DNA of 39,807 nt from Methylobacterium sp. (GCF_019750675.1 NZ_JAIEOF010000357.1:1-39807); one strand, 5' to 3'; counted from the stretch's first letter, positions 1-39,807 are shown. The notes: generated from the sequence alone by a model not told the origin. A program made the numbers and translations.

Positions 1-157
1 CGATCTATTGGTGATTTATTTACCGTGTTCGGAGGGGTTTCGTTAAAGAACGCCCTCCGGCTCCGTGATGCCGACGTTTATCGGCGACGGTCGATTTCGA
101 CGCGCGGGTGAAGGGATCGGCGGCGGGCGCCGCTCCCGAGCGCGCGCCGGTCGGCGG

Positions 158-622
158 TCAGCGTGCCGGGAGGCAGGCCGCCCGATCCGTGTAGAGCACG
201 ACGTCGCCCGGCTTCGGATTGTTCAGCGTGAAGGGCTTGGTCCCGTCATAGGGCAGGAAGCCGCGCCCGAGTTCGTTGGCGTAGAAGTCGTGCCCGAACT
301 CGAAGTAGCAGCGATCCAGCACCGCCTGGTAGCCGAAGGATTCCTGCACCACGGGCGGGCCGAAGGCGGCCGGGTCGCCGTAGAGGCCGCGCGGCGCGCA
401 GTAGCCGGAAAGCGTCAGGGTTCCGGGGCGCGCGAGCCGGATCGTCCGGGAGGTACCGGGCCGAAGCGTGATGGCGGGGCCGCCGTCCTGGGAGGCGACC
501 AGCACCAGGGGCGAGCGGTTGTAGACGTGCCGCACGCAATCGGCCGAAGCGCTCCCGATCCCGAGGAGCATCGAGGCCGCGGACAGCGCGCCTCCGCAAA
601 GCAACCGCGTCGAACCGCGCAT
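158..622 (-). CDS. Secreted hypothetical protein
   Basis: The 154-aa product opens with a clear Sec signal peptide: a basic MRGSTR start, a hydrophobic stretch and a likely cleavage after GSASA. The mature part is about 125 residues with three or four cysteines and many aromatic residues, and no catalytic motif that I recognise. The ORF track starts 12 bases earlier at a TTG. I prefer the ATG at 622 because GGAG lies 6 bases before it. It is the last gene on this strand before the left edge and is separated from the esterase by about 90 bases, so it may have its own promoter. The periplasmic or secreted location is well supported; the function is unknown. Confidence 0.7.
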   Translation of the reverse strand: MRGSTRLLCGGALSAASMLLGIGSASADCVRHVYNRSPLVLVASQDGGPAITLRPGTSRTIRLARPGTLTLSGYCAPRGLYGDPAAFGPPVVQESFGYQAVLDRCYFEFGHDFYANELGRGFLPYDGTKPFTLNNPKPGDVVLYTDRAACLPAR

Positions 623-712
623 GACGTTCTCCAATACCTGACTGGAGATGTAGCTAGAGCATTGACTGATCCGCGACCAGCCGCGCCCGTCCCGCCGGTC
701 AGGCTCCGCGCT

Positions 713-1399
713 TCAGGCCTCGTCCGCCAGGCAGAAGGCGACCCCCTGCGCCACGACCGCCGGGTCGTAGGCGTGCGGCCCGTCATACTCGACGGCGGTG
801 ACGTCGTAGCCGGCTTCCCGCAGCTTCGCGACGTGGACCCGGGCGCTGCGGTCGATGGGGATCTGTTCGTCGCGGGTGCCGTGCGAGAGGAAGATGCGCG
901 GCGCGCCCGATTGCAGGTGGACGGAGAGGAAGCCCGCCGAGGAGACGAGGAGGTGGGTCACGACGTGACCGTTCGCGAGCCCCAGGGACAGGGTGTAGCT
1001 GCCGCCGTCCGAGTGTCCCGCGAAGGCGAGGTGGCCGGGATCGAGGAGAAAGCGGGTGCCGACCGCGGCGAGGGCCAGGTCGACGCGCTCGCGGTCGGGG
1101 CCATGGCCGCCGATCACGAGGTCCCAGGTGGGGAATACGGATTGGGGAGCGAGCAGCAGGAAGCCGCGCGCTTCCGCGTGGGCGCGCAGCATCGGCAGGA
1201 TCTTTTCCGCGCTGCCGCCGCCCCCGTGGAAGAGCACGACCAGCGGCGTCGGCCGGCGCGGATCGATGCCCGCCGGCACCACCAGCATGGCGTCGCGCTC
1301 GGCAAACAGCCCGAGGGCATGGAGTCCCGGGGGCAGGGGAGGCTGCGTGGGCAGCCGGTGCGCGAAGGCGAGCCGCCCGGCGAGGTGGGGGTCGATCAT
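713..1399 (-). CDS. Alpha/beta hydrolase, phospholipase/carboxylesterase-like
   Basis: The product of about 228 residues has an alpha/beta-hydrolase layout: an LVVLFHGGGG oxyanion-hole strand, the nucleophile elbow FAGHSDGG, an acidic-residue region around SHGTRDEQIP, and a late histidine in YDGPHAYD. This matches the small serine esterases related to carboxylesterase/phospholipase and PHB-depolymerase-like hydrolases. The substrate cannot be told from sequence. The ORF track begins 22 codons upstream; the internal ATG at 1399 is preferred because it has an AAGGG ribosome site and the conserved fold begins soon after. It lies downstream of the SnoaL-like gene on the same strand and could be its operon partner. 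Confidence 0.8.
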   Translation of the reverse strand: MIDPHLAGRLAFAHRLPTQPPLPPGLHALGLFAERDAMLVVPAGIDPRRPTPLVVLFHGGGGSAEKILPMLRAHAEARGFLLLAPQSVFPTWDLVIGGHGPDRERVDLALAAVGTRFLLDPGHLAFAGHSDGGSYTLSLGLANGHVVTHLLVSSAGFLSVHLQSGAPRIFLSHGTRDEQIPIDRSARVHVAKLREAGYDVTAVEYDGPHAYDPAVVAQGVAFCLADEA

Positions 1400-1482
1400 G
1401 CGGGAAAACCCTTCGGGTGGGGGGCCGCGCTCCGACGCGCGCCCGTGCGGTGGGGATCGCCCCACCGACCTATGGGAGGGTG

Positions 1483-1881
1483 TCAGCCGGCCTTCTCTGC
1501 GGTCGTGGGCTTGATCTTGAGCTGGTCGATCAGCCAGAGCCAGCCGCCTTGGCTCTGGCGCCGGGCGGTCTCGGCCGAGATCGTGCCGTTGGGCAGGCGC
1601 GCGAAGGTCATGGCGAGATCGCCATTCACGATCGCCGGCAGGGTCTCGGCGGCGGGGAAGTCGGAGCGGCGGCCGAGGAGGTCGGTGTAGAAGGCGCGGA
1701 TCTCGGCCTGGCCCGTGGCCACCACCTTGCCGGCGGCCAGCACCGCGCCGGGCTCGTAGAGCGCCACCAAGCCCTCCACGTCGCCTGCATTGGCGCGTTC
1801 GTTGAACAGGCGGGCGAGGTCCTCCGGCGTCTCGGCCAGGGAGCGATCGTTCGCGGATGTCGTCTTTGCTGTTTCCGTCAT
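1483..1881 (-). CDS. SnoaL/NTF2-like domain protein (DUF4440 type)
   Basis: This 132-aa protein has the typical start of an NTF2-like fold (LARLFNERANAGDVEGLVALYEPGAVL), followed by GQAEIRAFYTDLL and the closing strand GGWLWLIDQLKI. The family is a cone-shaped alpha+beta barrel used by isomerases, cyclases and stress-associated proteins; no specific reaction can be assigned. A strong AGGAGG site lies before the ATG at 1881. It follows the OsmC-like gene by about 34 bases on the same strand, so the two are probably co-transcribed. Confidence 0.8.
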   Translation of the reverse strand: MTETAKTTSANDRSLAETPEDLARLFNERANAGDVEGLVALYEPGAVLAAGKVVATGQAEIRAFYTDLLGRRSDFPAAETLPAIVNGDLAMTFARLPNGTISAETARRQSQGGWLWLIDQLKIKPTTAEKAG

Positions 1882-1915
1882 GGCGTGTCCTCCTGATGAT
1901 CGGGTGATGGGGCCC

Positions 1916-2359
1916 TCAGCCCAGCAGCGTGCCGGCGCCGTCCCGGACGGTGACGGCGACGGGAATACCGGCCTGGACGCTCTCGGAGACGGTGCAGAAG
2001 CGCTGGAACTGCTCCAGCACCCGGTCGATGCGCGGGACGGCCTCGGCGTGCGCGGCCAGCGAGATCGAGACCGTGATGCCGGTGATGCGCAGGCGGTTCT
2101 CGGCGTTGCGGGTCACCGCGCAGTGGGCCTCGGCCCGGATGCCGCCGGCCTCCTGCTTGAACTTGGCCAGCGCGAAGACGAAGCTGGCGCACAGGCAGTT
2201 GGCCACGGCGGTGACGAGGAGCTGCTCGGGGAACGGACCCGCGCCGTCGCCGATCGGCACGGCCTCGTCGACAAGGAGCTGCGGCAGGACGCTCCCGAAA
2301 TCGACCGCGAACTTGTAGCCCTCGATCTGCGTGATCGTGATGCTCGGATCCGGGCCCAT
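1916..2359 (-). CDS. OsmC-family protein
   Basis: The 147-aa product matches the OsmC/Ohr superfamily: an early strand region with GAGPFPEQLLVTAVANCLCASF, in which the Cys-x-Cys on the long central helix is the expected thiol position, and later RITGITVSISL and ERFQRFC-like segments (here EQFQRFCTVSES) with a second conserved cysteine. OsmC proteins are usually thiol-dependent peroxidases for organic hydroperoxides. The ORF track extends far upstream, but the ATG at 2359 has GAGGGAGA before it and gives the normal family length. It is divergent from the PAS-frc1 unit; the oxalate-type operator lies in the shared region, about 165 bases from this start. Confidence 0.8.
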   Translation of the reverse strand: MGPDPSITITQIEGYKFAVDFGSVLPQLLVDEAVPIGDGAGPFPEQLLVTAVANCLCASFVFALAKFKQEAGGIRAEAHCAVTRNAENRLRITGITVSISLAAHAEAVPRIDRVLEQFQRFCTVSESVQAGIPVAVTVRDGAGTLLG

Positions 2360-2505
2360 GGCGTCTCTCCCTCGGCGGTCTTTTTCTCGGCGCCCCCGTC
2401 CGGGAACGTTCCGTGTCCGCCCCTGCTTCCCCGCGGAAATTGACAATCGGGCGTTGTCGTAACCGCGGCGCCGGCGAAACCGGCGATCGGCACGGGTGGG
2501 CTCGG

Positions 2506-2541
2506 TTGACACCCCGGGATCGTTGGCATACCAAATACCAA
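2506..2541 (+). promoter_or_regulatory. Operator A and likely promoter of PAS-frc1
   Basis: TTGGCATACCAAATACCAA at 2523-2541 reads TTGGTAT-TTGGT-ATGCCAA on the other strand, an interrupted palindrome. Eighteen of its bases (2524-2541) recur exactly upstream of oxc at 15549-15566. A TTGACA (-35-like) sits at 2506-2511, so the operator would cover the -10 region. The half-sites resemble those of FCD-type GntR regulators. That the GntR at 15805 binds here is inference. Confidence 0.7.
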
Positions 2542-2645
2542 CGACGGAAGCGCTGAAAAAGCAAGGCCTCACGAAGCCGGCGCCTCCGGAGCGAAGTCCT
2601 CGCAACGCCACCGTACGGGCCCTTAGTCCGGCGGAGAACGGAGGA

Positions 2646-3149
2646 GTGTCCGATGCCACGAAGCCCAAGCATCCCGACGCGACGATGCGAATCGCGAGGC
2701 CGGCGGCCCACGGCGTGACCATGGCGCAGGGCATCGACTTCGCCGCACTGGTCGCGGCCGCCGGGGACGCCGTCGTGGTGTCCGATCCCGATGGGGCAAT
2801 CACGGTGTGGAATCCGGCCGCCACCCGCATCTTCGGCTACACGGCGGAAGAAGCCATCGGCCGGTCCCTCGACCTCATCACCCCGGAGCGCCAGCGCAAG
2901 CGCCACTGGGACGGTTACGCCAAGACCATGAAGACCGGTGTGACCAAGTACGGCGCAGACGTCCTGCGGGTGCCGGCCATCCACAAGGACGGTCACGCCC
3001 TCTCCATCGCCTTCACCGTGGCGATGCTGCACGGCCCCGACGACCAAGTCACCGGCATCGCCGCGATCATCCGCGACGAGACCCAGCGCTGGAACGATGA
3101 GCGCGACCTGCGCCGCCGTTTGGCCGACCTCGAATCCCGCGTCGCCTGA
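2646..3149 (+). CDS. Single PAS-domain sensor protein
   Basis: The protein has one PAS domain ([19 protein letters not shown], then [18 protein letters not shown]) closing with a PAC-like segment ([13 protein letters not shown]) and a short C-terminal helix. There is no kinase, cyclase or DNA-binding output domain, so it must act through a partner or bind a small ligand or cofactor. The start is uncertain. The GTG at 2646 has GGAG 9 bases upstream and lies downstream of the operator; ATGs at 2684 and 2721 are also in frame but lack a good ribosome site. It ends 139 bases before frc1 with no strong terminator between, so it is probably the first gene of a PAS-frc1 unit and may tune oxalate use to redox state or a metabolite. 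Confidence 0.75.
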
Positions 3150-3288
3150 GGGCGGCGCGCCGGACCGATGCCGGGACATCCCGCGAGGGGTGCGCGGCCA
3201 ATTCAGAACCCGGGCCGACCGGGCCAACCTTCCGACCCAAGAAGCCGACCCCAAGACCATCGTCTCAATCGACAGGGAGAACGCCACG

Positions 3289-4539
3289 ATGAGCAAGCCG
3301 CTCGAGGGTATCAAGATCATCGACTTCACCCACGTCCAGGCCGGCCCGGCCTGCACGCAGCTGCTGGCCTGGTTCGGCGCCGACGTGATCAAGGTGGAGC
3401 GCCCCGGGGCCGGTGACGTGACGCGCACGCAGCTGCGCCACGTGGAGGATGCCGACGCGCTCTATTTCACGATGCTCAACTCGAACAAGCGTTCGCTGAC
3501 CCTCGACACCAAGACCCCCGAGGGCAAGGAAGTCCTCGAGAACCTTATCAAGCAGTCCGACGTCATGGTCGAGAACTTCGGCCCCGGCGCTCTCGACCGC
3601 ATGGGCTTCTCCTGGTCGCGCATCCAGGAACTCAACCCGGGCATGATCCTGGCCTCGGTGAAGGGCTTCTCGGACGGCCACCACTACGAGGACCTGAAGG
3701 TCTACGAGAACGTGGCCCAGTGCGCGGGCGGTGCCGCCTCCACCACCGGCTTCTGGGACGGTCCGCCCACCGTCAGCGCCGCCGCCCTCGGCGATTCCAA
3801 CACCGGCATGCACCTGGCCATCGGCATCCTCACGGCGCTGCACCAGAAGAACAAGAGCGGCAAGGGCCAGAAGGTCGCCGTCTCGATGCAGGATTCGGTG
3901 CTCAACCTCTGCCGCGTTAAGCTGCGCGACCAGCAGCGCCTCGATGCGCTGGGCTACCTCGAGGAATACCCGCAGTACCCGCACGGCGAGTTCTCGGACG
4001 TAGTGCCGCGCGGCGGCAACGCGGGCGGCGGCGGCCAGCCGGGCTGGGTGCTGAAGTGCAAGGGCTGGGAGACCGACCCGAACGCCTACATCTACTTCAC
4101 CATCCAGGGCCATGCCTGGGCCCCGATCTGCAAGGCGATCGGCAAGCCGGAATGGGAGAACGACCCGGCCTACAGCACGGCGCGCGCCCGCCAGGACAAG
4201 ATCATGGACATCTTCGGCACGATCGAGGCCTGGCTCGCCGACAAGACCAAGTTCGAGGCCGTCGACATCCTGCGCAAGTTCGACATCCCGTGCTCGCCGG
4301 TGCTGTCGATGAAGGAGATCGCCAACGATCCGTCCCTGCGCGCCAGCGGCACCGTGGTCGAGGTGCCCCATCCGAAGCTCGGCTCGTACCTGACCGTGGG
4401 AAGCCCGATCAAGTTCTCGGACATGACGGTCGAGGTGAAGGCCTCGCCACTCCTCGGCGAGCACACCGACGAGGTCCTGCTCGACCTCGGCTACACCCAG
4501 CAGCAGATCGAGCACCTGCACCAGGCCCGCGCCGTCTGA
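3289..4539 (+). CDS. frc: Formyl-CoA:oxalate CoA-transferase, copy 1
   Basis: This 416-aa class III CoA-transferase (CaiB/BaiF family) moves CoA from formyl-CoA to oxalate, giving oxalyl-CoA and formate in the cytoplasm. It opens with the family N-terminus [20 protein letters not shown] and [12 protein letters not shown]. The catalytic aspartate falls at residue 169 (ALGDSNTG), the same number as in the Oxalobacter formigenes enzyme. The glycine loop GGGGQPG, which closes over the active site in FRC, is intact. Length is close to the usual 425-430. The ORF track starts 64 codons earlier; the ATG at 3289 has AGGGAGA before it. A second paralogue lies at 12064-13338. This copy is grouped with the PAS gene rather than with oxc. 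Confidence 0.95.
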
Positions 4540-4580
4540 GGACGGATGGCGGCCCTCCCGGTGGGGGCCGCAGGGCGACG

Positions 4581-4608
4581 GGACGGCGCGCCGCGAGGCG
4601 CGCCGTCC
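4581..4608 (+). terminator. Hairpin terminator after frc1
   Basis: A perfect 12-bp stem, GGACGGCGCGCC paired with GGCGCGCCGTCC, is closed by a GCGA tetraloop (GNRA type). It starts 42 bases after the frc1 stop and is followed by GCGTTTGG. There is no long T run, but the stem is very stable. Confidence 0.6.
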
Positions 4609-4726
4609 GCGTTTGGCGCTTGACCGGGCCTGGCACTTCGGTGCGCCTGCGCGGCTCCGGGCTTGCCGGTGGCCTCCGCAGTGCGGCATGGCGGAACCCG
4701 GTCTTCCCCATGAGGTCGTACCGCCG

Positions 4727-5947
4727 ATGCGATTGTCTCTCCGCAGCCTGATCCCCGAAGCCGCCCCTTTGAGCCTGCGCGAGCGCCTGCGCGCGGCCGG
4801 CGGCGCCCTCGTGGGCATCCTGGCCACCGGGCTGATCAGCCAGGCCGCCGTCGGCTCGGGCTCGACCTTGCCGATCCTGATCGCCCCGATGGGCGCCTCG
4901 GCGGTGCTGCTCTTCGCGGTGCCGGCGAGCCCGCTGGCGCAGCCCTGGTCCATCGTCGGCGGCAATGCCGTGGCGGCCTTCGTGGGCGTCAGCGCCGCCC
5001 TCCTCGTGCAGAACCCCTACGTCGCCGCAGCCCTGGCGATCAGCGTCGCGATCGCGCTGATGATGGCCCTGCGCTGCCTGCATCCGCCGAGCGGCGCCGT
5101 GGCGCTGACGGCGGTGCTCGGCGGCGCGCCGATCCGCGAGCTCGGCTACGGCTTCGCCCTCTGGCCGGTGGCGGCCAACTCTCTCCTGCTGCTCGCCGTG
5201 GCGCTCCTGTTCAACAACCTCACGGGGCGCGCCTACCCCCACGTGCTCCCGAAGGCGGCCGCCGGCCACGGCACGGAGGACCCGCTGCCCTCGGCACGGG
5301 CCGGCATCATCGCCTCCGACCTCGACGCCGTGCTCAAGGACTACGACCAGGTCCTCGACGTGCGCCGGAGCGACCTCGAGGCGATCATCCTCCAGGCGCA
5401 GATCCACGCCTATCGCCGCCGCTCGGGGCAGGCGACCTGCGGCGAGATCATGTCCCGCGACGTCATCGCCATCGGCCCCGAGGCGCCCCTGCACGAGGCC
5501 CTCGACACCCTGCGCCGGCACCACATCAAGGCCCTGCCGGTGACTGACGAGGGCGCCCGGGTGCTGGGCATCGTCACGCAGACGGATCTCCTCGACAAGA
5601 CGCGCTGGGATCTGTCGGGCCCGCGCCTCGGCCCGCGCCGCCGCCTCCGCCTGACGTTGACCCGGGGCCGCGCACCACATGGCTGCGTCGAGGACATCAT
5701 GACCGCGCCCGTGGTGACGGCGCGGCCGGACACGCCGATCTCAGACCTCGTGCTCTGGATGTCGGATGCCGGCCTGCACCACCTGCCGGTGGTCGGTCCC
5801 GACGACCGCCTCGTCGGCATCGTCTCGCAGACCGATCTCGTGGCGGAACTCCTGGCCGACGCCGCCGAGCGCCACGTCCCCTCCGGGGCGGCATCCGGCA
5901 TTCATCCGGTCGGCGAGCGCAGCGCGCAGATCCAGCCGGTGGCGTGA
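4727..5947 (+). CDS. HPP-family membrane protein with two CBS domains
   Basis: The 406-aa product has an N-terminal membrane half (about residues 20-165, four hydrophobic segments) with the diagnostic HPP signature in LHPPSGAVALTAVLGG near residue 119. A soluble half follows with two CBS modules: CGEIMSRDVIAI...LPVTDEGARVLGIVTQTDL, and VEDIMTAPVVTA...LPVVGPDDRLVGIVSQTDL. HPP proteins are integral membrane proteins, some linked to nitrite transport; CBS pairs bind adenine nucleotides and regulate. The solute carried here is unknown. The ATG at 4727 is preferred (GAGG about 11 bases upstream) over the longer ORF. It follows frc1 in the same direction but beyond a strong hairpin, so it is probably transcribed separately. 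Confidence 0.85.
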   Translation: MRLSLRSLIPEAAPLSLRERLRAAGGALVGILATGLISQAAVGSGSTLPILIAPMGASAVLLFAVPASPLAQPWSIVGGNAVAAFVGVSAALLVQNPYVAAALAISVAIALMMALRCLHPPSGAVALTAVLGGAPIRELGYGFALWPVAANSLLLLAVALLFNNLTGRAYPHVLPKAAAGHGTEDPLPSARAGIIASDLDAVLKDYDQVLDVRRSDLEAIILQAQIHAYRRRSGQATCGEIMSRDVIAIGPEAPLHEALDTLRRHHIKALPVTDEGARVLGIVTQTDLLDKTRWDLSGPRLGPRRRLRLTLTRGRAPHGCVEDIMTAPVVTARPDTPISDLVLWMSDAGLHHLPVVGPDDRLVGIVSQTDLVAELLADAAERHVPSGAASGIHPVGERSAQIQPVA

Positions 5948-6501
5948 GCGCGAAAGGCGCCACGGCTCACGGTCAGGGCCCGGCGAACACGGTCCATCCC
6001 GGGCGGTCGCAGGGCCTTGCCTTACGGCCGCGCCCTGCTGCGGGGCCCGGGTCCTCCGCTCACCCCATACGGATGCCGCCCGCCTCCACGCCCGCCTAAC
6101 TCCGAAGGCCGCGATCATCCTCGCGGACGCAAAGCCATGGATCGGCTCGGCAAGGTCGCGGGGCCGGTGATGATCCTGCGGTGCCGGGATCCCCATGCAG
6201 ATCGCCGTCCCGCCCTGGTCGCGCGGAGCGCGGTGACAAATCATACGATTTCCGGCTGAATCGTTCGGGTTCTGGCGCGGGTCCCCTCTCCTGAAAGGAG
6301 AGGGACAGGGTGAGGTGTGTGACCTTTCCGGATGTGGACCACACCTCACCCCAACCCTCTCCTTCCAGGAGAGGGAGCGCGTCGTGCTCAGGCCGACCGA
6401 AGCCATTACCCGGAAAACGTATCACTCTTGGGCTCGTGCGGGATCGACACCGGGTCCGCAAGGCCTCGGCGTGCGAGGAGCCGGGCCGCGATTTCCGCCC
6501 G
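5948..6501. other. Intergenic stretch with a palindromic repeat and no gene seen
   Basis: No ORF here has a convincing ribosome site or protein-like composition. Just after the HPP-CBS stop there is a weak inverted repeat (CGTGAGC/GCTCACG, 5943-5971) that could end its transcript. The notable content is the three-hairpin repeat at 6283-6376, listed separately. Confidence 0.5.
6283..6376. repeat. Three-hairpin palindromic intergenic repeat (REP/BIME-like)
   Basis: The element has nested symmetry. Its two ends are each a hairpin of the same type (CCCTCTCC...GGAGAGGG at 6284-6304 and 6355-6375). Between them GGGTGAGGTGTG (6308-6319) is matched by CACACCTCACCC (6340-6351). The whole can fold as a long cruciform. 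This layout is typical of short non-autonomous intergenic repeats. It encodes nothing and sits between two transcription units. Confidence 0.75.
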
Positions 6502-6810
6502 TCAGCGGCTCGATACTGCGTGGGACTGGTGTACCGGCGGACCTGGGACGTGCCGTCCCGTCAGGTCCGGGTCGGTCGCCGGGGCTGCGATGCCCGCCGC
6601 GAGGGCCTCGTAGGGCAACCAGCCGTCGAAGGGCTCCAGGGCGTCTGGCTCGGCCGGCCGGTACCAGCGCCAGACTTGGCGCGCCGCGCTCGGGGCGTAC
6701 CAGCGGCCGGGCCGGCCCTCGGCCAGAATCGGCCCCAGGGTCAGGTGGTTCAGCCAGATCCGCGCGACGGCCTGCGGGGCGGTGTGCATCGGGCGCCAGG
6801 TCGGCGGCAT
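6502..6810 (-). CDS. Small Trp-rich hypothetical protein
   Basis: The 102-aa ORF has an excellent AGGAG site 7 bases before its ATG, which is the main reason to accept it. The sequence is rich in tryptophan, proline and arginine (RIWLNHLTLGPIL, GRWYAP, RQVWRWYRPAEPD, DGWLPYEALAAG). It has no signal peptide or membrane segment, and I recognise no family. It lies downstream of oxlT on the same strand, but the oxlT terminator hairpin stands between them, so co-expression would need read-through. Function unknown. Confidence 0.6.
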   Translation of the reverse strand: MPPTWRPMHTAPQAVARIWLNHLTLGPILAEGRPGRWYAPSAARQVWRWYRPAEPDALEPFDGWLPYEALAAGIAAPATDPDLTGRHVPGPPVHQSHAVSSR

Positions 6811-6848
6811 CGGGTAACTCCTGCGGGGAAAACGCGGGGCTGGAACGG

Positions 6849-6885
6849 GCGCGGGGGCCGGGACGTCTCCGTCCGGCCCCCGCGC
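6849..6885 (-). terminator. Terminator hairpin downstream of oxlT
   Basis: A perfect 13-bp stem (GCGCGGGGGCCGG with CCGGCCCCCGCGC, 11-base loop) lies about 30 bases past the oxlT stop. The T run is poor, but the stem is very stable. Confidence 0.55.
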
Positions 6886-6915
6886 TCATTCATGTTCGGT
6901 CGCTCGGCGTCGGGA

Positions 6916-8232
6916 TCAGGCCGTGACCACCCGGGGGGCCGGCTTCGCCTCGTCGGAGACGGCCAGCGCCTGGGCCACCACCCGCTTGCGCCAGGGCTTC
7001 AGCACCGCGATGGCGAGCAGCGAGGCGAGGACGTTGGCGCCGGCGGCCACCAGGAACACGCCGTCCCAGCTGTTGGTCGCCTGCTGAAGGTAGTTCGCCA
7101 CCGGCACTAGGAGGGCCGCCGTGCCCTTGGCGGTGTAGAGCAGGCCCGCATTGGTGGCGGCGAACTTGGTGCCGAAGGTGTCCGTGCAGGTCGAGGGGAA
7201 GAGGGAGTAGATCTCGCCCCAGGCGAAGAACACGAAGCCCGAGAGCAGCACGAACCACAGCGGGTCGTGGCCCCAGAGGTAGAGCATGTAGATGCCGAAG
7301 CCTTCCATCGCGAAGGCGATGAACATGGTGTTCTCGCGGCCGATCTTGTCCGAGACCCAGCCGAAGAAGGGCCGCGTCAGGCCGTTGAGCACCCGGTCGA
7401 TCGTGGCCGCGAAGGTGATCGCCACCATGGTGATGCCCATGATCGTGACGGGAACCTTGTCGACGCCGATGTCGGAGGCGATGGGCTTGAGGTTGGCGGT
7501 GATCATCAGGCCGCCGGCGCCGACGATGACGAACATGAAGTACATCAGCCAGAAGATCGGCTGGCGGGCGACCTCACCGGGGGTGTAGTTGCGCCGGGTC
7601 TGGATGATGTTGGCGTTGGCGACGACCTCCGGAACCTGGCCCTTCTTCGGCGAGGTGAAGAAGAAGGCAAGAGCGCAGACCACGAGGCCCTGGCCGATGC
7701 CGAAGTTGAAGAACGCGGCCTGGAAACCGTGGTCGGCGATCATCCACTGGATCGGCGCGACGGTCAGCGCCGAGCCGGCACCGAAGCCGGCCGCGATGAT
7801 GCCGGCGGCCAGACCCCGCTTGTCCGGGAACCACTTGAGGGCCGAGCCCACGCAGGTGCCGTAGACCGCGCCCGCGCCGATGCCGGCGATGACCTGGCCG
7901 AGATAGAACATGTTCAGCGAGGTGGCGTAGGAGTTGATCACCCAGCCGATGCCGCAGAGCAGGCCGCCGAACAGCACCACCACGCGCGGGCCGTACTTGT
8001 CCACGAACCAGCCTTCGACCGGAACCAGCCAGGTCTCGAACAGCACGAACAAGGTGAAGGCCCACTGGATCGCGGCGCGGTCGAAACCGAACTTCTTCTG
8101 GATGTCGGGGACGAAGAACGTCCAGCCGTATTGCAGGTTGGCGATCATGACCATGCAGATGACGCCGATGACGAGCTGTCCCCATCGATAGCCGTCGGAC
8201 ACAGGTTTGATCGTGGTTTCCGCCATGGACAT
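6916..8232 (-). CDS. oxlT: Oxalate/formate antiporter (MFS, OxlT type)
   Basis: This 438-aa major facilitator exchanges external oxalate for internal formate across the inner membrane, which brings in substrate and helps energise the cell. About 12 hydrophobic segments are visible. Family marks include VDKYGPRVVVLFGG in the loop 2-3 region and the two charged residues expected to face the substrate in OxlT: the arginine in the DRVLNGLTRPFFGW helix and the lysine in LLYTAKGTAALLVP, matching OxlT Arg272 and Lys355 by motif. The start ATG at 8232 has GGAGGAAAGC directly before it; an ATG 6 bases later is also possible. The upstream region carries operator C and two more palindromes. It faces away from the CBS-protein gene. 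Confidence 0.93.
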   Translation of the reverse strand: MSMAETTIKPVSDGYRWGQLVIGVICMVMIANLQYGWTFFVPDIQKKFGFDRAAIQWAFTLFVLFETWLVPVEGWFVDKYGPRVVVLFGGLLCGIGWVINSYATSLNMFYLGQVIAGIGAGAVYGTCVGSALKWFPDKRGLAAGIIAAGFGAGSALTVAPIQWMIADHGFQAAFFNFGIGQGLVVCALAFFFTSPKKGQVPEVVANANIIQTRRNYTPGEVARQPIFWLMYFMFVIVGAGGLMITANLKPIASDIGVDKVPVTIMGITMVAITFAATIDRVLNGLTRPFFGWVSDKIGRENTMFIAFAMEGFGIYMLYLWGHDPLWFVLLSGFVFFAWGEIYSLFPSTCTDTFGTKFAATNAGLLYTAKGTAALLVPVANYLQQATNSWDGVFLVAAGANVLASLLAIAVLKPWRKRVVAQALAVSDEAKPAPRVVTA

Positions 8233-8360
8233 GCTTTCCTCCGGTAGGTTCTGGCTGGAACGAAGCGCGACCGGTTCTTCGACCGTCTGTCGCGGGTAAG
8301 GCCGTGCTCGCCGCGCATATCGTCGGCTTGCGCTGGCGCCGTACGTCGACGCCTAGGGTC

Positions 8361-8424
8361 GACATCGTGGATCGATGTCTTGGTATGTGGAATACCAGCC
8401 TCACTCGCGCCGTGACGATCGTCA
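8361..8424 (-). promoter_or_regulatory. oxlT upstream palindromes with operator C
   Basis: Three palindromes are stacked. GACATCG-N5-CGATGTC lies at 8361-8379. Operator C, TTGGTATGTGGAATACCAG, lies at 8380-8398, with half-sites TTGGTAT and ATACCA. A perfect 12-mer TGACGATCGTCA lies at 8413-8424 and contains a minus-strand TTGACG (-35-like). Operator C shares its half-sites and the TGG core with operators A and B. Confidence 0.6.
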
Positions 8425-8813
8425 AGAGTATTAATCCCGGAAATCGATCCCGCATCGCAGCAAGGCGCTGTCCTGATGAAGACCAGAGCGCGTTGCAGAA
8501 GCTCCGGCATGGATCGCCGAAGTAGAAGAAAGCGCCAGTCCAACATCCTCGCGCCGGCACTGAAGGATAGAGGCTGAGCCCGCTGTGCGTACGCTAACGC
8601 CTTGCGAACGCTGACGGACGATCGCGCCACCGCGCTCAGCGACCTCGCGAAGCCGAAAGGTGAGACAGGTGACGCTGCATCGCAGCATTGAAACCAAATG
8701 CGGAACTGCAAAATTTATCATTGCAAGGGAGGGGGAGGACGGGCCTCAGCGCTTCCCCCCGGACAAAATCGGTCTCCTGTCTCCGATTGCGGCAGGATAA
8801 TTCAGACCCTCCG

Positions 8814-8847
8814 TTGACATCTGAAATTCTGTATACCAGCATTCGCG
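8814..8847 (+). promoter_or_regulatory. Promoter and operator-like site D of the CBS-protein gene
   Basis: TTGACA (8814-8819) is followed, after a 20-base spacer, by CATTCGCG. The spacer ends in GTATACCAG, matching the right half of the oxalate operator. The oxc promoter has the same arrangement: TTGACA, 20 bases, CATTCTCG. The implied -10 (CAGCAT at 17-base spacing) is weak, as expected if an activator is needed. Confidence 0.5.
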
Positions 8848-8881
8848 CAACAAGAATTCGCGGGTTCGGAGGAGCCGCGCC

Positions 8882-9292
8882 ATGAATGCTCGCCACGAGG
8901 CTTGCAGTACCGCCCCCCGTGCGCGCTACATCCGCATGGATCGTTCGGTACGTGAGGCCATCAAGATCCTGTCGGACCCGGACGTCGACGCCCTCGTCGT
9001 CGTGGAAGGACCGAGCGACGACCGGGGGGCCTTCATCGGAATCCTGACGGAGCGTGAGATCTTCAAGGCGATGGCCGAGCGCGGTCTCGACGTGCTCGAC
9101 CACCTCGTCTGGATGCTGACGACACAGGATTTCGTTTCAGTGGACGTGCGGACCACCCCCGCCGACCGTCTCGAGGCCTTCTGCACCCACAAGACCAATC
9201 ACATCGCGATCATGGACGGCCTCTGCCTGCACTCGGTCCAGAGCATCTGGGATTGCGTGGCCGCCTCGGCGGATCGTGCCGCCGCGGCCTGA
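8882..9292 (+). CDS. CBS-domain regulatory protein
   Basis: The 136-aa protein is essentially a CBS pair: VREAIKILSDPDVDALVVVE...GAFIGILTEREIFKAMAERG, then MLTTQDFVSVDVRTTPADRLEAFCTHKTNHIAIMDG. CBS pairs bind AMP, ATP, NAD or similar ligands and change the activity of partners. No catalytic domain is attached. The second module is degenerate after IAIMDG. The ATG at 8882 has GGAGG about 9 bases upstream. It is the first of four small-to-medium plus-strand genes lodged between oxlT and frc2-oxc, and its promoter resembles that of oxc. A role in oxalate or formate metabolism is inferred from position and promoter only. Confidence 0.8.
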   Translation: MNARHEACSTAPRARYIRMDRSVREAIKILSDPDVDALVVVEGPSDDRGAFIGILTEREIFKAMAERGLDVLDHLVWMLTTQDFVSVDVRTTPADRLEAFCTHKTNHIAIMDGLCLHSVQSIWDCVAASADRAAAA

Positions 9293-9543
9293 CCGCCTGC
9301 ACGGCGTGATTGTACGGGGCCGGTCATCGTCATGCGCGCAGTCCTGCAAAGCCGCGCGCCCAAATCCTGCAGTGCAATCCTCGATTTGTGCTCTGCAAAT
9401 ACTTTTGGCCGGGCAGCGATCTTGACGCTCTTGGCTTTTGAATACAAATTTTGCTTGGCGCGGTTCGGCGCCATTCCACACGATGGTCCCTGCGGCCGCT
9501 GCCGCTCCGCCGGCGGGTCCGGGACAGGCAAGGAACGGGACTG

Positions 9544-9822
9544 ATGCGTTATCTGGCGATCCTCGACTGCCCCGTGATCTTCAGCGGCGAGAACAGCTAC
9601 GGGATGACGAGCATCGACATGTGCCCGTCGACGGGGATCACGGGCGGCCTCATCAGCCGCCACGTCAAGGTGGTGGACGGCCGCCTGATCGCGGTCTGCA
9701 TCTGGACGAGCGAGTTCTGCGCCAGGGTGTTCTTCGATGCGGCCTGGTACCAGAAGGCCGCCGAACTCTGGGACGACCAGTACCAGCTTCGCCTCGAGGC
9801 GATCGACGAACAGGCCGCCTGA
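9544..9822 (+). CDS. Conserved-looking 92-aa hypothetical protein
   Basis: The product starts MRYLAILDCPVIFSGENSYG and continues with GGLISRHVKVVDGRLIAVCIWTS and an aromatic helix (FFDAAWYQKAAELWDDQY). The alternation of strands and an amphipathic helix is like a small ferredoxin-like (dimeric alpha+beta) fold, but I cannot place it in a named family. The ORF track begins 31 codons earlier; the ATG at 9544 has a purine-rich AAGGAACGGG upstream. The 250-base gap before it holds a possible promoter (TTGACG at 9422 with TACAAA downstream). It is followed 64 bases later by the P-loop gene on the same strand. Confidence 0.7.
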   Translation: MRYLAILDCPVIFSGENSYGMTSIDMCPSTGITGGLISRHVKVVDGRLIAVCIWTSEFCARVFFDAAWYQKAAELWDDQYQLRLEAIDEQAA

Positions 9823-9886
9823 TCGTCGGGCTCGCGCGTCCGCGTGCCCCGCGCGGCGCGGCGCGGTGACGTGAGGAGCGATGGCG

Positions 9887-11725
9887 ATGCCTGCCCGCGC
9901 GCGCGCTCCAGAGCCCATCGCGGCGCAGCCTGATGCACCGTCGCATCACGCCTACGGTCCCTGGAATCCCGGCATCGAGTCGAGCCTGCCGCGCGCCGTC
10001 CTGCCGCTCGCCACGGTGTTCCGGCCCGAGCATGTCGAGACGACCCTCGCCGACGCCTTCGAGATGAGCGACGTCAGCGGCTTGCCGCTGACGTCGCTGG
10101 TCCGGTTCCGGGCCCGGCGGCTCGTGGTCCACGAGGTTCTGATCCGCGTGATGGCGGACTTCTCCGTGCCGATGGGCGAGACCTACGGCGATCTCGGGGT
10201 GAACTTCCGCGCCATCGTGTCGGCGCTCCTGCGCGGCGGGATCGCGTCGCATGCCGACACGATCGACGCGCATCTGGCCGGGATCCGCGCCCGGGCGGAC
10301 GCCCTGTTGGAGGCCGAGATCACCGCGATGCTGGGCTCGGGCCGCGCGCCGGCCCCGCCGCCGCGCCGCGCCGGCTGGGCCGGCCTGTTCCGTACCCGTA
10401 AGCCGGCCAGCCCCCGGCCCCCGGCCGACCCCGAGGCGCGGGCCGAGGCGCATCTCGCGGAATGGCAGGACCGCGCCGCCGCGTCGGGCGATCCCCTGGC
10501 GATGGCGGCCTGCGCGGCCCTGCGCGGCGTCGTCGCGTCCGTCGTCGGGCGGCGCGGCTTCCTCATCCGCGATCCGGCGCTCCTGCGGACGCTCGCCGTG
10601 ACCCTGGTCTCGAACGGCCATGGCAGCCTTTCCCTCGGCGAGCGCATCGAGCCGTGGCTGGAGACGGTGGTGGCGCGCGAGGGGTTCGTCCGCCTCGACC
10701 CCCAGGCCGCGCCGGTCATCATGAACGTGAAGGGCTCCTCCGCCTCCGGCAAGAGCACGATCCGGCCCCACCAGCGCGCGCTGACCGAGGCTCTCGGCCT
10801 GCGCTGGTCGGACTTCGCCCTGATCACGCCGGATGTCTGGCGCAAGTTCCTGCTCGATTACGACGGCCTCGGCGCGGCGTGGCGCTATGCCGGGCCGCTC
10901 ACCGGACACGAGGTCGAGATCGTCGACCGCAAGCTCGACGGCTACATGGCCCGCAAGGCCGATGCGGGACGCATCTCCCACCTCCTCATCGACCGCTTCC
11001 GCTTCGACAGCTTCGCGGTCAATCCCGGCACCGAGACGGGCAGCCAGCTCCTCACCCGCTTCGGCCAGCAGGTCTACATGCAGTTCATGGTGACGCCGCC
11101 GGACGCCACCGTGGAGCGGGCCTGGAAGCGGGGCCAGCAATTCGGCCGCTACAAGGCGGTGGAGGACCTCCTGGCCCACAACGTCGAGGCCTATACGGGC
11201 ATGCCGCGCCTGTTCTTCACCTGGGCGCTGCGCGCCGACAAGGCGGTGCATTTCGAGTTCCTGGACAACAGCGTGGCCGAGGGCGAACGGCCGCGCACCA
11301 TCGCATTCGGCACCAACGGCTGCATGAACATCCTCGACGCCGGATACCTTCTCGACATCGACCGCTACCGGGCGATCAACATCCAGGCGCGCGAGCCCGG
11401 GGCGGTCTATGCCGGGGTGCCGTCCCGCGCGGCGGTGGACATGCGCTTCCTGCGCGACTGTATCCGGCGGATGACGACGATCCGGTTTGCCGATCACCAG
11501 ACCGGGCGGGTCCTCGCCCGCCTTGAGCGCGGGCGCCTGGCGAGCCTGGCCCCGGAGGCGGTGGATGGCGGCGCGATCCGGCGCCTCCTCACCGACCTGC
11601 GCGTGCCGCCGGCGGCCGGCACGATCCAGGACGACGGCGAGGTCCTGTCGGTCGCCGAAGCCCGGACGCTGGGAGCCTGGGGGCCGTCCGCCAGCCCGGC
11701 AGTCATGCTTTCACGGCAAAGCTGA
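9887..11725 (+). CDS. Large P-loop (zeta-toxin/kinase-like) protein of unknown role
   Basis: This protein of about 612 aa has a P-loop in its middle: Walker A GSSASGKST (about residues 283-291), preceded by the strand PVIMNVK. LITPDVWRKFLL follows, and later SHLLIDRFRFDSF and a YMQFMVTPPDATVERAWKRG segment. The order resembles nucleotide kinases and zeta-toxin-type ATPases. The N-terminal 270 residues look helical, with a proline-rich linker (about 155-185), and match nothing I know. Two ATGs are possible: 9881 lies only 2 bases after GAGGAG, while 9887 has proper spacing and is preferred. No antitoxin-like partner is visible, so a toxin role is not supported. It sits in the cluster inside the oxalate locus. 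Confidence 0.75.
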   Translation: MPARARAPEPIAAQPDAPSHHAYGPWNPGIESSLPRAVLPLATVFRPEHVETTLADAFEMSDVSGLPLTSLVRFRARRLVVHEVLIRVMADFSVPMGETYGDLGVNFRAIVSALLRGGIASHADTIDAHLAGIRARADALLEAEITAMLGSGRAPAPPPRRAGWAGLFRTRKPASPRPPADPEARAEAHLAEWQDRAAASGDPLAMAACAALRGVVASVVGRRGFLIRDPALLRTLAVTLVSNGHGSLSLGERIEPWLETVVAREGFVRLDPQAAPVIMNVKGSSASGKSTIRPHQRALTEALGLRWSDFALITPDVWRKFLLDYDGLGAAWRYAGPLTGHEVEIVDRKLDGYMARKADAGRISHLLIDRFRFDSFAVNPGTETGSQLLTRFGQQVYMQFMVTPPDATVERAWKRGQQFGRYKAVEDLLAHNVEAYTGMPRLFFTWALRADKAVHFEFLDNSVAEGERPRTIAFGTNGCMNILDAGYLLDIDRYRAINIQAREPGAVYAGVPSRAAVDMRFLRDCIRRMTTIRFADHQTGRVLARLERGRLASLAPEAVDGGAIRRLLTDLRVPPAAGTIQDDGEVLSVAEARTLGAWGPSASPAVMLSRQS

Positions 11726-11745
11726 CATCTGGGATGTGGTATATC
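11722..11745 (+). promoter_or_regulatory. Operator-like site E before the 53-aa gene
   Basis: CTGACATCTGGGATGTGGTATATC aligns without gaps to site D (shared TGACATCTG, AT and GTATA at the same spacing), and GATGTGG/TATA agrees with operator C. It overlaps the stop of the P-loop gene. The match to the strong operators is weak. Confidence 0.3.
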
Positions 11746-11801
11746 TATTTGCGGCGCACCATGGCACACCTGCGGTGCAACATGCACTGAGGAGGCCCAC
11801 C

Positions 11802-11963
11802 GTGCTCGCATCCATCATCGTCTCGACGCTCTGCCTGATCGCCCTTCAGGTCGTGCTCGTCGTCAAGGTCGCTGACTGGATGTCCCGCGACACCGGGAAG
11901 GTCGAGGGCCGCAACGATGTCGTGCTCGGCAGCGTCAACGGCCGCTTCGCCGGAATCGCCTGA
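11802..11963 (+). CDS. 53-aa single-pass membrane peptide
   Basis: This GTG-started ORF has a strong GAGGAGG ribosome site at 8 bases. It opens with one hydrophobic helix (IIVSTLCLIALQVVLVVKV) followed by a short soluble tail rich in charged and small residues (DWMSRDTGKVEGRND). The ORF track lists it only inside a longer 158-aa frame whose 5' part overlaps the P-loop gene. It lies 76 bases after the P-loop gene and ends before the terminator of the convergent oxc-frc2 operon. Peptides of this type often attach to or regulate a membrane protein. Its partner could be OxlT, but that is a guess. Confidence 0.6.
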   Translation: MLASIIVSTLCLIALQVVLVVKVADWMSRDTGKVEGRNDVVLGSVNGRFAGIA

Positions 11964-11985
11964 GCCGGGACACCTCCGCCAGCGC

Positions 11986-12024
11986 GAAAAAATGGCGCGT
12001 CATCGAGGGGATCGATGCCGCGCC
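11986..12024 (-). terminator. Rho-independent terminator of the oxc-frc2 operon
   Basis: On the minus strand the hairpin GGCGCG-G-CATCGA/TCGATG-A-CGCGCC (5-base loop, one internal mismatch) is followed directly by ATTTTTT. It lies 40 bases past the frc2 stop and is one of the few in the window with a good T run. Confidence 0.8.
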
Positions 12025-12063
12025 AGTCTGGAGAGAAGACCAGGATTGGAAGGGGCGGGACTC

Positions 12064-13338
12064 CTATTCGGCTGCGATCTTCTGAACGGCGCCGATGGCG
12101 CCGGACTCTGAAATCTTGAGGCACTCGGCGTCGGAGTAGCCGAGCACCGCGCGCAGGATCTCGTCCGTGTGCTCGCCCAGCAGCGGCGAGCGCGTGATCT
12201 CGGTCTCGCTGCCCGAGAGCCGGATGGGATTGCCCACCGTGAGGTACTTGCCCCGCGTCGGGTGATCGACCTCCACGACCGTGCCGGACCGGCGCAGGGA
12301 TTCGTCCTCCGCGATCTCCTTCATGGAGAGGATCGGTCCGCAGGGCACGTGCAGCGCGTTGAGGATCTCCATCGCCTCGAACTTGGTCTTCGACATCGTC
12401 CAGGATTCGATGCGGGTGAAGATCTCGTTCAGGTGCGGCAGGCGAGCCTTCGGCGTGGCGTAGTCGGGATGCGTCGCCCAGGCGGGTTCGCCGATGACGT
12501 CGCAGATCTGCGGCCAGACCGCCCCTTGCGTGATGAAGTAGATGTAGGCGTTGGGGTCGGTCTCCCAGCCCTTGCACTTCAGGATGCGCCCGGGCTGGCC
12601 GCCCCCGGAATCGTTTCCGGCACGGGGCACCGAATCCCCGAAGGGAATTCCTTCCCCGAACTGGCTGTATTCCGGCAGAGGCCCGCGCTCCAGGCGCTGC
12701 TGGTCGCGCAGCTTCACCCGGCAGAGGTTGAGTACCCCGTCCTGCATCGCGCAGTCGACGCGCTGGCCGAGGCCCGTCTGCGTCCGGTGATAGAGGGCGG
12801 TCACGATGCCGAGCGCGAGGTGGAGCCCGGTGCCGGAATCGCCGATCTGCGCGCCCGTCACCATCGGGATGTCGGTCCGGAACCCCGTGGTGGAGGCCGC
12901 TCCGCCGACGCACTGCGCCACGTTCTCGTAGACCTTGCAATTCTCGTAGGCGCCGGGGCCGAACCCCTTCACGGATGCGAGAATCATGCGCGGATTGGCG
13001 GCGTGGATCGCCTCCCAGGTCAGACCCATGCGGGCGAGCGCGCCGGGGGCGAAGTTCTCCACGAGTACGTCGCAGGTGTCGATCAGGCGCCAGAGCACCT
13101 CGATGCCCTTGGGGTTCTTGGTGTCGAGGGTGATCGAGCGCTTGTTGTGGTTCAGCATCGTGAAATAGAGGCTGTCCACGTCGGGAATGTCTTGTAGCTG
13201 CTGGCGCGTGGCGTCGCCCACGCCGGGGCGCTCGACCTTGATCACGTCGGCGCCGAACCAGGCCAGCAACTGCGTGCAGGTCGGGCCGGACTGGACGTGG
13301 GTGAAGTCGAGGATCTTGACGCCTTCGAGGGCTTTCAT
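12064..13338 (-). CDS. frc: Formyl-CoA:oxalate CoA-transferase, copy 2
   Basis: The 424-aa class III CoA-transferase is a clear paralogue of copy 1, with long identical runs such as KVYENVAQC and LRDQQRL. The catalytic aspartate is D167 (QIGDSGTG) and the glycine loop is SGGGQPG, one glycine shorter than in copy 1. Reaction: formyl-CoA plus oxalate to formate plus oxalyl-CoA, feeding oxc, which lies directly upstream on the same strand. Compared with copy 1 it has an altered middle ([16 protein letters not shown]) and about eight extra C-terminal residues. The ORF track merges it with a long shadow frame; the ATG at 13338 starts the conserved domain. Two hairpins in the gap after oxc may lower its expression relative to oxc. 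Confidence 0.95.
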
Positions 13339-13368
13339 GGGGCTCACCCGGGTCTGGGGCGAAAGGGG

Positions 13369-13445
13369 GCGACGGCCGCCCGCGCGGCCGTCGCGTCCGG
13401 CAGGGCGGGAGTGCCCGGCCACCCCCGCGTTCGGGAGGGCCGGGC
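13369..13445 (-). terminator. Two hairpins between oxc and frc2
   Basis: GCGACGGCCGC/GCGGCCGTCGC (13369-13394, 11 bp, 4-base loop) and GCCCGGCC/GGCCGGGC (13413-13445, 8 bp, longer loop) fill most of the 119-base gap. Neither has a T run. They could be partial attenuators or mRNA-stability elements within the operon. Confidence 0.45.
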
Positions 13446-13457
13446 ATCCGCTGAGGT

Positions 13458-15233
13458 TCAGGCCGGCTTCTTGCGCACCGTGCTGGTCGGGTTGAGGCTG
13501 CCGATATTGCCGCTCTCGGTACCGGCATTCGGGTCGATCACGGCGTTGATCAGGGTGGGCTTGCCCGAGTCCATCGCGGCGTTGACCGCCTGCGAAAGCT
13601 CGTCCGGGGTCGTCACGTTGACGCCGACACCGCCGAAAGCCTCCATCATCTTGTCGTAGCGCGAGTCCTTCACGAACACCGTGGTGCCCGGGTCGCGCCC
13701 GGTCGGGTCGATGTCGGTGCCGCGGTAGATGCCGTTGTTGTTGAAGACCACGATGCAGACCGGCAGGTCGTACCGGCAGATCGTCTCGACCTCCATGCCG
13801 GAGAAGCCGAAGGCCGAGTCGCCCTCCACCGCCAGCACCGGCTTGCCGGTCTCGACGGCGGCCGCGACCGCGAAGCCCATGCCGATGCCCATGATGCCCC
13901 AGGTGCCGACATCGAGGCGCTTGCGCGGCTGGTACATGTCGATGATGCCGCGGGCGAGATCGAGGGTGTTGGCGCCCTCGTTGACGAGGATCGCGTCGGG
14001 CCGCTCCTTGATGATGGTGCGCAGCGCCCCGAGCGCGCCATGGAAGTCCATCGGCGTCGAGTTCTTCTTCAGCTTCGAGGCCATCTTGGAGAGGTTCTCC
14101 TCCTTCTTGGCCTTGATCGCGTCGGTCCAGGCGGCCGGCGGCGCCTGCCAGCCCTGGCCCATGCCGTCGAGGAGCGCGGTGACGCAGGAGCCGATGTCGC
14201 CGACCACCGGGGCCACGATCTCGACGTTGGAATCCATCTCCTTCGGCTCGATGTCGATCTGGATGAACTTCTTGGAGCCCGGCGCGCCCCAGGTCTTGCC
14301 CTTGCCGTGCGAGAGCAGCCAGTTCAGGCGGGCACCCACCAGCAGGACGACGTCGGCTTCTTTCAGAACCAGGGAGCGGGCCGCGCCGGCCGACTGGGCG
14401 TGGGTGTCGGGCAGGAGGCCCTTGGCCATGCTCATGGGCACGTAGGGGATGCCGCTGCGTTCGACGAGGTTGCGGATCTCCTCGTCGGCCTGGGCGTAGG
14501 CCGCGCCCTTGCCGAGCACGATGAGGGGACGCTTGGCTTGTCTCAGCACGTCGAGGGCGCGGGCGATGGCGCTGGGGGCGGGAAGCTGCGCGGGGGCGGC
14601 GTCGATCACCTTGACGAGGGACTTCTCGCCGGCCTCGGCGTCCATCACCTGGGAGAACAGCTTGGCGGGCAGATCGAGGTAGACGCCGCCCGGACGGCCC
14701 GAGACAGCGGCCCGGATCGCGCGCGCCACCGCGATGCCGATGTCGCAGGCGTGCAGCACGCGGAAGGCGGCCTTGCACAGAGGCTTGGCGATGGCGAGCT
14801 GGTCCATCTCCTCGTAGTCGCCCTGCTGCAGGTCGACGATCTCGCGCTCGGAGGAGCCCGAGATCAGGATCATCGGGAAGCAGTTGGTGGTGGCGTTGGC
14901 CAGCGCCGTCAGGCCGTTGAGGAAGCCGGGCGCCGAGACGGTCAGGCAGATGCCGGGCTTCTTGGTGAGGAAGCCCGCGATGGCGGCGGCGTTGCCGGCG
15001 TGCTGCTCGTGGCGGAAGGAGATGACGCGCATGCCGGCAGCCTGCGCGAGGCGGCCGAGATCGGTGATCGGGATGCCGGGCACGCCGTAGATGTTGGTGA
15101 TGCCGTTGAGCTTCAGCGCGTCGATGACGAGGTGGAAGCCGTCGGTCTGCTCGCGCTCGTGGGCCTCGCCGTGGCCACCCGGAAGGGACTCGACGGCGGC
15201 GTGCGACTGTTCGGAGACAGCGGTGCGATCCAT
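13458..15233 (-). CDS. oxc: Oxalyl-CoA decarboxylase
   Basis: This 591-aa thiamine-diphosphate enzyme converts oxalyl-CoA to formyl-CoA and CO2; formyl-CoA then returns to the CoA-transferases. The N-terminal Pyr domain holds the catalytic glutamate in [12 protein letters not shown] (about E76). The central domain carries nucleotide-type contacts. The C-terminal PP domain has the ThDP/Mg motif from GDSAFGFSG to [21 protein letters not shown] and the C-terminal [11 protein letters not shown] are typical of oxalyl-CoA decarboxylases rather than of acetolactate synthases. Relative to the 568-aa Oxalobacter enzyme it has about 25 extra N-terminal residues. GGAGGAAATC precedes the ATG at 15233. 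It is the first gene of oxc-frc2 and has a leader of about 300 bases behind operator B. Confidence 0.95.
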
Positions 15234-15804
15234 GGTGATTTCCTCCGGTTGGGGCGCTTCTTGTTTGTTCGTGCGCCGTTCTTGAAGCGGGTCTCGGGTG
15301 GGGACTTGCTGTGCCGGACGGACGGTCCGGCCGTGTTTGTTCGGTCGATTCTCGCGTGCGCGCTCGCTGGCGAAGCGAGGGGGCGCGGAGCGCGCGGCCC
15401 GGGTCCCGGCAGGGACCGAAGTGCCTCGAAAGTCCGGCCGCCGAAGAACCCTCGGCGGTCCTGCGCTTGACCGAGGTCGACGCCTCGGAACCTAATGTTC
15501 GAAGTTTTGCTGCCGATTCCGGCTTCGCGGTTGCCAGTTCGAGAATGGTGGCATACCAAATACCAAGTGTCAAACCGGATCGGGCCCCATCCGCAGGCAC
15601 CGGCGGCCCGCGCGCGGGGGTGTAAAGACCCGTGTCATCACGTCTTCGCGCGCGGCCGAAGCTATGTTGTTGTTGCAGGGGCCCTATTCAGATGTTGTCC
15701 CGGGATGGAGGGCTTCGTTTCCTTGTGTTCCGGAAGCGGGTTCGGCATGCTCCAGACCAAATGTGCGCGGCGTCGGCGTTTGTACGAAGGTTCCAGGTGT
15801 AAAG
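15234..15804. other. oxc leader and divergent gntR control region
   Basis: There is no gene here. If transcription starts just after promoter B, oxc has a 5' leader of about 300 bases. Within it are several short perfect hairpins: GCCGGAC/GTCCGGC (15313-15331), GGTCCC/GGGACC (15402-15417), CTCGCT/AGCGAG and CCGAGG/CCTCGG. The remaining 15600-15804 would carry the gntR promoter, for which I see no clear boxes. Confidence 0.5.
15540..15573 (-). promoter_or_regulatory. Operator B and promoter of oxc-frc2
   Basis: On the minus strand: TTGACA (15573-15568), one base, then TTGGTATTTGGTATGCCAC (15566-15548), then CATTCTCG. The operator is identical over 18 bases to operator A upstream of PAS-frc1. 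It lies in the spacer between -35 and a weak -10 (CACCAT at 17 bases), the same arrangement as site D. Confidence 0.75.
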
Positions 15805-16497
15805 ATGGTTGAGTCGACGACCTTTCAAATCAAGCCCCTGGCCGCGACGTCGAGCCTGCGGGCACTGGCCTATGATGCGCTGAAAGAAGCCATCACCAAC
15901 ATGAACATCTACAGCCAGCGCGAGGAGGTGCGGCTCGACGAGCGAAAGCTCTCGCAGGATCTCGGCGTCAGCCGCACGCCGGTGCGCGAGGCTCTGACCG
16001 TGCTGGAGCAGGAGGGCTTCGTCCGCTTCGAGGCGCGGCGCGGCGTCTTCGTGATCAAGAAGTCCAAGAAGGAGATCGTGGCGATGATCCAGGCTTGGTC
16101 GGCCCTGGAGAGCATGGCCGCGCGCCTCGCCTGCCTGCATGCTACGGACGAGCAGCTCGCCTGCCTGCGCGAGCACTTCCCCGAATTCTACGAGGGCCGC
16201 CCGACCGACCACATGGACGAGTATTCCGACGCCAACATCCGCTTCCACCAGAAGATCATCGCGCTCGGCGGCTGCGAGGTGATCCAGGACATCACCAGCA
16301 ACCTGCTGATGCATGTCCGCGGCATCCGCAACACCGCCCTGCGCCAGGGCGATCGCGCCGCGAACTCGATCAAGGAACACGTCGAGATCATCCAAGCCCT
16401 GGAAGCGCGCGACGCGGAGCGGGCCGAGCGCCTCGTGCGCGAGCACGGTCTCGGCCTCGCCCGCCACGTCGAGAAGTACGGCGACTACCTGGATTGA
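15805..16497 (+). CDS. GntR-family (FCD) transcriptional regulator of the oxalate locus
   Basis: The 230-aa product has an N-terminal winged HTH (VRLDERKLSQDLGVSRTPVREALTVLEQEGF, about residues 42-72) and a C-terminal all-helical FCD domain. The FCD metal/ligand residues are visible: DANIRFHQ, then MHVRGIR and KEHVEII. FCD regulators sense small organic acids and bind TGGTATACCA-like operators, in keeping with the repeated sites in this locus. It is divergent from oxc. The ORF track starts 47 codons upstream; the ATG at 15805 (AGGTG about 8 bases before it) gives normal family length. Oxalate, oxalyl-CoA or formyl-CoA as effector, and whether it activates or represses, are inference. Confidence 0.9.
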   Translation: MVESTTFQIKPLAATSSLRALAYDALKEAITNMNIYSQREEVRLDERKLSQDLGVSRTPVREALTVLEQEGFVRFEARRGVFVIKKSKKEIVAMIQAWSALESMAARLACLHATDEQLACLREHFPEFYEGRPTDHMDEYSDANIRFHQKIIALGGCEVIQDITSNLLMHVRGIRNTALRQGDRAANSIKEHVEIIQALEARDAERAERLVREHGLGLARHVEKYGDYLD

Positions 16498-16506
16498 GGC
16501 GCGGCC

Positions 16507-16534
16507 GGGCGCGGCGACCGGGATCGCCGCGCCC
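16507..16534. terminator. Bidirectional terminator between gntR and the HWE kinase gene
   Basis: A perfect 11-bp stem, GGGCGCGGCGA with TCGCCGCGCCC and a 6-base loop, fills the 43-base gap between the two convergent genes. It can serve both strands; no T run. Confidence 0.6.
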
Positions 16535-16540
16535 GCACCC

Positions 16541-17581
16541 TCAGTAGCTCGGCACCAGGCGCTCCTCCGGCAGCGGCGCCTCCATGTGGAAGTGCAGGCC
16601 GGTGGGCGCGTAGTCGATCGTGACGGTGGCGTTGCATTGCTGCGCCAGCACCCGCTGCAGCAGGGTCGAGCCGAAGCCCTTGCGCTGGGGCGCCGTCACG
16701 GGCGGTCCGCCGGATTCCCGCCAGTCGAGGCTGAGGCGCCGGCCCGAATCACCGGCCGTGACGTCCCAGGCCACGGTGATGCGCCCGCCCGGCTGCGAGA
16801 GCGCGCCGTGCTTGGCGGCGTTGGTGGTCAGTTCGTGGAACGCCATGCCGGTGGGCACCGCGAGGTCGGCCGCAAGCTCGATCGGAGGGCCGTCGAGCTG
16901 GACCCGGGCGCCGTCGGCGTCGTTGTAGGGCCTGAGTTCGTTCTCCAGCAGTTCGTGCAAGGGCGCGGTCTGCCAGTAATCCTCGGTGAGCAGGGTGTGG
17001 GTCTTGCCCAGCGAGACGATGCGGTTCGAGAACGACTGGTAGAACGTCTCGACGTCCCGGGTGGAGCGGGCGGTGGCCCCCAGAAGCCCCTGCACCGTGG
17101 CGAGGGTGTTCTTCACACGGTGGTGCAGCTCGCGAATCAGCAGCGCCTGGCGCTCGTGGGTCTTCTGCCGCTCCTCGAGATGGGCCAGCACTTCCCATTG
17201 CCGGCGCCGTGCGCGCAGGGCCGAGCGCACGGCGTTGGCGAGCACGGCGGGGTGGAACGGCCGCTCCAGCAGGGTGACGTTGCCGAGCAGTCCGGTCAGG
17301 CGCTCGTCCGGCGAGGCGCCCCGGTGGTTGAGCAGGATAAAGGGAAAATCCGACCAGGGCGGCTGCCGTTCGGACCATTCGGCGAGGGCCCGCCGGTCGG
17401 AGCGCAGTAGGGCCTCCTCGGTGATCACCGCGCAGGCCGCCGCGTCGAGGTCGGCCACGAGATCGGCCAGGCTCTCGCGGATCCGCGATGCGATGCCGAC
17501 CTCGGCCAGGATCGCGGCGGCGACCCGCGCGTCCCGTCCCCCCGGCGCGAGGATCAGCGCGACGGGATCAGGCTGCGCCAT
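16541..17581 (-). CDS. HWE-family histidine kinase with degenerate receiver domain
   Basis: The 346-aa soluble protein ends in an HWE kinase: phosphoacceptor histidine in IRELHHRVKNTLATVQGLL (about H153/H154), the N-box with the family histidine (FHELTTNAAKHGALS), and the W-x-E motif (LDWRESGGPP). The first 125 residues look like a response-regulator fold that has lost its function: the phospho-acceptor aspartate position reads VITEE, and the usual KPF motif is RPF. It may thus take its signal from a partner. Its start overlaps the end of the kaiC-like gene by 14 bases, so the pair is translationally linked. HWE kinases in this group of bacteria often feed light or general-stress pathways; the target is not in this window. 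Confidence 0.88.
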   Translation of the reverse strand: MAQPDPVALILAPGGRDARVAAAILAEVGIASRIRESLADLVADLDAAACAVITEEALLRSDRRALAEWSERQPPWSDFPFILLNHRGASPDERLTGLLGNVTLLERPFHPAVLANAVRSALRARRRQWEVLAHLEERQKTHERQALLIRELHHRVKNTLATVQGLLGATARSTRDVETFYQSFSNRIVSLGKTHTLLTEDYWQTAPLHELLENELRPYNDADGARVQLDGPPIELAADLAVPTGMAFHELTTNAAKHGALSQPGGRITVAWDVTAGDSGRRLSLDWRESGGPPVTAPQRKGFGSTLLQRVLAQQCNATVTIDYAPTGLHFHMEAPLPEERLVPSY

Positions 17582-19127
17582 GGGAGCCGGGTTCGCTGGC
17601 GGTGATCCGCGCGGCCTCTGATGGCCGGTCGTCGAGGAGATCGGCGCGATTGCCTTCGAAGGTCGGCACGCCGGTGAGCACGCCGCGGAAGTTCTCGAGG
17701 ACCGCCCCGACCCGCAGGCCCTGGGCGTCGATGCGGAACTCGCGGATCGTGTCCTCGTGGATGCCAGTGCGCTTCTTGAGCACCGAGAGGGCGCGTCGCA
17801 CCCGCCCGGCCGCCTCGAAGAAGCGCAGCATGATCACCGTGTCGCTGACGTAGGTCAGGTCGACCGGGGCCTCCATCCGGCCCACCATCCCGTGCTGGGC
17901 CAGCACCAGGATCGTCACCACGCCCTGCTGATTCAGGTAGGTCGTCATCTCGTGCATCTGCAGCACGAGGTGCGGCTGCCCGCTCATGGCGCTCATGTAG
18001 CCGGTGAGGCTGTCGATCACCACGACGCGGGCCCCGTCGGTCTCGACGGCGTCGCGGATGCGCCCCGCGAAATCCCCTGCCGAGACGTCGGCCGGGTCCA
18101 TCTGCTCGACGCGCAGGCGGCCCGCTTCGATATGCGCGTCGATCGGGAGGCCGATTCCGGCGGCCCGCCGCCGCAGGATGCCGAGGGTCTCGTCGAAGCT
18201 GATGACCAGCCCGGGCTCGCCCCGCTCCAGGGCGGCCACGAGGTAGCCCAGCGCCAGGGTGGACTTGCCGGCGCCCGAGGGGCCGATGATGAGGCTGGTG
18301 GTGCCCCGGTCGAGGCCGCCCCCCAGGGCCTTGTCGAGTTCGGGAACGCCGCAGGCGATGGTCTCGGGCACGAACGCGGTGTGGTGGTCGGCCGCCACCA
18401 GACGCGGGAAGATGCGGACCCCGCCGCGCCGGAGCACGAAATCGTGGTAGCCGCTCGCGTAGGGCGTGCCGCGCATCTTGATGACGTGGAGCCGCCGGCG
18501 TCCCGCCCCGTAGGTCGGGGTGATCTGCTCCAGGCGCAGCACCGCGTGGCTGATGGAGTGCAGGTTGAGGTCGTCGTCCTCCGAGCTGAGGTCGTCGAGC
18601 ATCAGCACGGTGGCGTTGTTGAGGAGGAAGTAGCTCTTGAGCGCCAGCACCTGCCGTCGGTAGCGCAGGGAGCCCTGCGAGAGCAGGCGGATCTCCGACA
18701 GGCTGTCGAACACCACCCGCACCGGGCTCACGCGCTCGATCTCGGCCAGCGCCATCCGCACCGTCTCGCCGAGTTCGAGGTCGGAGGAGTGGATCAGGCT
18801 CTGCTGCTGCTCGGAATCGAGGCTGAGCTCCGGGGGCACCAGTTCGTAGATCTCGAGACCGTCGAGGGACCAGCCGTGGCGCTCCGCCACGGAGTGCAGC
18901 TCGCGCCGGCTCTCCGACAGGGTGATGTAGAGGCCGCGCTCGCCGCGCCGCAGGCCGTCGAGGAGAAACTGCAGTCCGAGCGTGGTCTTGCCGCTGCCGG
19001 GGCGTCCCTCGATCAGGTGGGCGCGCTGGGCCGCGTAGCCGCCGTTGAGAATCTCATCGAGGCCGACCACCCCGGTCGGGATCGGCGCTGCGTCGCCTGC
19101 GACGGGAGTTTGCATGGGCGTCCGCAT
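17568..19127 (-). CDS. KaiC-like double RecA ATPase
   Basis: The 519-aa protein has two KaiC/RadA-type ATPase domains in tandem, with Walker A motifs GRPGSGKTT (about residue 41) and GPSGAGKST (about 283), and Walker B-like strands VRVVFDSLSEI and RVVVIDSLTGY. In the second domain the catalytic glutamate region is SFDETLG; in the first it is TLSESRR, so one of the usual paired acidic residues is replaced. The region matching the KaiC autophosphorylation loop reads VDLTYVSDTVIML, which keeps a threonine but not the adjacent serine. There is no kaiA or kaiB nearby. Start: ATG 19127 or, with a better-spaced AGGA, ATG 19115. It is translationally coupled to the HWE kinase, which suggests an ATPase-kinase signalling pair rather than a full clock. 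Confidence 0.88.
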   Translation of the reverse strand: MRTPMQTPVAGDAAPIPTGVVGLDEILNGGYAAQRAHLIEGRPGSGKTTLGLQFLLDGLRRGERGLYITLSESRRELHSVAERHGWSLDGLEIYELVPPELSLDSEQQQSLIHSSDLELGETVRMALAEIERVSPVRVVFDSLSEIRLLSQGSLRYRRQVLALKSYFLLNNATVLMLDDLSSEDDDLNLHSISHAVLRLEQITPTYGAGRRRLHVIKMRGTPYASGYHDFVLRRGGVRIFPRLVAADHHTAFVPETIACGVPELDKALGGGLDRGTTSLIIGPSGAGKSTLALGYLVAALERGEPGLVISFDETLGILRRRAAGIGLPIDAHIEAGRLRVEQMDPADVSAGDFAGRIRDAVETDGARVVVIDSLTGYMSAMSGQPHLVLQMHEMTTYLNQQGVVTILVLAQHGMVGRMEAPVDLTYVSDTVIMLRFFEAAGRVRRALSVLKKRTGIHEDTIREFRIDAQGLRVGAVLENFRGVLTGVPTFEGNRADLLDDRPSEAARITASEPGSHGAA

Positions 19128-19447
19128 CCTGGAAAACGCTGCTCACCTTATTCGCGCCACCGCGCGGCGTCCTCGGCATTTTTGCCACATGCCCGTGCGA
19201 TCGCCGGTCGGAGGGCCCCCGCGCGGAGGCCGCAACGCCGCGGAGCCTTACGGGATCTCGCGTTCCCCCGGAACCCCCGGCCGGCCGGGCACCCGGATCG
19301 GACGGGGGCCAAATCGCACGCCCCGGCCCGCCCGGCCTTTGCAGATCGGCTGCGCGCACCGTATCAGGGCCGGGCCTCGCCGCGCGGCCGCGTCCTCAAA
19401 GCCCGCTCGACCCCTGTCCCTTCGAAGTGCCGGAGTGCGGATTTCCG
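19128..19447. other. Divergent intergenic region, kaiC-like / opgC-like
   Basis: About 320 bases with no supported gene. It should hold promoters for both flanking operons; I see no convincing -35/-10 pair or palindrome. An AT-richer patch with TTTTTGCC lies near 19180. Confidence 0.4.
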
Positions 19448-20542
19448 ATGCGCGAACCGAACGCGGTCGATTTCTGGCGTGGGCTCGCCCTCGTCACGAT
19501 CTTCGTGAACCACATCCCCGGCAACACCTTCGAGCGCTACACCTACTCGCAGTACGGTATCTCGGACGCGGCCGAGCTGTTCGTGTTCCTGGCCGGCTGG
19601 TCGATCGGCATCGCCACGCGCGAGCGCGACGGCAGGCCCGAGCCGCGCCTGCGGACCGTGCTGCGCCTCCTGTCCCGCACCATCGAGGTCTACCGCGCGC
19701 AGATCACCACGATGGCGCTGGCGCTGGCCATGATCGCCGGCACCGCCCTGGTGCTCGACAATCCCCTGCTGCTCGAATGGCACAATGCCGGCGGCTTCTT
19801 CGCCGACCCGATCCAGACCATGGTGGGCTTCGTGATGCTCACCCACCAGCTCGGCTTCTTCAACATCCTGCCCCTCTACGTGGTGCTGCTCGGGATCGCG
19901 CCGGTCTTCGTGCTGATCGGGCGCGTGAGCCGGGTCGCCGCCCTGGCCCTGTCCTTCGGGCTCTACGCGGCGAGCCTGGTCTTCGAGTGGAACCTGCCCT
20001 CCTGGCCGGGGGAGGGGGACTGGTTCTTCGACCCGTTCTGCTGGCAACTCCTCCTCGTCATGGGCTTCACGGCGCAGGACTGGAGCCGGACCTCCCCCTG
20101 GCTGAAGCGCTCGGCCCCCCGCCTCGTGCCCGTAGGCGTGCTGATCGTCCTCACCGGCATCGTCCTGTCGGTGCTCGAACTGCGGCCCGATCCGCTCCTC
20201 GTGCCCGACCCGCGCCTCGTCTTCACCTTCGACAAGACCTACCTCTCGCCGGCGCGCGTGATCCACTTCCTCGGCGTGCTTCTCGCCTTCCAGACCCTCT
20301 ACGCGGTCATCGCACCGCGCCTGGGCTGGGTCGCGACCTTCCTCGCCAGTCTCGGGCGCAACTCCCTGGCTGTCTTCTCCATCGGTTCGCTGCTCAGTCT
20401 CGCCGCGCAACTTGTGAGGTTCTGGACCGGCGGCGGTGTCGTCGTCGACGTTTTCGTCGTAGGGTTCGGCCTGTTCGCACTGGGTTTCACCGCATGGTTC
20501 GTCGAATGGCGCTCCCGAAAGCCGCGGCTCTCGTCGCCCTGA
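19448..20542 (+). CDS. opgC: OpgC-like membrane acyltransferase
   Basis: The product of about 364 aa begins NAVDFWRGLALVTIFVNHIPGN, the signature of the OpgC family. These are polytopic inner-membrane proteins that add succinyl groups to periplasmic glucans. About ten hydrophobic segments follow (for example ISDAAELFVFLAGWSIGIA and MVGFVMLTHQLGFFNILPLY). The ORF track begins at a GTG 7 codons earlier; the ATG at 19448 is preferred because the conserved motif begins at once. The 3' end overlaps the SGNH hydrolase gene by up to 49 bases, so the two are coupled. The acceptor may be a surface glycan made or exported by the genes that follow; the exact acyl group is unknown. Confidence 0.85.
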   Translation: MREPNAVDFWRGLALVTIFVNHIPGNTFERYTYSQYGISDAAELFVFLAGWSIGIATRERDGRPEPRLRTVLRLLSRTIEVYRAQITTMALALAMIAGTALVLDNPLLLEWHNAGGFFADPIQTMVGFVMLTHQLGFFNILPLYVVLLGIAPVFVLIGRVSRVAALALSFGLYAASLVFEWNLPSWPGEGDWFFDPFCWQLLLVMGFTAQDWSRTSPWLKRSAPRLVPVGVLIVLTGIVLSVLELRPDPLLVPDPRLVFTFDKTYLSPARVIHFLGVLLAFQTLYAVIAPRLGWVATFLASLGRNSLAVFSIGSLLSLAAQLVRFWTGGGVVVDVFVVGFGLFALGFTAWFVEWRSRKPRLSSP

Positions 20543-21525
20543 GCTTGAGTCTGGCCGGCATGGCGGGCGGCAGTGTGGTCTCGGCGCAGGCGCCGGCGGC
20601 CCAACCGCAGCCCCCGGGGCCGGAGGACTTCATGCCCCGGCCCGGCCCGGCGGCGCCGGTTCCGGCGTCCCCCACCGTGGTCTCGCCGCCCAACGTCGCG
20701 TCGGCGGGCGCGGGCGTCGACGGGGAGGCGGTCGACGTCACCCTGTCGCCGGAATGCCGGGTTCCGGGCTCGAAGCTCTACACCCTGGCCCGCCTCGGCG
20801 CCGTGAAGGCCGCCCTCAAGGAGAAGCATCCGGTCCGGGTCCTGGCCATCGGCGCCTCCACCATGGGGCTCGGAGCCTCGGCCACCTATCCGGTGAAGCT
20901 GGAGACGGCGCTGGAGCGCTCGCTGCCCGACGTCGACGTGGTGGTGGAGAGCCGGGGCCTCCAGGGTGAGATCGCCTCCGGCGCCGGCGAGCGCCTGCGC
21001 AGCATGGTGGCGGAACTGGAGCCCGACCTCGTGATCTGGCAGGTCGGCTCGCACGATGCCCTGGCGCGCGTCGACCTCGACGCCTTCGAGAGCGCCCTCG
21101 ACGAGACCGTGCAGTGGATCAAGGGCCACGCGATCGACGTCGTGCTGGTCAGCCCGGTCTACACCGCCAGCCTCGCCCAGGACGCCTATTACACCAGCCT
21201 CGTGGGCAAGGTTCAGGAGGTCGCCCGGCGCGAGGGCGTGCCCCTGGTGCAGCGCTACGAGGCCATGCGCTACCTGGCGCTGCGCAACGACAAGGGCGAG
21301 GGGCACCTCCTCGGCACACAGTTCCGCCTCAACGACCTCGGCCTGCGCTGCATGGCCGAGCACGTCACCCGCGCCATCACCCTCTCGCTCCTTCAGCCCG
21401 ACCCGGTCTCCACGGGCAGCGCCGGGCGCCCCGCCCTGACCCTGGCGCCCCCGAAGGACTCGCCCGGGGTGAAGGACTCGGCTGGCGTCAGGGGCACGCC
21501 GCCGCCGGTGTCGCCGGGGGATTGA
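20494..21525 (+). CDS. Periplasmic SGNH/GDSL-type hydrolase
   Basis: This protein of about 343 aa has an N-terminal hydrophobic leader (MALPKAAALVALSLSLAGMAGG), then a proline-rich linker (about 33-70), then an SGNH fold. The nucleophile serine lies in VLAIGASTMGLGAS (about S122), an oxyanion block in IWQVGSHDAL, and a final catalytic region in FRLNDLGLRCMAEHV. Such enzymes remove or transfer acyl groups on glycans. The start (ATG 20494 or 20506) lies inside the end of opgC. Pairing of a membrane acyltransferase with an SGNH domain protein is a familiar arrangement for glycan O-acylation. The tail after about residue 305 is proline-rich and low complexity. Confidence 0.8.
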   Translation: MVRRMALPKAAALVALSLSLAGMAGGSVVSAQAPAAQPQPPGPEDFMPRPGPAAPVPASPTVVSPPNVASAGAGVDGEAVDVTLSPECRVPGSKLYTLARLGAVKAALKEKHPVRVLAIGASTMGLGASATYPVKLETALERSLPDVDVVVESRGLQGEIASGAGERLRSMVAELEPDLVIWQVGSHDALARVDLDAFESALDETVQWIKGHAIDVVLVSPVYTASLAQDAYYTSLVGKVQEVARREGVPLVQRYEAMRYLALRNDKGEGHLLGTQFRLNDLGLRCMAEHVTRAITLSLLQPDPVSTGSAGRPALTLAPPKDSPGVKDSAGVRGTPPPVSPGD

Positions 21526-21602
21526 ACGGCCGCGAGTTCGAGTGGAGGCCCACCCAAAGCCTTAACCCCGCCGCTTAACCGGCCCGCAACGCCGGGCCGG
21601 CT

Positions 21603-22991
21603 ATGGCCGATGCGGGGTTGGGGGGCATCGCGTTGGGCATCGCGACGGACAGGATCGGGGTCGGCGGCCGCTGGGGCGGTCTCGGCCGCCTGCGCGGCGG
21701 CGCCGCCGGAGCGGCCATCGACGTCTTCGCCATCCGCATCGCGGCCGCGGGCTTCGCCTACGTCGCGCAGGTGCTGATGGCGCGCCTGATGGGCGGCACC
21801 GAGTACGGCATCTTCGCCGCCATCTGGGTCTGGATCGCGATCCTCGGGCATTCGGCCACCCTCGGCCTCTCGCAGGGCGCCTGCCGGTTCCTGCCGGCGG
21901 ACCAGGCACGGGGCGATCTCGCTTCCGTGCGGGCCTACCTCGTCGGCGGGCTCGCCGTCACCCTGGCCTGCGCCGTCGCCGTCGCCGCCGGGGGGCTCGC
22001 GCTGGTCTGGGTCGAGGGCTCGCTGCTGGCCGGGCCCTACGCGGCCCCGCTCCTCGTGGCCGCCCTCGTGCTTCCGCTCTTCGCCCTGCAGGATTACTGC
22101 GAGGGCATCGCCCGCAGCCAGAACTGGGCGGTCCTCGCCATCGCGCCGCCCTACCTGCTGCGCCAGGGCCTGATCATGGCCGCCATGCTGCTCGCGGTCG
22201 GCCTCGGCGCTCCGGCGGAGGCGCGCATCGCCGTCCTGTGCACCCTCGTGGCCACCGGCATCGCCGTGGGCGTCCAGGTAGGCAGCCTGATGCTGCGGCT
22301 GCGCCGGAGCCTGCCCGCCGGCCCGCGCCGCTACGCCTGGCGGCGCTGGTTTCGCGCCTGCCTGCCCATCGCCGCCGGGGATCTCGCCAGCGCCGGCTTC
22401 AACGTCGTCGACGTGGTGGTGCTGAGCCTCCTGGCGCCGCCGGCCACGGTGGGGCTCTACTTCGCCGCCACCCGGATCCAGCAATTCGTGGTCTTCGTGC
22501 ATTTCGCCGCCACCGCCGCCACGGCCCAGCGCTTCACCGCCGCCCACGCGGCCGGGGACCGGGCCGGCCTCGCCACCCTGGTGCGGATGCAGGCACGCCT
22601 GGCTCTCGCCGCCACGATCCTCGTCGGCGCCGCGGTGCTGGCCGCCGCGCCCCTGCTCCTCGGGCTGTTCGGCCCGGAATTCCGGGCGAGCCTGCCGATC
22701 CTCGCCGTGCTGGTCGCCGGCAGCGTCGCGGCCGGCCTGTTCGGGCCGGGCGAAGACCTCCTCAACATGTTGGGGGGCGAACGGCTCGCCGCCCTCGTCA
22801 CCGTGGGGATGCTGGCCCTGGCAGGCGGCCTCTGCCTCGTCCTCGTGCCGATCCTCGGCGTGTCGGGCGCCGCGCTCGCGATGGCGCTCGCCACCACCCT
22901 GCGAGCCGGCGCCATGGCGCTGGCCGCCCGCGCCGTGCACGGATTGTCGACGCCGGTCTGGCCGGACCTGTCAGGACGGAGCGCCCGATGA
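21603..22991 (+). CDS. Polysaccharide flippase (Wzx/MATE-like)
   Basis: The 462-aa polytopic protein has about 12 hydrophobic segments, in keeping with the oligosaccharidyl-lipid flippase family (MVF/MATE superfamily). Characteristic parts include ARLMGGTEYGIFAAIWVWI near the start, LPIAAGDLASAGFNVVDVVVLSLLAP in the middle, and ILGVSGAALAMALATTLRA at the end. It would move a lipid-linked glycan from the cytoplasmic to the periplasmic face. It follows the SGNH gene by 77 bases, and its stop overlaps the next start (ATGA at 22988), so it is coupled to the acetyltransferase gene. Confidence 0.85.
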   Translation: MADAGLGGIALGIATDRIGVGGRWGGLGRLRGGAAGAAIDVFAIRIAAAGFAYVAQVLMARLMGGTEYGIFAAIWVWIAILGHSATLGLSQGACRFLPADQARGDLASVRAYLVGGLAVTLACAVAVAAGGLALVWVEGSLLAGPYAAPLLVAALVLPLFALQDYCEGIARSQNWAVLAIAPPYLLRQGLIMAAMLLAVGLGAPAEARIAVLCTLVATGIAVGVQVGSLMLRLRRSLPAGPRRYAWRRWFRACLPIAAGDLASAGFNVVDVVVLSLLAPPATVGLYFAATRIQQFVVFVHFAATAATAQRFTAAHAAGDRAGLATLVRMQARLALAATILVGAAVLAAAPLLLGLFGPEFRASLPILAVLVAGSVAAGLFGPGEDLLNMLGGERLAALVTVGMLALAGGLCLVLVPILGVSGAALAMALATTLRAGAMALAARAVHGLSTPVWPDLSGRSAR

Positions 22992-24181
22992 TCGCCGCAC
23001 GCGCCCGCGCGCCGGGCGGGGCCATCCCGGACTTGGCCCACGCCGTCACAACCCTCGGCGCGCTCGGAGCGGAGGCGCAGGCCTGGGACGACCTCACGGC
23101 GCGGGCAGGGGACGCCCATCCCTATTACGGCCGGCACGTGATGCAGGCGCATGTGGCGAGTGGCCTCGCGAGCCCCGATCTGCGGGTCCTCGTGGTGCGC
23201 GGCAGTCGCGGGCTGGAGGCGCTGCTGCCCTTTCGCCTGTCCTACGACATCTGCGGCCTCGGCAGGCCCCTGGCGCTGCCGTTCGTCTCGCCCTTCGTCA
23301 CCGCGACGGCGCCCCTGGTGGCGGCGGGGCCCGAGCGACCGGCCGTCCTCGCGGCCCTGGTGGCGGGCCTGCGGGCGGCGTCGGACGGGCGGCCCTGGCG
23401 CTGGCCGCTGCTCGCCGTCGATGCGCCCCTCGGCCGCGATCTTTGCGCCGCCCTCGACGCCGCCGGATGGGCGCGGGGCGAGGTCGGGCGTTTCGCGCGC
23501 CCCGTCCTCGATCGGCGCGCCGATCACGCCGCCTTCCTCGACGGGCACCCCCATCGCGGCCGCCTGAAGGACCTGCGCCGCCGCCAGCGCCGCCTCGCCG
23601 AGGGGGGCATCGTCACTTATGCCGCCGCCACGGACGGTGCGGCCCTCGCCGGGGCGGTCGAGCGCTTCCTGGCGCTCGAGGGGTCGGGCTGGAAGGGCGA
23701 GGCGGGCAGCGCCATGGCCTGTCGCCCCGCCCATGCGGCCTTCGCGCGCGCGGTGTTCGGACCGGCACCGGGACCGGTGCGGGTCCGCGCCGACACCCTG
23801 AGCCTCGATGGCCGGGCCCTGGCGATCAGCCTCGCCCTGGTCTCGGGCGGGACCGCCTACCTCCTGAAGACGGCCTATGACGAGGCGGCCCGGAGCCTGG
23901 CGCCGGGATTGCTCTTGGAGGCCGAGATCGTCAGGGCGCTCCACGACGACGCGTTCGCGGGCCGCCTCGACTCGGCGACGATGGGCGATTCGCCCCTCGA
24001 GAGCCTCTACCGGGATCGCGAGGCCGTGGCCGAGATCGTGGTGGTGCCTGGGGACGTGCGCCGCCTCATCAGCCTGGAGCGACGCCTGCGCCTCGCCCGG
24101 CTGGAGGCGGAGGCCCGCAGCGAGGCCAAGCGCCTGTTGCGGCGCCGGCCCGGCGGCGGCGCCCGCAGTATCGGGCCCTGA
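22988..24181 (+). CDS. CelD/FemAB-like GNAT acetyltransferase
   Basis: The 397-aa product fits the GNAT fold of the cellulose-biosynthesis (CelD/BcsL-like) family: an N-terminal half with [20 protein letters not shown], then the conserved [11 protein letters not shown] region, [17 protein letters not shown], and a C-terminal half with LTLSL-type strands (here [23 protein letters not shown]) followed by [13 protein letters not shown]. The family N-acylates or modifies cell-surface or lipid-linked molecules. The ORF track fuses it with an upstream shadow; the true start is the ATG in the ATGA overlap with the flippase stop. No glycosyltransferase is seen in the cluster, so the polymer made is unknown. 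Confidence 0.8.
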
Positions 24182-24240
24182 CGCGCCGGTCCGTCCGTGC
24201 TACTGCGCGGCCTCGGCACGCCAGACAGGACTTCAGCCCC

Positions 24241-24660
24241 ATGCGCCGTCCGTTCTACGCCCTCACCGGAGCCTTGATCCTCGCCATGACCGCATCCGCA
24301 TCCGCCGAGACCATCACCACGCCTTCGGGCCTGCAGTACCGCGACGAGGTCGTGGGCACCGGCCCCGAGCCGAAGGCCGGCCAGAAGGTCAGCGTCCACT
24401 ACACCGGCTGGCTCGACGAGGGCGGCAAGCCGGGCAAGAAGTTCGATTCGTCGCGCGACCGCGGCACGCCCTTCACCTTCACCCTCGGCGCCGGCCAGGT
24501 CATCGCCGGCTGGGATACGGGCGTGGCCACGATGAAGATCGGCGGCAAGCGCACCCTGATCATCCCACCGGACCAGGGCTACGGCGCGCGCGGCGCCGGC
24601 GGCTTGATTCCGCCCAACGCCACTCTGATCTTCGACGTGGAACTGCTCGGCGCCCGCTGA
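24241..24660 (+). CDS. Periplasmic FKBP-type peptidyl-prolyl isomerase
   Basis: The 139-aa protein has a signal peptide (ending near SASAET) and a complete FKBP domain: [52 protein letters not shown] and [15 protein letters not shown]. It would catalyse cis-trans proline isomerisation in the periplasm. It follows the glycan cluster by 59 bases on the same strand but is probably an independent housekeeping gene. Confidence 0.93.
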
Positions 24661-24677
24661 GGCCCGCGCGACGTGTT

Positions 24678-24703
24678 CCGGCCGGGTGGTCCTACCCGGC
24701 CGG
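24678..24703. terminator. Terminator between FKBP and PAS-XRE genes
   Basis: A perfect 10-bp stem, CCGGCCGGGT with ACCCGGCCGG and a 6-base loop, is followed by GTTTGAA on the plus strand. It overlaps the stop codon of the convergent minus-strand gene. Confidence 0.65.
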
Positions 24704-25918
24704 GTTTGAATTCCCCGTTCGCGGCCCGGTCTCGGCGGGCGGTCGGTACACGAGGCCGACCTCGCCGGGGGAAGGGGCCGTGAAGGTGATTCCGGCGATC
24801 TCAAGGGCGGTGCGGATCGCGGCGCATGTCCGAGGCCGCAGGGCGCCGCCGCCGCTCTCTTCGAGGCGCTTGACGCTGGAATCCGAGACCCTGGCCGCCG
24901 CCGCCAGTTCCGGGATCGACCAGTTCAGCAGCGCCCGCGCCCCGCGCACCAGGGAGCCGGGCAGATCGTCGAGCCGGGCGCCAGCGGGCTGCGCCGCCGC
25001 GGCGGCGGAACTCGTGAGGTCGAGGATGAGGCCGATCCACTCGCTCACGGTCCGGTCGGAATTGAGCAGGGGCACGGCGCGGCTGTTCACCCAGCGATAG
25101 CTCCCGTCCGCGCAGCGCAGGCGGTAATTGGCCTCGTAGGTGTCGCTCCGTTCGATCGCCTGGGTCCAGGCGTGCATCGCACGCGGCTGATCCTCCGGAT
25201 GGACCGCGTGAATCCACCCGCCGCGGCGCCATTCCGCCTCTGATTGGCCGGTCAGCTCGCACCAGGCGGGGCAGGACCAGTGGGTCCCGTCGCCGTTCGC
25301 GATCCAGACCACTGCGACGATGGCCTGGACGAGGCCCTGATAGCGCGCCCGGCTCCGGTCGATCACCTGGGCCGCCTCCCGGCGGCTCGTGATATCGATG
25401 ACGATCCCGTCCATACGGGTCGGAACGCCGTTGCTCCCCAGCACGACGTCCGCCTTGATCTCGATCCAGCGTACGGTTCTGTCGGGCCGAACGATGCGCA
25501 ACTCGCGCTGGACCGACAGGCCCGAGTTCGGGGCCGCCAAGATTTCCTCGCGGATGCCGCAATCGGCCGGATGAACGAGGTCCAGGACGTTGGTGCCGCC
25601 CGTACGGGTCAGTCCGGCGATGCGCAGGAGGCCGTCCGACATCGTCATGGAGAGGTCGCTCAGGTCGATCGACCAGACTCCGATCTGGGCCTGATCCTCG
25701 ATCAGGCGCAACATGTGGCTCGCGGATGTCGCCGAGCGGGAATGAAAGATGCGATCCAAAAATTGATGCTCTGACGGGCTTGGGTTTTCGAATGGCACGG
25801 TTTCTTTATCTCCGCGCCGATCGTGAGAGCCCTCGACCAGCACGCCGGTTCGGCTTGGCTTCGGAGTTACACTCCCGGAAGCGTGATATAACAGAACAAG
25901 GCCTCCGGTAAAATTCAT
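24692..25918 (-). CDS. PAS-PAS-XRE type sensor-regulator
   Basis: The ORF is 408 aa. Two PAS/PAC modules of the PAS_3 type are visible: IGVWSIDLSDLSMTMSDGLLRI...LDLVHPAD...RWIEIKADVV, and AVVWIANGDGTHWSCPAWCELTG...HPEDQPRAMHAW...YRWVNSRAVPLL. The C-terminus is an XRE-like helix-turn-helix: LLNWSIPELAAAARVSDSSVKRLEE. This is a cytoplasmic one-component regulator with two sensory domains. The start is uncertain; residues 1-65 are poorly conserved in appearance, and an internal ATG at 25714 (MLRLIEDQAQ) would begin just before the first PAS. A nested palindrome lies directly upstream of 25918, suggesting self-regulation. Confidence 0.75.
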   Translation of the reverse strand: MNFTGGLVLLYHASGSVTPKPSRTGVLVEGSHDRRGDKETVPFENPSPSEHQFLDRIFHSRSATSASHMLRLIEDQAQIGVWSIDLSDLSMTMSDGLLRIAGLTRTGGTNVLDLVHPADCGIREEILAAPNSGLSVQRELRIVRPDRTVRWIEIKADVVLGSNGVPTRMDGIVIDITSRREAAQVIDRSRARYQGLVQAIVAVVWIANGDGTHWSCPAWCELTGQSEAEWRRGGWIHAVHPEDQPRAMHAWTQAIERSDTYEANYRLRCADGSYRWVNSRAVPLLNSDRTVSEWIGLILDLTSSAAAAAQPAGARLDDLPGSLVRGARALLNWSIPELAAAARVSDSSVKRLEESGGGALRPRTCAAIRTALEIAGITFTAPSPGEVGLVYRPPAETGPRTGNSNPAG

Positions 25919-26862
25919 TTTCTTGAGCGAGCTTCATTTTTATAAATACAATTTGTATGAAGCAAATCTATGTCTCGCTCCAGCTTTGTCGTGCCGAAAG
26001 ATAGACTAGCTTTTGCCTGAAACACCTGGTGGCAAGCCGCTGGGCCGGATAGCTGCGACTACGCGTATGCAATCGTGAGAGTCTTCAATTTTTAGTTTTG
26101 CATGCATCTCGTGAAACGTGGCGTACGGAAAACGCAACACATCAATCGAAACGATGCTCGGACATAGCTGGGAAGACTGCGCACGAGTGCAAATCCGACT
26201 GCTTGGATGTCTCCCGAGGGCTTGTGACGAGATTGCATCTACCTCGCCGGGGCCGAGTGAACGAGCATCGAACGGGTTCGAACACAGGCCGCCCTGCGTT
26301 CGCGCCCGGTGACATCTTCCGCGCCGCCGGGGTCCCCTTCCGGTCAAGCTACAGTTGGGAAACCAGCGCAGTACTTTTCAATCGCAAGTCGACTTCAAAA
26401 ATTCGTGATGCCGATGCGATCGATCATGGCTCGCGTGCCCGCGATTGTTTGCGCCGCCCTTCTGTTGGATGGATGTCGGTATTCCGTCGACCTCAAAAGT
26501 GTCGGAATCGCTTCCCCCGCGTCCGATGCCCGGCGTCGCTCACCGCCGCCAGATCCGAACGGGTTTGACCGCACGCGACTGATTCGCCGCGGCGCGCCGA
26601 TCGGACGGTATCCGCGCTGGCGACACCCGCGGCCCGCCCGTCGCTCCCGTTCGGGGCGCGAGGGGGCCGAAAAGCCTGACACACGCGGCGGGTCGTCGCC
26701 GTCCGGGGCCGTTCCGTCGCGGGATCGATGGAAACCCGTGAGCGCCGGTGCTCAAGTGCGGCCGGGCGGAGAGGTCCGCGTCCGCTTCGGCGGAGACGGC
26801 CTGCCACAGCCCGCCCGGGATGATCGCTCATGCCGGGCCGATCGCAGCGAGGACAGCATCGC
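25919..26862. other. AT-richer region without a confident gene
   Basis: About 940 bases between the PAS-XRE regulator and gdh. The first 550 are clearly more AT-rich than the surroundings. It contains the nested palindrome at 25931-25963 and a lipoprotein-like ORF start at 26408. Other ORFs here (26006-26347 minus, 26098-26568 plus) have basic, low-hydrophobicity translations without ribosome sites, and I do not accept them. It may be a decayed gene region. Confidence 0.5.
25931..25963 (-). promoter_or_regulatory. Nested palindrome upstream of the PAS-XRE gene
   Basis: GCTTCAT (25931-25937) and ATGAAGC (25957-25963) flank a second palindrome, ATACA-ATT-TGTAT (25946-25958). It begins 13 bases upstream of the annotated start, where an autoregulatory operator would be expected for an HTH regulator. 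Binding is not demonstrated. Confidence 0.45.
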
Positions 26863-27115
26863 ATGGCCCTGGAACGGAACGCCGCTCTCTCCAGCCCCGA
26901 GGCGCAGGGTGCCCGCAAGGATCTGCTGGGGGCCGCGGCCGATCGGGTCGAGGCCATGGGCGGCCCGGGCGGCTTCGTCGCCGATCTGTTCGGGCGCGTG
27001 CCCCCCGAGGATCTGGCCCCCTACACCCCACAGGCCCTGGCGGACCTCGCCCTGGCGGCCCGCGCGCACCTCGCCGAGCCCCGGTCGGCGGGCGCCGCCT
27101 CCGGCATCGCCGTGA
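26408..27115 (+). pseudogene. Lipoprotein-like ORF, possibly a gene remnant
   Basis: The frame starts MPMRSIMARVPAIVCAALLLDGC, a plausible lipoprotein signal with a cysteine after LLDG. After about 45 residues the translation becomes arginine- and proline-rich and runs into the gdh gene, which overlaps its 3' half in another frame. The likeliest reading is a broken or shortened lipoprotein gene whose tail has been lost. It may also be a chance frame; no good ribosome site is visible. Confidence 0.25.
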
Positions 27116-30100
27116 GCGACCGCACCGTCGAACGCGAGGGGCGGCCGCGCGACCTCACCATCGTCGAGATCGTCAACGACAACCGGCCCTTCCTCCTCGA
27201 TTCCTGCCTGGCCGAACTGACCGAGCTGGGGCTGACACCGCACCTCGTTGCCCACCCCATCCTGGGTGTCGAACGGGACGCCGCGGGGAGCCTCGTGCGC
27301 GTCGTGGGCGAGACCACCGCCGACACCAACGCGGCGCTGGCCCGCGAGAGCTTCATCCACATCCACCTCGACCGCCTCGATGCGGAGGCGGCCCGCACCC
27401 GGCTGATCGACGGCCTGACGGGGGTCTTCCGGGACGTGGCGCTCGCTACCGACGATCACGAGGCGATGGCCGGCCGCCTCGCCCGGCTCGCGGCAGGCTA
27501 CGCCAGCGCCCCGCCGCCCCTTCCCGAGGGCGAGGTGGCGGAGGCGCGGGCCTTCCTCGACTGGCTCGGCGCGGGGCACTTCACCCTGCTGGGCCTGCGC
27601 GAGCACGGGCTCGCGGGCCACGCGGACGCTCCCGCCGAGCCCACCCTGGTGGAGGGCTCCGGCCTCGGCCTGCTGCGCGATCCCGGCGCGGCGGTGCTGC
27701 GGCGCGGCGGCGCCCTCGTCGACATCACGCCCGAGATCCGCGCCTTCCTGGACGGGCCGCAGGCGCTCATCATCACCAAGGCCAGCGTGCGGTCGCGGGT
27801 CCACCGCTCCGCCTATCTCGACTACATCGCCTGCAAGCTGTTCTCCCCAGAGGGCGCGCTCAGCGGCGAGGTCGTCATCGTCGGGCTGTTCACGGCAAGC
27901 GCCTACACCCTGCCGACCCGCGAAATCCCGTATCTTCGCGAGAAGGTCGCGCGGGTGGCGGCGCGGGCCGGCCTCGACCCGACCAGCCATGCCGGGCGCG
28001 GCCTCCTCAACGTGCTGGAGACCTATCCCCGCGACGACCTGTTCCAGATCGACGGCGACCGGCTCTACCGCTTCAGCCTGGCCATCGCGCACCTCGCCGA
28101 CCGGCCGCGCCTGCGCGTGCTCCAGCGGCCCGACCGCTTCGGCCGCTTCGTCTCGCTCCTCGTCTACGTGCCGAAGGAGCGCTACGATTCTACCGTCCGG
28201 GCGCGGATCGGCGCGTATCTCGCCGCCGAGTATGGCGGGCGCGTCTCCGCCGCCTATCCGTACTTCCCGGAAGGACCGCTCGCCCGCACGCACTTCATCA
28301 TCGGCCTTCCCGAGGCCGGCGCCCCCGAGCGCGACCCCGCCGCACTCGAATCCGGCATCGCCGCCCTGGTGCGGACCTGGGGCGACGACCTGCGTCTCGC
28401 GCTCGCCGAGACCCTGGACGGTCCCCAGGCCCGGGCGCTCGCCGCCCGCTACGGCGAGGCCTTCTCGGCGGCCTATCGCGAGAGCTTCACCCCCCGCGTG
28501 GCCCTCGCCGACATCGCCACCCTGGAGCGCCTGAGCCCCGCGCGCCCCCGCGCCGCCGATATCGGCCGGCGCGCCACCGATCTCGAATCGCAGATCCGCC
28601 TCAAGGTGTTTTCGCGGGGGGCCTCGCTCTCCCTGTCCGAGCGGGTGCCGGTGCTGGAGAACCTCGGCTTCCGCGTCGTCAACGAGCGGACCTACCGCAT
28701 CCTGCCCGCCGGCTCCGACGAGGGCGCCCGGGTCTGGCTGCACGACATGCTGCTGGAGCGCGCCACGGGGGCCGGCATCGACCTCGCCCGCCTGGAACGC
28801 CCGCTCGAGAATGCGCTGCTGGCCCTCGGCGGCGGCTTTGCGGAATCGGACGGGTTCAACCGCCTGGTCCTCGAGGCCGAGCTGACCTGGCGCGAGGCCG
28901 CGATCCTGCGGGCTTTCGGCCGCTACCTGCGCCAGCTCCGGATCCGCTACGGCCAGGATTACCTCGCCGCGACGCTCGCCGCCCATCCGGGCCTCGCCCG
29001 CGCCCTCGTGGCCCTGTTCCAGGCCCGCTTCGACCCCGCCCTCGAGGACGCGCGTGCGGCGCGCGAGGCGGAGATCCGCGCCGGCATCGAGAGCGACCTC
29101 GCCGCCGTCACCAGCCTCGACGAGGACCGCATCCTGCGCCGCTTCGTCAACCTGATCGAGGCGGTCGTCCGCACGAACGCCTACCAGCGCGCGGACGGGG
29201 GCGGCGACCGCGAGACCATCGCGTTCAAGTTCGCCTGCGCCAAGGTCGCCGGCATGCCGCTGCCGCGCCCGTTCTTCGAGATCTTCGTGTACTCGCCGCG
29301 GGTGGAGGGTGTGCACCTGCGCTTCGGCTACGTGGCGCGGGGCGGCCTGCGCTGGTCCGACCGTCCGGAGGATTTTCGCACCGAGGTGCTCGGCCTCGTG
29401 AAGGCCCAGCAGGTGAAGAATGCCGTCATCGTCCCCGTCGGCGCCAAGGGCGGCTTCTTTCCCAAGCGCCTGCCACCGGCCTCGGACCGGCAGGCCTGGA
29501 TGGAGGAGGGCACCGAGAGCTACCGGATCTTCATCCGCACCCTCCTCGAACTGACCGACAACATCGTGGACGATGCGATCGTCCCCCCGGCCGATACCGT
29601 GCGGCACGACCCCGACGACGCCTACCTGGTGGTGGCCGCCGACAAGGGCACCGCCACCTTCTCCGACATCGCCAACGCCCTCTCGGCCGAGCGCGGCCAC
29701 TGGCTCGGCGACGCCTTCGCCTCCGGCGGTAGCCAGGGCTACGACCACAAGGGCATGGGCATCACGGCGCGCGGCGCCTGGGAGGCGGTCAAGCGCCACT
29801 TCCAGGAGATGGACATCGACACACAGAGCGACGCGATCACGGTGGCGGGCGTCGGCGACATGTCGGGCGATGTCTTCGGCAACGGCATGCTGCTCTCGGC
29901 GACCCTGCGCCTCGTGGCCGCCTTCGACCACCGCGACATCTTCCTCGATCCCGACCCGGATCCGGCCGCGAGCTTCGCCGAGCGCCGACGCCTGTTCGAC
30001 CTCGGTCGCTCCTCCTGGCGGGACTACGATCCGGCCCTGATCTCGCCCGGCGGCGGCGTCTTCGCCCGCAGCCTCAAGACCATCCCGCTCTCGCCCGAGA

Positions 30101-31743
30101 TCCGGGCGGTGCTCGGCGTCGAGCAGGCACAGGCGACGCCGGCCGAACTGATGCAGGCGATCCTCAAGGCCCCCGTGGATCTGCTCTGGTTCGGCGGCAT
30201 CGGCACCTACATCCGGGCCACCTCCGAATCCGACGACGAGGCGGGTGACCGGGCCAACGACGCCGTGCGCATCACGGGTGCCATGCTGCGCGCCCGGGTC
30301 ATCGGCGAGGGCGCCAATCTCGGGGCGACCCAGCGCGGGCGCATCGAGGCGGCCCGCAACGGGGTTCGGTTGAACAGCGACGCCATCGACAACTCGGCGG
30401 GCGTGAACACCTCGGACGTCGAAGTGAACATCAAGATCGCCCTGATGGGCCCGGAGCGTGACGGCCGCCTCGACGGGCCGGCCCGCAACGCGCTCCTCGT
30501 GGCGATGACCGACGAGGTCGCCGCCCTGGTCCTGCGCAACAACCAGCTCCAGACCCTCGCCTTGTCGCTCGCCCAGCATCGCGGCCTGCCCGAGACCGGA
30601 TTCGCCATGCGCACGATGCAGGCGCTGGAGGCGGAGGGGCGCCTCGACCGGGTGGTGGAACTCCTGCCCGACGACGCGGCGATCACCGAGCGGATGCGGC
30701 GGGGCGAAGGGCTGACCCGGCCCGAATTCGCGGTCGTCCTGGCCTATGCCAAGCTCGCGCTCTACGACGCGCTGCTGGCGAGCGCGGTGCCCAACGATCC
30801 CTATTTCGACCGGGAACTGCAGCGCTATTTCCCGGCGGCCCTGCGCCAGCAATTCCCCGACGCGGTGAAGGGCCACCGCCTGCGCCGCGAGATCATCAGC
30901 ACCGCGCTCTCCAACATCATCGTCAACCGGGGCGGCCCTTCCCTGGTCACCCGCCTCGTCGACGAGACCGGCGCGGATGCCGCCACCATCGCCAAGGCCT
31001 ACGCCATCACACGGGACGCCTACGGGCTGATGGAGCTGAACCAGGCCATCGACGGTCTCGCCGGGTCTGTCGGCGGCCAGGCGCAGATCGCCCTCTACGC
31101 CGAGGTCCAGGACCTGCTGATCGGCCGCATCGTCTGGTTCATCCGCAACCTCGACCTGTCGGGGACCATCGCGCCCATCGTCGCGCGCTACCGCGAGGGC
31201 ATCGCGGCCCTCCAGGGCGTCCTGCCCGCCGTGATGGGCGAGGAGGCGAGCGCGGCGCTGTCCGCGCGGAAGGCCGAGCTGACGGCTCTGGGCATGGCGC
31301 CCGCGCAGGCCGCGCGCCTCGCCGCCCTCTCGGCCTTGACCTCGGCGCCCGACATCGTCCGCGTCGCCGAGACCGGGGGTGGTACGATCCCCGATATCGC
31401 CGCGACCCACTTCGCCCTCGACCGGGACTTCCACCTCTCCGATCTCGCCGCCGCCGCCCGGGCGGTCGCGACGGGCGACACCTTCGACCGGATCGCCCTG
31501 GAGCGCGCGGTCTCCGATATCGCCACCGCGCACCGCCACCTCACGGCGGAGATCATCGGTGCGGTGGGGGCCGGCTCCGAGGCGGTGGCGGCCTGGAGCC
31601 GCAGCCGCGGCGCCGCCCTCGACCACGCCCGCGCCACCCTCGAATCCGTCACCGCCTCCGGGCTGACGGTCTCGAAGGCGACGGTGGCGGCGAGCCTGCT
31701 GGCGGATCTGGCACGGCCGCGCGGGGGGGCGGCCCCCCGCTGA
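26863..31743 (+). CDS. gdhB: NAD-specific glutamate dehydrogenase, large type
   Basis: The product of about 1626 aa is the 180-kDa class NAD-glutamate dehydrogenase, which deaminates glutamate to 2-oxoglutarate and ammonium in catabolism. Catalytic core signatures are near residues 825-865 (RGGLRWSDRPEDFRTEVLGL, KAQQVKNAVIVPVGAKGGF), the dinucleotide fold near 993 (VAGVGDMSGDVFGNGMLLS), EGANLGATQRGRIE near 1148, and NSDAIDNSAGVNTSDVEVNI. Long N- and C-terminal regions with ACT-like segments give the full family length. The ATG at 26863 (AGGAC about 10 bases upstream) is preferred to the ORF-track start 11 codons earlier. The 3' end has a GC-rich inverted repeat over the stop codon, 9 bases before a convergent gene. 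Confidence 0.95.
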   Translation: MALERNAALSSPEAQGARKDLLGAAADRVEAMGGPGGFVADLFGRVPPEDLAPYTPQALADLALAARAHLAEPRSAGAASGIAVSDRTVEREGRPRDLTIVEIVNDNRPFLLDSCLAELTELGLTPHLVAHPILGVERDAAGSLVRVVGETTADTNAALARESFIHIHLDRLDAEAARTRLIDGLTGVFRDVALATDDHEAMAGRLARLAAGYASAPPPLPEGEVAEARAFLDWLGAGHFTLLGLREHGLAGHADAPAEPTLVEGSGLGLLRDPGAAVLRRGGALVDITPEIRAFLDGPQALIITKASVRSRVHRSAYLDYIACKLFSPEGALSGEVVIVGLFTASAYTLPTREIPYLREKVARVAARAGLDPTSHAGRGLLNVLETYPRDDLFQIDGDRLYRFSLAIAHLADRPRLRVLQRPDRFGRFVSLLVYVPKERYDSTVRARIGAYLAAEYGGRVSAAYPYFPEGPLARTHFIIGLPEAGAPERDPAALESGIAALVRTWGDDLRLALAETLDGPQARALAARYGEAFSAAYRESFTPRVALADIATLERLSPARPRAADIGRRATDLESQIRLKVFSRGASLSLSERVPVLENLGFRVVNERTYRILPAGSDEGARVWLHDMLLERATGAGIDLARLERPLENALLALGGGFAESDGFNRLVLEAELTWREAAILRAFGRYLRQLRIRYGQDYLAATLAAHPGLARALVALFQARFDPALEDARAAREAEIRAGIESDLAAVTSLDEDRILRRFVNLIEAVVRTNAYQRADGGGDRETIAFKFACAKVAGMPLPRPFFEIFVYSPRVEGVHLRFGYVARGGLRWSDRPEDFRTEVLGLVKAQQVKNAVIVPVGAKGGFFPKRLPPASDRQAWMEEGTESYRIFIRTLLELTDNIVDDAIVPPADTVRHDPDDAYLVVAADKGTATFSDIANALSAERGHWLGDAFASGGSQGYDHKGMGITARGAWEAVKRHFQEMDIDTQSDAITVAGVGDMSGDVFGNGMLLSATLRLVAAFDHRDIFLDPDPDPAASFAERRRLFDLGRSSWRDYDPALISPGGGVFARSLKTIPLSPEIRAVLGVEQAQATPAELMQAILKAPVDLLWFGGIGTYIRATSESDDEAGDRANDAVRITGAMLRARVIGEGANLGATQRGRIEAARNGVRLNSDAIDNSAGVNTSDVEVNIKIALMGPERDGRLDGPARNALLVAMTDEVAALVLRNNQLQTLALSLAQHRGLPETGFAMRTMQALEAEGRLDRVVELLPDDAAITERMRRGEGLTRPEFAVVLAYAKLALYDALLASAVPNDPYFDRELQRYFPAALRQQFPDAVKGHRLRREIISTALSNIIVNRGGPSLVTRLVDETGADAATIAKAYAITRDAYGLMELNQAIDGLAGSVGGQAQIALYAEVQDLLIGRIVWFIRNLDLSGTIAPIVARYREGIAALQGVLPAVMGEEASAALSARKAELTALGMAPAQAARLAALSALTSAPDIVRVAETGGGTIPDIAATHFALDRDFHLSDLAAAARAVATGDTFDRIALERAVSDIATAHRHLTAEIIGAVGAGSEAVAAWSRSRGAALDHARATLESVTASGLTVSKATVAASLLADLARPRGGAAPR

Positions 31744-31752
31744 GGGCGGCCG

Positions 31753-33246
31753 TCAGCGGGCCAGCACGCGGGCGGCGTCCTTGGTGGTCTCGACGGCCTG
31801 CGCCACGCTTCCGATCGAGCGGGTGATCGTCCCGAGGCTGTGGGAGATCGCCGCCACCGCGCCCGCCGCGTGCTGCATGTTGCCCGACATATCCTGCGTG
31901 ACCACGCTCTGCTCCTCCACCGCGGCGGCCGTGCTCGTCACGTAGTCCCGCATCTGGGCGACTGAGCCCTGGATGGTGTCCAGGGCCTCCACCACCTGTC
32001 GCGAGACGCCCTGGACGTTGTCGATCTCACCCGTGATCTGGTCGGTGGCGCGGGCCGCCTGGTTGGCGAGGCTCTTCACCTCCTGAGCAACCACGGCGAA
32101 GCCGCGCCCCGCCTCGCCCGCCCGCGCCGATTCGATCGTGGCGTTGAGCGCCAGAAGGTTGATCTGGCCCGCGATGCTCTGGATGAGTCCGACGATGCCG
32201 CTCATCGCGGCGGCCGCCTCGCTCAGGGTCCGGGTGAATCGCGAGGCTGCCTCGACCTGCCCCTGCGCGGCGTCGGTGGCTGCGCGCGACAGCGCCATGC
32301 TCTGCGCGATCTCCGCGACGGAGGCCGCCAATTCCTCGGAGGCGGCCGCCATGGTCTGCACGTTGTGCGCCGTGCTGCCGGCGGCCTCGCTGGCGGCACG
32401 CGCCTGCGCGTCGGAGTGGAGCAGGGCGCCGTCGATCTCGCCGAAATTGCGGGCGATCAGTCGGCGCAGCTCGTTCAGGAGCGTCACCTGCGCGGTGATG
32501 TCGGTGGCGAACTTCACCACCTTGTAGGGACGCCCATTGGCATCCAGGATCGGATTGTAGGACGCCTCGATCCAGATCTCGCGGTCGCCCTTGGCGAGGC
32601 GCCGGTACTGTGCCGCCTGGTAGCTGCCCGCGCGCAGCTTGGCCCAGAAGGCCGCGTAGTCCGCGCTCTCACGCTCGGCCGGGTCCACGAACATGCGGTG
32701 GTGCTGGCCCACGATCTCGGAGCGCGCGTAGCCCATCGCCGTCAGAAAGTTCGTGTTCGCGTCCAGTACGATGCCGTCGAGGTCGAACGCGATCACGGCC
32801 TGCGCCTTGTCGAGGGCGGCGATCTGGCCCTTGAGGTCGGCGTCGGCCGCTTTCTGGCGGGTGATGTCGGTGGCGAACTTCACCACCTTGTAGGGTTTGC
32901 CGCTGCGATCGAGGAGCGGATTGTAGGAGGCCTCGATCCAGATCTCGCGGTCGCCCTTGGCGAGTCGCCGGTACTGCGCCGCCTGGTACGAGCCCTGGCG
33001 CAGCCCGGCCCAGAAGGCCGCGTAGTCGGGACTGTCGCGCTCGGCGGGCTCGACGAAGAGGCTGTGGTGCCGCCCCTTTATCTCGGGAAGCGTGTAGCCG
33101 ATGACAGCCAGGAAGTTCGCGTTGGCGGTGATCACCGTGCCGTCGAGATCGAACTCGATGATGCCTTGCGACTTGTCCAGGGCAGCAAGCTTGGCTTGCG
33201 TTTCGGCGGCCACCTTGTTGCGAAAACCCAACATCGAACGCCCCAT
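31753..33246 (-). CDS. Soluble chemoreceptor with two PAS domains
   Basis: The 497-aa protein has no membrane segment. Two PAS domains (about 20-130 and 142-252) are followed by a methyl-accepting signalling domain whose tip motif is [32 protein letters not shown]. The signalling domain marks it as an input to a CheA/CheW array. The PAS domains are recent duplicates: both contain [20 protein letters not shown] and [12 protein letters not shown], as in Aer-like or haem/flavin-binding PAS receptors. The start could be ATG 33246 or 33234. No other chemotaxis genes are in this window. Confidence 0.9.
32494..32895. repeat. Internal duplication of the PAS-encoding segment
   Basis: A 36-base stretch beginning GGTGATGTCGGTGGCG occurs exactly at 32494-32529 and 32860-32895, a period of 366 bases (122 codons). 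A nearly identical stretch encoding the DREIWIEAS region follows each copy. Conservation at the DNA level points to recent duplication or gene conversion. Confidence 0.8.
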
Positions 33247-33827
33247 GGACGGAGCCCCGTGAGGCTCGCTCTGCCGAAATTCGAGCGACCGGCAGTGCCG
33301 CGCGGTCGTCTCGATGAATGAAGTATTCCCGGAAAGGTTAAAAATCCTCGATTTGAGCGGATGATTTGTGTGGGTCTCCGAATCGAAGGGCGCGGTATTT
33401 CTTCGAAATCCATAGGTAGTTGTGGCGTATCCTTGTCTGTCCGGCTTGACATCTCAAGAGGTTGTATAACTCGCCTGAGGTCGGTCGGCTCGGCCGGGGC
33501 TCCGGCCCGCCGGCCGTGCGTTCGACTCTGCGCGGTCGCCGGACAGGGTTCGGCCGGTGCGGCCGGGGCGACCCGATTTCGGACGGCGCGATATTGTCAC
33601 CAGCCGGTGCGAGGTGTGTTGGAACTCGCGGGCGGTTGGTGTATGAGCCTGCCCCAAGTGCAGTTTCTGCGCCGATTCGAGGCCGTCTGACGGACGTCCC
33701 GCCCGGGTGAAATCCCGGGTCCGGGACGTTTTGCAGTTCGCGTCGCGGGGCTCCGTCGGGGGACTCGGGCGAGGGGACTCGGGGGTGGCGCCGCCCAACA
33801 AACCTACGACTCAGAGGATTGAAACCG
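33247..33827. other. Intergenic region before rpsU: possible sRNA or leader
   Basis: About 580 bases without a supported gene. It contains a TTGACA (33446-33451) with TATAAC 13 bases later, a 15-codon ORF (MSLPQVQFLRRFEAV, 33643-33690) and a strong terminator at 33694-33732. This suggests a short transcript, either independent or an attenuated leader of rpsU. Confidence 0.45.
33694..33732 (+). terminator. Strong Rho-independent terminator upstream of rpsU
   Basis: ACGTCCCG-CCCGGG-TGAAAT-CCCGGG-TC-CGGGACGT folds as 8 plus 6 base pairs with a 2-base bulge and is followed by TTTT. It lies 4 bases after the stop of a 15-codon ORF and about 95 bases before rpsU. Confidence 0.8.
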
Positions 33828-34148
33828 TTGCAGGTACTCGTTCGCGACAACAACGTCGACCAAGCCCTCCGCGTGCTTAAGAAGAAGATGCAGCGCGAGG
33901 GCATCTTCCGCGAGATGAAGCAGCGCAAGGCCTACGAGAAGCCCTCCGTCCGCAAGGCACGTGAGAAGGCCGAGGCCGTGCGCCGCGCCCGCAAGCAGGC
34001 CCGCAAGACCGCGATCCGCGAGGGCCTGATCGCCGCGCCGAAGCCGAAGCCCCGTTTCGGCGCCGGTGCGCCGCGTCGTCCGGGCGGTTCGCCCTTCGCT
34101 CCGTCGGCCCCGTCCGTGCCGCCCGCCGCCGGCGCTGCCAGCGCCTGA
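33828..34148 (+). CDS. rpsU: 30S ribosomal protein S21
   Basis: The product begins [27 protein letters not shown], typical of alphaproteobacterial S21, which helps 30S subunits engage mRNA. It continues with the basic helix [20 protein letters not shown]. Its tail of about 40 residues is rich in Pro/Ala/Gly ([16 protein letters not shown]...), longer than in E. coli (71 aa). The start appears to be TTG at 33828: AGAGGA is 9 bases upstream, and the residue after Met is then Gln as in relatives. The ORF-track TTG at 33819 is too close to that site. A near-perfect terminator follows. Confidence 0.92.
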
Positions 34149-34206
34149 GGCCCCGGGTCCGGGGAGGCCGCGCGCCTCTCCGGTGGTCGAAAACGCACGA
34201 TGGGAC

Positions 34207-34234
34207 AGCCCGGTCGCCTTGCGGCCGGGCTTTT
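34207..34234 (+). terminator. Terminator of rpsU
   Basis: AGCCCGGTCGC pairs with GCGGCCGGGCT (11 bp, one G-T pair, 3-base loop) and is followed by TTTTCT, 58 bases after the stop. Confidence 0.85.
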
Positions 34235-34412
34235 CTGCTTTGAAATCCACTCCCGATGTCCTGCGCGGGGCGACGGCACGGTCAGGCGTGCCGGCGTGAT
34301 CGGGCGTCGGCCAGGCGCAGGCCGGGACCTGTCCACTTCGCGAGCCTGCCCATCTCCCGAGCCTGCACAACGGCTCGGGGGATTTCGAACAGGCCTGAGG
34401 AGGCGCTGCGGA

Positions 34413-34805
34413 TCAGGCGGCGCGTGCCGCCATCGTCGCGTGCTCGGCCTGGACCAGCACGTCGAGGGCGCGCCAGGGCTTCTGCATGTAGACGACCTGG
34501 GCCGGCAGGCCGTCGACCCCGCGCACGTCGCCGCCGGAGGTGAGGACCACCCTGACGTCGGGCCAGCGGCGCTCGACCGCCGTGGCCAGGGCGATACCGT
34601 CCATGCCCGCGCCGAGGCGCACGTCCGCGAAGAGCAGGGCGACGTGGCCGCCCGCGCGCTCGAGCACCGAGATCGCGGCCTCCGCGCTGTCGCAGGCGAT
34701 CACGTCGAGATCGGTCTCCTCGAGGACGGCGGTGGCGAGGTTGCGGACCTCGGCATCGTCCTCGACCACGAGGGCGATCGGGCAATCGGTGTGGGAACGA
34801 TCCAT
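34413..34805 (-). CDS. Single-domain response regulator (CheY-like receiver)
   Basis: The 130-aa protein is a lone receiver domain: acidic pocket VVEDDAEV, phospho-acceptor Asp near residue 61 (LLFADVRLG), switch threonine/serine in VVLTSGG, and lysine in MQKPW. There is no output domain, so it acts by protein contact or as a phosphate sink. The Asp-Val-Arg-Leu form and KPW are common in receivers partnered with HWE/HisKA2 kinases. AAGGAGA precedes the start. No kinase is adjacent; the HWE kinase at 16541 is a possible but unproven partner. Confidence 0.88.
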   Translation of the reverse strand: MDRSHTDCPIALVVEDDAEVRNLATAVLEETDLDVIACDSAEAAISVLERAGGHVALLFADVRLGAGMDGIALATAVERRWPDVRVVLTSGGDVRGVDGLPAQVVYMQKPWRALDVLVQAEHATMAARAA

Positions 34806-35330
34806 GAAGTCTCCTTTGCGGGCGTGGCGCTTGCAGTCTGTTTTTGCGAGCGGGGCTCTTGCGCGTGGGGCTTTGCAAACGAGGCGGACCGGCCTCGCGC
34901 GTCGGCGCAGGTCGGGGTGGCAAGGGATGGCCGGTTTGGGATGGCCGGGTTGCGTCCCGCGATCCGCGCTGATTCTCTTTCAGTGATGCTGCGCCGCCAC
35001 GGTGCGGCCGGCAAGAGTCGCAATTGATGTTTCGGCTATGCGGTTCCCGCATCGGCGCGCCCCATTCCCGCCGGGGTCCTGTGTTCAGTCGCCGGGGCTC
35101 GCGCGGACCCGCTCCACAGGGGCCGCATCCCGAAGCCTTCCAACCCGGTGCGCCTCTTGCATGGCTTGGCCGGTCGGAGGTCGAGCCGGGGCGTCACGTT
35201 AACGATCCGTTCACCGTGATGACCTGAACCTCACCGGCGCCGATGTCGGAAAAGGTGCGCGAAGCGGGCGTCGCCGTCGGCGGCGAAGCGCGGTCGGGGC
35301 GTCGTTGGGACCAGGGGGTGTTTGCCAGTC
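34806..35330. other. Intergenic region, response regulator / amidotransferase
   Basis: About 525 bases with no supported gene. Upstream of the response regulator, on the minus strand, there is a run of imperfect 13-15 base units each starting GCAA (about 34811-34880). A direct repeat GGGATGGCCGG lies at 34924-34934 and 34938-34948. The rest is featureless. Confidence 0.45.
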
Positions 35331-36122
35331 ATGTGCCGCTTTCTCGCCTATTCCGGTGAGCCGGTCTTCCTGACCGACCTCGTCTGCGCACCGACGCACT
35401 CGTTGGTCCACCAGTCGCTCCACGCGGCCGAGGCGAAGACGGAAACCAACGGCGACGGCTTCGGCATCGGCTGGTACGGCGAGCGGGTCGATCCGGGCCT
35501 GTACCGCGACGTCTGCCCGGCCTGGTCGGACGAGAACCTCGTCAACCTCTGCCAGCAGGTCCGGGCGCGGATGTTCTTCGCCCATGTGCGGGCCTCCACG
35601 GGCACCGCCACCACCCGGGCGAACTGCCACCCCTTCGCCCACGGCCGGCACCTGTTCATGCACAATGGCCAGATCGGCGGCTATCACCGCATCAAGCGGC
35701 GCCTCGAGGCGCTGATCCCGGACGCTCTTTACGACGTCCGGCGGGGCACAACCGATTCCGAGGCGATCTTTCTCCTGGCGCTGGCCAATGGCCTCGCGGA
35801 GGACCCGGTCGGCGCCATGGCGCGGACGCTCGCCACCGTGCGCGACCTGATGCGGGTGGCCGAGGCCACCGAGCCCCTGCGCTTCACCGCCGTCGTCACC
35901 GATGGCGAGACGCTGACGGCCTATCGGTGGGCCTGCGACGGCTCGCCCCCGAGCCTGTACTACCGCGAGACCGAGACCGGCCTCGTCGTGGTCTCCGAGC
36001 CGATCGACGGCTGCCGCGACGGCTGGAAGGTCGTGCCCAAGAGCGGCACCCTCCAGGCCCGCCGCGGCGGCCCGGTCATCGTCACGGGCCCCGAGGCGGT
36101 GGCCGAGCGCCTCGCCGCCTGA
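35331..36122 (+). CDS. Class II glutamine amidotransferase (GATase_4/YafJ-like)
   Basis: The protein of about 263 aa starts MCRFLAYSGEP. Removal of Met would expose Cys2 as the N-terminal nucleophile, which is why the ATG at 35331 is chosen over the ORF-track start three codons earlier. Family motifs: NGDGFGIGWYG, FFAHVRASTGTATTRANCHPF and FMHNGQIGGY. It hydrolyses a gamma-glutamyl amide or a related substrate. No synthetase domain is attached, as in YafJ and EgtC; the ergothioneine neighbours (egtB, egtD) are absent, so EgtC is less likely. Confidence 0.88.
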   Translation: MCRFLAYSGEPVFLTDLVCAPTHSLVHQSLHAAEAKTETNGDGFGIGWYGERVDPGLYRDVCPAWSDENLVNLCQQVRARMFFAHVRASTGTATTRANCHPFAHGRHLFMHNGQIGGYHRIKRRLEALIPDALYDVRRGTTDSEAIFLLALANGLAEDPVGAMARTLATVRDLMRVAEATEPLRFTAVVTDGETLTAYRWACDGSPPSLYYRETETGLVVVSEPIDGCRDGWKVVPKSGTLQARRGGPVIVTGPEAVAERLAA

Positions 36123-36224
36123 CCTGACGACGCCCGTATCCCGGATAAGGGTTGCGGGCCGCGCGCGAAGGGCGGACAACCCGGCCCCATTCCCATGCGG
36201 GATTTGGCCATGCGGGAGCCGCCG

Positions 36225-37808
36225 ATGACGTATCCGAACGTGACGCTGCACATCGCCGGGACCTGGACCGATGGGTCCGGCTCGGAGACCCTGCCGGTGC
36301 TCAACCCGGCCACCGGCGAGACCCTCGGTACCCTGGCGGTGGCGACGCGGGCCGATCTCGACCGGGCCCTCGCGGCGGCCGAGCGGGGCTTCGCCGCCTG
36401 GCGCACGGTCTCGGCCTACGAGCGCTCCAAAGTGCTGCGCCGGGCCGCCGACCTCCTGCGCGCGCGGGTGGAGGACATCGCGCGCCTCATGACCCTGGAG
36501 CAGGGCAAGCCGCTCGCCGAGGCGCGGGTGGAGATCCTGGCCGGGGCCGACGTCACCGACTGGTTCGCGGAGGAGGGCCGGCGCGCCTATGGCCGGATCA
36601 TCCCGGCCCGCGCCGACGGGGTCGTCCAGATGGTGCTGCGCGAGCCGATCGGCCCCGTGGCGGCGTTCACGCCCTGGAACTTCCCCATCAACCAGGCGGT
36701 GCGCAAGGTGGCGGCGGCCCTCTGCGCCGGCTGCTCGGTGATCCTGAAGGGCCCCGAGGACACCCCGGCAAGCTGCGCGGCGATGATCCGCGCCTTCCTC
36801 GATGCCGGCGTGCCCGGCGACGTGCTCTCCCTGGTCTTCGGCGATCCGGCCGCGATCTCGGGCTACCTCATCCCGCACCCCGTCATCGCCAAGATGTCGT
36901 TCACGGGCTCGACCCCGGTGGGCAAGGAACTCGCGGCGCTCGCCGGGCGGCACATGAAGCGGGCGACGATGGAGCTCGGCGGCCACGCCCCCGCGATCGT
37001 GTTCGAGGATGCGGACGTGGACACCGCCGTGGCGGTGCTCGGCGCCAACAAGTTCCGCAATGCCGGCCAGGTCTGCGTCGCCCCGACCCGGATGCTGGTG
37101 CACGAGGCCGTCTACGACCGTTTTCGCGATGGCTTCGTGGCCTTCGCCGAGGGGCGAAAGGTCGGCGACGGGCTCGACCCCGAGACCACCATGGGCCCGC
37201 TCATCCATGCCCGCCGGCTGGAGGCGATGGAGACCCTCTGCGCCGACGCCGTGGCGCAGGGGGCCGACCTGCGCACCGGCGGCAAGCGCATCGGCAACCG
37301 TGGCAATTTCTTCGAGCCGACCGTGCTCTGCGACGTGCCCGTCACCGCCCGGATCATGAACGAGGAGCCCTTCGGTCCGGTGGCGCTGATCCAGCGCTTC
37401 TCCGACGACGAGGCCGCCTATGCCGAGGCCAACCGGCTCCCCTACGGTCTGGCCGCCTACGCCTATACCCGCTCGGCCTCCCGGGCCGTCGCGGTCGCCG
37501 CCCGGGTCCAGAGTGGCATGGTCGGCATCAACCACCACGGCCTCGCCTTCCCGGAGACGCCCTTCGGCGGCGTCAAGGAATCCGGCTATGGCAGCGAGGG
37601 CGGCTCGGAGGCGCTGGAAGCGTACCTGACCACGAAGTTCGTCAGCCAGGCGAGCGTCGGGGGCTCGGGGGCGGAGTCGCGGGTCGACTCTCCCCCGTCT
37701 GCGGGGGAGGGTGCCTGCGGAGCAGGCGGGGGCGCCGGCCCCTGGCCAGGTCCGCTGTCGCATATAGACTCGCTTCTCATCGAAGCGCGATCATGTGGCG
37801 GCCCTTGA
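36225..37808 (+). CDS. gabD: NAD(P)-dependent succinate-semialdehyde dehydrogenase-like enzyme
   Basis: This aldehyde dehydrogenase has the full catalytic set: [10 protein letters not shown] (N152), LKGPEDTP (K175), [17 protein letters not shown] (E250) and [11 protein letters not shown] (C284). It is closest to the succinate/glutarate-semialdehyde group by motif; the true aldehyde is not certain. The core ends at about residue 477 (TTKFVSQAS). The last 50 residues ([19 protein letters not shown]...) are translated from a GC-rich palindromic repeat, so the original stop seems to have been lost. The ATG at 36225 has GGGAG 8 bases upstream. It follows the amidotransferase by 102 bases. Confidence 0.88.
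37688..37740. repeat. Palindromic GC-rich repeat at the 3' end of gabD
   Basis: CTCCCCC-GTCTGC-GGGGGAG (37690-37709) is followed by GCCTGC-GGA-GCAGGC (37713-37727) and further GC-rich symmetry. The layout recalls mobile intergenic repeats, and it lies within the reading frame of the dehydrogenase. Confidence 0.6.
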
Positions 37809-37855
37809 GCCGACCACGGACTGGCGCCGGGAGCCGCGTGGGGACGAGGTTTGTC

Positions 37856-38371
37856 GTGAAGAAAAAGATGGGCTCTCTCTCCACCCTGTTTATCCCAGTG
37901 GTTTCACTATGGTTCTTTGCTTGGCTGTACCTATCGGTTTGGCCAGCCTCCGAAGCCGTCGTAACGCTTCCAATGGCTAACGCCGTTGCTCGTTTCCAGA
38001 CTTGGGCCGGGTTCTTGAAATCACAGCCTTTCGTCCTGCGGGTCGATACTCCGCACGGAACGACATCGGCGGAATTGTGGACCAATTGGGGGCCGGCTGA
38101 TGATCTTGCTCTCTACCAGACGCCCGAAGATTGGCTTGTCGGAATTGGCGGAGGGGGTGAGAGTGTCATTATAGATGTGACGAAAAAATCAGGGCCTCGT
38201 ATAGTCCAAGGAGACGAGCAGAAGGAGACCGATAACAAGAAATGGAAGTTTTTGGGGTATATACAGGGAGGCGGGCTCGTTTCTCCTCATGAGCGAAAGG
38301 AATGCATTGCTCTACTCGGATCTGGGTGGAGTCCGTACAGGAAGGAGTACCAAGTTCCGCATCGTTGCTGA
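37856..38371 (+). CDS. AT-richer orphan membrane-anchored protein
   Basis: The 171-aa product has one N-terminal membrane helix (LSTLFIPVVSLWFFAWLYLSVWP) with a lysine-rich start (MKKKMG), then a soluble domain rich in Trp, Gly and Lys. I recognise no family. The GTG at 37856 is chosen because GAGG lies 6-8 bases before it; an ATG at 37868 is also possible. Base composition is visibly lower in GC than all flanking genes, and codon use is atypical (AAA, ATA, TTT are frequent), which suggests recent acquisition. It lies between the palindromic repeat and slyX. Confidence 0.6.
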   Translation: MKKKMGSLSTLFIPVVSLWFFAWLYLSVWPASEAVVTLPMANAVARFQTWAGFLKSQPFVLRVDTPHGTTSAELWTNWGPADDLALYQTPEDWLVGIGGGGESVIIDVTKKSGPRIVQGDEQKETDNKKWKFLGYIQGGGLVSPHERKECIALLGSGWSPYRKEYQVPHRC

Positions 38372-38417
38372 TTTCCTGCTGAGTGAATTGACGCAAGAGG
38401 TACGATTACAGGCCCGC

Positions 38418-38627
38418 TCAATAATGCGGCGGCGGCGGTTCCGGGGCGCCCGAGGCCGGGCGGTGGGAGGCCTGCTCCACCTCCTCCACGAGCTTGGCCA
38501 TCTGGCGGGTCAGGGCGTCGATCTGGCGCCACTGGGCCGTGATCGTGGCGTTGAGATCGTCGATCACCACGTCCTGCTCGGTGAGCCGCATCTCCAGGGC
38601 GTCGATGCGGGCGGAGAGATCGGTCAT
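38418..38627 (-). CDS. slyX: SlyX-family protein
   Basis: The 69-aa product is a short coiled coil, SARIDALEMRLTEQDVVIDDLNATITAQWRQIDALTRQM, followed by a proline-rich tail ending PPPPHY, the hallmark of SlyX. The biochemical role of SlyX is not established. The start overlaps the stop of trhO by 4 bases, so the two are co-translated. Confidence 0.9.
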   Translation of the reverse strand: MTDLSARIDALEMRLTEQDVVIDDLNATITAQWRQIDALTRQMAKLVEEVEQASHRPASGAPEPPPPHY

Positions 38628-39403
38628 CGCGGTACCTCGGGCATCGGGGGCTCGGACATCAAGGCCTCCGGCGGGTGGTCCGGCCGCTCTACCAGGGCGG
38701 GGCCCAGCGCGATGCGGCCGTCGAAGACGAAGCAGTCGCCGGCCCAGCGGTTCTCGGCCTCCGGCACCGTCTCCAGATAGCGCAGGATGCCGCCCTCGAG
38801 GTGGCGCACGTCGCTAAAGCCCCGTGCGCGCATGTAGGCGCCCGCCTTCTCGCAGCGGATGCCGCCGGTGCAGAACATCGCCACGGTGGCGTGCGCCGCC
38901 GGATCGAGGCCGTCGGCGTAGGTGCGGAACGCGCTGAACCGGGTGATCCCCGGATCGACCGCGCCGGGAAAGCTGCCGAGCGCCACCTCGAAGGCGTTGC
39001 GGGTGTCGATCAAGAGAAGGCCCGGCGTGTCGAGGAGCGCGTTCCAGGCCTCCGGCGGCACGGGGGTGCCGGCCGCGGTCGCGTCGGTGACGCCGTCGTC
39101 GAAGGTGACGATCTCGCGCTTCACCCGAACCTTCAGGTGCCGGAACGGCGGCGCCCCGGCCTGCGAGAGCTTGCAGTCGAGCCCGCCCAGGCGCCCGCCG
39201 AAGAGCGGGCCGGTGCGGAGTGCGGCCAGGAAGGCGTCCATCGCGGCGGGCGTGCCCGCCACCGTGCCGTTGAGCCCCTCCCGCGCCAGAAGCAGGGTGC
39301 CGGTGAGGCCGAGCTCCGCGCAGAGCGCCTCCAGGGGGGCTCGCAGGGCCTCCGCGTCGGGCAGGGCGACGAACGTGTACAGGGCGGCGACGGTCAGGGG
39401 CAT
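38624..39403 (-). CDS. trhO: tRNA uridine-34 hydroxylase, rhodanese family
   Basis: The 259-aa product matches the YceA/TrhO family: an N-terminal ferredoxin-like domain (VAALYTFVALPDAEALRAPL, GTLLLAREGLNGTVAG) and a rhodanese domain with LIDTRNAFEVALGSF and the catalytic cysteine loop FCTGGIRCEKA. It makes 5-hydroxyuridine at tRNA position 34 using oxygen. The C-terminus is shorter than in E. coli and lacks the extra cysteine-rich tail. ATGA overlap with slyX shows coupling. Confidence 0.92.
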   Translation of the reverse strand: MPLTVAALYTFVALPDAEALRAPLEALCAELGLTGTLLLAREGLNGTVAGTPAAMDAFLAALRTGPLFGGRLGGLDCKLSQAGAPPFRHLKVRVKREIVTFDDGVTDATAAGTPVPPEAWNALLDTPGLLLIDTRNAFEVALGSFPGAVDPGITRFSAFRTYADGLDPAAHATVAMFCTGGIRCEKAGAYMRARGFSDVRHLEGGILRYLETVPEAENRWAGDCFVFDGRIALGPALVERPDHPPEALMSEPPMPEVPR

Positions 39404-39462
39404 CGAGGACGCGGATCGCGGGGGGAGGGGCAGGGCGGGCGAATATCCGGGGCGCGAGGGGT

Positions 39463-39807
39463 TCAGGGCGCGTCCACCCGGCGCAGCACGAAGGTGGTGC
39501 CGATCTCGGGGTCGCGGCGCCAGCGCCCGTCCCCCGTGGGCACCAGGGAGACCATGTGCCCGCGCCGGGCGACGAGGGTCAGGCGCCCCTTGTCGAAGCG
39601 CCAGGAGACCGGATCGAACACCGCCAGCCCGCTGTCGCGGCAGGCATCCAGGATGCGCACCGGGGCCGGCGCCGGGGCCCCCGTCAATTCGATGCGGCAG
39701 ACATCCTGCTCGCGGTAGCGGTCCAGGGCGTAGGTGCCCGGCGCCGGCCCGTCGCCGGACGGGGCGGGCTCCCCGCGCGCGGCCGGGCCGACCCGCGTGT
39801 CCGGGGC
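39463..39807 (-). CDS. AprI/Inh-type protease inhibitor domain protein (5' end off window)
   Basis: The frame stays open to the right edge; the ORF-track version (start 39687) is only an internal TTG. The visible 114 residues include GTYALDRYREQDVCRIEL, RILDACRDSGLAVFDPVSWRF and GHMVSLVPTGDGRWRR, the beta-barrel pattern of the AprI/Inh domain, with two cysteines placed for the usual disulphide. Upstream is a Pro/Gly/Ala-rich stretch that probably links to a signal peptide or lipobox outside the window. In Pseudomonas such proteins inhibit secreted metalloproteases; here the domain may be just a surface lipoprotein module. Confidence 0.7.
   Translation of the reverse strand, partial: APDTRVGPAARGEPAPSGDGPAPGTYALDRYREQDVCRIELTGAPAPAPVRILDACRDSGLAVFDPVSWRFDKGRLTLVARRGHMVSLVPTGDGRWRRDPEIGTTFVLRRVDAP

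Follow-up and report, generated by a model that had tools for sequence, protein, structure and literature searches.

The locus analysed here raises the question of why a CBS-domain gene, the small gene p92, a P-loop gene and a gene for a 53-aa membrane peptide (p53) lie in the midst of oxalate genes. Methylobacterium is able to use the plant acid oxalate, and the usual account of its breakdown runs from a transporter via formyl-CoA transferase (Frc) and oxalyl-CoA decarboxylase (Oxc) to formate oxidation. As outlined in Table 1, the four reading frames follow one another on the plus strand between oxlT and frc-oxc, with coordinates as given in the initial annotation, the P-loop protein being 614 aa long instead of about 612 aa. 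The window, i.e. the whole stretch of DNA analysed, is a 39.8-kb Methylobacterium contig with M. goesingense and Methylobacterium sp. J-078 as very close relatives. According to curated models the flanking oxlT, two frc genes and oxc are true oxalate genes, and with the GntR regulator recognized by Pfam the host locus has all parts of the known oxalate operons (frc, oxc, oxlT, GntR). The four genes themselves match no named oxalate component, as had been claimed: no NCBIfam model covers CBS, p92, the P-loop kinase or the 53-aa peptide, and the papers on oxalate that were consulted (PMC12927642, PMC10192776) do not mention them.

Table 1 Coordinates of the genes, operator sites and P-loop protein motifs of the oxalate locus.
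Feature	Position	Strand	Remarks
Operator TGGCATACCAAATACCA	2524-2540		upstream of PAS-frcA
PAS-domain-like protein	2646-3149	+	first gene of frcA unit; regulon member; named from sequence only
frcA, formyl-CoA transferase	3289-4539	+	TIGR03253, 724.5 bits
oxlT, oxalate/formate antiporter	6916-8232	-	TIGR04259, 632 bits
Perfect operator TGGTATGTGGAATACCA	8381-8397		upstream of oxlT
Operator, 2 mismatches	8822-8838		upstream of CBS; most relatives have a 1-mismatch site at the corresponding place
CBS-domain protein, 136 aa	8882-9292	+	PF00571, 33 bits (cut-off 24)
p92, 92 aa	9544-9822	+	no family; 58 nt upstream of P-loop gene
P-loop protein, 614 aa	9881-11725	+	N-terminal region ~28-270 (predicted helical), kinase-like core ~272-482, C-terminal extension
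Walker A KGSSASGKST, residues 284-293	10730-10759	+	KGxSAxGKS in 38/38 homologues
TPDVWR (D318, R321)	10826-10843	+	invariant, 38/38 homologues; putative catalytic Asp (D318) and substrate Arg (R321)
Lid-like Arg-rich segment (R413, R417, R423, K425)	11117-11155	+	invariant; putative role
Operator-like site, 3 mismatches	11730-11746		55 nt before 53-aa gene; position conserved; 1 mismatch in L061
p53, 53-aa single-TM peptide	11802-11963	+	GTG start; C-terminal GRFAGIA conserved
frcB, formyl-CoA transferase	12064-13338	-	TIGR03253, 701 bits
oxc, oxalyl-CoA decarboxylase	13458-15233	-	TIGR03254, 1018 bits
Operator TGGCATACCAAATACCA	15549-15565		between oxc and gntR
GntR-FCD regulator	15805-16497	+	PF07729 and PF00392; presumed owner of the operator

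Judged by their conservation, all four reading frames are genuine genes. Homologues of the CBS gene (35–98% identity) were found beside p92 in 46 other genomes and p92 homologues in 49 other genomes. The CBS protein passes the Pfam threshold with one domain (residues 16–65), not with the CBS pair described earlier; a second domain was not detected by Pfam, and the sequence at most hints at a degenerate second copy. No family in Pfam or NCBIfam matches p92 or the 53-aa peptide. A search among short reading frames for a hydrophobic beginning combined with a GR[FY] tail yielded relatives of the latter in about 14 further loci. In these the N-terminal transmembrane stretch LIALQVLLVVKxAD and a GRFAGIA- or GRYAxxA-like tail are constant and the linker is variable, the pattern expected of a translated peptide.

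The view that the four genes form a single unit is contradicted by their distribution. CBS and p92 are inseparable, being adjacent in all genomes with the CBS gene (47/47), and p92 occurs without CBS in three more. The P-loop gene is separable from this pair: it is found without this CBS gene in 44 genomes, about half of its homologues have no p92 beside them, and it is missing from six genomes that have retained oxc, CBS and p92. Furthermore, p53 stands under an operator of its own and is kept where the P-loop gene is missing.

What CBS, p92 and the P-loop gene do have in common within the genus is their restriction to genomes that carry oxc. All 47 CBS-p92 pairs in the genus sample of 111 genomes are in oxc-bearing genomes. 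Homologues of the P-loop gene were found in 84 genomes besides that of the window, which makes 85 of the 111 genus genomes with the gene, each of these 85 carrying oxc (in two of the 85 the gene is in pieces that score under the cut-off). All 20 genus genomes lacking oxc also lack the P-loop gene, and oxc occurs without it in six. Fisher's test gives p = 4e-17 for this co-occurrence with kinship among the genomes ignored. Outside the genus most homologues are in oxc-bearing genomes as well, so the distribution that the initial annotation named as refuting the link, with homologues chiefly where oxalate genes are absent, was not observed. Relatives without a known oxc are few, namely in G836, on an Azoarcus plasmid (with the search restricted to the plasmid) and in oxc-less G348, whose copy is interrupted by a frameshift.

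In a tree of GDH fragments from 41 genomes the oxc-less genomes form one deep group plus the tips G478, G460 and G467. Since the sister species of G478 and G467 carry both oxc and the P-loop gene, the two genes have been gained or lost jointly several times; the P-loop gene was lost with oxc retained in at least two events. Because GDH paralogues exist and no GDH marker was recovered from 30 genomes, this tree gives only a rough tally of joint losses. The P-loop gene is nevertheless accessory and dispensable for oxalate breakdown as such, since most oxc-positive genomes outside the genus, 25 in the phylum sample, and the six within it have no homologue. Its product is therefore no enzyme on which the pathway strictly depends.

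A common operator ties the genes to oxalate in a second way. The 17-bp palindrome TGGYAT-N5-ATRCCA was found upstream of oxlT, oxc/gntR, PAS-frc, a second oxlT, formate dehydrogenase, CBS, p53 and most P-loop units. In the window, seven sites match TGGTAT-N5-ATACCA with at most three mismatches against 1.9 expected, and five of the seven precede PAS-frc, oxlT, CBS, the 53-aa gene and oxc/gntR. The operator-like sites reported before the first (CBS) and the last (p53) gene are thus real, at positions conserved in the relatives. Related Methylobacterium loci contain 70 perfect sites in 666 kb, compared to none in Markov shuffles, and there the sites precede oxlT, oxc, gntR, frcB, PAS-frcA and CBS. 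In other gene orders a site lies directly before the P-loop gene (L076), before p53 (L061) or before p88-P-loop units (L065, L074, L077, L092, L094, L095). At the CBS position of L058, L062 and L012, where CBS or p92 escaped the gene caller, a 1-mismatch site is present. Altogether, 19 of 30 P-loop units have a site with no more than two mismatches; no operator was found before the P-loop unit in the six loci with the ABC-aminotransferase order.

A genome-wide pattern search of G000 gave five perfect sites. Three are in the window, a fourth lies 18 nt ahead of a formate dehydrogenase encoded by two genes, and the fifth is close to what looks like a PQQ-dependent alcohol dehydrogenase. In addition, a second oxlT is preceded by a site with one mismatch. 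This is what the site set of an oxalate-to-formate-to-CO2 regulon should look like. The operator upstream of the unit and the presence solely in oxc genomes of the genus sample are both features of an oxalate regulon member. Carried in the genus only by oxc genomes and placed under the same DNA switch, three or four of the genes give the impression of an accessory component of oxalate use that has gone unnoticed.

With regard to function, the P-loop protein is the most informative of the four. Its core is characterized by the motifs KGxSAxGKST, [ST]PDxWRK, DRFRFDSF, TPPxxTVxRAWxRG..RYK and FLDNxV. Walker A, [ST]PDxWR and the lid arginines are all present in 38/38 homologues, and K291, D318, R321, R413, R417 and R423 are invariant from Methylobacterium to Azoarcus. 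Based on these complete motifs and the invariant catalytic-type positions, the protein is most probably a phosphotransferase of the P-loop type that is active, in line with the kinase considered in the initial annotation, and its N-terminal region is probably helical. It stays below every Pfam and NCBIfam cut-off tried, the nearest profiles being zeta-toxin- and uridine-kinase-like, and neither the protein nor its profiles found a usable match or a similar domain when searched by sequence against the PDB. The N-terminal profile hit Slr0869 and interferon gamma in the PDB at E 0.002–0.04; these matches are short and were judged to be due to chance. AlphaFold2 predictions for five sequences gave no usable fold, with a mean pLDDT of 34 for the full protein and 39 for the kinase core.

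Taken together, we consider it probable (about 0.72) that the genes belong to the oxalate regulon as accessory members, including a co-regulated probable kinase which adjusts oxalate, formate or CoA metabolism. The GntR-FCD regulator beside oxc would bind the palindrome and, upon oxalate or its product, switch on oxlT, frc, oxc, formate dehydrogenase, CBS-p92-P-loop and p53 together. At high oxalate flux the kinase would then most likely phosphorylate a small metabolite, probably a nucleotide- or cofactor-like one, as a side step or signal adjusting the metabolism of oxalate, formate and CoA. The CBS protein and p92 may serve as helpers or sensors expressed together with the kinase, and p53 may be a separate co-regulated component, perhaps a transporter partner. 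It is our guess that the kinase exerts control instead of catalysing a side reaction.

One alternative takes the control function further: the kinase would make a phosphorylated ligand for a regulator and serve as a flux sensor instead of a metabolic side step. In M. extorquens the product of phosphoribulokinase serves QscR. The position of the P-loop gene within the regulon that it would control, its dispensability for the catabolic genes and a CBS partner that could read adenylates are consistent with such a sensor, which we regard as unlikely in view of the many oxc loci elsewhere that do without the P-loop kinase.

The physical arrangement of the genes also speaks for their accessory role in the regulon. 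The P-loop gene is located within 7.6 kb of oxc in 62 of 85 cases (median 1.9 kb), on another contig in 18 and far off in five; in several loci not close to oxc it adjoins frc (L065, L076, L077, L092, L094, L095). The orders observed include oxlT-CBS-p92-P-loop-p53-frc-oxc, ABC-aminotransferase-P-loop-oxlT-oxc (6 loci) and frc/p88-P-loop. Outside the genus, a row oxc-frc-formyltransferase-TctCBA-P-loop with the P-loop gene last was found in the alphaproteobacterial G381 and G335 and in a Chromatiales MAG. In G381 and the MAG this row also holds formate-THF ligase (oxc-frc-formyltransferase-(FTHFS-Usp)-TctCBA-P-loop), and in G381 every gene from gntR onward has the same direction. The gene oxc is also present on two Skermanella plasmids, one of which has oxlT and the P-loop gene some 8 kb apart. 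The genes are thus tied to oxalate metabolism by co-occurrence, by linkage in several unrelated orders and by a common operator, and we rate their genomic association with oxalate as highly probable.

Some of these arrangements bring to mind a function in transport, with the P-loop and small membrane proteins assisting, for example, OxlT or TctABC. The P-loop gene follows TctA with a gap of 18 nt (L079) or an overlap of 4 nt (L078) and stands before oxlT in the ABC-aminotransferase order, and the 53-aa product is a conserved transmembrane peptide. The P-loop protein, however, has neither a transmembrane segment nor a transporter-ATPase motif, and in many loci its gene is closer to frc than to a transporter, which makes this function rather improbable.

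The genes could also be mere hitchhikers, i.e. bystanders without an oxalate role that are held near oxc by inherited synteny. In favour of this, ancestry is common to the genus, and the 20 oxc-less genomes fall for the most part into a single group. Yet the linkage survives rearranged orders, extends to other Alphaproteobacteria and the Chromatiales MAG and persists with differing transporters (OxlT or TctABC); moreover, the operator lies directly before CBS, p53, p88 or the P-loop gene itself, and the copy in oxc-less G348 is frameshifted. We therefore regard hitchhiking as quite improbable and retain the reading as accessory regulon members.

For comparison with known systems, the closest relationship is to the zeta-toxin/UNAG kinase superfamily (PF06414), which shares a P-loop, an Asp/Arg motif and an Arg-rich lid in the same order. 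This profile is matched by 22 of 24 P-loop homologues, mostly weakly. It is also the top family profile of the window protein, at 13.8 bits and hence under the cut-off of 22.3; among the homologues listed only that of Azoarcus, annotated as a zeta toxin, passes (25.3 bits). In contrast to zeta toxins, the protein is 614 aa long, has a long N-terminal region, lacks an antitoxin partner (family matches revealed no epsilon-type antitoxin among the neighbours) and is tied to a catabolic regulon. A zeta-type toxin or a toxin-antitoxin or defence element sitting by chance in the oxalate locus, which the Zeta_toxin match and the small gene p92 directly upstream might suggest, is thus very improbable and was rejected, given that PADLOC and PHROGs hold no convincing match for any of the four genes and the PDB no similar domain by sequence, that p92 has no antitoxin match and is lacking in roughly half of the genomes with a P-loop gene, and that the P-loop gene keeps a stable place beside oxalate genes across most of the genus with a common operator and strict dependence on oxc.

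The core also has a broad fold class in common with the NAD 3'-kinase AvrRxo1/XopAJ (NCBIfam NF041405; PMC5087710, PMC5491322). The best match, 23.4 bits to residues 57–165 of the model against a cut-off of 300, comes from the kinase core of the Azoarcus homologue; six of 15 cores match at some level and the window core does not. The P-loop protein differs from AvrRxo1/XopAJ in its N-terminal region and its housekeeping context, and no link to secretion was seen. Matches to uridine kinase (TIGR00235) and an adenylate kinase-like protein (PDB 3cm0) are faint, restricted to Walker A or lid and not significant (E 0.02–0.7). AvrRxo1, a kinase with the zeta fold, has NAD as its substrate (PMC5087710, PMC5491322), so this fold is able to act on cofactors; for the P-loop protein this is no more than a lead. 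By analogy with AvrRxo1, the P-loop protein might be a cofactor kinase whose target is, for example, NAD or a CoA-type metabolite, phosphorylated on the adenosine ribose, with a product that serves as an endogenous oxalate/formate switch. We consider this a long shot; if true, it would represent an undescribed regulatory arm of oxalate catabolism.

As accessory members of the oxalate regulon the genes matter beyond this locus. The regulon motif provides a direct list of candidate genes in a genus that is genetically tractable. A probable kinase, a CBS protein, p92 and a membrane peptide under an operator common to formate dehydrogenase and two oxalate antiporters point to an unstudied control or side branch of oxalate use in leaf-dwelling Methylobacterium.

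As outlined in the table, copies of the operator TGGYAT-N5-ATRCCA occur within the window and at two further loci. This palindrome marks out a wider putative regulon, which elsewhere in the genome takes in a formate dehydrogenase, with NuoF-like and FDH-alpha subunits, and a second oxlT (oxalate/formate antiporter). A perfect copy was also found at L114:1801, about 490 bp 5′ of what, judging by sequence alone, appears to be a PQQ-dependent methanol/alcohol dehydrogenase gene; this copy may be either a chance occurrence or a true regulon member. Another small membrane protein, distinct from the 53-aa peptide and marked by an LQSVPFAG motif, goes with the second oxlT type.

Features of the oxalate loci (Lnnn, locus; window positions otherwise)
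Feature	Position	Remark
Operator TGGYAT-N5-ATRCCA	2524-2540, 8381-8397, 15549-15565; L113:4858, L115:2741	
HPP-CBS membrane protein	4727-5947	adjoins frcA
HWE histidine kinase and adjoining KaiC-like ATPase	16541-19127	downstream of gntR
Frameshifted P-loop homologue	L081 (genome G348), ~8807-10452	minus strand
Second small membrane protein, 66-67 aa	L115:4190-4390, L065:7455-7658, L092:8987-9187	LQSVPFAG motif
Formyl transferase (PF00551/PF02911)	L079:5159-7767, L078:13912-14826, L011:1625-4234, L065:2801-3733	adjoins frc

The HPP-CBS membrane protein is repeatedly present in many Methylobacterium oxalate loci, and the pair of histidine kinase and ATPase (KaiC-like judging by sequence) is kept in the closest relatives only. 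At the loci of oxc-positive genomes without the P-loop gene (L083, L084, L086, L087 and L088) either the genes are rearranged or the p92-p53 interval is filled by varied unrelated genes, and at L087 the P-loop gene and p53 seem to have been cleanly deleted. In the single-contig genome G348, which lacks oxc, the P-loop homologue is frameshifted, as though decay had set in once the oxalate genes were lost. At L097 (genome G486) two overlapping frames adjoining oxlT-oxc make up the P-loop gene, likely reflecting a recent break or a sequencing error.

The formyl transferase beside frc, which found no good match among NCBIfam models, is adjoined by formate-THF ligase in L079 and L011; a possible role for the transferase is to move the formyl moiety from formyl-CoA onto folate.
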